Source: Selenomonas bovis DSM 23594 (lineage in GTDB: Bacteria > Bacillota > Negativicutes > Selenomonadales > Selenomonadaceae). Taken from it: a DNA stretch of 64,000 nt. Under the pieces are notes generated by a model, which worked only from the letters and a program-made list of their open reading frames with translations, was not told the DNA's origin and did not search any database. A program made the translations under genes and the position numbers. This document shows positions 1-64,000 of this stretch, in pieces. Position 1 is the first letter of the stretch. Every line of letters begins with the position of its first letter. The DNA is taken from positions 1-64,000 of the forward strand of contig NZ_KB908389.1 of the NCBI RefSeq assembly GCF_000381005.1, read 5' to 3'.

Positions 1-100
1 AATCTAGTAAGACCCCTTGAAGAATACGAGGTAGATAGGGCAGGAGTGGAAGTGCCGCGAGGCATGAAGCGGACTGCTACTAATAGGTCGAGGGCTTATC
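1..100 (+). rRNA. 23S rRNA, 3' end (partial)
   Basis: The window opens inside the 3' end of a large-subunit rRNA. The text around 75-95 (CTACTAATAGGTCGAGGGC) is the nearly invariant 3' end of bacterial 23S rRNA. The gene continues upstream of the window. The end is placed just before the T-run at 101-105 and is accurate to a few bases. The 5S rRNA and three tRNAs follow directly, as in a normal rrn operon. Confidence 0.93.
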
Positions 101-166
101 TTTTTATCCATAATGTCAGGGCGTTTCTTCTGTATAGTTTTGAGAGAACATGTCTCTCAATAAGAT

Positions 167-283
167 ATCCGGTGATGATGCCTGGATGGATCCACCTGTT
201 CCCATACCGAACACAGTAGTTAAGCATCCAGAGGCCGAAAGTACTTGCCTGGTGACGGGCTGGGAGGATAGGAAGTTGCCGGT
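167..283 (+). rRNA. 5S rRNA
   Basis: The core CCCATACCGAACACAG at 200-215 and the following GTTAAGC are the conserved loop sequences of 5S rRNA. The termini pair (CCGGTGA at 169-175 with TTGCCGG at 276-282), giving helix I and a length close to the usual 117 nt. It lies about 65 bp after the 23S end and only a few bases before tRNA-His, consistent with one processed rrn transcript. Confidence 0.93.
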
Positions 284-289
284 TCTGAT

Positions 290-366
290 GGCGGCTTTGG
301 TGAAGCGGTTAACACACTGGATTGTGGCTCCAGCATGCGTGGGTTCGATCCCCACAAGTCGCCCCA
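290..366 (+). tRNA. tRNA-His (anticodon GTG)
   Basis: A cloverleaf can be drawn with anticodon loop TTGTGGC between CTGGA and TCCAG, giving GTG (His). The acceptor has the extra G-1:C73 pair typical of tRNA-His: G290 pairs with C363 and the helix has eight pairs. The CCA end is encoded (364-366). The T loop reads GTTCGATC. It is the first of three tRNAs trailing the 5S gene. Confidence 0.93.
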
Positions 367-373
367 TTTTTAT

Positions 374-449
374 AGGGGTATAGCTCAACTGGTAGAGCAA
401 CGGTCTCCAAAACCGTAGGTTGTGAGTTCAAGTCTTACTGCCCCTGCCA
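374..449 (+). tRNA. tRNA-Trp (anticodon CCA)
   Basis: The cloverleaf has acceptor AGGGGTA pairing with TGCCCCT, D arm AGCTCAACTGGTAGAGC, and anticodon loop CTCCAAA giving CCA (Trp). The 3' CCA is encoded at 447-449. It follows tRNA-His by seven bases. This is the ordinary UGG-reading tryptophan tRNA, which matters for the in-frame TGA seen at 30930. Confidence 0.92.
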
Positions 450-454
450 TCTAT

Positions 455-545
455 GGAGTGGTACTCAAGAGGCTGAAGAGGACGGTTTGCTAAATCGTTA
501 GGCTGGGTAACCGGTGCGGAGGTTCGAATCCTCTCCACTCCGCCA
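455..545 (+). tRNA. tRNA-Ser (anticodon GCT)
   Basis: A class II tRNA with a long variable arm (near 502-518). Acceptor GGAGTGG pairs with the bases ending CCACTCC at 541; the anticodon loop TTGCTAA gives GCT, reading AGC/AGU serine codons. The T loop is GTTCGAATC and CCA is encoded at 543-545. Confidence 0.92.
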
Positions 546-558
546 CTTTGAAGAATTG

Positions 559-596
559 CCATCGCATTGCAAGGTTTGCAGTGCGATGGTTTTTGT
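559..596 (+). terminator. Rho-independent terminator of the rRNA/tRNA operon
   Basis: CCATCGCA (559-566) pairs with TGCGATGG (582-589) and is followed by a T-rich run. It lies 14 bp after tRNA-Ser and is the likely end of the rrn transcript. Confidence 0.8.
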
Positions 597-686
597 TGTG
601 ATAGAACTGCATACACTATCATTCTGGCACGTTTGCCGGGGTTGATAAATAGGCACCGTCGATTTGTACCGCATTTCGCATGAGAA

Positions 687-724
687 TCCCCGCTGCGAAG
701 CAAACGCTTCGCAGCGGGGATTTT
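687..724 (+). terminator. Second strong terminator-like hairpin
   Basis: A 15-bp perfect stem (687-701 with 706-720, loop AAAC), followed by TTTT. It probably acts as a back-up terminator for the rrn operon. The 546-865 spacer contains only this hairpin, the one at 559 and an AT-rich stretch (725-850) that probably holds the promoter of the next operon. No gene is visible in the spacer. Confidence 0.75.
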
Positions 725-865
725 ATATTATTTCATTCTATAGGTGCCTTTTATATATGATAGAAAAGATAAAGTTTTCACAAGAAATATACAACAGGAT
801 TTTTTGGTTGTACGTCGAATGAATAAAAAGATAGAAGAAATCAAAATAGGAAAGAGGGTCTGTGC

Positions 866-1267
866 ATGCAGTTGGAAGAAGGTGTTGTACTGGAGATCGT
901 TGCAGAGGGAAAACGTGCACGTGTGCGCGTTGGGCGGCATGAGGAGTGCACGGGCTGCGGCGCTTGCGGTGCAGCCCACCATGCGGTGGCGGACGTGCGA
1001 AGCAATAGCTTTTGCCTGAAACCTGGAATGCGCGTCCGCTTTGCGCTGCCGGATCATTCCGTCGTGCTTGGCGCATTCATCGTGTTCATCGTGCCGCTTG
1101 CACTGGCCGCACTTGGCGGTTTTGCCTGCTGGCTAGCGGTGCCGAGCGACTTTGCAGCCGTCTGCGGCGCTGTTTGCGGGGCGCTGTTCGGGATCCTGCT
1201 CGTCCGGCTCTTCGACCGGCGGGTGCAGGAGCAGCAGCCATATGTGGTGGAGATCATCAGGAATTAG
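866..1267 (+). CDS. SoxR-reducing system protein RseC family
   Basis: A 133-residue protein of the RseC/MucC family. An N-terminal beta-rich part carries a C28-x2-C31-x2-C34 cluster (ECTGCGACG) that may hold a metal or Fe-S centre. Two adjacent hydrophobic helices follow (about 68-90 and 93-115), then a short basic, cytoplasmic tail. In other bacteria RseC is linked to Rnf-like complexes, for example reduction of SoxR or support of ApbE/Rnf function. It is the first gene of an operon with rnfCDGEAB, starting 49 bp before rnfC. The family is well supported; its exact role here is inferred from the neighbourhood. Confidence 0.85.
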   Translation: MQLEEGVVLEIVAEGKRARVRVGRHEECTGCGACGAAHHAVADVRSNSFCLKPGMRVRFALPDHSVVLGAFIVFIVPLALAALGGFACWLAVPSDFAAVCGAVCGALFGILLVRLFDRRVQEQQPYVVEIIRN

Positions 1268-1316
1268 CGTAGCGCTGATGCACGCGATGCTTTCAGAGGA
1301 ATCCAGGGGGGATATT

Positions 1317-2684
1317 ATGTTCAAGTTATTCCGCGGCGGTATCCATCCAGCTGATGGCAAGACGCTTGCGAGGGAGGCAGCTATCGAGACGATGCCGGCG
1401 CCCGCGCTCGTCGCGCTGCCGCTTTCGCAGCATATCGGTGCGCCATGCGAGCCCATCGTGAAGGTGGGCGAACAGGTGAAGCGCGGGCAGTGTATCGCGA
1501 CGAGCAAGTCGTTTCTGCACGCGGATATTCATGCCTCAGTGTCGGGCAAGGTCAAGAAAATCGAGGATGGCATGATCTTCATCGAGAACGATGGGCAGGA
1601 TGCCTGGGCCGATGGTCTGCCGCTCTCGCGCGATTGGCAGGCGATGACGCGCGAGGAACTGCTCGGCGCCATCGAGGCGGCCGGCATCGTGGGTATGGGC
1701 GGCGCGACATTTCCCGCGCATGTGAAGCTCATGCCGAAGAAGCCGGTCGATGTGCTGATCCTCAACGGTGCGGAGTGCGAGCCGTATCTGACGGCGGATG
1801 ACAGGCTCATGCGCGAGGAGCCGGAGCGCGTCGTCACGGGGGCGCGCATCCTCGCGAAGATTCTCGGCACGAAGCGCAGCGTCATCGCCGTCGAAGCGAA
1901 CAAGCCGGAGGCAGCGGCGGCGCTGCAGCGCGCGGCGGGCGAAGGCATCGAGGTCGCGGTCCTCAGGACGCGTTATCCGCAGGGGGCGGAGAAGATGCTC
2001 ATTTACGCGGTCACAGGGCGTGAGGTGCCGCTCGGCGGCCTGCCTATGGATGCGGGCGCGGTCGTGCAGAACGTCGGCACGGCCGCGGCGGTCACCGATG
2101 CCTGCCTGCATGGCCTGCCGCTCACGGAGCGCATCACGACGGTCTCGGGCGATGCGATCCTCACGCCGAAGAACCTGCGCGTGCGTCTCGGCACGAGCTA
2201 CCGCGATGCCATCGCGTTCTGCGGCGGCTTCTCTGAGCAGCCGGACAAGGTGCTCGCGGGCGGGCCGATGATGGGGCGCGCGCAGGAGAGCCTCGATGTG
2301 CCGATCACGAAAGGCTCGTCCGGCATCCTCGCGCTCACGCGCCGCATCACGGCGCACGGGCCGGAGCTCCACTGCATCCGCTGCGGACGTTGCGTGGAGG
2401 CGTGTCCGATGGGACTCGTGCCGAGCATGCTCTCCATCCTCGGCGAGCGGCAGGATGTGGAGAAGGCGCGCGATAGCTACGGCGTGATGAACTGCATCGA
2501 GTGCGGCTGCTGCACCTATGTCTGCCCCGCAAAGCGCAATATCGTCCAGTACATCCGCGTGACGAAGGGCGCGGTCAAGGCGCTTGCGGCGAAGGAGAAG
2601 GCAAAGGCCGCCGCGCGCGCAAAGGCCGCGGAGCAGGCGGCAATGGCAGGAAAGCCGGAGGGAAAGGGGGCCGCAAGGGCATGA
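1317..2684 (+). CDS. rnfC: Rnf electron-transport complex subunit RnfC
   Basis: A 455-residue peripheral subunit of the ferredoxin:NAD+ oxidoreductase. It binds NADH/FMN and two [4Fe-4S] clusters. The N-terminal GGIHP motif (in MFKLFRGGIHP), a glycine-rich nucleotide-binding stretch (GIVGMGGATFPAHVKL) and two ferredoxin-type CxxCxxCxxxCP motifs near residues 353-363 and 393-404 are all present. After residue about 412 comes an Ala/Lys/Glu-rich tail with no fold. The start is ATG 1317 because AGGGGG lies directly upstream; a longer frame running back into rseC has no such site. It overlaps rnfD by ATGA. The order C-D-G-E-A-B is the one found in clostridia. Confidence 0.96.
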   Translation: MFKLFRGGIHPADGKTLAREAAIETMPAPALVALPLSQHIGAPCEPIVKVGEQVKRGQCIATSKSFLHADIHASVSGKVKKIEDGMIFIENDGQDAWADGLPLSRDWQAMTREELLGAIEAAGIVGMGGATFPAHVKLMPKKPVDVLILNGAECEPYLTADDRLMREEPERVVTGARILAKILGTKRSVIAVEANKPEAAAALQRAAGEGIEVAVLRTRYPQGAEKMLIYAVTGREVPLGGLPMDAGAVVQNVGTAAAVTDACLHGLPLTERITTVSGDAILTPKNLRVRLGTSYRDAIAFCGGFSEQPDKVLAGGPMMGRAQESLDVPITKGSSGILALTRRITAHGPELHCIRCGRCVEACPMGLVPSMLSILGERQDVEKARDSYGVMNCIECGCCTYVCPAKRNIVQYIRVTKGAVKALAAKEKAKAAARAKAAEQAAMAGKPEGKGAARA

Positions 2685-3847
2685 AGGATCCAGTAGGAGA
2701 GAAAGTAGCGCAGCGCGGGAAGCTCGCGGCGGGCACAGCAAAGGCGGCGCCGCAGGCAGGAACTGCTGTGTCAGACGCGCCTGCAGTGAAGGCTGCGCCT
2801 GCTGCCGCGACCTCCCGGCCAGCAGCGGTCAAACCGGCAGCGGCCAAGCCAGCAGTGCAGGACGCGCCGCTGCTCACGGTCTCGAGTTCGCCGCATATCC
2901 GCGACGGCGAGACGGTCACGCATATCATGTGGCAGGTCAATCTCGCGCTCGCACCGGCGGCGCTTTTCGCTGTGTATCATTTCGGCCTGCCGGCGCTCGT
3001 CAACATGGCGGTCGGCATCGTGAGCGCCATCGCGGCGGAGTACATCTGGCAGCGCGCGATGCGTCAGCCGGTCACGGCCTTCGACGGCAGCGCGTGCATC
3101 ACGGGCCTGCTGCTCGCGATGTCGATGTCGCCGCTCCTGCCGCCCTGGATGGTGGCCATCGGCTCGGTGCTCGCCATCATCGTCGCGAAGCAGTCGATGG
3201 GCGGCCTGGGCTTCAATATCTTCAATCCCGCACATATCGGCCGCGCGGCACTCATGGTCTCGTGGCCCGTCGCGATGACGACGTGGACGACGCTTTCCGG
3301 TACGGCCTCTGTCGACGCGGTGGCAACGGCGACGCCGCTCAACGTGCTGAAGATGCAGGGCTATGACGCGGTCATCTCGCTCTTCGGCGGACAGGGCGCG
3401 ATGTACCAGGCGATGTTCCTCGGCAACCGCAACGGCAGTCTCGGCGAGACGAGCACGGTGCTCTTGCTCGCCGGCGGCCTCTATCTCATCTGGCGCGGTT
3501 ACGTGAACTGGTTCGTGCCCGCCGTGATGCTCGCGACGGTCGCCGCGCTCACCTGGGTGTTCGGCCCCGCGGGACTCTTCACGGGCGATCCGCTCTTCCA
3601 CCTCATGGCGGGCGGCCTCATGCTCGGCGCGTTCTTCATGGCGACGGACATGGTGACCATCCCGATGACGCGCGAAGGACAGGTGATCTTCGCGGCGGGC
3701 GCGGGCGCGCTCACGGTGCTCATCCGCCTCGTCGGCGGCTACCCCGAGGGCGTCTGCTACGCGCTCTTGCTCATGAACGCCGTGACGCCGCTCATCGACC
3801 GGTTCGTGAAACCGCGCATGTTCGGCGAAGGAGGTGCGGTGAAATGA
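2681..3847 (+). CDS. rnfD: Rnf complex membrane subunit RnfD
   Basis: A 388-residue integral membrane subunit carrying covalently bound FMN. The conserved core begins near residue 66 (LLTVSSSPHI) and is followed by multiple membrane helices. The TATPL motif around Thr218 matches the flavinylation site of RnfD/NqrB proteins. The first 65 or so residues form a Lys/Ala/Pro-rich linker absent from most RnfD proteins, so it is longer than the usual 320-350 residues. The ATG at 2681 overlaps the rnfC stop (ATGA), and rnfG overlaps its own stop in the same way, suggesting translational coupling. Confidence 0.95.
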   Translation: MKDPVGEKVAQRGKLAAGTAKAAPQAGTAVSDAPAVKAAPAAATSRPAAVKPAAAKPAVQDAPLLTVSSSPHIRDGETVTHIMWQVNLALAPAALFAVYHFGLPALVNMAVGIVSAIAAEYIWQRAMRQPVTAFDGSACITGLLLAMSMSPLLPPWMVAIGSVLAIIVAKQSMGGLGFNIFNPAHIGRAALMVSWPVAMTTWTTLSGTASVDAVATATPLNVLKMQGYDAVISLFGGQGAMYQAMFLGNRNGSLGETSTVLLLAGGLYLIWRGYVNWFVPAVMLATVAALTWVFGPAGLFTGDPLFHLMAGGLMLGAFFMATDMVTIPMTREGQVIFAAGAGALTVLIRLVGGYPEGVCYALLLMNAVTPLIDRFVKPRMFGEGGAVK

Positions 3848-4398
3848 AGGAACACGACTCGATGCTAAGAATCGCGGGCAATCTCATGGCGGCCTGCTTC
3901 ATCGCGGGGCTCGTCATCGGCGCGGTCTATTTCGTGACGGCGCCCGTAGCGGCGCAGTCCGCGGCCGCGCGCAAGGAAGCGGCGCTCCGGGCGCTCGTGC
4001 CGGAGGCCGACCGCTTCGTCGAGATCGACAGGCAAAATGGCTGGTACCGCGCGGAGCAGAACGGCGCGCCGGTTGGCTACATCGTGCCCGCGAGCACGAA
4101 GGGCTACGGCGGCGAGATCAAGCTGCTCGTCGCCGTCACGCCGGACGAGCATGTCATTGATTTCAAGATCCTCGCGCACAACGAGACGCCGGGTCTCGGC
4201 GACAACGCGGGCAAGGAGCCGTTCCGCGCGAAGATTCGCGGCAAGGACGCAGCGCATCTCATCGTGACAAAGGATCAGGGCAATACGGACGATGTGCAGG
4301 CGATGACGGGCGCGACGATCTCCTCGCGCGCCGTGACGCGCGGCGTCAAGAGCGCCGTGACGGCAGTCTCGAGCTATCTCGCAGATGGGGGGCGCTGA
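3844..4398 (+). CDS. rnfG: Rnf complex subunit RnfG
   Basis: A 184-residue protein with one N-terminal membrane anchor (about residues 10-32) and an extracytoplasmic FMN-binding domain. The motif MTGATISS places the flavin-accepting threonine near residue 158. Covalent FMN attachment by ApbE is known for this family; no apbE gene is seen in the window. It is translationally coupled to rnfD by ATGA and followed immediately by rnfE. Confidence 0.96.
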   Translation: MKEHDSMLRIAGNLMAACFIAGLVIGAVYFVTAPVAAQSAAARKEAALRALVPEADRFVEIDRQNGWYRAEQNGAPVGYIVPASTKGYGGEIKLLVAVTPDEHVIDFKILAHNETPGLGDNAGKEPFRAKIRGKDAAHLIVTKDQGNTDDVQAMTGATISSRAVTRGVKSAVTAVSSYLADGGR

Positions 4399-5060
4399 TG
4401 ATGACGACTGGTATCAAGGAGCTTTGGCAGATTTTCAGCAAGGGACTCCTCGCGGAAAACCCGATTTTCATCCTCGCGCTCTCGCTCTGCCCGGCGCTCG
4501 CCGTGACGACAACGGTCGTGAACGGCCTCACGATGGGCCTCACGGTCACGTTCGTCATCACGACGAATAACGTGGTCGTGAGCCTCGTGCGTCACTGGGT
4601 CAATCCCAAGGTGCGCGTGCCGGTCTACATCACGAGCATCGCGACCATTGTGACGGTGGCGCAGCTCGTGTTGCAGGCGTATTTCCCCGATCTCTACGAC
4701 GCACTCGGCATCTACCTCGCGCTCGTCGTCGTCTTCGCCATCATCCTTGCGCGTGCGGAGGTCTTCGCCTCAAAGCACGGTGTCGTCGCCTCATTCGCCG
4801 ACGGGTTCGGCATGGGCTGCGGCTTCACGCTCGCCATGCTCATCATCTCCGTCATCCGCGAGCTCCTCGGTGCGGGCACCATCCTCGGCGTGCCGGTCTT
4901 CGGCGCTTCCTACCAGCCCATGCTCATGATGGTGCTGCCGCCGGGGGCGTTCATCCTCATCGGCTACCTCGTGGCCGCGACGAAGACATGGAACAAACGC
5001 CGCGAGCGGGCGCGCGAAAAGGCCGCCCGCATCGCGGCAGCGAAAGGAGCTGAGCGCTGA
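4398..5060 (+). CDS. rnfE: Rnf complex membrane subunit RnfE
   Basis: A 220-residue integral membrane protein with about six hydrophobic segments and a basic Ala/Arg/Lys-rich C-terminus. Sequences such as NPIFILALSLCPALAVT and the SFADGFGMGCGFTLA segment match the RnfE/NqrD family, one of the two half-channel subunits that pair with RnfA. The ATG at 4398 overlaps the rnfG stop; a second ATG at 4401 is equally possible. Confidence 0.95.
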   Translation: MMTTGIKELWQIFSKGLLAENPIFILALSLCPALAVTTTVVNGLTMGLTVTFVITTNNVVVSLVRHWVNPKVRVPVYITSIATIVTVAQLVLQAYFPDLYDALGIYLALVVVFAIILARAEVFASKHGVVASFADGFGMGCGFTLAMLIISVIRELLGAGTILGVPVFGASYQPMLMMVLPPGAFILIGYLVAATKTWNKRRERAREKAARIAAAKGAER

Positions 5061-5635
5061 TGGCAGAATATCTGACACTTTTCATCGGTGCCGTCGTCGT
5101 CAATAACTTCGTGCTCACGAAGTTCCTCGGCCTCTGCATCTTCTTCGGCATCTCGAAGAATTTCAGCGCGTCGGTCGGCATGGGCATGGCCGTGACCTCG
5201 GTCATGACGATGAGCTCGATCCTCGCGTGGCTTGTCTATCATTTCGTACTCGAGCCGCTCGGACTCACGTTCCTCACGACGATCGTCTTCGTCATCCTGA
5301 CCGCGAGCTTCGTGCAGCTCCTGGAACTCGTCATCAAGAAGCAGGCGCCGGCGCTCTACAATATGTGGGGCATCTATCTGCTGCTCATCGCGACGAACTG
5401 CATCGTGCTCGCCGTGCCGCTCCTCAATGTCGAGAACAGCTACAGCCTCCTCAAGAGCATCGTCTTCGCCATCGGCTCGGGGCTGGGCTTCGCGCTCGCC
5501 ATCATCCTCATGGCGAGCCTGCGCGAGAAGCTCGCCTACGCCGCCGTGCCGAAGCCGCTCGAGGGCATCGGCATCGCGTTCCTGCTCGCGGGTATGCTCT
5601 CGCTCGCGTTCCTCGGTTTCTCGGGCATGATGTAA
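5060..5635 (+). CDS. rnfA: Rnf complex membrane subunit RnfA
   Basis: A 191-residue integral membrane subunit, the usual size for RnfA/NqrE. It has about six membrane helices and conserved segments NNFVLTKFLGLC and LGFALAIILMA. With RnfE it forms the inverted pair that carries an intramembrane Fe-S cluster in related complexes. The start overlaps the rnfE stop (TGATGG), and rnfB follows after ten bases with an AAGGAGG ribosome-binding site. Confidence 0.96.
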   Translation: MAEYLTLFIGAVVVNNFVLTKFLGLCIFFGISKNFSASVGMGMAVTSVMTMSSILAWLVYHFVLEPLGLTFLTTIVFVILTASFVQLLELVIKKQAPALYNMWGIYLLLIATNCIVLAVPLLNVENSYSLLKSIVFAIGSGLGFALAIILMASLREKLAYAAVPKPLEGIGIAFLLAGMLSLAFLGFSGMM

Positions 5636-5645
5636 GGAGGCCGCT

Positions 5646-6464
5646 ATGAGTACTACGGAAACAGCAATTCTCATCGTCGTCGTGCTCGTGGGTGTCGGCG
5701 CCTTTTTCGGCATCGTGCTCGCGCTCGCCGACAGGAAATTCTACATGCAGCAGAACCCGCTCATCGCCGAGGTGGAAGACGTGCTGCCAAAGGGACAGTG
5801 CGGTGCGTGCGGCTTCGCTGGCTGCGCGAAATACGCGGAGGCGGTGGTCGAGAACCCAGAGGTCGCGCCGAACCTCTGTGTGCCGGGCAAGGCCGCTGTC
5901 GCGGCGAAGGTCGCGGCGCTCACGGGGAAAGACGCGGGCAGCGTCGAGGAGCGCAAGGCGCATGTCCTCTGCCGCGGCGGCCAGGCGGCGAAGGATGCCG
6001 CGCGCTACGAGGGCGTCGCGGACTGCGCTGCGGCGAAGCTCGCCTCTGGCGGGGCGAAGGCGTGCAAGTACGGCTGCCTCGGCTTCGGCAGCTGCGTGCG
6101 CGCCTGCCCGTTTGATGCCCTCACCATGGGACAGGACGGCCTGCCCGTCGTCGAGACGCTCGCCTGCACGGGCTGCGGCAAGTGCCAGGAGACCTGCCCG
6201 CAGGGCGTCATGCAGGTGCTCCCCACGAGCGCGCTCGTCAAGGTTGCCTGCCGCTCGCACGCGAAAGGCCCCGCGGCGCGCAAGGCCTGCCCGAACGCCT
6301 GCCTCGGCTGCGGGCTCTGTATGCGCAACTGCCCGCACGGCGCCATCAAGATCGACGGCTGCCTCGCCGTCGTCGACCCCGCCGTCTGCAAGGCAGCAGG
6401 CTGCACGGAAAAAACCTGCCTCGCCAAATGCCCGACGGGCGCCATCCGCGAAGCGGTGGAGTGA
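5646..6464 (+). CDS. rnfB: Rnf complex ferredoxin-accepting subunit RnfB
   Basis: A 272-residue protein with an N-terminal membrane helix (about 7-28). A four-cysteine Fe-S domain follows (GQCGACGFAGC, then CVPG), and the rest holds several ferredoxin-type repeats: CLGFGSCVRACP, CTGCGKCQETCP, CLGCGLCMRNCP, and a final set ending CLAKCPTG. It is the entry point for electrons from reduced ferredoxin. It is the last gene of the operon; a bidirectional terminator follows after about 90 bp. Confidence 0.96.
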   Translation: MSTTETAILIVVVLVGVGAFFGIVLALADRKFYMQQNPLIAEVEDVLPKGQCGACGFAGCAKYAEAVVENPEVAPNLCVPGKAAVAAKVAALTGKDAGSVEERKAHVLCRGGQAAKDAARYEGVADCAAAKLASGGAKACKYGCLGFGSCVRACPFDALTMGQDGLPVVETLACTGCGKCQETCPQGVMQVLPTSALVKVACRSHAKGPAARKACPNACLGCGLCMRNCPHGAIKIDGCLAVVDPAVCKAAGCTEKTCLAKCPTGAIREAVE

Positions 6465-6556
6465 GGCGGGCGGGGGCTGGGGGTGCGGCGCTTGCCGGGG
6501 AATGCCGGGCAGCGCCGCCTCGCGTCTGTCATGGATGATATTTCTGAAGAGATGAG

Positions 6557-6615
6557 AAACGCCGTACCGGCGGCTCTTGCCTTTGAAAGCAAAAGCCATC
6601 GGTACGGCGTTTTTT
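6557..6615. terminator. Bidirectional terminator between rnfB and the Rrf2 gene
   Basis: AAACGCCGTACCG (6557-6569) pairs with CGGTACGGCGTTT (6600-6612), enclosing a 30-base loop that can itself fold. A T-run follows on the plus strand and an A-run precedes it, so it can end transcription of both the rnf operon and the convergent Rrf2 gene. Confidence 0.8.
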
Positions 6616-6627
6616 ATCGCTTTGCAG

Positions 6628-7092
6628 TCATTCCGCCTGCTGCTTGTGCGCGGTGGAGACCTCCTCCGTGCAGGCGCGGAGATTTTGGAGCACATCCGCG
6701 ACGGTGTGGCGCGCGAGGTCTGCCTCGAAGCGCTGCTGGATGCCTTCGAGCATGCCGTCGAGGCTACGGTGGATATTGCGGCCGACGGGGCACTGCGGGT
6801 TCGGGCGCTCGTGGAAATGGAAGAGCGCGTCGCGGCTGCCCGTCTCGACGGCGCGGTAGACATCGAGGAACGTAATGTCCGCGAGCGGCCGCGCGAGCGC
6901 GATGCCGCCGGGGCCGCGCTTTGTCGCGATGAGCCCCGCCGCGCGGAGTTTCAGCATGATGCCGCGGATGATGACGGGATTGCTGCCGATGCTGCCTGCG
7001 AGGAACTCGCTCGTGACCTGCTGCGTCTCGCCGAAGAAGTCGACGGCGGCCAGCAGATGGATGGCAATCGTGAACTTTGTGGAAATCTGCAT
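6628..7092 (-). CDS. Rrf2 family transcriptional regulator (YwnA-like)
   Basis: A 154-residue DNA-binding regulator. The N-terminus MQISTKFTIAIHLL and the helix-turn-helix segment EFLAGSIGSNPVIIRGIMLKLRAAGLI, with wing RGPGGIALA, are typical of the Rrf2 family. There are only two cysteines (about residues 100 and 141) and no three-cysteine Fe-S motif, so it is not an obvious Fe-S sensor. The start at 7092 follows a GGAGGA site; an upstream extension of 25 codons in the same frame has no such site. It lies 87 bp downstream of the NAD(P)-binding protein gene. In Bacillus subtilis ywnA/ywnB encode a similar pair, which suggests it controls its neighbour. Confidence 0.86.
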   Translation of the reverse strand: MQISTKFTIAIHLLAAVDFFGETQQVTSEFLAGSIGSNPVIIRGIMLKLRAAGLIATKRGPGGIALARPLADITFLDVYRAVETGSRDALFHFHERPNPQCPVGRNIHRSLDGMLEGIQQRFEADLARHTVADVLQNLRACTEEVSTAHKQQAE

Positions 7093-7179
7093 CGAACATC
7101 CTCCTTCGGCGGCCAGATAGCCGCCATTTTCTTTGTCCATTGTAGGAGGCGGTGCGCAGGTTGTCAAGGCAGAGGCGGA

Positions 7180-7812
7180 TCAGGCGCGGACGACGGAGAT
7201 GCGCTGCTGGCTGTGGCCGCCCTTTTCGATCTCGTCGACGAGGGCGATGGCGTAGTCGGCGTAGGAGATGATGGATTCGTTGCGGCTGTTGAGCGTGAAC
7301 TCCTCGCCCGCGAGGATGTATTTGCCCGTGCGTTCGCCCTCGGCCTGGAAATCGCCGGCGGGGCTGATGTAGGTCCACTGCGTATCCTTCGCCGTGCGCA
7401 GGAAGTCGAGCGTCTGCTGGTGCGCAGCCGCGACGCCCTTGAACGCGTCCGGGAAGTCCGGCGTCTCGGCGACGGTCAGCGTGTGCTCCGGATTGACGAA
7501 GAGGCTGCCGGCGCCGCCGACAACGACGAGGCGCACGAGCGTGCCCGCGAGGATACCCGCGAGATGCTTCGCGGCGTTCGGGATGATCGGGAACGTCTCG
7601 GGCGACCAGGCGCCGGCGGCGTCGACGACAGCGTCAAAGCCCGCGAGATCCTCACGCGTGAGGTCGAAGAGATCCTTCTGGATGTATTCCTTTGCCGGCG
7701 TATCATTCTCCGCGTGGCGGCCGAACGCGGCGACCTCGTGCCCGCGGCTCAGCGCCTCAGCGATGACTTCTTTTGCAACACGGCCATTGGCTGCGACAAC
7801 TGCGATTTTCAT
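7180..7812 (-). CDS. NAD(P)-binding protein, NmrA/SDR-like (YwnB-like)
   Basis: A 210-residue Rossmann-fold protein of the NmrA-like atypical short-chain dehydrogenase type. The start MKIAVVAANGRVAKEV gives the dinucleotide-binding loop, followed by FDAVVDAAGAW and LVVVGGAGSLFV strands. It lacks the Tyr-x3-Lys catalytic pair of classical SDR enzymes at the usual place. Proteins of this group (YwnB, BVR-B-like) are often flavin or quinone reductases or stress sensors; the substrate cannot be deduced. It has its own strong promoter with repeated operator-like motifs, and the Rrf2 gene follows on the same strand. Confidence 0.8.
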   Translation of the reverse strand: MKIAVVAANGRVAKEVIAEALSRGHEVAAFGRHAENDTPAKEYIQKDLFDLTREDLAGFDAVVDAAGAWSPETFPIIPNAAKHLAGILAGTLVRLVVVGGAGSLFVNPEHTLTVAETPDFPDAFKGVAAAHQQTLDFLRTAKDTQWTYISPAGDFQAEGERTGKYILAGEEFTLNSRNESIISYADYAIALVDEIEKGGHSQQRISVVRA

Positions 7813-7890
7813 GATGATGACTCCTCTCTGGAGGCGTACCTCCGAACCAGTTACTTTTTGTAATTTCGTTGGTTACTTTCTACGGTTTGT

Positions 7891-7919
7891 AATATACCAA
7901 ACTACAAAATATTTGTCAA
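7891..7919 (-). promoter_or_regulatory. Sigma-A-type promoter of the NAD(P)-binding protein gene
   Basis: On the minus strand TTGACA (7914-7919), a 17-bp spacer and TATATT (7891-7896) form a near-consensus promoter. Just downstream are two related motifs, GTTACTTTTTGTAA (7850-7863 on the plus strand) and a longer variant starting GTTACTTTC (7872-7892). They look like a tandem operator for a redox-type regulator; this is inference. Confidence 0.78.
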
Positions 7920-7950
7920 TAGTATTATTACATTTTTATGGCATCGCTTC

Positions 7951-7995
7951 CAAAAAATAAGACCGCATCGCTCGTAGCAGGAGCGATGCGGTCTT
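7951..7995 (-). terminator. Terminator of dcuB
   Basis: A 15-bp perfect stem (7959-7973 with 7981-7995), followed on the minus strand by ATTTTTTGG. It lies about 57 bp beyond the dcuB stop codon. Confidence 0.85.
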
Positions 7996-8052
7996 GGTGG
8001 AATCCGTATCTTAGCAGCTTTAGAGATCTGCGGGATGTTGCAGGCGACGCGC

Positions 8053-9396
8053 TTACATCACGATGTGCGCCATGAGGAATCCCATGCAGCAGCCGGTCGA
8101 TACGCCGATCAGGCCGGGGATCATGAAGCTGTGGTTGAGGATATATTTGCCGATGCGCGTCGTACCGGACCGGTCGAAGCCGATGCAGGCGAGGTCGGAG
8201 GGGTACGTGGGCAGGAAGAAATAGCCATAGCAGGCAGAGATGAAGGACATGATGAGCACAGGATCCATGCCGACGCCGAGCGCCATCGGGACGACGATGG
8301 CAATCGCGGCTGCCTGCGAATTCACCAGCTTGGAGGTGACGAACGCGATGATGGCATAGGCCCAGGGATAGGAGGCTACGGCGGTGCCGAGCGCTTCTTT
8401 GAGGACGGTCATGTGAGCGCCGAAATAAGTATTGGCCATCCAGGCGACGCCGTAAACGGAGACGAGGGCGACGATGCCTGAGCGGAATACCTGGCTGTTG
8501 CCGACATCCTTCGCCTTGACGTTGCAGGTCAGGAGGATGGCGGCGCCGACGAGCAGCATGACCATCTGGATGACGGAGGTCATCGAGATCGGTTTCGGTT
8601 TCGCGTCAGCGGAGGCGGCGAAATGCGGCAGCAGATCCGGGAAGTTGCCGAGAACCGCGATGATCAGGATACCGCCGAAGAAGATGAACATGGCGCGGTA
8701 GAACTCCTTGGGCAGGGATTTTCCCTGCAGGGACTCGACATCGCCGTAGACGTATTTCTTGTTCTCAGGATCCTGGATGAACTCCTGGAAGCGCGGATCT
8801 TTCTCGAGGTCCTTGCCGCGGCGGTAGCTCCAGAGGGCGGCGCAGAGCACGCCGAAGCCCGTTGCGGGGATGGAGACCGCGAGGATCTGCAGGACGGTGT
8901 AGTCATAGCCGGCTGCCGCCATGAAACCGATGATGGAGACGACCGCGACGGAGACAGGCGACGCGCAGATGCCCATCTGCGACGCGACGGAGGATACCGC
9001 CATCGGCCGCTCGGGGCGGATGTTCTGCTTGATGGCGATATCGTAGATGATTGGGAACATCGTGTAGACGACATGGCCCGTGCCGCAGAGGACGGTGAGG
9101 AACCAGGTCGTGAGCGGCGCGAGGATCGTGATCTGCTTCGGGTTGCTGCGCAGGAACTGCTCCGCGTATTTCAGCATGACGGTGAGGCCGCCGGATGTCT
9201 GCAGGAAGCCCGCGCAGGTGACGACCGCGAGGATGGTCAGCATGACATCGATCGGCGGCATGCCCGGCTTATACTGGAATACGAACGTGAAGACTACGAG
9301 GCCGATGCCGCTGATGACGGCCAGGCCGATGCCTCCGTGGCGGACGCCGACGAGCAGACAGGCCAAGAGGACAAGGAACCCAAACAACATTTCCAT
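8053..9396 (-). CDS. dcuB: Anaerobic C4-dicarboxylate antiporter DcuB
   Basis: A 447-residue inner-membrane protein with 11-12 hydrophobic segments. Family signatures include LCGTGHVVYTMFPIIYD, NIRPERPMAVSS, SPVSVAVVS, the cytoplasmic stretch ENKKYVYGD and the C-terminal FDRSGTTRIGKYILNHSF. These match DcuB more closely than DcuA. DcuB exchanges external fumarate, malate or aspartate for succinate during fumarate respiration. The AAAGGAG site on the minus strand supports the start at 9396. A 179-bp repeat element begins 30 bp upstream of the gene, so the promoter probably lies inside or beyond it. Confidence 0.93.
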   Translation of the reverse strand: MEMLFGFLVLLACLLVGVRHGGIGLAVISGIGLVVFTFVFQYKPGMPPIDVMLTILAVVTCAGFLQTSGGLTVMLKYAEQFLRSNPKQITILAPLTTWFLTVLCGTGHVVYTMFPIIYDIAIKQNIRPERPMAVSSVASQMGICASPVSVAVVSIIGFMAAAGYDYTVLQILAVSIPATGFGVLCAALWSYRRGKDLEKDPRFQEFIQDPENKKYVYGDVESLQGKSLPKEFYRAMFIFFGGILIIAVLGNFPDLLPHFAASADAKPKPISMTSVIQMVMLLVGAAILLTCNVKAKDVGNSQVFRSGIVALVSVYGVAWMANTYFGAHMTVLKEALGTAVASYPWAYAIIAFVTSKLVNSQAAAIAIVVPMALGVGMDPVLIMSFISACYGYFFLPTYPSDLACIGFDRSGTTRIGKYILNHSFMIPGLIGVSTGCCMGFLMAHIVM

Positions 9397-9425
9397 AGAA
9401 AACTCCTTTAACTCTATTTCCTTTT

Positions 9426-9604
9426 AGGAAGCACTGATTAAATGAGGTGCTCCGGATTTGCGTGGATGCGCTGTATCTCTCTAGGAGACAAACCGGAAGC
9501 GTAGCGGCAAAACGCTCCATCGCGTTTTGTGCTGAGGATTGTAGGGCGACGAGAGGACAGCGCAGACGTGCGAAGACGGAGTGCCGAACTAATCAGCGGT
9601 TCCT
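9426..9604. repeat. Long copy A of a dispersed palindrome-ended element (MITE-like, 179 bp)
   Basis: The element begins AGGAAGCACTGATTA (9426) and ends with the near reverse complement TAATCAGCGGTTCCT (9604). A second long copy lies in inverted orientation at 62224-62403 and agrees over its whole length, at roughly five of six positions by eye, including the conserved GCTGTATCTCTCTAGGAG and CGCTCCATCGCGTTTTG cores. The inner part can form a hairpin (CAAAACGC / GCGTTTTG). It carries no plausible reading frame. The size, terminal inverted repeats and interspersion suggest a miniature transposable or REP-like element. Confidence 0.8.
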
Positions 9605-9941
9605 TTACATGCGTATGCAGAGATTCGTTTGGCATACGTGTTCTGTCATCCCCACCACTTTCCGTCACAAAACGTCAAAGAACTTCACAAGTATTTTAAC
9701 AAATCGCTTTATATAAGTAAATACTAGCTATTATTAAATTTAATAATAATATATTATATTTATTATTTGATAAATTTTGTTCATACTGGCAGTGGCAAGG
9801 AAACAGGAGAGATCCTTCCCGGGGCTTTCTTTTGTGCAGACGGAGTTTGTGCTATCATCTAGTCAGGCGGTAAGACGGCGTGTGGTGTCTCGCCGTTGGC
9901 GCTGTCAGATAGAGAGAATGACCGATCGAGGAGGGATTGCT
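9605..9941. other. Intergenic region with a strongly AT-rich core
   Basis: No gene is visible. A short inverted repeat (CGTATGC near 9612 with GCATACG near 9632) is followed by a nearly pure A/T stretch at about 9714-9778, striking in this GC-rich genome. It may contain the promoters of dcuB (minus) and of the small Cys-rich gene (plus), but no -35/-10 pair can be chosen with confidence. Confidence 0.5.
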
Positions 9942-10169
9942 ATGGAATTATTCCCCAAGCATGAGAGCAAGCTCATCAAGGATACGACGCGCGAGCAGCG
10001 CGAGGAGATTGTGCGGCGGGCGCTGCGGTGCTCGGAGGGGTGCGAGAACTGCACGGGCTGCGCGCTCGGCGCGGGCGACGCTTTCGAGATGTATCGTCCT
10101 TATATCGAAGGAAAGCTCGAGATCCGCGAAATCAACATGCAGTTCCATGCGCGCTATAACGTGCATTGA
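9942..10169 (+). CDS. Small cysteine-rich protein of unknown function
   Basis: A 75-residue soluble protein with a charged N-terminal helix and the cluster CSEGCENCTGC in the middle (about residues 34-44), which could bind a metal or a small Fe-S cluster. I do not recognise a family. The start at 9942 is chosen because GAGGAGGG lies just upstream; the frame extends a further 55 codons upstream but that part is composed of unlikely residues. The gene stands alone between the AT-rich spacer and a decayed oxidoreductase gene. Confidence 0.6.
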   Translation: MELFPKHESKLIKDTTREQREEIVRRALRCSEGCENCTGCALGAGDAFEMYRPYIEGKLEIREINMQFHARYNVH

Positions 10170-10176
10170 AAGGAGA

Positions 10177-10550
10177 AGGTATATAAAAATCAGATTCGCT
10201 ATCGCTGGGCAACGCTCGGCGTCATCGGTCACCAGCTCGCGGAGGCCGTCTCGCTCGCGCGTACCCATGGCGTCGTGCTTGCGTAGGCGCAGACAATCTG
10301 CCACATGCCCATCTGCAAGCGGCTCACCGAGGCGGCGCGGGCGGGGAAATTCGGCCCGCTGTGCGCCATCACGATGCATTTCGGCAGCTACAAGCCCTAC
10401 GATATGCATAATCGCTTTTTTAATCGCCAGCTCGCAGGCGGTGCATTGTTCGACATCGGCGTTTACGCGCTTTCGTTCGTGCGTCTCTTCCTGAGTTCCT
10501 GCCCGGACGAGGTGATTACGCAGGTGAATGAAGTACCCTGGGAGGGGTGA
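10177..10550 (+). pseudogene. Remnant of a Gfo/Idh/MocA family oxidoreductase
   Basis: Two pieces of a dinucleotide-dependent oxidoreductase can be read. The first (about 10185-10283) translates to QIRYRWATLGVIG and then QLAEAVSLARTHGVVLA, resembling a Rossmann start, and ends at a stop codon at 10284. The second (10305-10550) contains GKFGPLCAITMHFGSYKPYD, then GGALFDIGVYALSFVRLFL, matching the C-terminal half of the family. The middle, including the EKP motif, is missing. It therefore looks like an internally deleted, inactive gene. An intact member of the family lies at 27221-28237. Confidence 0.72.
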
Positions 10551-10743
10551 CCTTGGCGATACAGCTGTGCTCAGGCCGACGTATGATGCCATCAGCCATG
10601 GTTATCGCGGCTGGGAAGTCGGCATGAACTACACAGTATTCAAGAACATTCTCGCGACGCTCCGCTATGGCGACAACAAGCAGCTCAGGGATGATACGAC
10701 GAAGGATAAGATTCTCTTCGGCCGCGTGGAATTCTTCTTCTAA
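10551..10743 (+). pseudogene. C-terminal remnant of an SLH-type outer-membrane porin
   Basis: The last 45 or so codons before the stop at 10741-10743 read GYRGWEVGMNYTVFKNI, then LRYGDNKQL and GRVEFFF. They align well with the C-terminus of the intact porin downstream (GIEGGVSWTVFRNIQF, then FARFDVFF), including the terminal Phe of outer-membrane barrels. No SLH or signal-peptide part precedes it; the fragment is joined directly to the oxidoreductase remnant. It is best explained as the tail left by a deletion that fused two genes. Confidence 0.72.
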
Positions 10744-10770
10744 GGAACCGCTGGATTGCTCAGTGCTTCC
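10743..10770. repeat. Short copy B of the AGGAA-TTCC palindromic element
   Basis: AGGAACCGCTG at 10743 is mirrored by CAGTGCTTCC ending 10770. It begins at the last base of the porin remnant's stop codon. It has the same ends as the 179-bp element at 9426 but only a few bases between them. Confidence 0.6.
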
Positions 10771-10886
10771 CTAAGCCTGTCCGATGCTTCCCGTGCGGCT
10801 GTTGGCCCTCGCGGATGTCGTATCTGGGGGCCTTTCGGGCTGCTGCTGTCAGCAGTTCGCCACAACAGTACATTTCTCTTACCTTT

Positions 10887-10916
10887 GCATCCGTCTTTGT
10901 CAGGCGGATGCTTTTT
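10887..10916 (+). terminator. Rho-independent terminator
   Basis: GCATCCG (10887-10893) pairs with GCGGATGC (ending 10911), followed by TTTTT. It lies about 145 bp after the porin remnant and isolates the intact porin promoter from upstream transcription. The rest of 10771-11163 holds only this hairpin, the porin promoter and its leader. Confidence 0.75.
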
Positions 10917-11025
10917 CTTGGTGGAATCGATGTGGTCGAAATACTGTCTTTCCTGTCTCTGACGGCTTTTTCCCATCTAAAGAGTAGTTATTTCTAAAAC
11001 ATTTCACGGAATAATAAAAAATATA

Positions 11026-11054
11026 TTGCGAAACTGATTCCAGTATGCTATAAT
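11026..11054 (+). promoter_or_regulatory. Promoter of the SLH porin
   Basis: TTGCGA (11026-11031), a 17-bp spacer and a consensus TATAAT (11049-11054). Transcription would start near 11061, giving an untranslated leader of about 100 nt, common for abundant outer-membrane proteins. Confidence 0.82.
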
Positions 11055-11163
11055 CAGTCGTGATATGGGAACAGTTCCACAAAAGGAAACGAGGAAACTT
11101 GGAGACGATCCCATGAAAGAATAGAGCGCAGGAAATGCGCCAGATGATTCAGGGGGATTCATT

Positions 11164-12477
11164 ATGAAAAAGACACTGCTCACTGCATGCACGGCGGCAC
11201 TTGTCGCTGGCGCTACCACGACGGCATTCGCCGCGGCGAATCCGTTCAGCGATGTGCCCGAGGGACATTGGGCGTACGATGCTGTCTCGCAGCTCGCTGC
11301 CGACGGCGTCATCGATGGCTACGGTGATACGACGTTCCAGGGCAATAAGAACATCACGCGCTACGAAATGGCGCAGATGGTTGCTCGCGCGATGGCGAAG
11401 AAGGATGTCTCCGCCGCGGACAAGGCGACACTCGACAAGCTCGCTGCGGAGTTCGCTGATGAGCTCAACAACCTCGGCGTACGCGTTGCGAACCTCGAGA
11501 AGCATGCCGACAAAGTGAAGTGGGGCGGCGTATTCGAATATACATACACGAGCACGCGCCATGATACACAGTCGTCGCAGACGAAGCATAAGAAGAATGT
11601 GGACGAGTATGTGTTCCGTCTCGAGCCGGTGGCAGAGGTCAATGACCATTGGAACGTGCATGTGCGCATCGATGCGAACGGCAATTTCAATGACGATACG
11701 GCTGGTACGGCGGATCTCAAGCGCGTCTGGGCAGAGGGGCAGTACGGCAAGCTCAACATGAAGTTCGGCAAGCTGCCGAATGCCGTCAACCTCATCTCCA
11801 TCACGGATGATCCGTTCTCCGGCGCGGCCATCAGCTACGGCGATAAGTGGAAGGTCACAGCGGAGGCAGGGCGCATTGACGATTCGCAATTCGGTGACAT
11901 GAGCCGCGACAAGAACGGCTTCACCGGCACGGCGGATGCTTTTTCGGGCAACGATGATACGGCGAGCTACCAAGCACTTATGGTGAGCCATACCTCCGGA
12001 AAGTTCGCGGGCGATGCCGCGTATCAGCATCTTTCCGATACGTTCAACCAGGCGGCGCTGCCAGTTGCCTACTATAATAATCAGCTGGACCGCAAGGATT
12101 ACAAGGCGGACATCTGGTCGCTCAAGGGGACGTATCGTTTCGACAAGAACGATTTCCTCAAGGTCGAGTACGCGAAGAATGCGAGGGCCGACAACGAGGA
12201 TACGTCGTACAGCTTCGAGTATGATTACAAGGGCGCGACCGCGCAAAACCCGGGCAGCTGGGGCATGTATCTCGCCTACCGCAATCTCGGCCAGTACGCG
12301 TCGCCCTGGGGCACTTACGGCGATGGGGTAGACAACGGACAGAAGGGCATCGAGGGCGGCGTCTCCTGGACGGTTTTCCGCAACATCCAGTTCTTCGCGA
12401 AGTACTTTAACGGCAAGGATCGCGTAGCGGACAAGGATGCGCAGAAGCTTTTCGCGCGCTTCGACGTATTCTTTTGA
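11164..12477 (+). CDS. Outer-membrane porin with S-layer-homology (SLH) domain
   Basis: A 437-residue precursor with a signal peptide (about 1-23, cleavage after AFA). One SLH domain follows (NPFSDVPEGHWAYDAVSQLAADGVIDGYGD with ITRYEMAQMVARAMAK, about 26-78), then a short coiled coil (about 84-115) and a beta-barrel region of alternating aromatic strands ending in Phe. This is the architecture of the major outer-membrane proteins of Selenomonas and Veillonella (Mep45/OmpM type), where the SLH domain binds polyamine-modified peptidoglycan and tethers the outer membrane. It has a GGGGG site before the ATG, its own promoter and its own terminator. Confidence 0.93.
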   Translation: MKKTLLTACTAALVAGATTTAFAAANPFSDVPEGHWAYDAVSQLAADGVIDGYGDTTFQGNKNITRYEMAQMVARAMAKKDVSAADKATLDKLAAEFADELNNLGVRVANLEKHADKVKWGGVFEYTYTSTRHDTQSSQTKHKKNVDEYVFRLEPVAEVNDHWNVHVRIDANGNFNDDTAGTADLKRVWAEGQYGKLNMKFGKLPNAVNLISITDDPFSGAAISYGDKWKVTAEAGRIDDSQFGDMSRDKNGFTGTADAFSGNDDTASYQALMVSHTSGKFAGDAAYQHLSDTFNQAALPVAYYNNQLDRKDYKADIWSLKGTYRFDKNDFLKVEYAKNARADNEDTSYSFEYDYKGATAQNPGSWGMYLAYRNLGQYASPWGTYGDGVDNGQKGIEGGVSWTVFRNIQFFAKYFNGKDRVADKDAQKLFARFDVFF

Positions 12478-12511
12478 GATACCTTTGCCAACATCTTTCA
12501 GATCCTATCAG

Positions 12512-12537
12512 AGAGGCTCCTCCGGGGCCTCTTTTTT
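12512..12537 (+). terminator. Terminator of the SLH porin gene
   Basis: AGAGGC (12512-12517) pairs with GCCTCT (12527-12532), followed by TTTTTT. It sits 35 bp after the porin stop. Confidence 0.82.
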
Positions 12538-12559
12538 GTCGTATGCCGCAGGGGGCGGC

Positions 12560-12588
12560 TTGACAATTTTTTATGGGATTGATACCAT
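12560..12588 (+). promoter_or_regulatory. Promoter of the LacI-type regulator
   Basis: TTGACA (12560-12565), a 17-bp spacer and TACCAT (12583-12588). The sequence GATACCATTACTAAC overlapping the -10 could be an autoregulatory operator, but no clear palindrome is visible. Confidence 0.6.
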
Positions 12589-12662
12589 TACTAACAATAG
12601 GAAGCGAAACGAAAAGCGCAGCGGACAAGCTTCCGATTTATTGAAAACAGGAGCTGAAGGGT

Positions 12663-13715
12663 ATGAGGAAGGATAGCGGCGCGGGCACGCAGAAGGTTAC
12701 GATCCAGGATATCGCAGATCTCGCGGGCGTATCGAAGAGTACGGTATCGCGCTATCTCAATCAGGGTTATATCAGCGAGGCAAAGGCGGCGCGCATCCGC
12801 GCGGTCATCGAGCAGACGGGTTATCAGGCGAATTTCTTCGCGAAACGGCTCAAGATGAAGCGGAGCAAGCTCATCGGTATCGTGTTGCCGCGTATGGATT
12901 CCGTCTCGGTCGGCAAGCTGCTCTCAGGCATTGGCCGCATTCTGGAGCCTGCTGGCTACCAGGGCATCCTGCTCGTGAGCCAGCTGCAGGAAGAGAAGGA
13001 GCTCGAGAATATCGTGAAGTTCTCCCAGCAGGGGGTCGATGGCATCATCGTCGATTCCGTCGGCATCACGCCCCGGCATGTCGCGCTGACGCGGCAGATC
13101 GATATGCCGCTCGTCTATACGGGCCAGCAGAGGGAAGGGCTGCGCTGCCTCAAGATCGACGACTATGCGGCGGGCAGGCTCATGGGCGCGTATCTGAGGC
13201 AGATGGGGCACGTGCGCGCCGTGTTCCTCGGCGTTTCGGAAAAGGACCGCGCCGTCGGCATTGACCGCAAGCAGGGCTTCATCGATGCGTTCGCGGAGGG
13301 GCGGCCAGAGGCGCATGTGACCTTCATGGAGACGGGCTTCGATTTTTTTTCGGCGTACAACCGCGGCCCGGAACTCCTGACGGCTGGCGCGACGGTGATC
13401 GTCGGTGCGACGGACAATATCAGTCTCGGCGTCCTGCGCTATTTTCACGAACGTGGGATCCGCGTGCCGGATGATATCTCCGTCGCGGGCTTCGGCGGTT
13501 ACGATGTGGGTGCCGTCGTCTACCCGGCACTCACATCGGTGTATTTTGACTACGAGCTCGTGGGCATGAAGACGGCGCAGTACATGCTTGATGCCATCAC
13601 GGGCGCGACGAGTCATCTCGGCGGTCTGCCGTTGCATTTCCTGGAGCGCGAGAGCGTGCGCCGCGTCGGTGTACAGGCGCCTGTGGGCAGTGTCTCTTGC
13701 ACCACGCTCGTATGA
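12663..13715 (+). CDS. LacI family transcriptional regulator
   Basis: A 350-residue repressor/activator. The N-terminal helix-turn-helix reads TIQDIADLAGVSKSTVSRYLNQGYIS (about 13-38). A hinge follows, and then a periplasmic-binding-protein-like effector domain from about residue 69 (KLIGIVLPRMDS), with the typical DDISVAGFGGYDVG loop near 280. Similarity to sucrose-type regulators (ScrR group) is apparent from the hinge and effector domain, but the ligand is uncertain. It stands alone; no sugar transport or hydrolase genes adjoin it, so its targets lie elsewhere. Confidence 0.88.
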   Translation: MRKDSGAGTQKVTIQDIADLAGVSKSTVSRYLNQGYISEAKAARIRAVIEQTGYQANFFAKRLKMKRSKLIGIVLPRMDSVSVGKLLSGIGRILEPAGYQGILLVSQLQEEKELENIVKFSQQGVDGIIVDSVGITPRHVALTRQIDMPLVYTGQQREGLRCLKIDDYAAGRLMGAYLRQMGHVRAVFLGVSEKDRAVGIDRKQGFIDAFAEGRPEAHVTFMETGFDFFSAYNRGPELLTAGATVIVGATDNISLGVLRYFHERGIRVPDDISVAGFGGYDVGAVVYPALTSVYFDYELVGMKTAQYMLDAITGATSHLGGLPLHFLERESVRRVGVQAPVGSVSCTTLV

Positions 13716-13748
13716 GCAGCGGAGGAGGAATTTTCCTGCTGGGATTTC

Positions 13749-13777
13749 TTGACATCTTCTGGCCGCTATGTTATAGT
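13749..13777 (+). promoter_or_regulatory. Promoter of rplU-prp-rpmA
   Basis: TTGACA (13749-13754), a 17-bp spacer and TATAGT (13772-13777). It leaves a leader of about 150 nt before rplU. Confidence 0.82.
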
Positions 13778-13784
13778 CATTCAA

Positions 13785-13936
13785 TGTAGACGCAAAAAGT
13801 GTGTCTCCGATTGGGCAGTTCCTGCCCATCCCCAACCGCACGACGAGGTAGCAGGAAGCGCCGAGTGAATCAGTGATTCCTCAAGTCAGCATACGCTGCA
13901 CCGCAGTCGGCGAGTAATCGACAGGGAGGTGTTTTC
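13785..13936 (+). promoter_or_regulatory. Leader of the L21 operon, with embedded short palindromic element
   Basis: The roughly 150-nt untranslated leader holds a GGGCAGTTCCTGCCC hairpin (about 13813-13827) and a 29-bp element AGGAAGCGCC to CAGTGATTCCT (13853-13881). The latter resembles the AGGAA-TTCCT repeat family of this window. Ribosomal-protein L21 leaders that bind L21 are known in Firmicutes; whether this one belongs to that class needs a covariance search. Confidence 0.45.
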
Positions 13937-14248
13937 ATGTACGCAATCATTAAGACGGGCGGCAAGCAGTATAAGGTTTCCGAGGGTGATGTCATCACGG
14001 TCGAGAAGCTCGCTGCCGCAGAAGGCGACGCTGTCACGTTCGACGAAGTCCTGACGGTGGTGAATGACGGCGATGTCAAGGTCGGCACGCCGGTCATCGC
14101 GGGCGCGAAGGTGACGGGCAAAGTCGAGGCCCAGGGCAAAGGCAAGAAGATCCGCATCTTCAAGTACAAGGCGAAGTCGAATTATCGCAAGCGTCAGGGT
14201 CATCGTCAGCCGTTCACGAAGGTGACGATCGAGAAGATCGAGGCCTGA
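13937..14248 (+). CDS. rplU: 50S ribosomal protein L21
   Basis: A 103-residue ribosomal protein, the standard length. It begins [18 protein letters not shown] and ends [20 protein letters not shown], both diagnostic of L21. It binds 23S rRNA in the large subunit. An AGGGAGGTG site precedes the ATG. The next gene, prp, starts within its stop codon, and rpmA follows, the conserved Firmicutes order rplU-prp-rpmA. Confidence 0.97.
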
Positions 14249-14574
14249 TGATCCAGGTACGCATTTTTCGTCAGGCGGATGGGAGGATTACGGGCTTCGA
14301 CGTGTCGGGCCACAGCGGCACGGCATGCGCGGGCGAGGACATCGTCTGCGCCGGTGTCTCGTCCCTCACGGATTCCGCCTATCTCGGCATCACGGAGTAT
14401 CTGCATCGAAAGGTCAGATCGATAGACTCGAGCGGGAAGCTCCAATTGATGCTTGAGGACCGTCCCGATGAGCGGACGGAAGCAATTCTTGAGACCATGC
14501 TCCTGGGGCTTACGGCGATTGCCGAAGCGTATCCAAGGGCTGTACGGATTACCGGGGAGCAGTCTGCGCGGTGA
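14248..14574 (+). CDS. prp: Ribosomal-processing cysteine protease Prp
   Basis: A 108-residue protein (YsxB family). The catalytic His and Cys are in the signatures SGHSG (about residue 22) and EDIVCAGVS (Cys about residue 34). Prp removes the N-terminal extension of ribosomal protein L27 in Firmicutes. The gene overlaps rplU and precedes rpmA, whose product carries the expected cleavable extension, so the protease and substrate are encoded together. Confidence 0.93.
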
Positions 14575-14614
14575 GCCGCCAGGCTGCGTCCCCGAGCGAG
14601 CGGAGGTGAATCTC

Positions 14615-14905
14615 ATGTTCATGTTCAATCTGCAGCGCTTCGCGCATAAGAAGGGCGTCAGCTCCACGCGCAACGGCCGCGACAGCGAGTCGAAGCGCCT
14701 CGGCGTCAAGGAGCAGGCCGGTACGCTTGTCACGGCCGGCAGCATCCTCGTTCGTCAGCGCGGCACGCATTTCCATCCGGGCCACAACGTCGGTATCGGC
14801 AAGGATGACACGCTGTTCGCCAAGGTGGCCGGCAAGGTCGCTTTCGAGCGGAAGGGCAAGTACAATCGTCAGATCAGCGTCTACACGGCTGAAGAGGCGA
14901 TGTAA
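14615..14905 (+). CDS. rpmA: 50S ribosomal protein L27, precursor form
   Basis: A 96-residue protein. The mature L27 core starts at [15 protein letters not shown] and continues [20 protein letters not shown], then FHPGHNVG. It is preceded by MFMFNLQRF, the Prp cleavage motif of Firmicutes. The start ATG 14615 is six bases after GGAGGTG; an internal ATG at 14621 would still keep the motif. L27 reaches the peptidyl-transferase centre, so cleavage before assembly is functionally important. Confidence 0.96.
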
Positions 14906-14916
14906 TAGAAATACGG

Positions 14917-14953
14917 TACCTGCGCTGCCAAAGGGGGCGCAGGTATTGTTATA
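14917..14953 (+). terminator. Probable terminator of the L21-L27 operon
   Basis: TACCTGCGC (14917-14925) pairs with GCGCAGGTA (14937-14945) and is followed by TTGTTATATT. The T-run is imperfect. Confidence 0.6.
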
Positions 14954-15006
14954 TTCGTCAGGGATTTCCGTGGGCGTCAACTTTGGGGGCGTGGCGGTGG
15001 TTCCTC

Positions 15007-15035
15007 AGGTGGCACTGATGCGCTCAGTGTTTCCT
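15007..15035. repeat. Short copy D of the palindromic element (29 bp)
   Basis: AGGTGGCACTGA (15007) is mirrored by TCAGTGTTTCCT (ending 15035), with a five-base centre. The CACTGA/TCAGTG arms are perfect, as in other family members. Confidence 0.6.
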
Positions 15036-15055
15036 AAAAACGACGTTAAGTTGCG

Positions 15056-15111
15056 TTGTGATGTATGAAAACCCGGTATTGCACGCAATGCCGGGTTTTC
15101 ATACATCACAA
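15056..15111. repeat. 26-bp inverted repeat hairpin
   Basis: Positions 15056-15081 are the reverse complement of 15086-15111 except for one T/C difference that still allows a G-U pair; the loop is CACG. Each arm runs from TTGTGATGTATG outward to CCGG near the loop. It is far longer than a normal terminator stem and abuts the first unit of the 108-bp tandem array. Confidence 0.85.
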
Positions 15112-15370
15112 ACTACATGCACAAACGTCCACTTTGTGGACATTGTGCATCGCCCTTACAGTAAATCCAGCCAATCACGCTGCGCCTGCGGCTTGCGTTC
15201 TTGGGGATTTACATAGCAAACTACATGCACAAACGTCCACTTTGTGGACATTGTGCATCGCCCTTGCAGTAAATCCAGCCAATCGCGCTGCGCCTGCGGC
15301 TTGCGTTCTTGGGGATTTACATAGCAAACTACATGCACAAACGTCCGCTTTGCGGACATTGTGCGTCGCT
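15109..15370. repeat. 108-bp tandem repeat, two full and one partial copy
   Basis: Units start at 15109, 15217 and 15325, each opening CAAACTACATGCACAAACG. Units 1 and 2 are almost identical; unit 3 stops after about 46 bases, just before obgE. Every unit has a hairpin, TGCACAA-ac-GTCCAC-ttt-GTGGAC-a-TTGTGCA; in unit 3 the inner pair is GTCCGC/GCGGAC, a compensatory change. Units 1-2 also hold GTAAATCC / GGATTTAC arms around a GC-rich centre. Confidence 0.9.
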
Positions 15371-15374
15371 ATGA

Positions 15375-16682
<1,308 letters not shown>

Positions 16683-16703
16683 CCGCAGGGAGGAGGAACA
16701 TTT

Positions 16704-17006
16704 TTGATTCGTAATTCTTTAACCGGCAAGCAGAAGAGCTTTCTCCGCTCGGAGGGCATGAAGCTCGAGCCCGTCGTGATGGTGGGCAAGGACGCCGTGA
16801 CACCCGCCGTCGTGCAGTCGGCGCGCGATGTTATCAGGAAGCGCGAGCTCATCAAGGTGCGCGTGCTCAACAACTGTCTCGAGGATGCGTCGGATGTCAT
16901 GGAGCTCCTCGCGGAGCGCTGCGACGCGAACCTCGTGCAGATCAAGGGCAACACGGGCCTGTTGTTCAAGCGGAATTTCGAGAAACCGAAGATCGAGCTG
17001 CCGTAA
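16704..17006 (+). CDS. yhbY: Ribosome assembly RNA-binding protein YhbY (CRM domain)
   Basis: A 100-residue CRM-domain protein. LTGKQKSFLRSEG opens the fold; the conserved GKDAVTP loop (GxxG-type RNA-binding motif region) and KGNTGLLFKR end it. It associates with pre-50S particles. The start is TTG at 16704 with GGGAGGAGG upstream; there is no suitable ATG. It commonly lies next to obgE, proB and nadD in Firmicutes, as here. Confidence 0.92.
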   Translation: MIRNSLTGKQKSFLRSEGMKLEPVVMVGKDAVTPAVVQSARDVIRKRELIKVRVLNNCLEDASDVMELLAERCDANLVQIKGNTGLLFKRNFEKPKIELP

Positions 17007-17024
17007 GGCGGAGAGGAGAGCGTC

Positions 17025-18170
17025 ATGGAAGAGCAGGAAAGGGCGGCGCGCGCGGAGCTCGCAGCGGCGCGGCGCATCGTCGTCAAGGTCGGCACGAGTA
17101 CGCTCGCCTATGGTCCGGGGCGCATGAACCTGCGTCGCATCGAGCATCTCGTCCGCGAGCTCGTCGACATCAGCAACGCGGGGCGGGAGGTGATCCTCGT
17201 CTCATCAGGCGCCATCGCGGCGGGGCTCGGGCGCCTCGGCCGCGCGGAGAAGCCGTCGTCCATCCCTGAGAAGCAGGCGGTCGCCGCCATCGGGCAGGGC
17301 ATGCTCATGCACATTTACGAGAAGCTCTTCGCCGAGTATGGCAGGACGACGGCGCAGGTGCTCCTGACGAAGGAGAATGCCGTGCGGCACAACCAGTACA
17401 TCCATTCCCGCCAGGCGTTGCTCGCGCTGCTCGAGATGGGGGCCATCCCCGTCGTGAACGAGAACGATGCCGTCGCCGTCGATGAGATCAAGATCGGCGA
17501 CAACGACACGCTCTCTGCGACGGTCGCGACGCTTGTCGACGCGGATGCGCTCATCATCCTCTCGGACATCGAGGGGCTCTATACGGCGAATCCGCAGACG
17601 CACCCGGACGCGCAGCTCATCGGCGTCGTGCCGGAGATCACGCCCGAGGTGGAGCGGCGCGCGGGCGGCGCCGGATCGAGCCTCGGCACGGGCGGCATGA
17701 GCACGAAGATCGAGGCGGCGAAGATCGCGATGAACGCGGGCGCGACGATGGTCATCGCACCAGGCGGTCATGCGGGCGTACTCGCGCGCGTGCTCGCGGG
17801 CGAGGCGGTCGGCACGGTGTTCCCCGCGAAGGAGAGTCATCTGCGGCTCCGGAAGAGCTGGCTCGCGTTCGGCAAGCGCATCGAGGGCGACCTCTGCGTC
17901 GACCGCGGCTGCGAGCAGGCGATGCGCGCGCATGGCTCGAGTCTGCTCGCGGCTGGCATCACTTCCTGCGAGGGCGATTTCGCGGCGGGCAGCACCGTGC
18001 GCGTGCTCACGGAGGCAGGGCAGGAGATCGCGCGCGGTACGGTCAACTACGATGCGTGCGTGCTGCGCCAGCTCATCGGGCGGCAGACGAGCGAGTTCCC
18101 CACGCTCCTTGCGGGGCAGGACATCCATGAGGAGGTCATCCACCGGGACAATATGGTGCTGATGGTCTGA
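17025..18170 (+). CDS. proB: Glutamate 5-kinase
   Basis: A 381-residue enzyme phosphorylating glutamate in the first step of proline synthesis. The amino-acid-kinase domain spans about 13-270 (RRIVVKVGTSTLAYGPG, VSSGAIAAGLGRL, NENDAVAVDEIKIGDND, GTGGMSTKIEAAKIA). A PUA domain occupies the C-terminal 100 residues. The length and domain order are normal for bacteria. proA follows 22 bp later, so the pair is one unit. Confidence 0.96.
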   Translation: MEEQERAARAELAAARRIVVKVGTSTLAYGPGRMNLRRIEHLVRELVDISNAGREVILVSSGAIAAGLGRLGRAEKPSSIPEKQAVAAIGQGMLMHIYEKLFAEYGRTTAQVLLTKENAVRHNQYIHSRQALLALLEMGAIPVVNENDAVAVDEIKIGDNDTLSATVATLVDADALIILSDIEGLYTANPQTHPDAQLIGVVPEITPEVERRAGGAGSSLGTGGMSTKIEAAKIAMNAGATMVIAPGGHAGVLARVLAGEAVGTVFPAKESHLRLRKSWLAFGKRIEGDLCVDRGCEQAMRAHGSSLLAAGITSCEGDFAAGSTVRVLTEAGQEIARGTVNYDACVLRQLIGRQTSEFPTLLAGQDIHEEVIHRDNMVLMV

Positions 18171-18192
18171 ACGAGTCGATAGGAGGCAGACG

Positions 18193-19446
18193 ATGGATAT
18201 TCAGAAAACGATGCGGGAAAAGGCTGAGGCGGCGAAGCGCGCGTCACGCGCGCTAGCCATCCTCCCGACCGGCGTGAAAAATGAGGCGCTGCGCGCGATG
18301 GCGGATGCGCTTGAAAAGCGCGCGGAACTCGTGCTCGAGGCGAACGCGCAGGATCTCGAGGAGGCGCGCGCCAAGGGACTCAAGCGCTCCTATCTCGACC
18401 GCCTCATGCTCAATGAGGGCCGCATCCGGCAGATGGCGGAGGGACTGCGCCAGACGGCGGCGCTCCCTGATCCCATCTGCCAGGGCGACTACTCGACGAT
18501 CCGTCCGAACGGGCTCGAGATCCGGCGCGTGCGCGTGCCGCTCGGCGTCATCGGCATCATCTACGAGGCGCGTCCGAACGTCACGGCCGACGCGGCGGGC
18601 CTCTGCCTCAAGGCGGGCAACGCCGTGCTGCTGCGCGGCGGCTCGGAGGCCATCCGCTCGAACACGGCCATCAGCTCCCTGCTCATGAAGGCGGCGTACA
18701 AGGCGGGCATCCCCGAGGGCGCGCTGCAGTTCGTCGAGTTCACCGACCGCGAGGCCGTCGACGCGATGACGCACATGACGGGGCTTCTCGATGTCATCAT
18801 CCCGCGCGGCGGCGCGGGCCTCATCCACCACATCGTCGAGAACAGCTCCGTGCCCGTCATCGAGACAGGCACCGGCGTCTGCCATACCTTCGTCGATGAG
18901 ACGGCGGACTTCGACATGGCCGTCAAGATCGCGGTCAATGCGAAGACCTCGCACCCTTCCGTCTGCAACGCGATGGAGACGCTGCTCGTCCACGCGGCCA
19001 TCGCGGAGGATTTCCTGCCGCAGCTCGCGCGTGCGATGGAGGAGAAGCATGTCGAGCTGCGCGGCGACGCGCGCGCGCGGGAGATCTGCCCCGAGATGCG
19101 GGAGGCGACGGAGGAGGACTGGAGCACGGAGTACGGCGACCTCATCCTCTCCGTGCGCGTTGTGCCGGATCTCGCGGCGGCCATCGCCCATATCAACAAA
19201 TACAACACGGGCCACAGTGAGACCATCGTGACGGAGAATCTCGAGAGCGCGCATCGCTTCCAGAAAGAGGTGGACGCGGCGGCCGTTTACGTCAATGCCT
19301 CCACGCGCTTCACCGATGGCTTCGAGTTCGGCTTCGGCGCGGAAATCGGCATCAGCACGCAGAAGCTCCACGCGCGCGGCCCCATGGGCCTCGAGGCGCT
19401 CACGAGCACGAAATACCTCATCTACGGTGAGGGGCAGGTACGTTGA
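18193..19446 (+). CDS. proA: Gamma-glutamyl phosphate reductase
   Basis: A 417-residue NADPH-dependent reductase of the aldehyde-dehydrogenase superfamily, second enzyme of proline synthesis. Signatures are VPLGVIGIIYEARPNVTADAAGLCLKAGN, IIPRGGAGLI and HPSVCNAMETLLVH, which contains the catalytic Cys. An AGGAGG site precedes the start. It forms an operon with proB. Confidence 0.96.
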   Translation: MDIQKTMREKAEAAKRASRALAILPTGVKNEALRAMADALEKRAELVLEANAQDLEEARAKGLKRSYLDRLMLNEGRIRQMAEGLRQTAALPDPICQGDYSTIRPNGLEIRRVRVPLGVIGIIYEARPNVTADAAGLCLKAGNAVLLRGGSEAIRSNTAISSLLMKAAYKAGIPEGALQFVEFTDREAVDAMTHMTGLLDVIIPRGGAGLIHHIVENSSVPVIETGTGVCHTFVDETADFDMAVKIAVNAKTSHPSVCNAMETLLVHAAIAEDFLPQLARAMEEKHVELRGDARAREICPEMREATEEDWSTEYGDLILSVRVVPDLAAAIAHINKYNTGHSETIVTENLESAHRFQKEVDAAAVYVNASTRFTDGFEFGFGAEIGISTQKLHARGPMGLEALTSTKYLIYGEGQVR

Positions 19447-19601
19447 GCGCGCTTGCGGGCTATCTGCGCACGCTGCGCCAGTATCTCGCGACGCCGCACG
19501 GCCGGCATGACGCGCGCGACGACGCGGCAGCGCTCGCGCGCATCGCGCTGAGCTGCCTGCTCGCGGCCGCGCTGCTCGCGTTCGTCCGGGCGCTGATCTG
19601 A
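19443..19601 (+). CDS. Possible small membrane protein (TTG start)
   Basis: A 52-codon frame starts at TTG overlapping the proA stop (TTGA) and ends at 19599-19601. It encodes a basic N-terminal part (LAGYLRTLRQYLATPHGRHD) and a hydrophobic C-terminal helix (IALSCLLAAALLAFVRAL). The stop-start overlap and single membrane segment favour a real gene, but high G+C makes chance frames common and no family is recognised. The following 19602-19725 has no further gene. Confidence 0.35.
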   Translation: MSALAGYLRTLRQYLATPHGRHDARDDAAALARIALSCLLAAALLAFVRALI

Positions 19602-19725
19602 GCGGGAGATGACGGCAGCATGACGGAGTGGATGTAGCTTTCCGCCTTTCTTTTCGAGCTGTCGCATTTTGTCCATGACTGGGCAGTTACCAGAAGAGAA
19701 GAGGTTTTTAGGAGGAATACCAGCG

Positions 19726-20340
19726 ATGACGCAGGGCAGAAGCAAGGTCGGCATCATGGGCGGCACGTTCGATCCCGTGCATACAGGACATCTCGTGCTC
19801 GCGGAGGATGTGCGCGACGCGTTCGGCCTCGACGAGGTGATTTTCATCCCGTCCGCGAACCCGCCGCACAAGGGCGGCAGCGCGAGCGTCTCCGCGGAGC
19901 ACCGCTATCTCATGACCGTGCTCGCGACGGCGGACAATCCGCATTTTTCCGTCTCGCGGCGCGAGCTCGACCGGCAGGGGCCGAGCTACAGTCTGCTCAC
20001 GGTGAAGGAGCTGCAGGAGCGCTACGGCGGCAGTACGGAGTTCTTCTTCATCACGGGCTCGGACGCCATCAACGAGCTCGACACCTGGTACCATGTCGAC
20101 GAGCTCCTCGCGCGCTGTCATTTCATCGTCTCGGAGCGCGAGGGTGTGCCGCTCGACGAGGCACGGCTCGCGCGGCGGTTCGGCAGGCTCGCGGCTGAGC
20201 ACATTCACCGCCTCGCGACGCCGGAGCTTGAGATCTCCTCTACGGATATCCGCGCGCGGCTCGCGCGCGGTGCCTCCATCCGCTACCTCGTGCCCGCGCC
20301 AGTCGCGTCCTATATTGAGAAGGAAGGGCTGTATCGATGA
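19726..20340 (+). CDS. nadD: Nicotinate-nucleotide adenylyltransferase
   Basis: A 204-residue enzyme of NAD synthesis (nicotinate mononucleotide + ATP to deamido-NAD). The nucleotidyltransferase motif GGTFDPVHTGHL (about 11-22) and the C-terminal ISSTDIRARLARG (ISSTxIR) are diagnostic. The start ATG 19726 follows TTTAGGAGGAATACCAGCG; the frame extends 19 codons upstream without a good site. It overlaps yqeK by ATGA, the standard Firmicutes arrangement nadD-yqeK-rsfS. Confidence 0.94.
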   Translation: MTQGRSKVGIMGGTFDPVHTGHLVLAEDVRDAFGLDEVIFIPSANPPHKGGSASVSAEHRYLMTVLATADNPHFSVSRRELDRQGPSYSLLTVKELQERYGGSTEFFFITGSDAINELDTWYHVDELLARCHFIVSEREGVPLDEARLARRFGRLAAEHIHRLATPELEISSTDIRARLARGASIRYLVPAPVASYIEKEGLYR

Positions 20341-20930
20341 ACGCAAAGCTATCGTATGATGAAAGGAAACAGTTGCTCGCGGCACGTCTCAAGCCGTCGC
20401 GGTTCCGTCACTCCCTCGGCGTGGCGGAGACGGCGGCGCAGCTCGCCGCGCGGTTCGGCGTCGACGTGGAGGCGGCGCGCACGGCGGGCCTCCTGCACGA
20501 CTGCGCGCGGGAGTTCCCGAACGAGGCGATGCGCGCGGAGGCGGACAAGCGCCAGATCCCCTATGGCCCCATCGAGCGCGCGATGCCGCTCCTCCTGCAC
20601 GCCTATCTCGGCGCGGTGCGCGTGCGCGAGCTCTATGGCGTCGACGACGATGCCATCTCGCAGGCCATCTACCGCCATACGGTCGGTGGCCCGCAGATGA
20701 CGCGCCTCGACAAGATCATCTGGTACGCGGACATGATCGAGCCGTCGCGCGACTATCCGGAGGTCGAGATGCTGCGGCGGCTCGCGCGCGAGGCGAGCCT
20801 CGATGAGATGCTGCTCATTGGTCTCACGGAATCCATCAAGTTTGTGGCGGCGAAGGGACATCTGCTCCACCCGCACACCATCGAGGCACGCAACGAGCTG
20901 CTGCTCCGGGGCGTGAAGCTGCCCGTATGA
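20337..20930 (+). CDS. yqeK: HD-domain Ap4A hydrolase YqeK
   Basis: A 197-residue metal-dependent phosphohydrolase. HD-domain residues are visible in RFRHSLGVAETA, GLLHDCAR (the HD pair), HAYLGA and ADMIEPSRDYPEVEMLR. Family members split diadenosine tetraphosphate symmetrically. The start overlaps the nadD stop and the gene overlaps the next one by four bases, so the cluster is translationally coupled. Confidence 0.92.
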   Translation: MNAKLSYDERKQLLAARLKPSRFRHSLGVAETAAQLAARFGVDVEAARTAGLLHDCAREFPNEAMRAEADKRQIPYGPIERAMPLLLHAYLGAVRVRELYGVDDDAISQAIYRHTVGGPQMTRLDKIIWYADMIEPSRDYPEVEMLRRLAREASLDEMLLIGLTESIKFVAAKGHLLHPHTIEARNELLLRGVKLPV

Positions 20931-21979
20931 GCCGCAGGGAGGAAGGGCAGCCCGTGAATCGCACGCGCGAGAATATCCGGCGCAAGCGGAAGCTCCTCGC
21001 GCGCAAGCGGCGCCTGCGACTGCTGCGCTTCTGTGTCTTCCTGCTCGTCTTCGGTATCGTCCTCGTCGTCCTCGGCTTCCTCTGCATGACGCTCTACCAT
21101 TGGGGCTCTGGCATCTATGCGGAGTATCAGGTGCGACACGAGACGTATCTCGCGCGGCGGGAGGCGCGCGCGGGCGAGCTCGACCCGCGCTTTGACGGCT
21201 ATACGAACGTGCTCGTACTCGGGCTTGATGACGGCGCGGGCGGCCCTGAGACGGCAGACGGGCGCGCCGCGCGGCAGGCGGACACGCTGCTCCTGCTCTC
21301 CGTGGAGAATGAGACGGGGCGGCTGCGCATCGTGACGATCCCGCGCGATACCTGGGTGCCCATCCCGGACTCCGCCTATGAGGATCGCATCGGCACGCTC
21401 TACGGGACGGGCGGCGCGCCGCTCGTCGTGCGGGCGACGGAACATCTGCTCGGCGTCTCCGTCCACCAGTACGTCGCCGTGGACATGCAGACCTGCGCCG
21501 ACATCATCGACCTCCTCGGAGGTATCGACCTCTACGTCGAGAGTGATATGGACTACGACGACCCGGAGGCGGATCTTTCCATCCATCTCAAGCAGGGCTA
21601 CCAGCACCTCGATGGCAAGCAGGCGCAGGAGTACCTGCGCTACCGTGGCACAGACCTCGGCGACGTCGGACGCTCCGAGCGCCAGCAGCAGTTCGTCAAG
21701 GCGCTCTATGAGGAGGTCATGCGCGTGCGCACGCTGACGAAGCTGCCCGCCATCGCCGAGATCCTCCAGACGCGCGTCGAGACGAGCGCGGAGATTTTCG
21801 ACTCGGCGCATCTTGCGAACGTCCTGCGGCAGATGAGCCGTACGGAGCCTGAGACGTGGATGCTGCCGGGATCGCCCGCCGAGAGCGACGACACCATCTG
21901 GCTGCCGGAGACGCAGGCCATCGGGGAGGGGGTTGAGAAGCTCTTTCCAGAGATGCAGACACACATTGATGATGAATGA
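20927..21979 (+). CDS. LytR-CpsA-Psr (LCP) family cell-wall glycopolymer transferase
   Basis: A 350-residue membrane-anchored protein. A very basic cytoplasmic N-terminus is followed by one membrane helix (about 32-56). The LCP domain contains YTNVLVLGLDD, ADTLLLLSV, IVTIPRDTWV, VDMQTCADIIDLLGGIDLYV and LRYRGTDLGDVGRSERQQQFV. LCP enzymes move undecaprenyl-linked glycopolymers onto peptidoglycan; the acceptor in this diderm is unknown. It sits between yqeK and rsfS, a position seen in related Firmicutes. Confidence 0.9.
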   Translation: MSRREEGQPVNRTRENIRRKRKLLARKRRLRLLRFCVFLLVFGIVLVVLGFLCMTLYHWGSGIYAEYQVRHETYLARREARAGELDPRFDGYTNVLVLGLDDGAGGPETADGRAARQADTLLLLSVENETGRLRIVTIPRDTWVPIPDSAYEDRIGTLYGTGGAPLVVRATEHLLGVSVHQYVAVDMQTCADIIDLLGGIDLYVESDMDYDDPEADLSIHLKQGYQHLDGKQAQEYLRYRGTDLGDVGRSERQQQFVKALYEEVMRVRTLTKLPAIAEILQTRVETSAEIFDSAHLANVLRQMSRTEPETWMLPGSPAESDDTIWLPETQAIGEGVEKLFPEMQTHIDDE

Positions 21980-22046
21980 AATACCGCGCGGCAGACATGT
22001 CTGACGCGGAAAAGGCATATCGATATCACCCATAGGAGGGATTTTT

Positions 22047-22391
22047 TTGACAGTCGAAGCAATGAAAGAGGCCATCTGCGCCGCGGCCTCGGAGAAGAAG
22101 GCGCGCGATATCGTGACGATGGACATGCGCGAGCTCACGCCGACGACGGACTATTTCGTCGTCTGCTCGGCGAATACGGCGACGCAGGTGCGCGCCATCG
22201 CGGACAACATCGAGGAGAAGCTCGCCGAGAGCGGCGCGCATTTCCTGCACAAGGAGGGCTATCGCGAGGGCGAGTGGATCCTCATGGATTATGGCGACGT
22301 CGTCGCGCACATCTTCCGTCAGGAGGCGCGCGAATACTACGCGCTCGAGCATCTCTGGGCCGACGCGGCGCTCACGCCGTACGAGGACTGA
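22047..22391 (+). CDS. rsfS: Ribosomal silencing factor RsfS
   Basis: A 114-residue protein of the Iojap family that binds L14 and blocks subunit joining in starvation. Diagnostic segments are MDMRELTPTTDYFVVCSANTATQVRAIADNI, EGYREGEWILMDYGDVVAHIF and YYALEHLWADA. The start is TTG 22047, after TAGGAGGG. It belongs to the nadD-yqeK-LCP-rsfS series. Confidence 0.94.
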   Translation: MTVEAMKEAICAAASEKKARDIVTMDMRELTPTTDYFVVCSANTATQVRAIADNIEEKLAESGAHFLHKEGYREGEWILMDYGDVVAHIFRQEAREYYALEHLWADAALTPYED

Positions 22392-22393
22392 GC

Positions 22394-23380
22394 ATGGAAC
22401 GCGGGATGAGGCGGGGCGGTGCGCCGCTGCCGCAGCGGGAGGCAGGCGCGGTGCGTACCCGCCGCAAGTATCAGCCGAGCACGGTGGCGACGCTTACCGT
22501 CGCGCGTCTCGGCGAGATGGGCGCGTTCCTCGACGCGGAGACGGGCAGCACGCATGATGACATCCTGCTGCACAAGACGCAGCAGACGGCGCCCGTTGCT
22601 GTCGGCGACCGCGTAAAGGTCTTCCTCTACAAGGATCCGAAGGGGCGTCTCACGGCCAGCATGCGCGTGCCGAAGATGGAGGAGGGGCAGATCGCCCGGC
22701 TCAAGGTCATCAATGTGAGCCGGGATGGCGCGTTCCTCGACGTCGGCGCCGAGCGCGGCATCTTCCTGCCCTACGCGGGCATGCGAGGCAGGCCGCAGAT
22801 CGGCGAGACGGTCTGGGCGAAGCTCTACACGGATAAATCCGGCCGCCTTGCCGTCACGATGGAGGTCGAGGACGAGATGCGCCGCGCCTCCGCCTCCGCC
22901 TGCGGCAAGGTGCGCGTGGGCGACCATGTGACGGGGGCCATCTACAACTACACGGACGCGGGCGCGTTCCTCTTCAGCGAGGAGCGTTACATCGTCTTCA
23001 TCGCGAACAAGGAGCTGCCGCCGCGCGAGGAGCGGCCGCGCGTGGGCGAGATCGTCACGGCGCGCGTGACCTTCGTGCGCCGCGACGGCCGCCTCAATGC
23101 ATCGCTGCGCGAGGCGAAGGAAAAGGCGCTCGAGACGGACGCCGCGCGCATCCTCGAATTGCTCGCCGTACGCAAGGGCAAGATGCCGTACAGCGACAAA
23201 ACCTCGCCAGAAGTGCTGCGCGACAAGTTCGGCATCAGCAAGGCGGCGTTCAAGCGCGCGCTCGGACACCTGCTCAAGGAGGGCCGCGTCTACGAGGCTG
23301 ACGGCTGGACGTATCTCAAGGACATGCCGCAGGAAACGCCGCAGCCGCCAGAGGACGGCGGGACGCTCGCGCGTGGATAG
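22394..23380 (+). CDS. cvfB: S1 RNA-binding domain protein, CvfB-like
   Basis: A protein of about 328 residues with S1-type RNA-binding repeats and a C-terminal winged helix. S1 segments are seen at RLGEMGAFLDAETG, NVSRDGAFLDVGAERGIFLPYAG and YNYTDAGAFLFSEERYIVFIANKELP; the winged helix is near LRDKFGISKAAFKRALGHLLKEGRV. CvfB-type proteins influence virulence and RNA metabolism in Firmicutes. The start is unsure: ATG 22394 lies two bases after rsfS but has no strong site, and a GTG about 18 codons later is also possible. Confidence 0.85.
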   Translation: MERGMRRGGAPLPQREAGAVRTRRKYQPSTVATLTVARLGEMGAFLDAETGSTHDDILLHKTQQTAPVAVGDRVKVFLYKDPKGRLTASMRVPKMEEGQIARLKVINVSRDGAFLDVGAERGIFLPYAGMRGRPQIGETVWAKLYTDKSGRLAVTMEVEDEMRRASASACGKVRVGDHVTGAIYNYTDAGAFLFSEERYIVFIANKELPPREERPRVGEIVTARVTFVRRDGRLNASLREAKEKALETDAARILELLAVRKGKMPYSDKTSPEVLRDKFGISKAAFKRALGHLLKEGRVYEADGWTYLKDMPQETPQPPEDGGTLARG

Positions 23381-23469
23381 TTTTTTTCGCAGAAAGCAGG
23401 AAATGCGCGCTTCGTCGCGAATAAAAAGAAATAACAGAAGTAATCAGTTAGGTTGGAGTTTGCTCATAG

Positions 23470-23519
23470 GGAAATGCGGATGGGCTGATGCACGCGTCAG
23501 CGGCTGCATCTGCGTTTCC
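23470..23519 (+). promoter_or_regulatory. Hairpin in the cheV leader
   Basis: Thirteen bases at 23470-23482 (GGAAATGCGGATG) pair continuously with 23507-23519 (CATCTGCGTTTCC), with two G-U pairs. An inner CTGA/TCAG helix surrounds TGCACGCG. It ends about ten bases before the GGGGGCG ribosome-binding site of cheV and has no T-run, so it may control translation rather than end transcription. Confidence 0.55.
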
Positions 23520-23544
23520 ATGAATCCAAGATGGGGGCGATCGA

Positions 23545-24495
23545 ATGGCAGCAGAAACGTCAGGAGATAAGAAGGGAATTCTTCTCGAAACGGGAACGAA
23601 CGAGTTCGAGATTGTCGAGTTCAGCATCGGCAAGGTGCACTATGGTATCAATGTTGCCAAGGTGCGCGAGGTCATCACGCGTGCGCCGGTCACGGCGATG
23701 CCGCAGGCGCATCCCTATGTCGACGGGCTCTTCACGTTGCGCGGCAAGGCGATTCCGCTCGTCAATCTGCCGCGCTGCCTCAACGTGCAGACGGATGAGG
23801 AGCCGAAGAACATCATCGTGACGGAGATCAACAACTATAATATCGGCTTCCTCGTCGGCAATGTCTCGCGCATCCACAGGATCTCGTGGAAGGACATGGA
23901 GCCGGCGCCGGAGGTCGGCGACCAGTCGCGCGTCGTCGGCATCGTAAAGATGAAGGATCGCATCGTGCTGCTGCTCGACTTCGAGACGATCATCGCGGAG
24001 ATCAATCCGGAGATCAACGCAAAGCTCACGACGTTCGAGGATGCGGCGGAGGATGTCAAAGATAAGCGCTCGGACGTGCACGTCGTCGTCGCTGAGGATT
24101 CGCCGATGCTGCGCGACCTGCTCGTCACGACGCTGCACGAGTCCGGCTATCGCTTCGTGCGCGATTTCGGCAACGGCCAGGACGCCTGGGATTATTTGCA
24201 GGGGCTCGCGGCGAAGGAAGGGCCCATCGAGGATCATGTCCGCATCATCGTCTCCGACGTCGAGATGCCGAAGATGGATGGTCATCGCCTGCTCAAGCTC
24301 GTGCGCAGCGATGACCGCCTCAAGGACGTGCCGTTCGTGCTCTTCTCCTCACTCATCAGTGAAGAGATGCGCATCAAGGGCAATCAGCTCGGTGCTTCTG
24401 GGCAGATCTCGAAGCCGGAGATCAATCAGCTCATCGACCTCCTCGACAATCTCGTCTTCGGCAAGCCGCTGAAGAAGGATGAGGATGAGGCGTGA
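23545..24495 (+). CDS. cheV: Chemotaxis coupling/adaptation protein CheV
   Basis: A 316-residue protein. A CheW-like coupling domain (about 18-160, with FSIGKVHYGINVAKVREVI and LFTLRGKAIPLVNLPR) is fused to a response-regulator receiver domain (about 178-305). The phospho-acceptor is Asp238 in IIVSDVEMPKMDG, with acidic residues in VVAEDSPMLR and Lys in ISKPE. CheV links receptors to CheA and aids adaptation. It stands alone, away from other che genes, but fits the motility cluster at 31-42 kb. Confidence 0.95.
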   Translation: MAAETSGDKKGILLETGTNEFEIVEFSIGKVHYGINVAKVREVITRAPVTAMPQAHPYVDGLFTLRGKAIPLVNLPRCLNVQTDEEPKNIIVTEINNYNIGFLVGNVSRIHRISWKDMEPAPEVGDQSRVVGIVKMKDRIVLLLDFETIIAEINPEINAKLTTFEDAAEDVKDKRSDVHVVVAEDSPMLRDLLVTTLHESGYRFVRDFGNGQDAWDYLQGLAAKEGPIEDHVRIIVSDVEMPKMDGHRLLKLVRSDDRLKDVPFVLFSSLISEEMRIKGNQLGASGQISKPEINQLIDLLDNLVFGKPLKKDEDEA

Positions 24496-24518
24496 GTTCA
24501 GCAGACTAGTGTCAATCA

Positions 24519-24558
24519 GAGGTGCTTTCCTCTTCATGGAGGGAGGCACCTCATTTTG
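24519..24558 (+). terminator. Terminator of cheV
   Basis: GAGGTGC (24519-24525) pairs with GCACCTC (24546-24552), followed by ATTTTGTT. An inner CCTC/GAGG pairing lengthens the stem. Confidence 0.72.
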
Positions 24559-24580
24559 TTGGTAGTTTCTTGGCAGGAAT

Positions 24581-24679
24581 AGACTGTCGTACGTAAGGAT
24601 TCTTTCAAAGCATCCAGTGGTCAGGAAAATCTCCCTGACAGGGTGTTGCAGTGAACCGCTCCGTGCGACAGTCTTTTTT
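24581..24679 (+). ncRNA. Candidate structured small RNA (about 99 nt)
   Basis: AGACTGTCG (24581-24589) pairs with CGACAGTCT (24666-24674), closing a multi-branch domain and running straight into TTTTTT. Inside are GGAT-CTTT/AAAG-ATCC and GTCAGG/CCTGAC hairpins. It could be a free-standing sRNA or a structured 3' element of the cheV transcript. I cannot match it to SRP RNA, 6S RNA or a riboswitch I know, and no protein gene lies downstream on this strand for 960 bp. Confidence 0.5.
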
Positions 24680-24720
24680 GCTGCCCATGTTCGCCGGATC
24701 GTCGATGAAGTTGACGGCGC

Positions 24721-24756
24721 AAAAGGAAACGACCCTGCGCATCTGGCAGGGTCGTT
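24721..24756 (-). terminator. Intrinsic terminator of the large RNA candidate
   Basis: AACGACCCTGC (24728-24738) pairs with GCAGGGTCGTT (24746-24756), an 11-bp perfect stem. On the minus strand it is followed by TCCTTTTGC; on the plus strand no T-run follows, fixing the direction. Confidence 0.72.
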
Positions 24757-25409
24757 ACGTGGTGATTGACATTCAATCTGTACCTCTTTATTCATTTGTC
24801 TGCCGACAGCAACTCTCGAGTGAAGCTGCAGGCTTTATGCGATGTCTCGCGAAACAATTAACACATCGAACGACTGGAACAACAGCCGACATCGGCAGGA
24901 ACTAGGGAACGATGGGCTAACGCGGATGCCTCGGAACCTAGGAAACCGGAAGCTCCGATAGAAAGGAACACGGCGTGGGCATTCTCACGGTACTCTGACA
25001 GGCGTGCGATTTCATAACTGCCATATAGCTTCGAGTGCGCCCGGCGCTGAGAGGAGGCTCAGCATCGTGACGACTTACAATGCCTCGATGGCGTTTCGTC
25101 CTTCAACTGTGCACCCTATACGTCAGAGGGGAGCGAAAGAATGGTGAACGTAATCTGCAGAATCATCCACATCCTTTCCTAACATTGCTGTAAATCACAT
25201 CGGTATTTTCAGGAGCACGAGAGACTATATCGTGTAGATCAATCTCCTGCGGATGGGGGATACCGCTTTGCTCCGCCCCACCCACGCGATATAGGCTTTG
25301 ATGGGAAACCCATTCGTTACAAGGAAGAGAGCCTATTTCGGCGGGCACCTGCCGAGGACATCGCCCTCTAGGACTCCGCCCCCTCGGTGGTTTGCTCTTC
25401 TCTTCTTGC
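24721..25409 (-). ncRNA. Candidate large structured non-coding RNA (about 690 nt)
   Basis: This minus-strand unit has a promoter at 25416-25444 and an intrinsic terminator (stem 24728-24738 / 24746-24756, then TCCTTTT on the minus strand). Between them there is no credible protein frame on either strand but many nested pairings: AGGAG/CTCCT enclosing CACGA/TCGTG (25211-25248), GGATGGGGG with CCCCACCC (about 25251-25285), ATAGGCT/AGCCTAT enclosing ATGGG/CCCAT (about 25292-25335), GCTGAG/CTCAGC near 25050-25068, and a possible pseudoknot near the 5' end (CCGAGG with CCTCGG, GGGCGG with CCGCCC). RNase P, tmRNA, SRP RNA and group II intron motifs were looked for and not found. It may belong to, or resemble, the large ornate RNAs (OLE, ROOL, GOLLD, T-large); I cannot assign it. 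Confidence 0.6.
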
Positions 25410-25415
25410 ACCTTT

Positions 25416-25444
25416 AGTATAGCATGAAGGAAGATGAAATACAA
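25416..25444 (-). promoter_or_regulatory. Promoter of the large RNA candidate
   Basis: On the minus strand TTGTAT (25439-25444), a 17-bp spacer and TATACT (25416-25421). The predicted start is near 25409. No gene begins downstream on this strand, which is the main reason to expect a non-coding transcript. Confidence 0.65.
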
Positions 25445-25566
25445 CCTATCTGCTGAATTTTTTCGATGTTTTTTGTATTTATGTATTCTGTTTTTTGCAT
25501 ACAGGGACAGGGGCGCTGTCCGCATTTCTCCGCCGCAGCGGTGCAGTGTTTCCTGCAAATCTGCGC

Positions 25567-25596
25567 TTTCATTCCCCGGGGGAAGTATTGTATAAT
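25567..25596 (+). promoter_or_regulatory. Probable promoter of yqeB
   Basis: TTTCAT (25567-25572), an 18-bp spacer and TATAAT (25591-25596). The spacer contains the palindrome CCCCGGGG, a possible operator. Confidence 0.6.
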
Positions 25597-25645
25597 GAAA
25601 CGAGAATGTGGATGTGGAAGCGGGTTGAAGGATGGAGGCTGAAAG

Positions 25646-26485
25646 ATGAAACGATTGATTGTGATCCGCGGCGGCGGCGAGATGGCGACGGGCATCGCGC
25701 TGACGCTGCATACAGCGGGATTTCGCGTGCTCATGCTCGAGCGGGCGCTGCCGTCGGCGACGCGGCGTGAGGTGACGTTTTCTGATGCCGTCTATGATGG
25801 GAAGAAGACCGTGGAGCGCGTGACCTGTACGTTCACGAAGAGCAAGAAGGAGGCGGAGAAGCTCCTGAAGAAGGAGGAGATCGTCATGATGGTCGATCCT
25901 GCGGCGACATCGGTGGCTGATTTCCACCCGCAGGTACTCGTCGATGCGATTCTCGCGCACAAGAACCTCGGTACATCGCGCGCGATGGCCAAGCATACGA
26001 TCGCGCTCGGACCGGGATTCTGCGCGGGGCGCGATGTGAACGCGGTCATCGAGACGATGCGCGGGCACAATATGGGACGCATCATCTACGAGGGATATTC
26101 CCTGCGCAGCGAGAAGGAAACGAGCGCGGAAATCGATGTGGATGAGACACGGGAACATATCATCTTCGCGCCAGCCGCAGGGCGCATCGAGTCGCTGCGC
26201 AGCATCTCGTTCCTCGTCAAGAAGGGAGAATCGATCGCCCATATCCATGCGGGTGGCGGCATCGTGGAGGTCAAGGCGCCTTTTGATGGCGTGCTGCGCG
26301 GCATCATCCACGATGGCTATGAGGTCTACGAGGGCATGAAGATTGCGGATATTCATCCGACGATGACGCAGGGCGAGTGTTTTACAATGTCCGACAAGGT
26401 GCGCTGCGTCGGCGGCTCGGTGCTCACGGCTGTCATGCACTGGGAGGCAGGGAACTTCAAGCGCCATCATCTGCTGCCGGTCTGA
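25646..26485 (+). CDS. yqeB: Selenium-dependent molybdenum hydroxylase accessory protein YqeB
   Basis: A 279-residue protein of the EF2563/YqeB family. The N-terminal Rossmann-like start LIVIRGGGEMATGIALTLHTAGF, the segment TIALGPGFCAGRDVNAVIET and the C-terminal barrel-sandwich stretch (APAAGRIESLRSI, HAGGGIVEVKAPFDGVLRG) are characteristic. Members co-occur with selenium-dependent molybdenum hydroxylases and are thought to help insert the labile selenium cofactor. The usual partners (xdh-like hydroxylase, yqeC, selD) are not in this window. A GGAGG site precedes the ATG. Confidence 0.85.
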   Translation: MKRLIVIRGGGEMATGIALTLHTAGFRVLMLERALPSATRREVTFSDAVYDGKKTVERVTCTFTKSKKEAEKLLKKEEIVMMVDPAATSVADFHPQVLVDAILAHKNLGTSRAMAKHTIALGPGFCAGRDVNAVIETMRGHNMGRIIYEGYSLRSEKETSAEIDVDETREHIIFAPAAGRIESLRSISFLVKKGESIAHIHAGGGIVEVKAPFDGVLRGIIHDGYEVYEGMKIADIHPTMTQGECFTMSDKVRCVGGSVLTAVMHWEAGNFKRHHLLPV

Positions 26486-26493
26486 GACGGGCG

Positions 26494-27192
26494 ATGGGAG
26501 CAGGATTTCTCGAGGCACTGCTGGCGTTACTTTTTCCACCGCGCTGCCCTGCCTGCGGCTGCTATGTGGAGGCGCGCGGCGGCTGGTGTCCCGCCTGTCT
26601 GCGCGCTGCGCTGCGCGTCCGCCGTCTCGTCCTCACACCCGCGCAGCGCGGCGTGCTCGCGGCTGGCTGGACGCTCGGCGTCTACGAGGGGGCGCTGCGC
26701 GATCTCGTGCGCGGGTTGAAATATCAGGGCAGGACGGAGCACCTCTATGCCATCGGGACGTTCCTGCGCGCGGCGGCACCGATGCTTTGCCGACTGCTGC
26801 AGGAGGATGGCGGTGCACGGCAGCTTGGCGCGCGTTTCGATGCGGCGGCGGCTGTGCCGCTCCATGCGTCGCGCGAGCAGCAGCGCGGCTTCAATCAGAC
26901 GGAGCGCATCTTCGCGGCATGGCTCGCGGGCGAGGGACTCTCTTTGGAGCGCCTGCTCGTGCGCGTGAAGGAGACGCGGCCGCAGTATGGGCTGAGCCGC
27001 GAGGAGCGCGCGCGGAATCTCGAAGGCGCTTTCGCGCCCGCTGCGGGCGCGGCGATTCGCGGCAGGCGTATCCTGCTGCTCGACGACATCTTTACGACCG
27101 GTACGACCGCGCTGCACTGCGCCGAGGTGCTGCGCGGCGCTGGCGCGGCACAGGTCGCGGTGCTGACGCTCGCGAGTGGTCAGAATCGTTGA
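26494..27192 (+). CDS. comF: ComF family phosphoribosyltransferase-like protein
   Basis: A 232-residue protein. An N-terminal zinc-ribbon (CPACGCY then CPACL, about 16-37) is followed by a phosphoribosyltransferase domain with the PRPP-binding motif ILLLDDIFTTGTTALHC near residue 190. ComF/GntX proteins take part in DNA uptake and may act in nucleotide metabolism. The ATG at 26494 begins eight bases after yqeB; upstream codons in the same frame overlap yqeB and are not used. Confidence 0.9.
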   Translation: MGAGFLEALLALLFPPRCPACGCYVEARGGWCPACLRAALRVRRLVLTPAQRGVLAAGWTLGVYEGALRDLVRGLKYQGRTEHLYAIGTFLRAAAPMLCRLLQEDGGARQLGARFDAAAAVPLHASREQQRGFNQTERIFAAWLAGEGLSLERLLVRVKETRPQYGLSREERARNLEGAFAPAAGAAIRGRRILLLDDIFTTGTTALHCAEVLRGAGAAQVAVLTLASGQNR

Positions 27193-27220
27193 TTGATCTG
27201 TGGGAAAAGAGGAAGTCATC

Positions 27221-28237
27221 ATGAAACTTGCACTGATTGGAACGGGAAAGATCATCGCTGACGCGCTCGTTGCGCTGCAGCCCGTCAGGACCATCGAGCG
27301 GCAGGCTATCTTCGCGCGTCCGCACAGCCGCGCGAAGGGAGTGGCGCTCGCCGCGCAGTACGGCATCGCGGCGGTCTACACCGACTACGCGGCGCTGCTC
27401 GCGCAGTCGGATATTGACACGGTCTACATCGGCCTCGTGAACAGCGCGCATTTCTCCTACGGCAAACAGGCGCTCGAGGCGGGCAAGAACGTCATCATGG
27501 AGAAGCCATTTACGGGTACGCTCGTGGAGGCGCGGGAGCTCGTCGCACTCGCGCAGGAGCGTGGCCTCTATATCTTCGAGGCCATCACAGTGCTGCACAC
27601 GCCCGTGTTCCAGAGGATGCGCGAGGGCCTGCCGCGGCTCGGCCGGGTGCGCATGCTGCTCGGGAACTACTCGCAGTATTCCTCGCGTTACGACGCCTAC
27701 CTCGAGGGAGAGGTATCGCATGCCTTCGACGCGGCCTACCTCGGCGGCGCGCTCCGCGACATCAATGTTTACAACATCCATTATGCGGCGGCGCTCTTCG
27801 GCCTCCCACGCGCTGTGCATTATTATCCGAACCGCGGCTTCAACGGCATCGATACCTCAGGGACGCTCGTCATGGAGTACGATGGCTTCTCCGCCGTCTG
27901 CACGGGCGCGAAGGACTCCGATAGTCCCTGCTATCTTTCCATCCAGGGAGAACAGGGCTGGATGAGGATCGGCGGCAAGCCCAACGTCGCGCCCAATCTC
28001 ACGCTTTCCTGTGCCAGAGAGGGCGTGGACGGCGTGACGCGCGACGCGGCCGGAGCCGTCGTGCGCGGGACGGAGACGGAGACGTTCGTGCCGGGGACAG
28101 GGGAGCACCGCATGACGCAGGAGTTCCGGGACTTCGCGCGCATCGCCGACACGGGAGATCGCGCGGAGGCTGACCGGCTCGCGGCGGAGACGCTGGCCGT
28201 CATGCAGATCATCGAGGACGCGCTGCAGGATGCCTGA
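27221..28237 (+). CDS. Gfo/Idh/MocA family oxidoreductase
   Basis: A 338-residue NAD(P)-dependent oxidoreductase. The Rossmann motif LALIGTGKIIADAL is at the start, the family motif MEKPFTGT near residue 90, and the C-terminal domain includes GGALRDINVYNIHYAAALFG. Substrates in this family are usually sugars, inositols or their derivatives; no neighbour points to one. AGAGGAAG precedes the ATG at 27221. A deleted relative is found at 10177-10550. Confidence 0.88.
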   Translation: MKLALIGTGKIIADALVALQPVRTIERQAIFARPHSRAKGVALAAQYGIAAVYTDYAALLAQSDIDTVYIGLVNSAHFSYGKQALEAGKNVIMEKPFTGTLVEARELVALAQERGLYIFEAITVLHTPVFQRMREGLPRLGRVRMLLGNYSQYSSRYDAYLEGEVSHAFDAAYLGGALRDINVYNIHYAAALFGLPRAVHYYPNRGFNGIDTSGTLVMEYDGFSAVCTGAKDSDSPCYLSIQGEQGWMRIGGKPNVAPNLTLSCAREGVDGVTRDAAGAVVRGTETETFVPGTGEHRMTQEFRDFARIADTGDRAEADRLAAETLAVMQIIEDALQDA

Positions 28238-28334
28238 GAGGCGCGCCGCTGCTGTCTGCCATCCCGCGCTGATATGGCTGCTGCACGCCACGACGAAAAG
28301 CGTCTCTTCTGAGTGATGGACATAAGAGAAAAAC

Positions 28335-28363
28335 TTGTAACTTTGTATACAATCCATTATAAT
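28335..28363 (+). promoter_or_regulatory. Promoter of ilvBN
   Basis: TTGTAA (28335-28340), a 17-bp spacer and consensus TATAAT (28358-28363). The palindrome TTGTATACAA lies within the spacer and could be an operator. The leader of about 70 nt shows no T-box or leucine/valine-rich leader peptide. Confidence 0.82.
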
Positions 28364-28438
28364 AGAAAGACAAATGCTTTTTCAGGAGCGTGCGTTTGTC
28401 GGCTTCTGAACTATGCAGATCAAGGGGAGGCAGATATT

Positions 28439-30142
28439 TTGTTGATGAATGGCGCGCAGGCGGTACTGGAAAGCCTGAAGAAAGAGGGCGTCGACGTCGT
28501 ATTCGGCTATCCGGGCGGCGCGGTGCTGACATTATATGATGAGCTCTACAAGATGAAATTCCCGCATGTGCTCACGCGGCACGAGCAGGGAGCCGTCCAT
28601 GCGGCGGACGGCTACGCGCGCGCGACGGGAAAGGTCGGCGTGGTGTTCGCTACGTCGGGCCCGGGCGCGGCGAACCTCATCACGGGCATCGCGACGGCGA
28701 ACATCGACTCCGTGCCGCTCGTCTGCATCACGGGGCAGGTGGCGAATCCCTACATCGGCAAGGATTCATTCCAGGAGGCGGATGTCTGCGGCATCACGAC
28801 GCCCATCACGAAGCACAACTACCTCGTGAAGGACGTGCGCGAGCTGCCGCGCGTGATGAAAGAGGCATTCTTCATCGCGCGCACGGGGCGTCCCGGTCCT
28901 GTCGTCATCGACGTGGCGAAGGACGTCTTCGCGGCGCAGATCGACTTCTCCTATCCGGAGCAGGTGACGCTGCGCGGCTATTCGGGCGAATATCCGACGG
29001 ATGCGGCGGCCATCGACGAGGTCGTGCGGCTGCTCGACGCGGCGGAGCAGCCGCTGCTCTTCGTGGGCGGCGGCGTGACGCTTTCTGATACCTCGGCGCT
29101 CGTGCGCAAGCTCCAGAGCGGCCTCGGCGCGCCGGCCGTGAGCACGCTCATGGGGCTCGGCTGCATCGCGGACGGCACGGAGGGATTCCTCGGCATGGCG
29201 GGCATGCACGGTGCCTATGCCGCGAACATGGCCATCCAGCAGTGCGACCTGCTCCTCTGCCTCGGCATGCGCTTCAGCGACCGCGTGACGGGCAAGGTCA
29301 CGGAGTTCGCGCCGCACGCGAAGGTCGTGCATTTCGAGCTCGACGTGGCGGAGTTTAACAAGAACGTGTCGGCGGACGCCGAGGTGCCGGGGGATCTGCG
29401 CGCCTCGCTGCCGCTGCTCATCGAGAAGCTCGAGGCCTCGCCGACGGACTACCGCGAGCAGTTCCAGTCGTGGCTGCGCCATGTCTCCGCGCTTGCGGAG
29501 GCGCATCCCTTCTCCTACACAGCGCGGGAGGACGCGATCCAGCCGGAGGCGCTCATCGAGAAGGTCAGTGCGCTCTCATCCGATGATACGATCGTCGCGA
29601 CGGATGTCGGCCAGCATCAGATGTGGGCGGCGCAGTTCTACGCGGAGCGCCGGCCGCGCCAGTTCATCACGTCGGGCGGCCTCGGCACGATGGGCTTCGG
29701 CCTGCCCGCGGCGCTCGGCGCGAAGATCGGCCGTCCAGACCAGCCCGTCGTCCTCATCTCCGGCGACGGCAGCATCATGATGAACTGCCAGGAGATGGCG
29801 ACGCTCGCCGACAACGACATCGACGTGAAGATCATCGTCATCCACAATTTCATCCTCGGCATGGTCGGCCAGTGGCAGCGCCTCTTTTATAGCCACCACT
29901 ATTCCCAGTCCGAGCTCAAGGGCAAGACGGATCTCGTGAAGCTCGCGGAGGCCATGGGCATCCGCGGCTACCGCCTCACGGAGCCGGAGGAGCTCGAGAC
30001 GCGCCTGCCTGCCATTCTCGCAGAACCGGGCGCGGCGCTCATCGATGTCTACGTGCCGGAGGAAGAAGACGTCCTGCCGATGGTACCGGGCGGCAAACGC
30101 CTCGATCAGATGGTGCTGGGGAAAGGAGCAAAGAAGAAATGA
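28439..30142 (+). CDS. ilvB: Acetolactate synthase, large (catalytic) subunit
   Basis: A ThDP enzyme of about 567 residues, first common step of valine, leucine and isoleucine synthesis. Motifs are VVFGYPGGAVL with RHEQGAVHAADGYARATGKVG at the N-terminus (containing the catalytic Glu), GGLGTMGFGLPAALGAK, and the ThDP/Mg motif GDGSIMMNCQEMATLADNDI to VIHN. The start is probably TTG 28439, eight bases after GGGGAGG; ATG 28445 is the alternative. ilvN overlaps its stop by four bases. Confidence 0.95.
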   Translation: MLMNGAQAVLESLKKEGVDVVFGYPGGAVLTLYDELYKMKFPHVLTRHEQGAVHAADGYARATGKVGVVFATSGPGAANLITGIATANIDSVPLVCITGQVANPYIGKDSFQEADVCGITTPITKHNYLVKDVRELPRVMKEAFFIARTGRPGPVVIDVAKDVFAAQIDFSYPEQVTLRGYSGEYPTDAAAIDEVVRLLDAAEQPLLFVGGGVTLSDTSALVRKLQSGLGAPAVSTLMGLGCIADGTEGFLGMAGMHGAYAANMAIQQCDLLLCLGMRFSDRVTGKVTEFAPHAKVVHFELDVAEFNKNVSADAEVPGDLRASLPLLIEKLEASPTDYREQFQSWLRHVSALAEAHPFSYTAREDAIQPEALIEKVSALSSDDTIVATDVGQHQMWAAQFYAERRPRQFITSGGLGTMGFGLPAALGAKIGRPDQPVVLISGDGSIMMNCQEMATLADNDIDVKIIVIHNFILGMVGQWQRLFYSHHYSQSELKGKTDLVKLAEAMGIRGYRLTEPEELETRLPAILAEPGAALIDVYVPEEEDVLPMVPGGKRLDQMVLGKGAKKK

Positions 30143-30639
30143 AGAAATTCCTGCTGGCGGTCCTCGTCGACAACAAGCCGGGCGTGCTCACGCATGTCGC
30201 CGGACTCATCAGCCGCCGTGCGTTCAACATCGAGAGCATCTCCGCGGGCTACACGGAGGAGCCGGATATCACGCGCATCAACATCGTCGTCTCCGTCGAG
30301 TCGGAGAACGAGCTCGCGCAGGTCGTGAGCCAGCTAGGCAAGCTCATCGATGTCATCAAGATTGTCAATCTCTCCCTCACGGACTCCATCGAGCGCGAGC
30401 TCGTTCTCATCAAGGTCAAGGCGTCAAAAGCGTCGCGCGCCGACATCATCAACGTCGTCAACATCTTCCGCGCGAACATCGTCGACGTGACGCCTGAGGA
30501 TGTTGTCATTGAGCTTACGGGCGGCGAGAGCAAGATCGACGCGCTCTGCGAGGTGCTCGAGGAGTACGGCATCATCGAGATCGCGCGCACGGGCGCGATC
30601 GCGCTCTCGCGCGGCCCTGTGCCGGTCAAGGCGATGTGA
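30139..30639 (+). CDS. ilvN: Acetolactate synthase, small (regulatory) subunit
   Basis: A 166-residue ACT-domain protein, the usual length. The start FLLAVLVDNKPGVLTHVAGLISRRAFNIESISAGYTEE and the second-domain region EVLEEYGIIEIARTGAIALSRG are diagnostic of IlvN/IlvH. It confers valine feedback control on IlvB. An AAGGAGC site lies inside ilvB, and an ATGA overlap couples the two. No clear terminator follows; an inverted repeat at 30666-30695 lacks a T-run. Confidence 0.95.
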   Translation: MKKFLLAVLVDNKPGVLTHVAGLISRRAFNIESISAGYTEEPDITRINIVVSVESENELAQVVSQLGKLIDVIKIVNLSLTDSIERELVLIKVKASKASRADIINVVNIFRANIVDVTPEDVVIELTGGESKIDALCEVLEEYGIIEIARTGAIALSRGPVPVKAM

Positions 30640-30813
30640 GCTGCGGAAAGTCTGAACGGCAAGTGCCATGCCGACGGGGATTCTCTGCGGCATGGAGAAA
30701 AAGATCATACGAGCAGAGCACTGCGCAGAGCGGTGTTTCTGAGCCCATGCGGATGGCGTCAGTCTCCTGTGAAAGGAGTCTGCTGTCATCCGTTTTATTA
30801 AGATAGATTATCA

Positions 30814-30872
30814 TTGACAATAAAGCAGCGGATGGTTAGAAAAGTAGGTGAAATGATTATGCATATCATTTC
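30814..30872 (+). promoter_or_regulatory. Promoter with a 23-bp palindromic operator
   Basis: TTGACA (30814-30819), 17 bp and TAGAAA (30837-30842) form a plausible promoter. Just after the expected start point, GAAATGAT (30850-30857) and ATCATTTC (30865-30872) are perfect inverted arms around TATGCAT. The A/T-rich dyad resembles iron- or manganese-repressor boxes (Fur/MntR type); the regulator is inferred only. Confidence 0.55.
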
Positions 30873-30908
30873 AATTTCAGAAAGAGAAGTCAGAAGGGAG
30901 GATGTTCC

Positions 30909-31115
30909 ATGTTCCAGAAAACAGATTTTTGAATCGGCCTTGCTGCAGGTGCGGTCGCTGGCATCTTCGGCTATCGGTTCATGCAGGAGCGTGAGCAACA
31001 GCTCGTGCAGATGCAGCCGGCTGCGCCGACGTCTGAGCTGCCGCTCGCTGAGCTCCAGCGTCAGAAGGAGGAGCTCGAGGACCTCATCGCAGCGCAGGAA
31101 GCGAAGCAGAAATAA
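30909..31115 (+). pseudogene. Small membrane protein interrupted by an in-frame TGA
   Basis: A 68-codon frame begins at ATG 30909, seven bases after GGGAGG. It encodes MFQKTDF, a TGA stop (30930-30932), then a membrane helix (IGLAAGAVAGIFGYRFM) and a charged, Glu/Gln-rich helical tail ending EAKQK. A Trp at the TGA position would give a normal small membrane protein. The simplest view is a TGG-to-TGA nonsense mutation; selenocysteine or readthrough is possible but unsupported. A conventional tRNA-Trp is present at 374, so the code is not altered. Confidence 0.55.
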
Positions 31116-31458
31116 TTCCGCGAGGAAAGGCTGAGTAGGCAGCGCCTCCAGGCTCCGAACACAGGAGGTGGGCCGGGAAGGGATGCTGAGGCTCATGGCG
31201 CGCTTAGAACAGCAGTCCGGCGCGCCGGATGCCCAGCGTCTGTTCCCGGCTTTTCTTCTATGTGTGGTCGTCATAACACGGCGACGCTCGCCGTCGTCCT
31301 CAACAGCTGCCGCATCCTGCGCCTGCAGGCGCCCGGAGCACTGCGGCGGTGCAGATGGTGAGACGCCGGAGAAAATATCGCGCCAAAGCAGGAAAATCGC
31401 TTTTCCTGTCGAATATTCCCTAAAAGACAGCAATGAAGCGACAGAGGGAGTGTCGACT
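31116..31458. other. Intergenic region before the flagellar cluster
   Basis: No convincing gene. The yvyF frame stays open back to 31168, but that part has low-complexity, unlikely residues. CAGGAAAA (31389-31396) and TTTTCCTG (31401-31408) form a perfect hairpin about 50 bp before yvyF. No clear sigma-28 promoter is seen. Confidence 0.4.
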
Positions 31459-31935
31459 ATGGTAGCAAAGATGAAGAACTGCCCATCGTGCGGGCGTATT
31501 TTCGTGCCGATGAACGCGACGCAGCGCCTGTGCCCCGACTGCATGGAGAAGCTGCGCGAGAAGGAACATGAGGTGGTCGAGTACGTACGCGACCATCCGA
31601 AGATCAAGGTCAACGAGCTCATCGAGGCGACCGGAGCGCCAGAGTCGATGATCAAGCGCATGATCCGCGAGGGACGGTTCATCCAGGTCGGCGTGCGCAT
31701 GACGTATCCGTGCGAGAAATGCGGCGCGCCCATCACGCAGGGGAAGCTCTGTATAAAATGTGCGGAGGCGCTCAAGAACGAACTGCAGAGTGCAGCTGCA
31801 AAGATCGTCGCGGATCGCGATGCGAAACGCGTCCCCGCGAAACGTGACAGCCAGGAGCATGCGTCGGCGTTCCGTTCCGAACGCGACCGCCAGGGCGGCA
31901 ACGCGGTCAGTAAGCGCTACCGCGGCCTGCATTGA
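31459..31935 (+). CDS. yvyF: Flagellar operon protein YvyF
   Basis: A 158-residue protein of the YvyF/TIGR03826 family found upstream of flgM in Firmicutes. A zinc-ribbon-like CPSCGRIFVPMNATQRLCPDCMEKL (about 7-31) is followed by a small helical domain with EATGAPESMIKRMIREGRF, then CEKCGAPITQGKLCIKC (about 76-92). A basic, disordered tail ends the protein. The two Cys pairs likely bind zinc. Its function is unknown, possibly regulatory. The start 31459 has AGAGGGAG upstream. A strong terminator separates it from flgM. Confidence 0.87.
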   Translation: MVAKMKNCPSCGRIFVPMNATQRLCPDCMEKLREKEHEVVEYVRDHPKIKVNELIEATGAPESMIKRMIREGRFIQVGVRMTYPCEKCGAPITQGKLCIKCAEALKNELQSAAAKIVADRDAKRVPAKRDSQEHASAFRSERDRQGGNAVSKRYRGLH

Positions 31936-32007
31936 CCATACCAAGGCATAAAATGCCGTAAGCGGAAGAACGAGAGAGAAAATAAAAGATAACGTGATAT
32001 AACGGCG

Positions 32008-32037
32008 AAAAAGCAGGAGTTAAGTCTCCTGCTTTTT
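32008..32037. terminator. Bidirectional terminator after yvyF
   Basis: A 12-bp perfect stem, AAAAAGCAGGAG (32008-32019) with CTCCTGCTTTTT (32026-32037), loop TTAAGT. T-runs exist on both strands. Confidence 0.88.
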
Positions 32038-32064
32038 CTGTCGATACCTCTAACAGAAGAATCA

Positions 32065-32127
32065 AGGAAGCGCTGATTAAATGAAGTGCTTCCTCAAGGA
32101 AGCGCTGAGGCAATCGGTGCCTTTCCT
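32065..32127. repeat. Two adjacent short palindromic elements (copies E1, E2)
   Basis: E1 (32065-32094) begins AGGAAGCGCTGATTAAATGA and ends GCTTCCT, with the left end matching the 179-bp element base for base over most of 20 positions. E2 (32097-32127) begins AGGAAGCGCTGAG and ends TTTCCT. Both lie between the yvyF terminator and flgM. Confidence 0.68.
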
Positions 32128-32188
32128 GCAGCGGCCTCTATGCGGGGGAATCCCAGTCAGTCCGCTGCCTATGCAAGGTGGTGAAAAC

Positions 32189-32467
32189 ATGATCGTAAAC
32201 AACAACATCCAGTCCGTCACGACGCTCTACGGCTCCGCACAGGCGGCACACGCCTATCGCAGCAAGGCGGCGGGCAAGGCCGCGCAGCAGGATGAGGTCG
32301 TCATCTCGGAGGCAGGGCAGAGTTTCAGTGATATGCTGCAGAAACTCCGCAGCGGTGACGAGGTGCGTCAGGAGAAGGTGGACGCTTACACGCAGGCTAT
32401 CGAGAACGGCACCTACCATGTCGATGCCAAGGACATCGCCGCGAAGATGCTCGGCCTCATGATGTGA
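32189..32467 (+). CDS. flgM: Anti-sigma-28 factor FlgM
   Basis: A 92-residue small protein. The C-terminal half (DEVVISEAGQSFSDMLQKLR, then VRQEKVDAYTQAIENGTYHVDAKDIAAKMLG) matches the sigma-28-binding region of FlgM. It holds FliA/SigD inactive until the hook-basal body can export it. The start at 32189 follows AAGGTGG; upstream in-frame codons run into the repeat elements. It is the first gene of the late flagellar series. Confidence 0.9.
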   Translation: MIVNNNIQSVTTLYGSAQAAHAYRSKAAGKAAQQDEVVISEAGQSFSDMLQKLRSGDEVRQEKVDAYTQAIENGTYHVDAKDIAAKMLGLMM

Positions 32468-32493
32468 GGAGTCACCGCGCTTCGGCGGTTCCT
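32467..32493. repeat. Possible degenerate palindromic element after flgM
   Basis: AGGAGTCACCG (32467) is mirrored by CGGCGGTTCCT (ending 32493). It has the spacing of the AGGAA-TTCCT family but CCG/CGG instead of CTG/CAG, so membership is uncertain. It starts at the flgM stop codon. Confidence 0.3.
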
Positions 32494-32535
32494 TTAGGGG
32501 ACGCGGCATGACCGCGGCAGGACAGGAGAGACAGC

Positions 32536-33021
32536 ATGTGGCAGGAACTCATTGAGACACTCAACGAACTCAACAAGACATACTGCGCGCTCATCGCGCT
32601 CAGCGAGAAGAAGCACAAGGCTCTCATCGTCATCGACCTCAAATCCATCGAGGCCGTGAATGGGGAGGAAGCGAAGCTCACGCAGCGCATCCGCGCACTG
32701 GAGACGAAACGGCAGAAAGCCCTCATCGACCTGGCTGTGGAGAACCGGGCCATCACGAAAGATACGAAGATGAAGGATCTCGCCCGCTTCGCTCCGACAC
32801 CGAACCACAGGCTGCTCATCGAGAAACTCCACGCCGCGCTCGACACCTCGACGAAGCGCGCGCAGGAGCTCGCTGAGAACAACCGCGTCCTCATCGAGGG
32901 CGCGCTTTCCGCTGTGACCTATCATCTGAACCGCATCGGCGGCACGAAGGTGGAGCCGACGTATGGCAGCGGCGGACAGGAGGTGCTCTCGCATGGCAGG
33001 AACTTCGAGTACGACGCCTGA
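32536..33021 (+). CDS. flgN: Flagellar export chaperone FlgN
   Basis: A 161-residue, largely alpha-helical protein. WQELIETLNELNKTYCALIALSEKKHKALIVIDLKSIE is the typical FlgN N-terminus, followed by a long helix and a short tail (EPTYGSGG, then GRNFEYDA). FlgN escorts the hook-filament junction proteins FlgK and FlgL, encoded just downstream. A GGAGAG site precedes the ATG. The next gene overlaps it. Confidence 0.86.
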   Translation: MWQELIETLNELNKTYCALIALSEKKHKALIVIDLKSIEAVNGEEAKLTQRIRALETKRQKALIDLAVENRAITKDTKMKDLARFAPTPNHRLLIEKLHAALDTSTKRAQELAENNRVLIEGALSAVTYHLNRIGGTKVEPTYGSGGQEVLSHGRNFEYDA

Positions 33022-33496
33022 GCTGCTCCAAGAGGGCGCGGGACTCCTCAAGCAGGAGCTCCTGCTCGGCACTGAGGCACTGCAGGCGGCGCAGCAGCTG
33101 CGCGCCCTGCTGCGGGAACGCACGCCCGGGCAGGCGATGCCCGAGGCACTCGGGCAGCTCGAGCGTGTGCTCGGGCAGCTCACGCAGCTCAGCCGCAGGC
33201 TCGATGACTTCTTGGCGCGGACGGGCGCAGCACGCCTGACCGCTTTTTTTACGGCGCAGCCGCCCTCGCAGCTGCGAACCGGCGCGCTCGCGCTGCTCGC
33301 ACGCGCCACGTCACAGCAGCGCGCGCTGCGGCGCGAGCTCGCGGGGGCACAGGCGCTACTCGCGCAGGGCAAGGCGTTCGCGGACTTCCATGTGAACATC
33401 ATGAACCAGACTGTCGCGAGCGACACTTACACGAAGCCGGGCGGCGAGTCTCCTGAGCTCCTGCGCGGCCGCAAGATGTTCGACGCGAACGTCTGA
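32993..33496 (+). CDS. Second FlgN-like flagellar protein
   Basis: An alpha-helical protein of about 167 residues rich in Leu, Gln and Ala. Its C-terminus (FHVNIMNQTVASDTYTKPGG, then GRKMFDANV) resembles the C-terminus of the preceding FlgN (HLNRIGGTKVEPTYGSGG, then GRNFEYDA). I read it as a tandem FlgN-type chaperone, perhaps with split specificity for FlgK and FlgL; this is inference. The start at 32993, overlapping flgN by 29 bases, is the best guess; an ATG at 32963 is also in frame. Confidence 0.6.
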   Translation: MAGTSSTTPELLQEGAGLLKQELLLGTEALQAAQQLRALLRERTPGQAMPEALGQLERVLGQLTQLSRRLDDFLARTGAARLTAFFTAQPPSQLRTGALALLARATSQQRALRRELAGAQALLAQGKAFADFHVNIMNQTVASDTYTKPGGESPELLRGRKMFDANV

Positions 33497-33562
33497 GCGG
33501 TGCGGGAGTGATTCCCGGGCATCGATTTGACGGAATAACACAGCAAGGAAAAGGTGATCTAT

Positions 33563-35467
33563 ATGCGTTCCACATTCGCAGGGCTCAACACGATGGTGCG
33601 GGGCATCTACGCGAACCAGCTCTCCCTCTATACGACAGGGCACAACATCACGAACGCCGGGACGGAAGGCTATTCGCGTCAGAGCGTCAATCTCGCCGCC
33701 ACGCGCGGCCAGCAGGTCTCGTCCATCTATGGGCAGGTCATGGTCGGCACGGGCGTCGACTCGACCTCTATCGAGCGTGCACGCAATGTCTACGCGGACA
33801 AGCAGTACTGGTCGGAGACGGCGCAGCAGCAATACTACAAGACGCAGCAGACGAACTATGACAAAGTCGAGGCCATCTTCAACGACTCGGGCAACACGGG
33901 CGTTAAGAACGCCCTCACCGAGTTCTACAACGCGTGGAACGACCTCTCGACGAACGCCTCGACCGCGAGCAACCGCACGGCCGTCATAGAGAAGAGCAAC
34001 GTGCTCGCCGACCGTATCAAGACGGCGTCGCAGCAGCTGCAGGCGCAGATCAATGCGCAGTATGATGATATGCGCCTGAGTGTCACGCAGATCAACGACT
34101 ATACCGACCAGCTCGTCAAGCTCAACCAGAACATCATGACGACCGAGGCGACGGGCGCGAGCGCGAACGACCTCCGCGACCAGCGCGACCTCATCGTCGA
34201 CAACCTCTCGAAATACATGAACCTCAACGTCTATGAGGATGAAAAGGGCATGTACTCCGTCGTCTCGAACGGCATCACGATGGTGAACGGCATCAACAAG
34301 CTCACGCTCGAGATGTCCGAGCCGCAGATGAACAAGACGTACGGCATCAGCGACTACACCGTCAATATCAAGGAGTCCGGCATCGCCTACATCCCGATGA
34401 ACGGCAGCATGAAGGCGCAGATGGACACGATTGCCGAGGACAAGGGCTACATCGACAAAATGGCGAACATCGCGGGCTTCCTGCTCACGACGTTCAATAC
34501 CGTGCACCAGCAGGGCGCGGGCATCGACGGCACGGACAGCAGCCTTGGAGATGACGATGGTACGGCGACCTACAAAGGACCGTCGTATGGGCGGAATTTC
34601 TGGGGTGATGACAACACGCTCTATACCTGGGATGCTGCGAATCAATGCGTCCAGGCCACGCAGATGAAAGATATCAAGCGCAGACTGACCTATGCGGAAA
34701 AGACAGATGCAGACGGCAAAGCGCTTAAGGACACAGATGGCAACGTCATTTATATGCCGCAGGTTACGATTACCGGCACCAAGGTTGACACGGGAAATAA
34801 TCTCAAGGGCATCAACATCATCAACGCGCTCCAGGTCAATACGGCAATCACCGCGGTTGGTGGGCAGAGTCTCATCGCGGCGCGCACACTCTCTGTCGTG
34901 CAGGCAACCGATGACAATGGCAAATTCAAAACTGATGCATCAGGAAAGCCTGTCTATGACGTGACGGTCAACGGCTCAGGCGATGGCACGAACGCGACGA
35001 ATGTCGCGTCGCTCGTGAACATGGGGCAGTATAACGGAGAAAAGGATTCCTCCGTCAACAATACGTCGTATCAGGCGTACAGTGGGGGCAATGTCATCAG
35101 CTCCGCCTATGTGGCTTATCAGGAAAGCGGTGCGACGACGTTCCTCATGAACATGCAGGATAAGAAGGCAGAAAACAATATGACGAGCCGTTCCCTCGAT
35201 ACGAATTCCGTCAACGCCTATTACTCTGCGGCTGTCTCCCAGCTCGGCAGCGACTCCGAGTCGCTCGATGACAAGGCGGATGCGCAGGATGATCTCATCT
35301 TGCAGATCACGAACTGGCGCTCCTCAACCTCGGGCGTTGACTGGAACGAGGAGCTATCGAACATGATCATGTTCCAGAAGGGCTACAGCGCCTGCTCCCG
35401 CTGCCTGACGACGATGGACGAGATGCTTGACAAGCTCATCAACTCCACAGGCATGGTCGGCAGATAA
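33563..35467 (+). CDS. flgK: Flagellar hook-associated protein 1 FlgK
   Basis: A 634-residue axial protein joining hook and filament. The N-terminal signature FAGLNTMVRGIYANQLSLYTTGHNITNAGTEGYSRQSV and the C-terminal helices (NWRSSTSGVDWNEELSNMIMFQKGYSACSRCLTTMDEMLDKLIN) form the conserved D0/D1 coiled parts; the middle (about 340-560) is variable surface. The ATG at 33563 with AAGGTG upstream is preferred to a GTG three codons earlier. flgL follows after 21 bp. Confidence 0.95.
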   Translation: MRSTFAGLNTMVRGIYANQLSLYTTGHNITNAGTEGYSRQSVNLAATRGQQVSSIYGQVMVGTGVDSTSIERARNVYADKQYWSETAQQQYYKTQQTNYDKVEAIFNDSGNTGVKNALTEFYNAWNDLSTNASTASNRTAVIEKSNVLADRIKTASQQLQAQINAQYDDMRLSVTQINDYTDQLVKLNQNIMTTEATGASANDLRDQRDLIVDNLSKYMNLNVYEDEKGMYSVVSNGITMVNGINKLTLEMSEPQMNKTYGISDYTVNIKESGIAYIPMNGSMKAQMDTIAEDKGYIDKMANIAGFLLTTFNTVHQQGAGIDGTDSSLGDDDGTATYKGPSYGRNFWGDDNTLYTWDAANQCVQATQMKDIKRRLTYAEKTDADGKALKDTDGNVIYMPQVTITGTKVDTGNNLKGINIINALQVNTAITAVGGQSLIAARTLSVVQATDDNGKFKTDASGKPVYDVTVNGSGDGTNATNVASLVNMGQYNGEKDSSVNNTSYQAYSGGNVISSAYVAYQESGATTFLMNMQDKKAENNMTSRSLDTNSVNAYYSAAVSQLGSDSESLDDKADAQDDLILQITNWRSSTSGVDWNEELSNMIMFQKGYSACSRCLTTMDEMLDKLINSTGMVGR

Positions 35468-35488
35468 TCAGTCACAGAGGTGAAAAAA

Positions 35489-36856
35489 ATGGCAATCAGA
35501 GTCAGCAGCAACCAGATGGTCTACAACTATAAAAAGCAGCTCAACGACGCGAACAACCGCAAGGACAAGCTCATGGAGCAGGGCGACGGCAACAAGCTGC
35601 ACCGCCCGTCCGACGACTCCGTCGCCTATACGAAGTACCTGCGCTACGACACCTCGGAGCAGGAGAACGAGCAGTACCAGAAGAATGTCAGTACGGGTAT
35701 CTCGTGGATGAAGGCCTCAGACTCCGCACTCGTCTCCATGACGGACATCCAGACGACGTTCAAGGAAAAGACCGTCGCGGCCGCGAACGGCGACAAGACG
35801 AATGAGGACATGGCCGCCATCGGCAAGGAGATGGAGGCGGAGATCCAGGAGCTCGTCTCCCTCGGCAACACGCAGCAGGGCGACCGCTACATCTTCGCGG
35901 GGCAGAAGGACACGACGCAGCCGTTCTCCCTCTCGGACAAAGAGGTCGAGCGCGGCCTCGCCAAGACGCTCTCGGAGAAGGCCTCCAACTATTTCAGCGG
36001 CAAGAACGGCGCGGAGGACATGGGCACGGTCAAGCAGATGCTCACACTTACGGGAACAACGGGGACGGGAGCAGATGCAAAAACCGAGACCTATTATCTC
36101 AATACGAAGGACGGCTACATCTATACGAAGGATTTCGTAGAGAATGGCTATCAGCAGAAGATCGCGCAGAACGCCAATGCGAAGGTGGATCCGACAAAGG
36201 ATGCCGTTGGCCTGCTCGATGGCTGGACGGGCAGCAAGGACGTATCGGAGTATTTCAAGAATACCGGCGAAATCATCAAGACGCCGCAGACGGATATGAA
36301 AGCGACGAATGTCGGGACGGGCAACGTCGCGGGTGTAAAATTTACCTTCGCCACCGTCGAGCAGAAAATCGCCACTTACCAGGGCGATAATAAACACATC
36401 TCGATGACAAAGAAGAACGGCACGACGGAGCCGACGTCCGACACGGTCAATGTCACGGGCCCGGAGATCTGGGGCACGGACATCTTCGATGACGCAAGCT
36501 CCGGCAACGCACCCTCCGGCACGGCGATGCTCAACGAGATGCTCACGGTGCAGAAGCAGGTCACGAGCGCGGATTTCTCCTGGCTCTCGGACGACGGGCA
36601 GACCATCTCCGACCAGGCGCACGCGACGACTGTCACGACAGAGACGAAGCTCGGCGCGCGCCAGCAGCTCTACAACTCCGTCGCGACGATGCTCGACAAC
36701 CAGAACGTCCTCATCAAGCAGGATGTCACGGATGTGAGCGCGGTCGATGTCGCGGCGCTCGCGACGAAACTCATGGAGGAGCAGACCGTCTACAACATGA
36801 GCCTCGCGCTCGGCGCCCGCATCCTGCCGCAGTCGCTCGCGGACTACCTGAGCTGA
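35489..36856 (+). CDS. flgL: Flagellar hook-associated protein 3 FlgL
   Basis: A 455-residue hook-filament junction protein with flagellin-like ends. The N-terminus IRVSSNQMVYNYKKQLNDANNRKDKLMEQGDGNKLHRPSDD matches FlgL, and the C-terminus (ARQQLYNSVATMLDNQNVLIKQ, then YNMSLALGARILP) the D0 helix region. It is longer than the usual 300 residues owing to a central insert (about 190-390). GAGGTG precedes the ATG. Confidence 0.94.
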   Translation: MAIRVSSNQMVYNYKKQLNDANNRKDKLMEQGDGNKLHRPSDDSVAYTKYLRYDTSEQENEQYQKNVSTGISWMKASDSALVSMTDIQTTFKEKTVAAANGDKTNEDMAAIGKEMEAEIQELVSLGNTQQGDRYIFAGQKDTTQPFSLSDKEVERGLAKTLSEKASNYFSGKNGAEDMGTVKQMLTLTGTTGTGADAKTETYYLNTKDGYIYTKDFVENGYQQKIAQNANAKVDPTKDAVGLLDGWTGSKDVSEYFKNTGEIIKTPQTDMKATNVGTGNVAGVKFTFATVEQKIATYQGDNKHISMTKKNGTTEPTSDTVNVTGPEIWGTDIFDDASSGNAPSGTAMLNEMLTVQKQVTSADFSWLSDDGQTISDQAHATTVTTETKLGARQQLYNSVATMLDNQNVLIKQDVTDVSAVDVAALATKLMEEQTVYNMSLALGARILPQSLADYLS

Positions 36857-36959
36857 GGTGGCAGCAGATGAAGCTGGCAGCTTGATGTGCTTTTTCTGAA
36901 CGATTTGATGAAATTTGCAGGGACAGCAGGAATCCGCCAGGGAGAAGGTGAATCATACC

Positions 36960-37544
36960 ATGTTGCGATTGAACATCCGCACGACGCAGCCGATGATCGG
37001 CATCCACACACGCCTCGGGCAGCTCGAGGCGCACGCGACACCCGCGCGGCTTTCGACAGAGAACCGGCAGGCGCGCTCGAACAAGGGGTGGACGCAGTGC
37101 CGCGTGGACATCGACAGCTACCCGAGCCGTCACAGCTACGGCTATGACAGCCACGGCGACTTCGCCAAGGAGCACGGGCAGCAGGGACTCAGCGATGTGC
37201 AGCAGGCGACGTCCGGGCATACGGCCGAGGCGTGGCAGATCATCGACAACGCCGCCAGGCCCGGCACGAACATGATTCACCAGCATTACGCCAGCCAGAT
37301 CACGGATTTCATCAACAAGGGCAAGAACCGCCACATTGTGGCGGCGCATATCCCCGCCCCGACCATCACGGTGCACCAGAGCGAGCTCACGGGCACCATC
37401 GATCCCGGGGACGTGACGGAGCACGTGGACACGGATGCCTTTGCCCAGACGCATTTCACGCCGGGGCAGGTAGAGACCTATCTCAAACAGAAGGGATCCG
37501 TACATCAATGGGTCACGGAAGACCGCTACGATATATACGCCTAG
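36960..37544 (+). CDS. DUF6470 (YviE-like) flagellar-cluster protein
   Basis: A 194-residue protein of the DUF6470/YviE type that sits between flgL and fliW in many Firmicutes. The opening LRLNIRTTQPMIGIHTRLGQLEAHATPA is characteristic, as is the C-terminal HFTPGQVETYLKQKGSVHQWVTE. Its function is unknown; position suggests a role linked to flagellar assembly or FliW. GGGAGAAGGTG precedes the ATG. Confidence 0.83.
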   Translation: MLRLNIRTTQPMIGIHTRLGQLEAHATPARLSTENRQARSNKGWTQCRVDIDSYPSRHSYGYDSHGDFAKEHGQQGLSDVQQATSGHTAEAWQIIDNAARPGTNMIHQHYASQITDFINKGKNRHIVAAHIPAPTITVHQSELTGTIDPGDVTEHVDTDAFAQTHFTPGQVETYLKQKGSVHQWVTEDRYDIYA

Positions 37545-37574
37545 GCAGAGCCTGGCGTGATTGGGAGGCAGACT

Positions 37575-38030
37575 ATGAAAACAATCCATACCGTGCGTTT
37601 CGGTGACTTCGAGGTCGAGGAAAAGAGCATCGTCCATTTCGCGCAGGGCATCCCCGCGTTTGAGGACGAACGCGAATTCGTCCTCATCCCCTATGACGCG
37701 GAAAGCCCCTACCTGTTCCTGCAGTCCTGCCAGACGCCGGATCTCGCGTTCCTCATGACGAGCCCGTACCTCTTCTTCAAGGATTACGAGTTCGAGATCG
37801 ACGACGCGACGGAGAAAAAGCTCGGACTCGAGAAACCAGAGGATGTCGCCGTCTACGTGCTGCTCACAATCCCCGGCGGCAGCATCAAGGATATGACGGC
37901 CAACCTCATGGCGCCGGTCATCATCAACCAGAACACGCTCGACGCCGTGCAGCTCGTGCTCGAGAAGAGCCCCTACCAGACGAAGCACCGCCTGTTCCAG
38001 CAGGACGGCGCCGGGAAGGAGGCGCGCTGA
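37575..38030 (+). CDS. fliW: Flagellar assembly factor FliW
   Basis: A 151-residue protein that binds flagellin and, when free, CsrA, relieving CsrA repression of flagellin translation. Conserved stretches are FGDFEVEEKSIVHFAQGIPAFEDEREFVLI, PYLFLQSCQTPDLAFLMTSP and NLMAPVIINQNTLDAVQLVL. The start 37575 has GGGAGG upstream. csrA starts in its stop codon (TGATG), as expected for partner-switching proteins. Confidence 0.94.
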   Translation: MKTIHTVRFGDFEVEEKSIVHFAQGIPAFEDEREFVLIPYDAESPYLFLQSCQTPDLAFLMTSPYLFFKDYEFEIDDATEKKLGLEKPEDVAVYVLLTIPGGSIKDMTANLMAPVIINQNTLDAVQLVLEKSPYQTKHRLFQQDGAGKEAR

Positions 38031-38254
38031 TGCTCGTACTCACCCGCAAGCCCAAGCAGCAGATTATGATCGGTGATGACATCGTCCTCAACATCGTCGA
38101 GGTGCAGGGCGACAATGTCCGCATCGCCATCGACGCGCCGCGCTCGGTCAAGATCTACCGTGGCGAGATCTATCACGCCATCCAGGAGGAGAACAAGCAG
38201 GCAGCCGCCCCGGTGCCGATGGACATCGACCTCAAGAGCGCGCTGCCGCGGTGA
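38030..38254 (+). CDS. csrA: Translational regulator CsrA
   Basis: A 74-residue RNA-binding dimer. MLVLTRKPKQQIMIGDDIVLNIVEVQGDNVRIAIDAPRSVKIYRGEIY is the full CsrA core; a C-terminal extension of about 15 residues is common in Firmicutes and forms the FliW-binding region. It represses flagellin mRNA translation. It is coupled to fliW. The spacer to flaG (38255-38368) shows no gene. Confidence 0.95.
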   Translation: MLVLTRKPKQQIMIGDDIVLNIVEVQGDNVRIAIDAPRSVKIYRGEIYHAIQEENKQAAAPVPMDIDLKSALPR

Positions 38255-38368
38255 TACGCATGGCAGGCGATTCCCAATCGCGAGGCGCATATGGAGCTGC
38301 GCCCTGGGGATTTTGCAACGAAATCTAGTTCATGGACTGACATCATCATATCTACGGAGGGATATCAA

Positions 38369-38860
38369 ATGATTGGAAAAGTACAGGACCTTGTCTCGGC
38401 CGCCGTCGTCATCGGCGCGACGGAGTCAACGCCGGGCATCAATGAAACGGCAGCGCCTGAGGCCGCCTCGTCGACGGCGAGCCAGGATCAGCAGACGCAG
38501 CAGGATATGGCGGAGACGCCCGCGGCCTCGCTCGACATCCTCAGCCAGGTCAAGAATGCCGCCAACACCGCAGACGGCGCGCAGGACGGCAAGACGGACA
38601 AGGACAAGCAGGACGGTGATCTCGACAAAAAGCTCGACGAGAAATCCGTGAGCTACATCACGGAGGAACTCAACAAGCTCATGAGCCGCATCAACTGCAA
38701 CCTGGAATTCCAGTATCACAAGGAAGTCGATATGATGTCGGTGAAGATGCTCGACAAGAAGACGGGCGACGTCCTCAAGGAGGTCCCGCCCGAGTCGCTC
38801 ATCAAGCATATGATCAAGGCCAAGGATTGGCTCGGCGCCTTCCTTGATAAGACGGTCTGA
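38369..38860 (+). CDS. flaG: Flagellar protein FlaG
   Basis: A 163-residue protein. The N-terminal half is a disordered stretch rich in Ala, Gln, Thr and Asp. The C-terminal half (SYITEELNKLMSRINCNLEFQYHKEVDMMSVKMLDKKTGDVLKEVPPESLI) is the FlaG domain, thought to affect filament length. TACGGAGG lies upstream of the ATG. It precedes fliD and fliS, the classical flaG-fliD-fliS order. Confidence 0.92.
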   Translation: MIGKVQDLVSAAVVIGATESTPGINETAAPEAASSTASQDQQTQQDMAETPAASLDILSQVKNAANTADGAQDGKTDKDKQDGDLDKKLDEKSVSYITEELNKLMSRINCNLEFQYHKEVDMMSVKMLDKKTGDVLKEVPPESLIKHMIKAKDWLGAFLDKTV

Positions 38861-38881
38861 CCGCGAAAAGGAGGAAGCACT

Positions 38882-40966
38882 ATGTCAACGAGAGGAATCT
38901 ACGGACTCTCCGGCTCCGGCATCGACGTCGACTCGATGGTCAAGGTCGGCATGATGACGAAGCAGAGCCAGTACGATAAGATGTACAAGCAGGAAGTCAA
39001 GAACGAGTGGCTCAAGGAAGCGTACAGCGATCTCTACGGCGATCTCAACACGTTCAACACGACGACGCTCTCGAGCTACAAGATGAGCTCGAAGACGAGC
39101 CCGATGCTCGCCTCGAGCTCCGCCTCGACGGTCGCGACGGCGACGGCGAACGCCGATGCCGCCTCGATGTCGCATACGGTCAACGTCTCGGCGCTCGCCT
39201 CGAACGCCTATCTCTTGACGGGCGAGGAAAAACTCACGCGCGCGAATGCGAGCGACAGCGCGAAGACGAGCATCTATCTCAAGGATATGCTTTTTACTGA
39301 GGCCCAGCAGACAGATCTCCAGAGCAAGTTCAAGGCGGACAGCACGCTCGGCACGCAGACGCTCGTGAGCTTCGACATCGCGGACGGCACGGGCGCGAAC
39401 GCCACGTCGAAAACCATCTCGTTCACCTATAACGACATCTTCTCGAGCGGGCAGACGCTCAACGACCTCGTCTCGAAGATCAACGCCTCGGGCGTCAACA
39501 TCAAAGCCTCGTTCGACAACACGAACGATGCCTTTTCCCTCTATCAGAAGACGGGCGGCGAGGCCAACAAGATCATCCTCTCCGTCGCCAATGACGGCTC
39601 GGATGCCTCGGCCAACGGCAAGACGCTGCTCGGCAACCTCAACCTCCACAGCGTGACGAACACGACGGATGCAAACGGCAACCGCACGAGCACGCTCTCG
39701 TCAAGCGAGATCAACCTCAATGCCGTGACGACGGGCACGAGCGAGGTCGGCGGCACGCAGGCGTCCTATACGAGCGCGACGAAGACGACGCGCGACGCGT
39801 TGCTCTCGACGCTCTTCAAGGCGCAGGACGGCAGCAAGTCCGCAACGTTCACCGTCAATGGGAAGACCGTCACCATCGACGATGTCACGACGAAGAAGGT
39901 CAGCGATCTCATCGATGCCATCAATGGCAGCGGCGCCGGCGTCACAGCGTCGCTCGCGTCGGACGGGCAGCTCACCGTGGCCTCGAATGACAATACCGCA
40001 AAAGTGACCTTCGGCGTCTCGAGCAGTGCGACGGACGCCGCATCCACGAACGGGCGCTCCCTGCTCAACGGGCTGAACTTCGTCTCGGGCAAAGAGCTCA
40101 CGGCAGATACTCACGGTGCTTCGACTGCAGGCACGAGCGCGACCGCGACCATCGACGGCAAGAAATACACGTCAGACACCGGCAAGGTCACGGTCGGCGG
40201 CGTCACCTACACGCTGAACGCCATGGGCGCGGCGACCGTCTCCGTATCGCAGGACACTGACACGCTCGTCAAGAACGTCCAGTCGTTCGTCGACGACTAC
40301 AACAAGATGATTGACGCGCTCAACACGAAGTATTACGAGAAGCAGTACAGCGACTACGGCGTCCTCACGAAATCGCAGGAAAGCGCGATGACGGCCGACC
40401 AGATCACGAAGTGGAACGAAAAGGCGAAATCCGGCCTGCTCTACCACGACCAGACGCTCGGCAAGGTCATCAGCTCTATGCGTCAGGCGCTCTACACGCC
40501 CGTCGACTCCGTCACCAGCAACTACAACACGATGATGTCCATCGGCATCACCTCCTCGACGGATCAGGGCCATATCAGGCTCGATACCGACAAGCTCAAG
40601 AAGGCGCTCGCCTCCGATCCTGACTGCGTGCGCCAGCTCTTCGCGAGCAGCGGCGACGTCACGACGACGGACGCGGACGGCAATCAGAAGACTACGACCG
40701 ACTACAACAAGGAGGGCGTCCTCAACCGCATCTCCGACGCGCTCCACACGAATCTCAAGACGATGAAGAGCTACGCTGGCAGCTCCATGGAGACTGCCGA
40801 TGGCAGCACGCTCGGCACGCTCATCGAGAACCTCAAGACGAAGATGTCGGACTTCAAGACGCAGATGGACGCATTCGAGAATGCGCTCTATGACAAATAC
40901 GACGCGATGGAGACGGCCATCCAGCAGCTCAGCACGCAGCTCGGCTACATCACGGGTGGCAACTGA
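38882..40966 (+). CDS. fliD: Flagellar filament cap protein FliD
   Basis: A 694-residue axial protein that caps the filament and folds incoming flagellin. The N-terminus RGIYGLSGSGIDVDSMVKVGMMTKQSQYDKMYKQ and C-terminal region (VKNVQSFVDDYNKMIDALN, then a long terminal helix DFKTQMDAFENALYDKYDAM) fit FliD. The centre is Ser/Thr/Ala-rich and repetitive, as in exposed flagellar domains. AAAGGAGG precedes the ATG. Confidence 0.94.
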   Translation: MSTRGIYGLSGSGIDVDSMVKVGMMTKQSQYDKMYKQEVKNEWLKEAYSDLYGDLNTFNTTTLSSYKMSSKTSPMLASSSASTVATATANADAASMSHTVNVSALASNAYLLTGEEKLTRANASDSAKTSIYLKDMLFTEAQQTDLQSKFKADSTLGTQTLVSFDIADGTGANATSKTISFTYNDIFSSGQTLNDLVSKINASGVNIKASFDNTNDAFSLYQKTGGEANKIILSVANDGSDASANGKTLLGNLNLHSVTNTTDANGNRTSTLSSSEINLNAVTTGTSEVGGTQASYTSATKTTRDALLSTLFKAQDGSKSATFTVNGKTVTIDDVTTKKVSDLIDAINGSGAGVTASLASDGQLTVASNDNTAKVTFGVSSSATDAASTNGRSLLNGLNFVSGKELTADTHGASTAGTSATATIDGKKYTSDTGKVTVGGVTYTLNAMGAATVSVSQDTDTLVKNVQSFVDDYNKMIDALNTKYYEKQYSDYGVLTKSQESAMTADQITKWNEKAKSGLLYHDQTLGKVISSMRQALYTPVDSVTSNYNTMMSIGITSSTDQGHIRLDTDKLKKALASDPDCVRQLFASSGDVTTTDADGNQKTTTDYNKEGVLNRISDALHTNLKTMKSYAGSSMETADGSTLGTLIENLKTKMSDFKTQMDAFENALYDKYDAMETAIQQLSTQLGYITGGN

Positions 40967-41034
40967 GCATAGCATAGCGCGTGGCGGTGGTGCCGCGGCT
41001 CTTTCGGACATGGCGAACACAGGAGGAATCACGA

Positions 41035-41448
41035 ATGGTAAACAATGCGGCTGAGGCCTACAAGCGCCAGCAGATCATGACAGCGACGCCGGAGGCACTG
41101 ACGCTCATGCTCTACAACGGCTGCCTGAAATTCATCGACGAGGGCATCCAGGGCGTCAAGGAGAAACAATGGGAGGCGGCGAACAACTCCCTGCAGAAGG
41201 CGCAGAGCATCATCTCGGAGTTCCGCATCACGCTCGACATGGACTACGAGATCTCACATCAGCTCATGCCGCTCTACAACTACACCTATGACCGCCTCGT
41301 CGAGGGCAACATCAAGAGCGATGTCGCGATGCTCGAAGAGGCGAAAGGCATCATCAAGGAGCTGCGGGACGCTTGGGCGCAGGCGATGAAGAAGGCGCGT
41401 AAGGAAAAGGGCACGCAGGGCGTGCAGAACGGCAGCTACGTCGGCTGA
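41035..41448 (+). CDS. fliS: Flagellin export chaperone FliS
   Basis: A 137-residue four-helix protein. AAEAYKRQQIMTATPEALTLMLYNGCLKFIDEG is the conserved FliS start, and LMPLYNYTYDRLVEGN the conserved third-helix region. It binds the C-terminus of flagellin to prevent early polymerisation. The flagellin gene itself is not in this window. The start 41035 has AGGAGG upstream. Confidence 0.94.
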   Translation: MVNNAAEAYKRQQIMTATPEALTLMLYNGCLKFIDEGIQGVKEKQWEAANNSLQKAQSIISEFRITLDMDYEISHQLMPLYNYTYDRLVEGNIKSDVAMLEEAKGIIKELRDAWAQAMKKARKEKGTQGVQNGSYVG

Positions 41449-41473
41449 GACGGCAGGCGGAAGGAGCATCTAC

Positions 41474-41830
41474 ATGAACGAACAGGCAGCACAGCTGGCG
41501 GCGGCGCGCCGTGACTGGCAGCTCTACCATACGCTCTCCGAGGAACTGCTGAAATTCATCTCGCAAGAAGACATCGACGAGTTCCTCTCGCTCACGCAGC
41601 AGCGCACGGCGCTCGTCGAGCGCATGAAGAAGAACCCGCAGACGGAGGCGTATCGTAAGACCGCGGAATGCCAGGCGCTCATCGAGAAAATCAAGCCGCT
41701 CGATATGCAGCTCATCTATAAGGCGAAAAGCTGGCTCAACAAGAGCCGGCGCCAGAACGCCACCGTGCATGCATACGACCTCACAGCGGCCATCAACCCC
41801 ATCGGCAACCTCTTCAACAAGCGGTACTGA
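41474..41830 (+). CDS. FliT-like flagellar protein
   Basis: A 118-residue helical protein directly after fliS. Its size, helical content (LYHTLSEELLKFISQEDIDEFLSLTQQRTALVERMKK) and position suggest a FliT-type chaperone for FliD, but sequence similarity to known FliT is too weak to be sure. GGAAGGAGC precedes the ATG. A terminator follows, so it is the last gene of the flagellar series. Confidence 0.6.
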   Translation: MNEQAAQLAAARRDWQLYHTLSEELLKFISQEDIDEFLSLTQQRTALVERMKKNPQTEAYRKTAECQALIEKIKPLDMQLIYKAKSWLNKSRRQNATVHAYDLTAAINPIGNLFNKRY

Positions 41831-41848
41831 TGTGCGGACGGTCCATCG

Positions 41849-41880
41849 GCAGGCATCTTTTCCGGGTGCCTGCTTTTCCT
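41849..41880 (+). terminator. Terminator of the flagellar gene series
   Basis: GCAGGCA (starting 41849) pairs with TGCCTGC (41867-41873), followed by TTTTCCTTT. Confidence 0.78.
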
Positions 41881-42015
41881 TTACTCCGCGGAGAGAGGCT
41901 GCGATGCTCTGCCTGCAGGTATCGCGCATGTTTGGCGCGCAAGCAGGATTTTCCCGCCGTGCGGAGAATAAAGTAAGAAGAGAAACAGGAAACAAAGCAA
42001 AGGGGGGCTTTCCCA

Positions 42016-43434
42016 ATGAAACGCTTCATGGACGAGGATTTCCTGCTCGAGAGCGAGACGGCGCAGCGGCTCTACCACGAGCATGCGGCGAAGATGCCGA
42101 TCCTCGACTTCCACTCGCATGTAAACCCGCGTGAGATCGCTGAGGACGCGCGCTACCGGAACCTCGCGGAGGCCTGGCTCACGGCGGATCACTACAAATG
42201 GCGCCTCATGCGCACGGACGGTGTGGAAGAGAAATACATCACGGGCGGCAGGGCGGCAGGCCGCGACCGCTTCCAGAAATTCGCCGAGATGATGCCGCGC
42301 GCCGTCGGTAATCCGATGTACGCCTGGGTGCATCTCGAGCTCCTGCGCTATTTCCACTCGCATGTGCCGCTCTCTGGCGAGACGGCGGAGGAAGTCTGGC
42401 AGCAGGCGGGCATCGCGCTCGCCGAGCCTGATATGACGGCGCGCGGCGTGCTCAAAAAGTCGCACGTGCGCCTGCTCGCGACCGTCGACGACCCCGCGGA
42501 CGACCTCAAGTGGCATGCGGCTATCCGCGCAGATGGCTGCGAGACGGCGGTGCTGCCGACGTTCCGCGTGGACGCCATCCTCGACATCGCGGCGGACGAC
42601 TGGCAGAACTACATGCTCTACAGCCTCGGTGCAGCCGCCGATACGGACATCACGACGATGGAGGATGTGCGGACGGCCATCGTGCGCCGCCTTGACGCGT
42701 TCGCCGCACAGGGCTGCCGCCTCGTCGACGCTGGCGTCGCCTGCGTGCGCTACTACGAGGCGGAGGAGTACGAGCTCGACGATATCGTCGGCAAATATCT
42801 CAATGGCAAGGGCACGCCAACGCCGCTCGAACAGGAGAAATACCGCTCGGCTGTCCTCCTGCTGCTCGGCAAGGAGTGCAGCCGCCGCGGCTGGGTGCTC
42901 GAGCTCCATTACGGTGCGCTGCGCAACGTCAATACGAAGCGCTTCGCGCAGTTCGGTACGGCGGCGGGCTTCGACTGCATCTCCTCGCGCGACTCCGCTG
43001 AGGGCATCACGCGCCTGCTCGATGCGCTCGACCGCCTCGAGTGCCTGCCGCGCACCATCCTCTACCCGGCGAACCCCGCGGACAACGCCGTCATCGGCTC
43101 CATCCTCGGCGCGTTCCCCGGCGAGGGCATCCGCGGCAAGGTGCAGCAGGGGGCGGCCTGGTGGTTCAACAACACGCGATCCGGCATCGAGGCGCAGCTC
43201 ACGAGCCTCGCGGGCCTTGGCCTGCTCGGCACGACCGTCGGTACGGTCACGGACTCGCGCTCGCTGTTCTCATTCCCGCGCCATGAGTACTACCGCCGCA
43301 TCCTCTGCAACTTCATCGGCGGTCTCGTCGAGCGCGGCGAGTACCCGGACGACGAGAAGCAGCTCGCGCGGCTCGTCGAGGACATCTGCTACGGCAACGC
43401 CGCGAGATTTATCGGAGCCGATAAGAATCAATGA
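42016..43434 (+). CDS. uxaC: Glucuronate isomerase
   Basis: A 472-residue enzyme converting glucuronate/galacturonate to fructuronate/tagaturonate. The N-terminus MKRFMDEDFLLESETAQRLYHEHAAKMPILDFHSHVNP contains the metal-binding HSH motif, and VHLELLRYF, QQGAAWWFNNTRSGIEAQLTSLA and VTDSRSLFSFPRHEYYRRI are all family signatures. The length is normal. AAGGGGGG precedes the ATG. No other hexuronate genes are nearby, so it appears detached from its pathway cluster. Confidence 0.96.
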   Translation: MKRFMDEDFLLESETAQRLYHEHAAKMPILDFHSHVNPREIAEDARYRNLAEAWLTADHYKWRLMRTDGVEEKYITGGRAAGRDRFQKFAEMMPRAVGNPMYAWVHLELLRYFHSHVPLSGETAEEVWQQAGIALAEPDMTARGVLKKSHVRLLATVDDPADDLKWHAAIRADGCETAVLPTFRVDAILDIAADDWQNYMLYSLGAAADTDITTMEDVRTAIVRRLDAFAAQGCRLVDAGVACVRYYEAEEYELDDIVGKYLNGKGTPTPLEQEKYRSAVLLLLGKECSRRGWVLELHYGALRNVNTKRFAQFGTAAGFDCISSRDSAEGITRLLDALDRLECLPRTILYPANPADNAVIGSILGAFPGEGIRGKVQQGAAWWFNNTRSGIEAQLTSLAGLGLLGTTVGTVTDSRSLFSFPRHEYYRRILCNFIGGLVERGEYPDDEKQLARLVEDICYGNAARFIGADKNQ

Positions 43435-43449
43435 ATAAGGAGTTTTGAC

Positions 43450-44037
43450 ATGCCAAAGACGAAGGAAGAACTGACCGCCGCTGCGGTGAAGGAAGCCCAG
43501 GCCGCAGAGACGAAGGCAGAAGCGGCTGGGAAGAAAGACGAAAAACAGGAGAAAAAGTCCGAGCCATCGCGCCGTGCCGCCCGCAGTGCAAAGAAGGGCG
43601 TCGAGAGCAACACGAAGGCGCTCGACTTCCAGGAGTTCCTCGTGGACAACAACATCAACGTGTTTAGCACGGAGTCGCTCGAGGACGACTACCAGACTGT
43701 CATGTTCCGCTCGCGCATCGAGGTCAAGGGACAGATCCTGCCGATGGCCATCCTCATCGACACGAGCATCTTCACGCTCATCCGCACGCAGATTGTCACG
43801 GGCATCACAGACGAAAAGCGCCCGCGCCTCGAGCACTACCTCAACGAGCTCAACGCGCAGTACAAAATCTTCAAATACTACCTGCGCGACGACGGCGCCA
43901 TCTACCTCGACATCTGCCTGCCATACGTCGACGAGACATTCGACAGCAAGATGATCCAGCTCATGCTCAGCATCCTCGTACAGCACCTCGAGGCGAGCTA
44001 CGACGACCTCATGGCGGAGGTCTGGAAAAAGGCATGA
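43450..44037 (+). CDS. YbjN-domain-like protein
   Basis: A 195-residue protein. The first 55 residues are Lys/Glu/Ala-rich and probably disordered. The rest (ESLEDDYQTVMFRSRIEVKGQILPMAILIDTSIFTLI, YLNELNAQYKIFKYYLRDDGAIYLDICLPY) has the strand-helix pattern and NELN..YK..YY..DDG motif of YbjN/type III chaperone-like folds. The role is unknown. It starts 15 bp after uxaC, possibly co-transcribed, and ends at a strong bidirectional terminator. Confidence 0.55.
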   Translation: MPKTKEELTAAAVKEAQAAETKAEAAGKKDEKQEKKSEPSRRAARSAKKGVESNTKALDFQEFLVDNNINVFSTESLEDDYQTVMFRSRIEVKGQILPMAILIDTSIFTLIRTQIVTGITDEKRPRLEHYLNELNAQYKIFKYYLRDDGAIYLDICLPYVDETFDSKMIQLMLSILVQHLEASYDDLMAEVWKKA

Positions 44038-44066
44038 GCGGCGCTTGATGCGGCTGCGCGGCCGCA

Positions 44067-44123
44067 AAACAAAATGGCTGTCCCCACCCGATGTGGCATC
44101 GTGTGGGGGCAGCCATTTTGTTT
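44067..44123. terminator. Bidirectional terminator between YbjN-like gene and symporter
   Basis: AAACAAAATGGCTG-CCCCAC on the left arm (44067-44086) pairs with GTGGGG-CAGCCATTTTGTTT (44103-44123). It serves the two convergent genes. Confidence 0.88.
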
Positions 44124-44170
44124 CACGGAACACTGGCGTCATGCAGCGCTCCGCATATCTGCGCGCCGTG

Positions 44171-45376
44171 TCAGGCGTGCTGGTATTTTTTCTCCGTCTC
44201 GTTGATGACGCAGGCGACGGCGGCGTCGCCCGTGATGTTGAGGCAGGTGCGGAACATGTCGAGGATGCGGTCGATGCCGGCGACGAGCGCGAGGCCCTCG
44301 AGCGGCAGGCCGACGGACTGGAGCACCATCGCGAGCATGATGAGGCCCGCGCCCGGCACGCCCGCCGTGCCGATGGAGGCGAGCGTGCCTGTGAGGACGA
44401 TCATCGCCATCTGGCCGAAGGAGAGGTCGACGCCGAAGACGTTCGCGACGAAGAGGGAGCAGATGCCCATGTAGACGGCGGTGCCGTCCATGTTGATCGT
44501 CGCGCCGAGCGGCAGGACGAACGAGGTGACTTCGCGCGAGACGCCGAGCTTCTCCTGCGTGTTCTTCATGTTGACGGGCAGCGTGCCTGCCGAGCTGCAG
44601 GTCGTGAACGCGATCATCATCGCCTCGCTCATGCCCTTGAAGAACGCGAGCGGCGTATGACCGCCCCAGACGCGCGCGAGCGTCGAGTAGACGCCGACGG
44701 CGTGGATGACGGAGCCGATGGCCATGCAGCCGATGACGGAGAGGAGCGGCAGCAGCACGGAGGGGCCGTTCGCCGCGACGACGGGCAGCAGCAGGCAGAA
44801 GACGCCGATGGGCGAGACGGCCATGACCATCGCGATGATCTTGTAGCAGACCTCGGCGCAGGCGTCGAAGAAGTTGATGAGCGTTTTCGCGCGCTCGCCG
44901 CCGACCTGCAGGATGCCGACGCCGACGAAGAGCGCGAAGATGATGATGGGCAGGATGTCAGCCTTGGCCATGGAGGCGATGGGGTTCGCCGGGATCATCG
45001 CGACGAGCACCTGCATGACGGACGGCGCCTTCTTGACTTCGACGGCAGCGTCGCTCGTCATGCTCATGCCGATGCCCGGATGGAAGAGCCCCGCGACGGC
45101 GAAGCCGATGAGGATGGCGATGGCTGTCGTACAGAGGTAGATGACGATGGTCTTGATGCCGATGCGGCCGAGCTTCTTCGTGTCGCCGATGCTCGTCATG
45201 CCGACGATGAGCGAGGTGAAGACGACGGGCACGATCATCATCTTGATGAGGTTGATGAACATCGTGCCGATGGGCGCAATCCACCATTTGATGAAGGGCA
45301 GCGCGTCCGGCCCCGCGATGAGTCCGACGACGACGGACAGCACGAGGGCGAGGAAGATCTTGACGGATAAATTCAT
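44171..45376 (-). CDS. Dicarboxylate/amino acid:cation symporter (DAACS family)
   Basis: A 401-residue membrane transporter. Family signatures: MFINLIKMMIVPVVFTSLIVGM, the re-entrant-loop serine-rich segment TTCSSAGTLPVNMKN, and the substrate and Na+ site motif LPLGATINMDGTAVYMG followed by TLASIGTAGVPGAG and IDRILDMFRTCLNITGDA. Homologues (GltP, GltT, DctA) take up glutamate, aspartate or C4-dicarboxylates with Na+/H+; the substrate is not certain. The ATG at 45376 is seven bases after GGAGTGG; a GTG three codons upstream overlaps that site. Confidence 0.92.
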   Translation of the reverse strand: MNLSVKIFLALVLSVVVGLIAGPDALPFIKWWIAPIGTMFINLIKMMIVPVVFTSLIVGMTSIGDTKKLGRIGIKTIVIYLCTTAIAILIGFAVAGLFHPGIGMSMTSDAAVEVKKAPSVMQVLVAMIPANPIASMAKADILPIIIFALFVGVGILQVGGERAKTLINFFDACAEVCYKIIAMVMAVSPIGVFCLLLPVVAANGPSVLLPLLSVIGCMAIGSVIHAVGVYSTLARVWGGHTPLAFFKGMSEAMMIAFTTCSSAGTLPVNMKNTQEKLGVSREVTSFVLPLGATINMDGTAVYMGICSLFVANVFGVDLSFGQMAMIVLTGTLASIGTAGVPGAGLIMLAMVLQSVGLPLEGLALVAGIDRILDMFRTCLNITGDAAVACVINETEKKYQHA

Positions 45377-45420
45377 AGAGACCACTCCTTTGCATGTTTT
45401 GTATTGTTGTGGCTATCTTT

Positions 45421-45449
45421 ATTATACGTTGGAAATGAAAGACTGTCTA
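45421..45449 (-). promoter_or_regulatory. Promoter of the symporter gene
   Basis: Minus strand TAGACA (45444-45449), 17-bp spacer, consensus TATAAT (45421-45426). It gives a leader of about 38 nt. Confidence 0.72.
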
Positions 45450-45532
45450 TGGAATATTTCGTCAATTGTCAGCAGTGGGAGGAGGGAGCGCTGGCGCGGC
45501 GTCGGAAGCCTGAAAAATATTTTCCGCGGTGA

Positions 45533-45561
45533 TTGTTTTCCGGAGGTTCCTATGATATAAT
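45533..45561 (+). promoter_or_regulatory. Promoter of rpsB-tsf
   Basis: TTGTTT (45533-45538), 17-bp spacer and consensus TATAAT (45556-45561), about 100 bp upstream of rpsB. It is divergent from the symporter promoter. Confidence 0.78.
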
Positions 45562-45669
45562 GACCAACGGTGTTAGAAAAAGCATGCGGGCGGATGGCTG
45601 CCCTGTGCCGCGAAGCGGTGGCGCAGCCGATGAAGCGCGCAGAAGAAAACAACAGGAGGTGCACCAATC

Positions 45670-46404
45670 ATGGCAGTGATTTCCATGAAACAGTTACTCG
45701 AAGCAGGCGTCCATTTCGGACATCAGACGCGCCGCTGGAACCCGAAGATGGCGAAGTACATCTTCACGGAGCGCAACGGCATCTATATCATCGACCTGCA
45801 GAAGACGGTCAAGAAGGTGGACGAGGCTTACGCGTTCCTGCGCAGCGTCGCTGAGGAGGGCAAGAGCGTCCTCTTCGTCGGCACGAAGAAGCAGGCGCAG
45901 GAGTCCATCAAGACCGAGGCGGAGCGCGCCGGTCAGTTCTATGTCAACGAGCGCTGGCTCGGCGGCATGATGACGAACTTCCAGACGATCGAGAAGCGCG
46001 TGAAGCGTCTCAAGGAGCTCGAGGCGATGGAAGAGGACGGCACGTTCGATGTCCTCACGAAGAAAGAGGTCCAGGTGCTCCGTCACGAGATGGAGAAGCT
46101 CGAGAAGTATCTCGGCGGCATCAAAGAAATGAAGAAGCTGCCGGGCGCGCTCTTCGTCGTTGATCCGCGCAAGGAGCGCATCGCCGTCGCTGAGGCGCGC
46201 AAGCTCCATATCCCCATCGTCGCCATTGTCGATACGAACTGCGATCCGGATGAGATCGACTACGTCATCCCGGGCAACGATGATGCCATCCGCGCTGTCA
46301 AGCTCCTCACGGGCAAGATGGCGGATGCGGTTCTCGAAGGTCGTCAGGGCGCTGACGGCAGCGAGGAAGCGCCGGCTGCTGAAGCGGCAAAGGACGCTGA
46401 GTAA
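45670..46404 (+). CDS. rpsB: 30S ribosomal protein S2
   Basis: A 244-residue ribosomal protein. [44 protein letters not shown] and [14 protein letters not shown] are diagnostic, and the C-terminal [32 protein letters not shown] completes the S2 fold. An AGGAGGTGC site precedes the ATG. It is the first gene of the rpsB-tsf unit; pyrH and frr follow. Confidence 0.97.
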
Positions 46405-46424
46405 TCAGGCATAGAACCTATGAC

Positions 46425-46459
46425 GGGGTAAGGGATGTTATCCCTTGCCTCGTTTTTTT
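46425..46459 (+). terminator. Terminator or attenuator between rpsB and tsf
   Basis: GGTAAGGGAT (46427-46436) pairs with ATCCCTTGCC (46440-46449), followed by TCGTTTTTTT. Lying inside an operon, it would lower tsf expression relative to rpsB. Confidence 0.7.
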
Positions 46460-46488
46460 GAGGAAAGGTACGACAAGGAGGAAATACA

Positions 46489-47355
46489 ATGGCAATTACG
46501 GCTGCAATGGTAAAAGAGCTGCGCGAGAAGACGGGCGCAGGCATGATGGACTGCAAGAAGGCACTGACGGCAACGAACGGCGATGCGAAGGCAGCCATCG
46601 ACTGGCTGCGCGAGAAGGGCATCTCCAAGGCGGAGAAGAAGGCCAGCCGCATCGCAGCAGAAGGTGCAGTCGCAGCGTACATCACGGAGGATGCGAAGGT
46701 CGGCGTGCTCGTCGAGATCAACTGCGAGACGGATTTCGCCGCGGGCAACGAGAAGTTCAAGGCGCTCGAGGCGAAGATTGCGAAGCACATCGCCGAGACG
46801 GCGCCGCAGGATCTCGACGCGCTCAACGCGAGCGAGATCGACGGCAAGCAGGTCTCCGCGCTCATCACGGACGCGACGGCGACGATCGGCGAGAAGATCT
46901 CCCTGCGCCGCTTCGTGCGCTATGAGAGTGCTGGCAAGCTCGCGAGCTACATCCACATGGGCGGCAAGATCGGCGTGCTCGTGAACCTCACGGGCGGCAG
47001 CGATGAGCTCGGCAAGGATGTCGCGATGCAGATCGCGGCGGCGAACCCGATCGCCATCGACGAGACGGGCGTGCCGGCAGAGGTTGTCGAGCACGAGAAG
47101 GAAGTCGCGCGCAAGCAGGCCGAGGAAGAGGGCAAGCCAGCGAAAATCATCGACCGCATCGTTGAGGGTCGCATCAAGAAGTACTACAAGGAAGTCTGCC
47201 TCGATCAGCAGATCTTCGTCAAGGATCCGGACAAGACGATCTCGGATATCCTCGGCGGCGAGAAGGTCGTGGAGTTCACGCGCTTCCAGCTCGGTGAGGG
47301 CATCGAGAAGAAGCAGGAGGACTTCGCGGCAGAGGTCAAGGCGCAGATGCAGTAA
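46489..47355 (+). CDS. tsf: Elongation factor Ts
   Basis: A 288-residue guanine-nucleotide exchange factor for EF-Tu. The N-terminal ITAAMVKELREKTGAGMMDCKKALTATNGD, VEINCETDFAAGNEKF and the later RYESAGKLASYIHMGGKIGVLVNL are classical EF-Ts signatures. An AAGGAGG site precedes the ATG. A strong terminator follows, so pyrH is at least partly independent. Confidence 0.97.
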   Translation: MAITAAMVKELREKTGAGMMDCKKALTATNGDAKAAIDWLREKGISKAEKKASRIAAEGAVAAYITEDAKVGVLVEINCETDFAAGNEKFKALEAKIAKHIAETAPQDLDALNASEIDGKQVSALITDATATIGEKISLRRFVRYESAGKLASYIHMGGKIGVLVNLTGGSDELGKDVAMQIAAANPIAIDETGVPAEVVEHEKEVARKQAEEEGKPAKIIDRIVEGRIKKYYKEVCLDQQIFVKDPDKTISDILGGEKVVEFTRFQLGEGIEKKQEDFAAEVKAQMQ

Positions 47356-47407
47356 TTCCTCTTCGGAGGAATCGCCTTGCCGGCTGTGGTCAGGCACATG
47401 GTGAAAA

Positions 47408-47471
47408 GAGAGGCTGTTGCACAGAAGACGGCGCTCCCGGCGGGAGCAGGAGGTGCGGCAGCCTCTTTTTG
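47408..47471 (+). terminator. Terminator of tsf
   Basis: GAGGCTGTTGCAC (from 47410) pairs with GTGCGGCAGCCTC (ending 47465), an inner GCTCCC/GGGAGC hairpin fills the loop, and TTTTT follows. No gene is seen in the rest of 47356-47613. Confidence 0.85.
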
Positions 47472-47613
47472 GGGAATGACGCACTGAGGGCCGCATGCGG
47501 CGGCAGCGCGGTGCGGAGAAATTGACGGAGGCGGCAGGAGTTTCCCGCTTTCCGTCGAATGGAATCACTAGATAGGTTTCAGTCGTTGCTTGGACTGGAT
47601 GGAGGTTTTTGTT

Positions 47614-48339
47614 TTGGAAACAGCGAAATATAAACGCGTTGTCCTGAAGCTCAGTGGTGAGTCGCTCGCAGGCGATCAGGGGTTCGGCATCAATCCGACG
47701 GTCGTCGAGGATATCGCGGCCCAGGTGAAGCAGGTGCGCGAGCACGGCATCGATGTCGCCATCGTCGTGGGCGGCGGCAATATCTGGCGCGGCCTCGCGG
47801 GCTCCGCAAAGGGCATGGACCGCGCGACAGCGGACTACATGGGCATGATGGCGACGGTCATGAACGCGCTGGCACTCCAGGACGCGCTTGAAAAGATCGA
47901 GGTCGACACGCGCGTGCAGACGGCCATCGAGATGCGCCAGGTCGCTGAGCTCTACATCCGCCGCAAGGCCATCCGCCACATGGAGAAAGGCCGCGTCGTT
48001 ATCTTCGGCGCGGGCACGGGCAATCCGTATTTCTCCACGGATACGACGGCGGCGCTGCGCGCGGCGGAGATCGAGGCCGATGTTATCCTCATGGCGAAAA
48101 AGGGCACGGACGGCATCTACGACCGCGATCCGAACAAGTACAAGGACGCGAAGAAGTTCGAGGCGCTCGCTTACATCGAGATCCTCAACAAGGGCCTCGC
48201 AGTCATGGATTCGACGGCGACCTCGCTCTGCATGGACAACAAGATTCCTCTCGTCGTGTTCAACATCGACGACCACAAGAACATCGTTCGCGCCGCGCTC
48301 GGCGAGAATATCGGAACGACAGTAGGAGGAAAAGCGTAA
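47614..48339 (+). CDS. pyrH: UMP kinase
   Basis: A 241-residue amino-acid-kinase-fold enzyme making [54 protein letters not shown] and the acceptor loop [40 protein letters not shown] are diagnostic. The start is TTG 47614, eight bases after TGGAGG; in-frame codons upstream overlap that site. frr begins at its stop codon. Confidence 0.95.
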
Positions 48340-48897
48340 ATGGTGAAGGACATCCTTTCCTCGCATGAGGAACGAATGAAGAAGACAATCGAGGCGGCGA
48401 AGCATGAGTTCGCCAGCCTACGCGCGGGCCGTGCGACGCCGTCGCTGCTCGACAAGGTGCTCGTCGACTACTATGGCGCGCCGACGCCTGTGAACCAGGT
48501 CGCGAAGGTCACGGTGCCGGAGCCGCGCATGATCATGATCCAGCCGTGGGAGAAGTCCATCCTCCACGACATCGAGGTCGCGATCATGAAGTCGGATCTC
48601 GGGCTCAATCCGAACTCGGACGGCACGGCCATCCGCCTGACGATCCCGCAGCTCACGCAGGAGCGCCGCCAGGAGCTCGTGAAAGCCGTGAACAAGAAGG
48701 CGGAGGAGGCGAAAGTCGCCCTGAGGAACATCCGCCGCGACGGCAACGAGGAGATGAAGAAGCTCGAGAAGGGCAAGGAGATCACCGAGGATGAGTCGAA
48801 GCGCGGCCAGGAAAGCATGCAGAAGCTCGTCGACAAGTATATCAAGCAGGTCGACACGGCGCGCGAGGCGAAGGAGAAAGAGGTCCTCGAGGTCTGA
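48340..48897 (+). CDS. frr: Ribosome recycling factor
   Basis: A 185-residue tRNA-mimic that splits post-termination ribosomes with EF-G. The N-terminal EERMKKTIEAAKHEFASLRAGRATPSLLDKVLVDYYGAPTPVNQVA and the C-terminal RREGN-type segment (IRRDGNEEMKKLEKGKEITEDESKRGQ) are diagnostic. AGTAGGAGG lies inside the end of pyrH. The next small ORF starts in its stop codon. Confidence 0.97.
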   Translation: MVKDILSSHEERMKKTIEAAKHEFASLRAGRATPSLLDKVLVDYYGAPTPVNQVAKVTVPEPRMIMIQPWEKSILHDIEVAIMKSDLGLNPNSDGTAIRLTIPQLTQERRQELVKAVNKKAEEAKVALRNIRRDGNEEMKKLEKGKEITEDESKRGQESMQKLVDKYIKQVDTAREAKEKEVLEV

Positions 48898-49118
48898 TGG
48901 CGGCGCTATCCTATGTTGGCCGTCCCTTCTCCTCGGTAGAGCCGGAACTGCGCGCTGCCGGCACGCCTTACCAGTTGGAGAGAACACGCCCTGTGCGTGA
49001 TTTTTTCAAGACAGATGAGCGCTGTCTCTACGTTGTCCGCGAGCGAAAGCTCCCGGACGGCACGCTCGTGCTGGTCCTCGCGGCCAGCCTCCAGACATCG
49101 TCTGAGATCAGTTCTTGA
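48897..49118 (+). CDS. Small conserved-looking protein after frr, function unknown
   Basis: A 73-residue frame starting in the frr stop (TGATGG). It encodes ALSYVGRPFSSVEPELRAAGTPYQLERTRPVRDFF followed by DERCLYVVRERKLPDGTLVLVLAASL, a plausible alpha/beta fold. The DNA has the composition of the flanking genes, and the coupling to frr supports translation. I do not recognise a family. It lies between frr and the ferredoxin gene. Confidence 0.6.
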   Translation: MAALSYVGRPFSSVEPELRAAGTPYQLERTRPVRDFFKTDERCLYVVRERKLPDGTLVLVLAASLQTSSEISS

Positions 49119-49134
49119 AAGGAGGTGTCCTGAC

Positions 49135-49305
49135 ATGGCTTACAAGATTGGTGATGACTGCATTTCCTGCGGCTCCTGCGCGGCAACCTGCCCGGTGGAG
49201 GCGATCAGCGAGGGTGCAGAGCATTATGAGATCGACGCAGAGAAGTGCGTCGAGTGCGGCGCCTGCGCTGCCGGCTGCCCGGTATCCGCAATCTCGGCTC
49301 CGTGA
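49135..49305 (+). CDS. 2[4Fe-4S] ferredoxin
   Basis: A 56-residue clostridial-type ferredoxin with two CxxCxxCxxxCP motifs: CISCGSCAATCP (Cys 9, 12, 15, 19) and CVECGACAAGCP. It carries low-potential electrons, for example from pyruvate:ferredoxin oxidoreductase to the Rnf complex encoded at the start of the window. A strong GAAAGGAGG site suggests high expression. Its own terminator follows. Confidence 0.96.
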   Translation: MAYKIGDDCISCGSCAATCPVEAISEGAEHYEIDAEKCVECGACAAGCPVSAISAP

Positions 49306-49312
49306 TGGACGG

Positions 49313-49343
49313 CCCCTCCTGACCGGAGCGTCAGGAGGGGTTT
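49313..49343 (+). terminator. Terminator of the ferredoxin gene
   Basis: CCCCTCCTGA (49313-49322) pairs perfectly with TCAGGAGGGG (49331-49340), followed by TTTG. Confidence 0.8.
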
Positions 49344-49373
49344 GTGTGTATGGGGCTTTCTCCATACGCACTG

Positions 49374-49436
49374 GGGAAGCACTGGCCGTGCCCGCCGCCT
49401 GCGCTCGCGCAGAGGCGGGCATAGTCGGTGGTTCCC
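49374..49436. repeat. 63-bp copy G of the palindrome-ended element
   Basis: The left end GGGAAGCACTGG (49374) is partly mirrored by TCGGTGGTTCCC (ending 49436). The inside holds a hairpin TGCCCGCC / GGCGGGCA. Ends match the family seen at 9426 and 62224, but the interior does not. Confidence 0.5.
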
Positions 49437-49534
49437 TCATCTTATGTATGGACAGATGCACTGCGGCGCGCGGTCTTGCGGAATTGCTGCCCTTCAGCGA
49501 GGGCGGTGCCGCGCGCCGGCCAGAGGGATAGATT

Positions 49535-50329
49535 ATGTGGAAAAAGATTTTGGGCCTCGGCGCCTCGAAGCGGGAAAAGGACCTGGTGTCTCTCTACGAC
49601 CGCGTGCCGAAGGAGAAGCGGCCGCGCCATATCGCCATCATTATGGACGGCAACGGACGCTGGGCGGAGGGCAAGGGCCTCATCCGCACAGCGGGGCACC
49701 GTGCGGGCGTCGGGACGCTGCGCGATATCTTGCATGTCTGCGTCGATCTTGGCATCGAGGTGCTGACGGTCTACGCGTTCTCCACGGAGAACTGGAAGCG
49801 GCCGCGACCGGAGGTGGATTTCCTCATGAGTCTTTTCTCCGAGTATCTCGAGAAGGAGATCCAGGAGATGGAGGAAAATCATGTGCGCCTGCGGTTCCTC
49901 GGCCGCGAGGACGGCATGTCGGAGGCGCTGCTCGGCAAGATGCACGCGGCGGAGGCGCGCCTTGCGGGAAACGACGGCTTGCAGTTCAACATCGCGGCGA
50001 ACTATGGCGGACAGGACGAGATCCTGCGCGCGGTGCGCACGCTTGCGGCGCGCGCGCAGGCGGGCGAGATCGCGCCGGAGGACATCGACGAGGCGATGTT
50101 TGCGGGCGCGCTCGATACGGCGGGCCAGCCGCCCGTCGATCTCGTAATCCGCACGAGCGGCGATCTGCGGCTGAGCAATTTCCTGCTCTGGCAGGCGGCG
50201 TATGCGGAGTTTTGGTTCACGGAGACGAACTGGCCGGATTTCACGCCTGAGGAGTTCGTCGGCGCGCTCGTCGATTTCGCGCAGCGCAAGCGGCGCTTCG
50301 GCGGGCTGAACCCTTCCGACGGGAAATGA
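49535..50329 (+). CDS. uppS: Isoprenyl transferase (undecaprenyl diphosphate synthase)
   Basis: A 264-residue cis-prenyltransferase making the lipid carrier for cell-wall and lipopolysaccharide synthesis. HIAIIMDGNGRWAEGKGLIRTAGHRAG contains the catalytic Asp and diphosphate-binding residues; TVYAFSTENWKRP and LVIRTSGDLRLSNFLLWQAAYAEFWFTETNWPDF are diagnostic. It heads the conserved uppS-cdsA-dxr-rseP-ispG-proS series. Confidence 0.95.
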   Translation: MWKKILGLGASKREKDLVSLYDRVPKEKRPRHIAIIMDGNGRWAEGKGLIRTAGHRAGVGTLRDILHVCVDLGIEVLTVYAFSTENWKRPRPEVDFLMSLFSEYLEKEIQEMEENHVRLRFLGREDGMSEALLGKMHAAEARLAGNDGLQFNIAANYGGQDEILRAVRTLAARAQAGEIAPEDIDEAMFAGALDTAGQPPVDLVIRTSGDLRLSNFLLWQAAYAEFWFTETNWPDFTPEEFVGALVDFAQRKRRFGGLNPSDGK

Positions 50330-50435
50330 GCGTTCTGCGTGGATCGCGCGGATGCGTGAAGCCGGAGCGCTGATACATGCTTCTAGGAAAAAGATCCGGT
50401 TTCGCCGGTATCGCAATGAGAAAAGGAGCGGTTTT

Positions 50436-51263
50436 TTGCTGACAAGAATCATCACTGGTGTCGTCGGTATCGCGCTGGCGGCATTCATCATCCAGACGGG
50501 CGGCGCGCTCTTCAGCGCGTTCGCGCTCGTGCTTTCCCTCGTCGCCTGGCTTGAGTATGTGCGCGCGTTTGCGCACAAGGGCATCCGCGGCGCGTTCGTG
50601 CTCGGCGCGCTAGGCCTCGTGCTGCTCTGGGGCTGCGCGTGGCTCGGCAATGCCGAGGAGACGATGGCGGTCACGACGGTCATCGTGCTCCTGATCCTGC
50701 TCGAGAGCGTGTTGCTGCACGGCCGGTTCTCGTTCGAGGACGCGGCGGTCTCGGTCGCGGGCGTGCTCTATTTCGGCTATCCGTTCGCGCACATGGTGCT
50801 GCTGCGTTTCGCGGGCGAGGGCCAGACGCTCATGACGCCGCTCGGCGCGTTTGATTTCGGCTGTGCGATGATCTGGGTCATGTTCATCGGCACCTGGGCG
50901 AGCGATACGTTCGCGTATTTCGTGGGCTCTGCCATCGGCTCGCACAAGCTCTGCCCGACCATCAGCCCGAACAAGACGGTCGAGGGCTTCCTCGGCTCGC
51001 TCGTCGGTACGACGGCGTCCGTCGCGGGGCTCGGCGTCTTTTTCGGCCTGCCCGTGCTCGAGATGGCGGGGCTCGGCCTCGCGCTTTCGGTGCTCGCGAC
51101 GCTCGGCGATCTCGTCGAGTCTGTGGCGAAGCGCTATACGGGCATCAAGGACTCGGGGAATATCATCCCGGGGCACGGCGGCGTCTGGGACCGCTTCGAC
51201 AGCGTGCTCTTTACGGCACCTGCGGTGTACTATTTCGCCGTGCTCGTGCTCGTGAATGATTGA
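50436..51263 (+). CDS. cdsA: Phosphatidate cytidylyltransferase
   Basis: A 275-residue integral membrane enzyme making CDP-diacylglycerol. It has about seven or eight membrane helices. The C-terminal signature SPNKTVEGFLGSLVGT, then LGDLVESVAKRYTGIKDSGNIIPGHGGVWDRFDS, contains the catalytic acidic residues. The start is TTG 50436, after AAAAGGAGCGG; the open frame reaches further upstream but that part is basic and lacks a site. dxr follows with a small overlap region. Confidence 0.94.
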   Translation: MLTRIITGVVGIALAAFIIQTGGALFSAFALVLSLVAWLEYVRAFAHKGIRGAFVLGALGLVLLWGCAWLGNAEETMAVTTVIVLLILLESVLLHGRFSFEDAAVSVAGVLYFGYPFAHMVLLRFAGEGQTLMTPLGAFDFGCAMIWVMFIGTWASDTFAYFVGSAIGSHKLCPTISPNKTVEGFLGSLVGTTASVAGLGVFFGLPVLEMAGLGLALSVLATLGDLVESVAKRYTGIKDSGNIIPGHGGVWDRFDSVLFTAPAVYYFAVLVLVND

Positions 51264-51276
51264 GGAGGTGATGGGA

Positions 51277-52440
51277 TTGAAGCAGCTGGCAGTCTTGGGA
51301 TCGACGGGTTCGATCGGCACGCAGACCCTCGAGGTCGTGCGCCGTCATCCTGATCTCTTCCACATCGCGGTGCTCGCGGCGAATACGAGTGATGAACGCT
51401 TCGCGTCGCAGGTCGAGGAGTTTGAGCCGGAGCTCGCGGTGCTCGCCGATGAGGTGGCCTACGGGCGGCTCAAGGAGCGGCTCGCGGGCAAGGCGGCGCG
51501 CACGCAGCTCGCGGGCGGGCGCCAGGCATTCATCGACGCGGCGGGCTATCCTGGCGTCGACATGGTCGTGACGTCGATGATGGGCTTTTCCGGGCTCGCG
51601 CCGACGCTGCGCGCCATCGAGACGGGCAAGGATATCGCGCTCGCGAATAAGGAGACGCTCGTCGTTGCGGGCGAGCTCATCATGCGGCGCGCGCAGGAGT
51701 GCGGCGTGCGCATCCTGCCTGTGGACAGTGAACACTGCGCGTTTTTCCAGTGCCTGCAGGGCGAGCGGCGCGAGAGCATCGAGAAGCTCCTGCTCACCTG
51801 CTCGGGCGGCCCGTTCCGCGGCAAGAAGCGCGCGGAGCTAGAAAACGCGACGGTCGCAGAGGTGCTCGCGCATCCGACCTGGAACATGGGGAAGAAGATC
51901 ACCGTCGACTCGGCCTCGCTCGTCAACAAGGGGCTCGAGGTCATCGAGGCGAAATGGCTCTATGGCGTGGACTACGACCAGATCCAGGTGGTCGTGCATC
52001 CGCAGAGCATCGTGCACTCGATGGTGGCGTTTTGCGACGGTGCCGTCATCGCGCAGCTCGGCGCGCCTGATATGAAGCTCCCCATCCAGTACGCGTTAAC
52101 GTACCCTTCCAGGCAGCCGTCCACGTTCGAGCGGCTCGATTTCTGGAAGATGCAGGCGCTCACGTTCGAGCGGCCGGACACGGAGACGTTCCGCGGGCTC
52201 GCGTTCGCCTACGAGGCGGGGCGCGCGGGCGGCACGCTGCCCTGCACGTTCAACGCGGCGAACGAGGTCGCGGTCGCCGCGTTCCTGCGCGGCGAGATCC
52301 ATTTCCTCGATATCTACGACATCATCGAGCAGACGATGAGCGCGCGTCCGGCGCGTCAGGTAACAGCGCTCGACGATCTCTTTGCCGAGGATGAGGCGGC
52401 GCGGCGCTATGCCGCGTCCCTGCTGAAGAAAGGACGGTGA
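51277..52440 (+). CDS. dxr: 1-deoxy-D-xylulose 5-phosphate reductoisomerase
   Basis: A 387-residue NADPH enzyme, second step of the MEP isoprenoid pathway. KQLAVLGSTGSIGTQTLEVVRRHPD is the Rossmann motif; ANKETLVVAGELIM, PVDSEHCAFFQCLQGE and NMGKKITVDSASLVNKGLEVIEA hold the metal and substrate sites. The start is taken as TTG 51277, seven bases after AGGAGGT; ATG 51271 is only one base from that site. rseP follows by four bases. Confidence 0.95.
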   Translation: MKQLAVLGSTGSIGTQTLEVVRRHPDLFHIAVLAANTSDERFASQVEEFEPELAVLADEVAYGRLKERLAGKAARTQLAGGRQAFIDAAGYPGVDMVVTSMMGFSGLAPTLRAIETGKDIALANKETLVVAGELIMRRAQECGVRILPVDSEHCAFFQCLQGERRESIEKLLLTCSGGPFRGKKRAELENATVAEVLAHPTWNMGKKITVDSASLVNKGLEVIEAKWLYGVDYDQIQVVVHPQSIVHSMVAFCDGAVIAQLGAPDMKLPIQYALTYPSRQPSTFERLDFWKMQALTFERPDTETFRGLAFAYEAGRAGGTLPCTFNAANEVAVAAFLRGEIHFLDIYDIIEQTMSARPARQVTALDDLFAEDEAARRYAASLLKKGR

Positions 52441-52444
52441 AGCT

Positions 52445-53488
52445 ATGGTACTCACCATCGCGGCGGCGGTATTCGTCTTCGGCCTGCTCGTGCTCGTGCA
52501 TGAGCTCGGCCATTTCGTCACGGCGAAGCTCACGGGCATGCGCGTCGACGAGTTCGCCATCGGCTTCGGCCCGCAGCTCATCGCGGTAAAGCGCGGGGAG
52601 ACGGTCTACTCCCTGCGCGCTGTGCCGCTCGGCGGCTTCAACAACATCGCGGGCATGGACCCGGAGGCGGAGGACGACGCGGGGGAGCGCGGCTACGCGC
52701 GCAAGTCCGTCTGGGCGCGCATGCTCGTAATCCTCGCGGGCAGTGCGATGAATTTTCTCCTGCCCGTGTTCCTCTACTGGGGGGTATTCTTCTTCTCGGG
52801 CGTCGCGACGCCGAGCACGGAGCCTGTGCTCGGCATGGTGCTCCCTGACAGGCCCGCGGCGCAGGCGGGGCTCCTCGCAGGCGACCGCGTGCTCTCCGTC
52901 GACGGCACGCCCGTCGGGAGCTGGCAGGAGTTCGCGTCGGCCGTCCAGCAGGGCGGGGAGGGCACGAGCCATGCGCTCGTGATCTCTCGCGGCGGCGAGG
53001 AACAGGAGCTTTCGGTATCGCCTGCCTATGACAAGACGTCAGAGCGCGCGATGATCGGCGTCATGAGCTCTGCGACGATGGAGCATCCGGGCGCCGTGCG
53101 GTCCGCGCAGCTCGCCGTGCAGAAGACGGGATCCGTCATCTCCATGATGGTCTACGAGCTCTACAAGATCATCTTGAAGCTCTCCGGCGCGGAGCTCGCG
53201 GGGCCCATCGGCGTCGCGCAGATGGCAGGCCAGGTCGCGCAGATGGGGTTCGTGCCGCTGCTCAACTTCACGGCGTTTCTGAGCCTCAACCTGGCCATCA
53301 TCAACCTGCTGCCCATCCCGGCGCTCGACGGCGGCCATTTCGTCGGGCTCTGCGTCGAGGCGGTCATCGGCCGGCCGATGGGGCCGCGTTTCACGTACTA
53401 CGCGCAGCGCGTCGGTATCGCGCTGCTCTTGCTGCTCATGGTGTTCGCGACGAAGAATGATGTCGTGCGCGTGTTTTTAGGAGGCTGA
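52445..53488 (+). CDS. rseP: Site-2 metalloprotease RseP
   Basis: A 347-residue intramembrane zinc protease. HELGH (residues 19-23) lies in the first membrane helix. A PDZ domain is near 130-200 (LGMVLPDRPAAQAGLLAGDRVLSVDG), and NLLPIPALDGGHFVGL supplies the third zinc ligand in the C-terminal membrane region. It cleaves membrane-bound anti-sigma factors or signal peptides. The position between dxr and ispG is conserved in Firmicutes. Confidence 0.95.
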   Translation: MVLTIAAAVFVFGLLVLVHELGHFVTAKLTGMRVDEFAIGFGPQLIAVKRGETVYSLRAVPLGGFNNIAGMDPEAEDDAGERGYARKSVWARMLVILAGSAMNFLLPVFLYWGVFFFSGVATPSTEPVLGMVLPDRPAAQAGLLAGDRVLSVDGTPVGSWQEFASAVQQGGEGTSHALVISRGGEEQELSVSPAYDKTSERAMIGVMSSATMEHPGAVRSAQLAVQKTGSVISMMVYELYKIILKLSGAELAGPIGVAQMAGQVAQMGFVPLLNFTAFLSLNLAIINLLPIPALDGGHFVGLCVEAVIGRPMGPRFTYYAQRVGIALLLLLMVFATKNDVVRVFLGG

Positions 53489-53491
53489 CGT

Positions 53492-54567
<1,076 letters not shown>

Positions 54568-54571
<4 letters not shown>

Positions 54572-56283
54572 GAGCATCCAGTCTATATGCACCAACCCTT
54601 CGGAATACGCCGGCGGAGGCGGAGATCGTCAGCCATCAGCTCATGTACCGCGCAGGCCTCATCCGCAAGGTCGCGGGCGGCATGTACACGTTCCTGCCGC
54701 TCGGCTGGCGCGTCATCCGCAAGATAGAGCAGATCATCCGCGAGGAGATGGACGCCGCGGGCGGCCAGGAGGTCATGATGCCTATCCTGCAGCCCGCTGA
54801 GCTCTGGGAGGAGAGCGGCCGCTGGGCCGCCTACGGCGATGAGATGATGCGCATGAAGGACCGCCACGGCAGGAACTTCTGCCTCGGCCCGACGCATGAG
54901 GAGATGATCACCGACCTCGTGCGCGACGAGGTCAGGAGCTACAAGCAGCTGCCGCTCCTGCTCTATCAGATCCAGGACAAGTTCCGCGACGAGCGCCGCC
55001 CGCGCTTCGGCCTCATGCGCAGCCGCGAGTTCATCATGAAGGATCTCTACTCCTTCGATAAGGACGTCGAGGGCATGAACGCCTCGTATCAGAAGATGTA
55101 CGACGCCTATACGCGCATCTACAACCGCATGGGCCTCGCGTTCCGCCCCGTCGAGGCGGACAACGGCGCCATCGGCGGCGGTCACTCCCACGAGTTCACG
55201 GTGCTCGCCGACGCCGGCGAGTCGAACATCGCCTACTGCCCGCACTGCGACTATGCCGCGAGCGACGAAAAGGCGGAGCTCGCGCCGATCTCCGCGCCCG
55301 CTGAGGACGCGCTGCCGCTCGAGAAGGTCGCGACGCCCGGCACGAATACCATCGAGAGCCTCTGCGACTTCCTCCAGATCCCCGCGGAGAAGACCATCAA
55401 GGCCGTGGCCTACCAGACGGATGCGGACGAGCTCGTGCTCGTCTTCCTGCGCGGCGACCACGAGGTCAACGAGGTCAAGGTCATCAATCAGATCGCGGGC
55501 GCGCTCGAGCTGCGCATGGCCGACGAGGCCGCGATCCGCGCGGCGGGCGGCTGCCCGGGCTTCATGGGCCCCATCGGCATCAAGAACGGCACGCGCATCC
55601 TCGTCGACGCGAGCGTCATGAGCCTCCATAATGCCGTCACGGGCGCGAACGAGCAGGACGTCCACTATAAAAACGTCAACCCCGCGCGCGACTTTGACGC
55701 CGCAGCCATCACCGTCACGGATCTGCGCATGGTGCGTGAGGGCGATCCCTGCCCGCACTGCGGCACGCCGCTCAAGATGACGCGCGGCATCGAGGCCGGA
55801 CAGGTCTTCACGCTCGGCACGAAGTACAGCGCGGCGATGGGCGCGACGTTCCTCGACGAGCAGGGCAAGGAGCAGCCGCTCTACATGGGCTGCTACGGCA
55901 TCGGCGTCGGCCGCACGATGGCCGCTGCCATCGAGCAGAACAACGACGCGCAGGGCATCGTCTGGCCGCGCGCCATCGCGCCCTACGAGGTCGTCGTCGT
56001 CGCGGTCAACGCGAAGAAGGACGACCAGCTCGCCTACGCCGAGGCCGTCTACGAGGAATGCCAGGCCGCGCACATCGACACGTTGCTCGACGACCGCAAG
56101 GAGCGCGCGGGCGTCAAGTTCAAGGACTGCGACCTCATCGGCTACCCTGTCCGCATCACCATCGGCCCGAAGGCCGTCGAGGCGGGCGACATCGAGGTCA
56201 AGGTCAGGAAGACCGGCGAGGTCTACCACTTCACGCGCGAGGACTACCTGGCGAAGGTGCGGGAGCTGCTTGAAAAACTCTAA
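54568..56283 (+). CDS. proS: Prolyl-tRNA synthetase (bacterial type)
   Basis: A 571-residue class II synthetase. Motif 1 lies in the [48 protein letters not shown] region, motif 2 in [26 protein letters not shown], and motif 3 in [18 protein letters not shown]. An INS/YbaK-type editing insertion occupies the centre (about 240-380), as in bacterial ProRS. The start overlaps the ispG stop (ATGA). Confidence 0.96.
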
Positions 56284-56298
56284 GAAACCTGATAAAAT

Positions 56299-56334
56299 AA
56301 AGACAAACGATATTTTTATCGTTTGTCTTTTTTT
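56299..56334 (+). terminator. Terminator of proS and its operon
   Basis: AAAGACAAACGAT (56299-56311) pairs with ATCGTTTGTCTTT (56318-56330), followed by TTTT. It lies 16 bp after the proS stop. Confidence 0.88.
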
Positions 56335-56365
56335 GATTTTTGATAGAGTAAAGAAGGAAAACAGT

Positions 56366-57502
56366 ATGTATGCGCAGCAACGTCTCTACTTCCTGGATCA
56401 TCTCAAATGGTTCATCATCTGGCTCATGGTCGTCTTTCATGCCGCGATGTGCTACATGGCGTTCGCGCCGCAGTGGTGGTACGTCGTCGACAGCCGGGAG
56501 CCGGTCTTTTCAGCGACGGTGTTCATCTGCTGGGCGGACATCTTCATCATGCCGGTCATGTTTTTCATCTCGGGGTACTTCGGTTTGCAGTCGCTCGTGC
56601 GCCACGAAGAGAAGGAGTTCTGGCGGCGCAAGCTCTGGCGCATCGTGCTGCCGTGGCTCTTCGGCGTGCTTTTCATCGCGCCGCCCGTGACCTATCTCAT
56701 TCTCGCGAGCCGTTCCGCGCCGATGGATTTCTGGACGTTTTACACGACGCTTTTCTGGGGCCCGCTTTACGAGCAGGCGCAGTACTGGTACCTCGGCGCC
56801 TTGCTTGCGCTCTACGTGCTGCTGACGCTCGCCGTGCGCCTCTTCCCCGCACTGCGCGTGCGCAGCGCAGCGCCTGTGCGGCGGCAGGGACGCCTGTTCC
56901 TCGCGCTGTTCCTCCTCACGTTTCTGAGCATCGGCGTGCTGGGCTCCTATCTGTCGCCGGACCTCTGGCAGCCATTTTTCTACGTGCTCGTATTGCAACC
57001 CGTGCGCATCCCGACGTATCTCATTTTCTTCTTCCTCGGCGCGCATGCCTTCCGGCAGCGCTGGTTCGCCGCCGCTGGCTACACGCCGGCAAATCCTCTC
57101 TGGCTTGTTGGATGTTTCCTCTTCAGCGCGCTCTACCTCTGGCAGCGTTTCACGTTGCCAGCGCTCGGGGCTTCCGCGCAGGTCATCGCCTGGACCAACG
57201 CCTTTTGTCAGGCCGCGTTCACATGGACGGCGACGCTCGGTCTCCTCGGCTTCTTCCAAAGATATCTAGGGCGGACGACGCCGCTGCGCGCCCGTCTTTC
57301 GGAGACCTCTTACGGCGTCTATTACCTGCACATGGCGGTGCTGTTCCCCGTCGTCTGGGCGGCGAGGAGCATAGACCTAGGCGTCTACTTCAAATACGCG
57401 CTCGTCTGCCTCGTCACGTTGCTCCTCTGCGATTTCCTCGCGCGCTACGGACTTTCCCATCTGTCGGCGTTTGCCCTGAGGAAGCGTGCAGATAAAGGAT
57501 GA
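56366..57502 (+). CDS. Acyltransferase family 3 membrane protein
   Basis: A 378-residue protein with about ten membrane helices. The start QQRLYFLDHLKWFIIWLMVVFHAAMCYM carries the acceptor-region His of the AT3/OafA family, and WRRKLWRIVLPWLFGVLFI and LSETSYGVYYLHMAVLFPVVW follow the family pattern. Such proteins O-acylate cell-surface sugars or peptidoglycan; the substrate is unknown. The start 56366 has AGAAGGAAA upstream. It stands alone between two terminators. Confidence 0.85.
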   Translation: MYAQQRLYFLDHLKWFIIWLMVVFHAAMCYMAFAPQWWYVVDSREPVFSATVFICWADIFIMPVMFFISGYFGLQSLVRHEEKEFWRRKLWRIVLPWLFGVLFIAPPVTYLILASRSAPMDFWTFYTTLFWGPLYEQAQYWYLGALLALYVLLTLAVRLFPALRVRSAAPVRRQGRLFLALFLLTFLSIGVLGSYLSPDLWQPFFYVLVLQPVRIPTYLIFFFLGAHAFRQRWFAAAGYTPANPLWLVGCFLFSALYLWQRFTLPALGASAQVIAWTNAFCQAAFTWTATLGLLGFFQRYLGRTTPLRARLSETSYGVYYLHMAVLFPVVWAARSIDLGVYFKYALVCLVTLLLCDFLARYGLSHLSAFALRKRADKG

Positions 57503-57551
57503 GGCTGAGGGATAGGAAGAAATCTGACGCTCCGAGGGAATGATTGTGCGA

Positions 57552-57595
57552 AAAAATCGCCGCAGGCTGAGTATTGTGAGCCTGCGGCGATTTTT
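57552..57595. terminator. Bidirectional terminator between acyltransferase and HD-GYP genes
   Basis: A 17-bp perfect stem, positions 57552-57568 with 57579-57595 (arms AAAAATCGCCGCAGGCT and its complement). Both strands have T-runs. Confidence 0.88.
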
Positions 57596-57633
57596 ACGCG
57601 GAACTTTTCTGTGATTGTCCACGGATATGGGAA

Positions 57634-58698
57634 TTATTTCGGATTGTACTCCGTGATCTTGATGTCGGGATGATCGTTGAGATTGATGAGCCGGTCCTTC
57701 GTGATCTCGATGACCGGCAGGGCGGCGAAGTCATTGGGGAACGCGGCAATCTTGCCCTTCGAGCCGTCGGAGAGCACGACGCGCGAGCCGAGGAATGCGT
57801 CCTTGATGCGCGTGAGCACGGGGACGCAGACGGCGGGATCGAGCGTCGTGTACATCTGTTGCATGAAATACTCGATGGCGGCGAACGGCGTGCGCTTGAC
57901 GTAGCCCTCGCGCTCCGTCGTGATGTTGTCATAGATGTCGGCGACGGCGATGATACGCGCGTACTCGTGGATGTCCGTGCCCTTGCAGTTGAAAGGGAAT
58001 CCAGATCCGTCCATGCGCTCATGGTGCTGCATGGCGGCGAGTTTGACGCCGTCAGAGAGGCCGCCGACGCTCGCGAGGATATGGTGGCCGTCGACGGTAT
58101 GCTGGATGTAGCGCTCGTAGTCCTCGCCTTTGAGGTTCTCGATGTTCTTGTCGAGCAGTCGCTGATCGAACTTCGTCTTGCCGATGTCATGCAGGAAACC
58201 GGCGAGCATGATATCTTTCGCCTTTTCCACATCGAAGTGCAGCCACTTCGCGATGACACCCGCGAGGATGGAGACGCGCAGCGAGTGGTTGTAGACGTCG
58301 GCTGCGAGATGGTTGAGCTCGTAGAGATAGTCGATGGCGCCGCTGCTCTTCGCGAGCGGTGTGATCTGCTTCGTCACGACGGCGTTTGTCTCGGAGACAG
58401 GGACATTTCCCGTCTCGCGCACCTCGTCGATGATGCGCCGCGCCGCGCTCACGACGCTCGTGTAGTCCTTGAGGAACGCGTTGCCGCGGTTGAAGATGGC
58501 GGCGACGGTCTGGTAGTTCTTGCTGAGCTCGTATTCATCCTTGACATAGACGACGGGGATATTTAGAAACGTCAGACGCGTGATATGCGCTTTGGTCAGC
58601 AGGGTGTTTTCAGAAAGAATGACGATCATGTCATCGTTGACCAGTGTGCGGGCAAGGATCATGCCGGGCTTGAGGTCTTCTACGGAAACAGCACGCAC
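57634..58698 (-). CDS. HD-GYP domain protein (probable cyclic-di-GMP phosphodiesterase)
   Basis: A 354-residue protein. The HD-GYP domain shows NHSLRVSILAGVIAKWLH, LAGFLHDIGKTKFD, DGHHILAS, MQHHERMDGSGFPFN and YARIIAVADIYDN, giving the full metal-binding set. The N-terminal part (VSVEDLKPGMILARTL) is a short sensor-like domain. It probably lowers cyclic-di-GMP and so favours swimming. The start is GTG 58698, ten bases after AGGAGGG on the minus strand; the open frame runs far upstream without a site. Confidence 0.9.
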   Translation of the reverse strand: MRAVSVEDLKPGMILARTLVNDDMIVILSENTLLTKAHITRLTFLNIPVVYVKDEYELSKNYQTVAAIFNRGNAFLKDYTSVVSAARRIIDEVRETGNVPVSETNAVVTKQITPLAKSSGAIDYLYELNHLAADVYNHSLRVSILAGVIAKWLHFDVEKAKDIMLAGFLHDIGKTKFDQRLLDKNIENLKGEDYERYIQHTVDGHHILASVGGLSDGVKLAAMQHHERMDGSGFPFNCKGTDIHEYARIIAVADIYDNITTEREGYVKRTPFAAIEYFMQQMYTTLDPAVCVPVLTRIKDAFLGSRVVLSDGSKGKIAAFPNDFAALPVIEITKDRLINLNDHPDIKITEYNPK

Positions 58699-58980
58699 GA
58701 TGAAATCCCTCCTTGAAGATTCGCTTTCTTCTATATTAATTCGCCTTTTTTGACGCATTCCCTGCTGATTTTCAAAAATGAGACGAATGAACCACAAACC
58801 CTGGATTGTTTGTGTACGGCTGCCGAGGAGCTGTGCCCCAGACAACCGCGCCGAGCAGCAGCGCGCCTTCGTCATAGATGGCACCGCGGCCATTTTGCCT
58901 CGGATGTATGAAAAAGCAAGCATACCGCCGGATTTGCAAGCAAAAGGGTGTAAATTTGTAAAATCCAACTTCTTTTCCCA

Positions 58981-59009
58981 TTTCATATTTTACTGTGCAA
59001 AAGTATAAT
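58981..59009 (+). promoter_or_regulatory. Probable promoter of the solute-binding lipoprotein gene
   Basis: TTTCAT (58981-58986), 17-bp spacer and consensus TATAAT (59004-59009). The -35 is weak. Nothing else is recognised in the 58699-59051 spacer. Confidence 0.6.
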
Positions 59010-59051
59010 AGAATGTATGAAATCGTATTCTGGTGAATGGGAGGATGTCCT

Positions 59052-59864
59052 ATGATGAATTGGAAGAAAATCGCCGCGTTCGGTCTGGCGGCTGTGATGA
59101 CGGCGGCGCTGGTCACGGGCTGCGGCGGGCAGCAGGCGGCGAAGGATGGCGCTGGCTCCGGCGACAAGGGGAAGATCATCGTCGGTCTCGATGACAATTT
59201 CCCGCCGATGGGCTTCAAGGACGAAAACAACGAGATCGTCGGCTTCGATGTCGATCTCGCGAAGGAGGCGTCGAAACGCCTGGGCCGCGAGGTGGAGTTC
59301 AAGGCCATCGACTGGTCGAGCAAGGAGGCCGAGCTCAAGAGCGGCCGCGTGAACGTGCTCTGGAACGGCCTCGATATCACGGAGAAGCGCAAGGAGAATA
59401 TGCTCTTTTCCGAGCCTTATATGGACAACCGTCAGATCATCTTCGTGAAGAAGGGCCGCACGGACATCAAGGATGAGCAGAGTCTCGCAGGCAAGGCCAT
59501 CGGCACGCAGAGCGCGAGCACGGCGGAGGAGTACCTCGACAAGACGGATTTCTATAAGAAGGATGTCAAGGAGGTCAAGAAGTACGCGGACTTCGTCTCG
59601 GCGTTCATGGATCTCGAGAACGGCCGCATCGACGCCGTCATCGGCGATGAGATCGTCGGCCGCTACTACATGAGCAAGCATCCGGACAGCATCGAGGCCG
59701 TCGATGTCGCGATCGGCCCTGTGAGCACGTTCGGCATCGCGTTCGCGAAGGACAACCAGCAGCTGCGCGACGAGGTGCAGAAGGTGCTCGACGAGATGAA
59801 GGCCGACGGCACGATGGCCAAGATCTCCGAGAAGTGGTTCGGCAAGGATATCACGAAGAAGTAA
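59052..59864 (+). CDS. Amino-acid-type ABC transporter substrate-binding lipoprotein
   Basis: A 270-residue lipoprotein. The signal peptide ends in the lipobox LVTGC (Cys about residue 24), followed by a periplasmic binding-protein family 3 domain: IIVGLDDNFPPMGFKDENNEIVGFDVDLAKEASKRLGREVEF, LKSGRVNVLWNGLDITEKRKENMLFSEPY and VSTFGIAFAKDNQQLRDEVQKVLDEMKADGTMAKISEKWFG. The ligand is probably a polar amino acid. No permease or ATPase gene adjoins it, so it may serve a transporter encoded elsewhere. GGGAGGATG precedes the start. Confidence 0.9.
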   Translation: MMNWKKIAAFGLAAVMTAALVTGCGGQQAAKDGAGSGDKGKIIVGLDDNFPPMGFKDENNEIVGFDVDLAKEASKRLGREVEFKAIDWSSKEAELKSGRVNVLWNGLDITEKRKENMLFSEPYMDNRQIIFVKKGRTDIKDEQSLAGKAIGTQSASTAEEYLDKTDFYKKDVKEVKKYADFVSAFMDLENGRIDAVIGDEIVGRYYMSKHPDSIEAVDVAIGPVSTFGIAFAKDNQQLRDEVQKVLDEMKADGTMAKISEKWFGKDITKK

Positions 59865-59883
59865 AGAGGCATGGGAGCAAGCG

Positions 59884-59912
59884 GCAGGCAGCGAGGAGCT
59901 GCCTGCTTTTTC
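59884..59912 (+). terminator. Terminator of the lipoprotein gene
   Basis: GCAGGCAGC (59884-59892) pairs with GCTGCCTGC (59898-59906), followed by TTTTT. Confidence 0.87.
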
Positions 59913-60003
59913 TGTTGATTTCTGTGACTGGGACGCTGGACAAATCCGTTATTTTGAATTATTATCAAGGTGAGCTTGAGTAGGGAAGAAAGGTTGTGGG
60001 GTT

Positions 60004-60474
60004 ATGAAGTATGAATTCACGAAGGACTTCCTGACGGGGATAGAATTCATCGATAAGGAACATGCGAGATTGTTCGAGCTCGCGAATGAGACGTATGATT
60101 TGCTGCACGATGAGCTGGTCACGGATAAGTATGACCGCATCGTGGATCTCATCGAAGAACTGCGTGATTATACGAAGACGCATTTCGCGCATGAAGAAGA
60201 GTTCATGCAGAGCATTTCGTTCCAGTATATCTGGAGCGAGAAGCATCAGCATCTGACCTTTATCGAGAAGCTCGACGGCATCGATAGGAAGAAGCTCGAT
60301 GATCATCAGGAGGCCTATATCCTCGATGTGCTCGATTTCCTCGCGAAGTGGCTCACGGGCCATATCCGCGGCGCGGACGCGCGCATCGGCGCCGCGGTGC
60401 GCGCGATGGACGCCGAGACGCGGGCAAAGGCCGACGCGAAGGCGGCGGAGCTGCTCAAAAAGATCGAGAGCTGA
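60004..60474 (+). CDS. Bacteriohemerythrin
   Basis: A 156-residue four-helix protein with a likely di-iron site for O2 binding. Visible ligands are His20 (GIEFIDKEHARLFEL), His60 and Glu64 (THFAHEEEFM), His83 (HLTFIEKL) and the final HIRGAD (His-x4-Asp). The position normally occupied by the His four residues before His83 is Glu79 here (SEKHQH), so one canonical ligand seems absent or shifted to His81. A C-terminal Ala/Lys helix extends beyond the usual 135 residues. In anaerobes the family may sense, carry or detoxify oxygen. Confidence 0.9.
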   Translation: MKYEFTKDFLTGIEFIDKEHARLFELANETYDLLHDELVTDKYDRIVDLIEELRDYTKTHFAHEEEFMQSISFQYIWSEKHQHLTFIEKLDGIDRKKLDDHQEAYILDVLDFLAKWLTGHIRGADARIGAAVRAMDAETRAKADAKAAELLKKIES

Positions 60475-60549
60475 CGGCATGTCCGCGGGGCGGTCGCGCC
60501 TGACAGCGGGCGCGACAAAAGGGCGCTCCCGCAAAAAAGCGCATGACAG

Positions 60550-60594
60550 AAGGGCCGGATGCAAATGCGAAAGAGGCATTTGCGTCCGGCCCTT
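60550..60594. repeat. 19-bp inverted repeat between convergent genes
   Basis: Positions 60550-60568 pair with 60576-60594 (arms AAGGGCCGG..GCAAATGC), with one G-U pair. It lies between bacteriohemerythrin and pdxT. No T-run follows on either strand, so it may stabilise 3' ends or act as a weak terminator. Confidence 0.7.
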
Positions 60595-60645
60595 TGCAGC
60601 GCGCTGCTGAGAGGCGCTGTATTGGTGTGAGGTATGTTTTGATGT

Positions 60646-61242
60646 TCAGGAGGCGATCATCGAGAGGAAGGCCGCGTGGAGGCGCGTGTCGGTGCCGAGT
60701 TCCGGATGGAAGGCGAGACCGATCTGCTGGCCGTAGCGCACGGCGACGATGTTGCCGTCGACGCGTGCGAGGACGTCGACCTCCGGCGCGGCTTCCTCGA
60801 TGAAGGGCGCCCGGATGAAACGCATGGGGAAGTCGCCGAGGCCCTTGATCTCGCCCTTGGTGGAGAAGCTGCCGAGTTGGCGGCCGTAGGCGTTGCGGCG
60901 CACGCGCACGGGCAGCGTGCCAAAGCTGGGATAGGGGCATTTGTCGCGCGTCGCGCTCCTGGCGAGCAGGATGAGGCCCGCACAGGTCGCGAGGACGGGG
61001 AGACCGTCTGCAATCTTTTCCCGCAGCGGCTCGTACATGCCGAGGTCGCTCAGGAGCTTTTTCTGCGTGGTGCTTTCGCCGCCGGGGAGGACGAGGCCGT
61101 CGAGCGGCGCGGCGAGATCGCTCTTCTCGCGCAGCTCATGGCACGTTGCTCCGAGCGACTGGAGCATCTTCTCGTGCTCGATGAAAGCGCCCTGCAGCGC
61201 GAGCACGCCGATCTGCGGCTTCCTGGCCGCCTGCGCGCTCAT
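60646..61242 (-). CDS. pdxT: Pyridoxal 5'-phosphate synthase glutaminase subunit PdxT
   Basis: A 198-residue class I glutamine amidotransferase feeding ammonia to Pdx[32 protein letters not shown], the nucleophile motif [11 protein letters not shown] and [11 protein letters not shown] (the His-Glu pair) are diagnostic. It overlaps pdxS by four bases on the minus strand. Confidence 0.95.
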
Positions 61243-62126
61243 TTGCCGCGCTCCGCCATGAGGGTGGCGATCTCGTCCGCGTTGATGCCCACCATGGCCT
61301 CGCCGAGGTTTTCTGAGAGCTTCGCGATGAGATCGGCGTCCGTGTAGTTCGTGACGGCCTTGACGATGGCCGCCGCGCGCTTCGCGGGGTCGCCGGATTT
61401 GAAGATGCCGGAGCCGACGAAGACGCCTTCCGCGCCGAGCTGCATCATGAGCGCGGCGTCCGCGGGCGTCGCGACGCCGCCGGCGGCGAAGTTCACAACA
61501 GGCAGGCGGCCACTGTCATGGACGGCTTTCACGAGCGCGTAGGGGACTTGGAATTCCTTGGCGGCCTCGAAGAGCTCGTCCTCGCGCAGGGAGGCGACGC
61601 GCGCGATTTCCTGGTTGATCTTCCGCATGTGGTGTACGGCCTGCACGACGTCGCCCGTGCCCGGCTCGCCCTTCGTGCGGATCATGGACGCGCCTTCGGC
61701 GATGCGGCGCAGGGCTTCGCCGAGGTCGCGCGCGCCGCAGACGAACGGTACGCGGAACTTCGTCTTGTCGATGTGGTAGATGTCATCGGCGGGCGTGAGG
61801 ACCTCGCTCTCGTCGATGTAGTCGATCTCGATGGCCTGCAGGATCTGCGCCTCGACGAAATGGCCGATGCGGCATTTCGCCATGACAGGGATGGAGACGG
61901 CCTGCTGGATGCCCTCGATCATCGCGGGATCGCTCATGCGCGAGACGCCGCCGGCCGCGCGGATGTCGGCGGGGATGCGCTCGAGCGCCATGACGGCGCA
62001 GGCGCCGGCGGCCTCGGCGATCTTCGCCTGCTCCGGCGTCGTGACGTCCATGATGACGCCGCCCTTGAGCATCTGGGCGAGCTGCTTGTTGAGTTCATAC
62101 TGATCCTGCTGCTTGTTTTCTGCCAT
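61239..62126 (-). CDS. pdxS: Pyridoxal 5'-phosphate synthase lyase subunit PdxS
   Basis: A 295-residue TIM-barrel enzyme making PLP from ribose 5-phosphate, glyceraldehyde 3-phosphate and ammonia. [52 protein letters not shown], the lysine region [16 protein letters not shown] and [29 protein letters not shown] are nearly invariant. AAGGAG precedes the ATG at 62126. It forms an operon with pdxT; a long repeat element lies about 100 bp upstream. Confidence 0.97.
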
Positions 62127-62150
62127 CTGAGACAACTCCTTCGTATGAAA

Positions 62151-62170
62151 GGAAAGGCAGGTGCCTTTCC
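62151..62170. promoter_or_regulatory. Palindrome in the pdxS leader
   Basis: GGAAAGGCA and TGCCTTTCC form perfect arms around two bases (62151-62170), 25 bp upstream of the pdxS start. It could be an operator or a leader hairpin; it has no T-run in the transcript direction. Confidence 0.4.
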
Positions 62171-62223
62171 CTGGGGAGGCGAGGTTTTTCGCGTCCTCCA
62201 TGTGTTTTTCTTGATGTGCTCTT

Positions 62224-62403
62224 AGGAAACACTGATTCATTCGGCACCCTGCCTTTGCGCATCTGCACTGTCCTCTCGCCCTCGACAATCCTCAGCACAA
62301 AACGCGATGGAGCGTTTGGGCTGCTACGCCTCCGGTTTGCCTCCTAGAGAGATACAGCGCATCTACGCAAATTCAGGGCACCTCATTTCATCAGCGTTTC
62401 CCT
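62224..62403. repeat. Long copy F of the palindrome-ended element (180 bp)
   Basis: It begins AGGAAACACTGATTCATTCG and ends ATCAGCGTTTCCC. Its reverse complement matches copy A at 9426-9604 throughout, including the CGCTCCATCGCGTTT and CTCTCTAGGAG cores. It lies upstream of pdxS in the opposite orientation, relative to the gene, to that of copy A upstream of dcuB. The rest of 62127-62565 holds only the pdxS leader, an AT-rich tract and the next promoter. Confidence 0.8.
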
Positions 62404-62495
62404 TATCGTAACAGGGTACTGGCGATATTGAAATAACCAATTTACAAATAAAATAAAATACCAGATAGAGGCGGGGCAGCGAGATCTGGCATATT

Positions 62496-62525
62496 TCGAC
62501 AAGGGAATCTGGAATATGATATAAT
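62496..62525 (+). promoter_or_regulatory. Promoter of the SGNH hydrolase gene
   Basis: TCGACA (62496-62501), 18-bp spacer and consensus TATAAT (62520-62525). Confidence 0.68.
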
Positions 62526-62565
62526 CAGAATCGGAAAGATTTGACCAGAGAAAGCAGGTGAGCGT

Positions 62566-63909
62566 ATGAGGCGCTTGAGATATTGGAAGGCGGTTGCGGC
62601 GGGCGGGCTGCTCGTGGCCGCATTTTTCGGAGCGGTGTCATGGCAGCTGGGGCCGCGGGCGGAGCAGGCGCGGCCCTCGACGCTGGCGCCGCTCACGGGT
62701 CTGGAGGAGTCGAGCGAGGAGGCGCCGCTCTCCTATGCGCCGATGCTCTCCTGGGACAAGGATACGCAGGCGGTCGTCTACGAGCTCGAGGTCTATGCCG
62801 ACGCAGCGGCGAGGCATCGCATTTTCCGTACGCGGCAGGTGTATACGAACCACTATCAGCTGCCGCTGCGCACGTTTGCGGGCAAGTGGCTCGGCAAGCC
62901 GCTCTATTGGCGCGTGCGTTCCCTAGGTTTCGACGGAGAGCCTGTGAGCGCTTACAGCAAGCTCGCGACGCTCTATACGGCAGAGACGGTGCCCGAGCTC
63001 GATCATCCGCTGATCCTCGCGCAAAGCGATAAGGGCAACGGCACGACGCTGCTCTATCCCGTCTATGACTGGGTGGGGCTTGCCGGCGCGGCGGGGTATG
63101 AGATCGAGCTCTATGCGGGGACGGGCGCGCAGGCGCTCTCTCTGCCGCCCGTGGCGGTGTTCCATGCGGATATCACGGAGCTCTATGACCCGGAGCCGCG
63201 CATCGGCACGTATTCCTGGCGCGTGCGCGCGCTCGATGAGGCGGGGGCGCCGCTCGGCTCCTGGTCGCCGCTGCAGACATTCCGCACGGAGCCCGAAGAT
63301 CATTGGGAGACGGCGGTGCTCGGCGACAGCATCAGCCACGGCGGCGGCCACTATTCGTTCAGCCCGTCGGATTTCGAGTTCAGCTGGCTCTCGTATCTCG
63401 ATTTTCCGGCCGTCAATCTCTCGGCGAGCGGCGATCTGAGCTCGATGACGCTCGCGCGCTTCTCGCGCGATGTGCTGCCGTTCCACCCGCGGTATCTCAT
63501 GATTTTCACGGGGACGAACAGTCTGCGGGCGGGCGAGGATCCCGCGCGCGTCATCCACGACCTCGAGCAGATGAAGGTGCTCGCGCTCTCGCACGGGATC
63601 GCGCCAATCTTCCTCACGCTGCCGCCCATCAATCCCGCGAACATCCAGCACGTGTTCGGCGAGCCGACGGCGGAGGACTGGCAGTGGCGCTTCGAGGCGG
63701 TCAATGAGTATATCCGCGGTCAGGCGTATATCGATGTGGCAGAGGCCTTTGTCTGCCCTGATGGCGTCCTGCCGACGGAGCTTGCGCTCGATGGCCTGCA
63801 TCCCGATGTCGATGGCAAGCGCATCATCGGCGCGTGCGTCAACGAACATTGGGCCGAGGCGAGACGGGACGCGGACGCGCAGCTGCGCGCCTACCGGGAG
63901 GCACGCTGA
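62566..63909 (+). CDS. Exported SGNH/GDSL-type hydrolase
   Basis: A 447-residue protein with an N-terminal signal or anchor helix (about 9-27). A fibronectin-III-like repeat region (about 50-245) has two units with WRVRSLGFDGEPVS and WRVRALDEAGAPLGSW. The SGNH hydrolase domain follows, with block I AVLGDSISHGGG (Ser nucleophile about residue 252), block III GTNSL, and block V DGLHPD. It is probably an esterase acting on envelope polysaccharide or external glycans. AGCAGGTG precedes the ATG. Confidence 0.87.
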   Translation: MRRLRYWKAVAAGGLLVAAFFGAVSWQLGPRAEQARPSTLAPLTGLEESSEEAPLSYAPMLSWDKDTQAVVYELEVYADAAARHRIFRTRQVYTNHYQLPLRTFAGKWLGKPLYWRVRSLGFDGEPVSAYSKLATLYTAETVPELDHPLILAQSDKGNGTTLLYPVYDWVGLAGAAGYEIELYAGTGAQALSLPPVAVFHADITELYDPEPRIGTYSWRVRALDEAGAPLGSWSPLQTFRTEPEDHWETAVLGDSISHGGGHYSFSPSDFEFSWLSYLDFPAVNLSASGDLSSMTLARFSRDVLPFHPRYLMIFTGTNSLRAGEDPARVIHDLEQMKVLALSHGIAPIFLTLPPINPANIQHVFGEPTAEDWQWRFEAVNEYIRGQAYIDVAEAFVCPDGVLPTELALDGLHPDVDGKRIIGACVNEHWAEARRDADAQLRAYREAR

Positions 63910-63934
63910 ACGGCGGGAAGAAAACATCGCATAT

Positions 63935-63968
63935 AAAAACGGCAGCCAGATGACTGGCTGCCGTTTTT
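63935..63968 (+). terminator. Terminator of the SGNH hydrolase gene
   Basis: AAAAACGGCAGCCAG (63935-63949) pairs with CTGGCTGCCGTTTTT (63954-63968), loop ATGA. T-runs are present on both strands. Confidence 0.88.
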
Positions 63969-64000
63969 GATGGGGACTATCAATGATAGGATGGTGTAAA

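Follow-up and report, generated by a model that had tools for sequence, protein, structure and literature searches.

Between the stop of cheV (24495) and the start of yqeB (25646) in the window, by which is meant the whole 64,000-nt stretch of Selenomonas bovis DNA that was analyzed, lies a gap of 1150 bp for which the list of ORFs holds no credible long ORF. The cheV gene, which carries CheW and response-regulator domains, is convergent to the RNA described here. The original prediction had placed in this gap, as a 1.15-kb stretch without a protein gene, a large structured RNA on the minus strand, with a promoter of 17-bp spacing (TTGTAT / TATACT) at 25416-25444 and an intrinsic terminator at 24721-24756. 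The stretch is indeed free of a credible protein gene and both signals were recovered at these positions, the terminator as a minus-strand stem (24756-24728) of 11 pairs. The features of the locus, in window coordinates, are as follows.

25646..26485, plus strand: neighbor yqeB (TIGR03309), divergent from the RNA and the commonest neighbor among homologues
25416..25444, minus strand: promoter, with the -35 box TTGTAT at 25439-25444, a 17-nt spacer and the -10 box TATACT at 25416-25421
24721..25409, minus strand: the RNA, with an inferred start about 7 nt past the -10 box and extending to where the terminator U-run ends, supported by homology
25324..25405, minus strand: 5' domain, placed from coordinates and covariation on 21 homologues of other genera
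25399-25405/25324-25330, minus strand: helix P1 of the 5' domain
25389-25395, minus strand: 5' strand of helix P2 of the 5' domain
25382-25387/25352-25357, minus strand: helix P3 of the 5' domain
25363-25374, minus strand: hairpin P4 of the 5' domain
25331-25342, minus strand: hairpin P5 (GCCGAAATAGGC) of the 5' domain
25188..25323, minus strand: inserted repeat of about 136 nt in the linker after the 5' domain and before GGAAAGGATGTGG, borders approximate
25167..25179, minus strand: conserved GGAAAGGATGTGG segment
24995..25126, minus strand: middle domain, closed by CTGAC (25122-25126) with GTCAG (24995-24999), with covariation on 24 homologues of other genera
24789..24825, minus strand: 3' domain, with a CTTCACTCGAGAGTTG hairpin at 24810-24825 and conserved GACAAATGAATA at 24789-24800
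24783..24786, minus strand: Shine-Dalgarno-like GAGG, 10 nt ahead of the ATG, read from the sequence
24755..24772, minus strand: five-codon ORF MSITT (ATG TCA ATC ACC ACG TAA), the stop overlapping the foot of the terminator stem
24721..24756, minus strand: intrinsic terminator, from a terminator scan and coordinates

The ends of the RNA (24721..25409) are inferred from the promoter and terminator sequences, and its start is predicted to lie near AAAGAGGAGA. A consensus promoter scan of the interval returned no promoters because TTGTAT falls under the -35 threshold of the scan. Across the homologues described below, 58 of 60 loci have a sequence of the form TTGNNN-17-TANNNT upstream of the RNA, close to where the model match begins, versus 6 of 240 control windows inside the RNAs; the other two loci (L187 and L188) are ones whose examined stretch begins inside the RNA. 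In folding, the minus strand surpassed its shuffles with a z of -2.25, with 0 of 20 shuffles equally good, and the plus strand did so to a smaller extent, with a z of -1.22 and 3 of 20 equally good. Directly after cheV, a terminator-like hairpin of 15 pairs is present on the plus strand (window 24519-24552).

The roughly 690 nt between promoter and terminator had been read as one structured interval. A real structured RNA occupies it, and that part stands; however, about 136 nt of these (25188-25323) are an inserted repeat. The repeat is absent from the closest relative (G005), sits in a linker whose length varies in other genera, and has similar copies dispersed in a related genome (G008). 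This dispersed repeat, roughly 135 nt or more in length, was observed in the window at 25188-25323, at six loci of G008 (L029, L030, L031, L032, L033 and L034) and at one locus of G024 (L010). The copies of G008 and G024 terminate in GTGGATTGAAAC, an end that we take to resemble the 3' end of CRISPR repeats, and the window copy is degenerate at that point. A protein or a mobile element would have refuted the prediction, and neither explains the whole interval.

Distribution and gene context

The working set of homologues consists of 60 loci from 59 genomes and 17 genera, of which one locus (L085 in G025, genus g20) is doubtful. A terminator was identified in 59 loci and 16 genera, with G025 left outside this set because no terminator was found there. 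All working-set homologues fall within the window's own family (Selenomonas and relatives, by record title). It should be noted that the loci are related to each other and that counts across them are consequently not independent.

A DNA search of 60 genomes matched 11, including the window's own and six others of its genus; G008 and G024 were matched through the inserted repeat only. The aligned members of the genus have the promoter, conserved blocks and terminator in common. Covariance models extended the set: R1, built on the 5' domain, matched 50 of 380 genomes of the class, and R2, built on more diverse sequences, matched 59 of 380. These totals include the window's genome and matches that were rejected or not judged (G088 in R1; G320, G102 and G113 in R2), and all matches other than G320 are within the window's own family. 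Likewise, only six genomes of a 398-genome sample of the phylum were matched, all in that family and the window's genome among them. A 19-letter motif scan returned 41 stretches, 33 of which match R2 and carry the titles of Selenomonas, Veillonellaceae or Selenomonadaceae bacteria, and one Megamonas; the other eight (titles including Acidobacteria, Rhodanobacteraceae, Acetatifactor and Elusimicrobiota) fail to match R2 and look like chance matches. The core-motif pattern matched 34 of the 380 genomes; its reversed control matched none of the genomes listed. Inspection by eye led to the rejection of the core-motif match in G289 and the R2 match in G320, both coding-like sequence, and of the model match L086 (G088), a plain hairpin; G102 and G113 are weak R2 matches and were not judged.

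The models overlook divergent members of the class. Eighteen genomes were inspected at yqeB, 17 of them without an R2 match and 11 possessing the gene, and in three (G020, G209 and G029) the RNA was found beside yqeB; in G013 the RNA is present, but elsewhere than beside yqeB. R2 matches occur once per genome except in G200, which has two; the RNA is usually single copy. The two loci of G200 (L074 and L098) are similar, non-identical copies on different contigs, both with the ORF MFIND, in a genome with a contamination estimate of 4%. Measured from where the model match begins up to the terminator stem, the loci span 290 to 652 nt, and the window copy is the longest because of its insertion. 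A phage or plasmid origin was rejected: phage and plasmid records gave no match to the window RNA by blastn, and viral contigs gave none in one 19-letter motif scan.

Gene context was compared at 51 loci, a set that includes the rejected L086 and loci at contig ends. A tblastn search with YqeB placed a divergent yqeB within about 310 nt upstream in 36 of the 51, most of the window's genus included, and about 1.9 kb away in a 37th. The upstream yqeB is thus recurrent and only the downstream side of the RNA varies. Crude ORF calls place a convergent radical-SAM gene (c1) no further than the third ORF downstream in 26 of 51 loci, behind the same-strand gene c10 in four of these. The next gene is on the same strand in nine loci and of three kinds: c6 in four (rpsB by eye, in members of the window's genus), c8 in one (ilvB by eye) and c10 in four. 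The window and G005 have a convergent cheV downstream. In genus g1, the loci L022, L024, L025 and L026 have an rpsB-like gene on the same strand just downstream and retain the divergent yqeB upstream. A conserved same-strand downstream gene was not found among the 51 loci by these crude calls, so that the RNA lacks the downstream partner expected of a cis-regulatory leader or riboswitch. With a divergent yqeB nearby in 36 of 51 loci, a function tied to that gene cannot be ruled out for the RNA.

Covariation of the drawn helices

Two domains were tested for covariation on alignments in which the window takes no part, one of 21 sequences for the 5' domain (A5) and one of 24 for the middle domain (A6). 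A5 derives from an alignment of 32 rows (A3) and omits L021, L023, L025, L027 and L028, in which MAFFT had displaced helix P1, as well as L094, L083, L087, L093, L078 and L089. A6 holds 24 of the 45 middle-domain stretches that were extracted; a further 15 loci failed extraction and are not included.

In the 5' domain, 89.4% of the cells of helices P1-P5 are paired and double changes occur in 12 of 27 pairs. Covariation is 0.274 compared to 0.142 for shuffled alignments, a value that none of 500 shuffles reached, and the best version with the helices slid scored 0.118. Weaker measures were reached by some shuffles (13 of 500 for pairs with double changes and 11 of 500 for further pair types). 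The middle domain behaves similarly, with 86.9% paired cells, double changes in 15 of 26 pairs and a covariation of 0.331 versus 0.186 shuffled, again reached by 0 of 500 shuffles, with 0.111 for the best slid version; here 2 of 500 shuffles reached the count of pairs with double changes and 98 of 500 that of further pair types. All five pairs of the closing helix CTGAC/GTCAG are double-changed in at least one sequence, and, with regard to the 5' pseudoknot thought possible in the original prediction, the covarying 5' helices of the 21 relatives are nested. For the 3' domain, candidate helices were only listed, without a covariation test.

These values must be read with the way in which the helices were obtained. 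In a stricter all-pairs covariation test with a phylogenetic null, for which 46 sequences were aligned by MAFFT without refinement, no pair reached significance. The named helices were drawn by hand after viewing the same alignments on which they were tested, and were tested after the negative all-pairs result; the shuffles, moreover, do not remove relatedness among the sequences. With that limit, lack of covariation among homologues, an outcome that would have told against the original prediction, was not observed, as the drawn helices covary in both the 5' and the middle domain. One locus (L175 in G029) has lost the whole 5' domain, such that the promoter leads directly to the middle domain, and has kept the core motif, a six-codon ORF and the terminator.

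A five-codon reading frame beside the terminator

In most homologues a Shine-Dalgarno-like AGG or GAGG and an ATG lie near the terminator, together with a stop codon at the foot of its stem. An ATG ORF of exactly five codons with its stop abutting the terminator stem is present in 49 of 59 loci, versus 0.97 expected from dinucleotide shuffles, and in 12 of 16 genera. When the anchor was moved 20 to 240 nt upstream as a control, the count fell to 9, 1, 0, 0, 0, 0, 0, 1 and 1 loci. The 49 frames encode 33 distinct pentapeptides with no fixed residue beyond the start, and end in TAA (40), TAG (6) or TGA (3). The position of the terminator was set by eye for 22 of the 59 loci, because the automatic fold had picked another or an extended hairpin.

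Three more loci (in G004, G210 and G029) have a six-codon ORF, and the extra codon of G004 is consistent with a 3-nt insertion, by which the frame is kept. The shorter RNAs of G020 and G209 have the five-codon ORF, and the six-codon ORF of G029 was retained after the loss of the 5' domain. No five- or six-codon ATG ORF was found in 7 of 59 loci (L093 of g12, L075 of g18, three loci of g19, L184 and L187), which implies that the ORF is not indispensable; read by eye, the ORF of L184 has two codons and that of L187 has seven with a TTG start. Within the window's genus, a small hairpin (window 24764-24778) holds, by eye, the ATG of the five-codon ORF in its loop; it reads GATTG-AATGT-CAATC in the window and GACTA-TATGT-TAGTC in relatives, such that the stem changes on both sides. 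Both this ORF and the inserted repeat had been missed in the first reading of the sequence.

With its length fixed and its sequence free, the ORF suggests that what is selected is translation as such, or else the placement of a ribosome next to the terminator. This remains an inference, as there are no translation data.

Explanations for the RNA and comparison with known systems

That the RNA class is real is very likely. The RNA has its own promoter and terminator and covarying drawn helices, as expected of a large structured trans-acting RNA (the negative all-pairs test notwithstanding). As to independence of neighboring genes, the downstream genes vary, but a divergent yqeB recurs close by. 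The RNA is probably a stand-alone, trans-acting large structured RNA of a class absent from Rfam. The original prediction had left the choice between a known and a new class; as far as tested, the class is new, without a match in Rfam 15. With cmscan and all 4227 families of that release, neither the window nor 16 homologous loci gave a match at gathering thresholds, and permissive thresholds gave nothing credible for the window interval (chance-level matches only) or for five homologous loci. Of the housekeeping RNAs predicted not to fit, tmRNA and RNase P RNA are accounted for elsewhere in the genome: the window holds no tmRNA or tRNA-like domain of one by Rfam or ARAGORN, with a tmRNA above cut-off at G000:C31, and the RNA does not match the RNase P RNA model (RF00010), for which there is a match above cut-off at G000:C2. 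Nor was there a match to OLE RNA (RF01071) in the window or tested homologues, or to the Rfam models of ROOL and GOLLD. OLE likewise went unmatched in 90 related genomes, in a search without a positive control.

The explanation favored here, which we hold to be somewhat better than an even prospect, is that ribosomes engage the five-codon ORF and that the RNA functions through this. What is observed is homology, compensatory changes in the drawn helices, the sequences of promoter and terminator, and an ORF length that is conserved; expression, translation and function are inferred, without transcript, footprint or peptide data. A large RNA with two domains of covarying helices would be transcribed from a dedicated promoter up to an intrinsic terminator, and its 3' end would form a translation unit of fixed length, composed of a Shine-Dalgarno-like sequence, an ATG, four free codons and a stop at the terminator foot. 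A ribosome may then initiate on this ORF and finish after five codons, in which case the act of engagement, rather than the peptide, would be conserved. The structured domains would act beside the engaged ribosome, for example to sense the state of translation, to reserve ribosomes or to deliver a bound protein. The role of the ribosome is deduced from the ORF only. The more specific proposal, an RNA machine that acts on the ribosome via a sequence-indifferent five-codon ORF and uses initiation and termination at its own 3' end as a mode of ribosome binding, is put forward tentatively, and we know of no counterpart for binding through an RNA's own 3' minigene among large noncoding RNAs.

The main rival is a scaffold of the OLE type, in which the domains bind proteins or catalyze a reaction and the ORF either has no role of its own or merely serves to protect or tune the 3' end. 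Size, conserved structure, the usual single copy per genome and a dedicated promoter would all suit such a scaffold, as would the 7 of 59 loci without the ORF, and it is a serious possibility though an unlikely one, given that the length of the ORF is kept in 12 of 16 genera despite sequence change, that the ORF persists where the 5' domain is lost, and that there is no Rfam match to OLE. A leader or attenuator, in which the position of a ribosome on the five codons controls the terminator and hence a downstream gene, would suit the contact between stop codon and terminator stem, an arrangement typical of leader-peptide attenuation, and nine loci do have a same-strand gene next by crude ORF calls. 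The same-strand target is not conserved, however, and the convergent c1, one of the first three ORFs downstream in 26 of 51 loci, and the convergent cheV of the window leave this explanation improbable.

It is decidedly improbable that the RNA is a dual-function regulator that base-pairs with mRNAs and produces a bioactive pentapeptide: RNAs of similar size with a coding part are known (S. aureus RNAIII), but 33 pentapeptides without a fixed residue past the start argue against a sequence-specific peptide. Scarcely credible is an origin by chance or decay, in which the interval would be intergenic DNA or what is left of a mobile element and would encode no functional RNA. The dispersed repeat in the window copy and the absence of a significant pair in the all-pairs test could be cited for it; against it, promoter, structure, terminator and ORF are all conserved across genera. 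Ribosome engagement at the five-codon ORF is retained as the preferred explanation, with the reservations given above, and the recurrence of yqeB leaves its standing unchanged because it does not depend on gene context.

Few large structured bacterial RNAs are known and most are without a settled function, and this one is absent from Rfam 15 yet spread through much of a family of rumen and gut bacteria. Its ORF at the terminator, conserved in length though not in sequence, offers a direct experimental handle: changing the start codon alone would test for a ribosome-linked function, in a class of RNAs where function is usually out of reach.

Motifs previously described from Negativicutes, Selenomonadales or Veillonella (gltD, ldh2, ilvD, potE and SLH) lie upstream of genes, and no RNA resembling that of the window was present in the available portions of the papers that report them, supplements with many more candidates excluded (PMC8632094, PMC11109978, PMC6429828, PMC8040213). 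A prior description of the window RNA was not found within the partially available literature searched.

As background for the comparison, the partner of OLE RNA is the membrane protein OapA, and ROOL and GOLLD are often phage-linked. In the parts of the sources available, OLE RNA (RF01071) is described as large (~600 nt), highly structured, found in Bacillota and of unsettled biochemical function (PMC9723947, PMC12054373), and ROOL and GOLLD as large ornate bacterial RNAs (PMC12286853). The RNA of the window shares with OLE its size, high structure and occurrence in Bacillota, and differs in that neither it nor its homologues match the OLE model. It is a large ornate bacterial RNA like ROOL and GOLLD, and differs from them in having no Rfam match and, as far as blastn of the window RNA against phage and plasmid records and one 19-letter motif in viral contigs show, no phage link.

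Similarity to tmRNA lies in a built-in short ORF within a structured RNA; tmRNA is, however, a separate gene in this genome, and the ORF here is at the 3' end with its own ATG and Shine-Dalgarno-like sequence. S. aureus RNAIII, a dual-function structured RNA of about 500 nt, also has a coding part, whereas the ORF here, located at the terminator, has a fixed length of five codons and a variable sequence, in an RNA without an Rfam match. Minigenes and E-peptide ORFs, about five codons with a Shine-Dalgarno sequence, engage ribosomes, and the ORF described here resembles them in both length and Shine-Dalgarno sequence. To our knowledge, no minigene is the conserved end of a large structured RNA, and the literature searched, in titles and abstract openings, held no case of a minigene ending one. 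The RNA matches no known family, and a minigene with fixed length and free sequence at the end of a large structured RNA has no precedent known to us, although large ornate RNAs are familiar as a broad kind. Its anatomy is that of the large ornate RNAs as a kind, but by test it belongs to none of the ones in Rfam.
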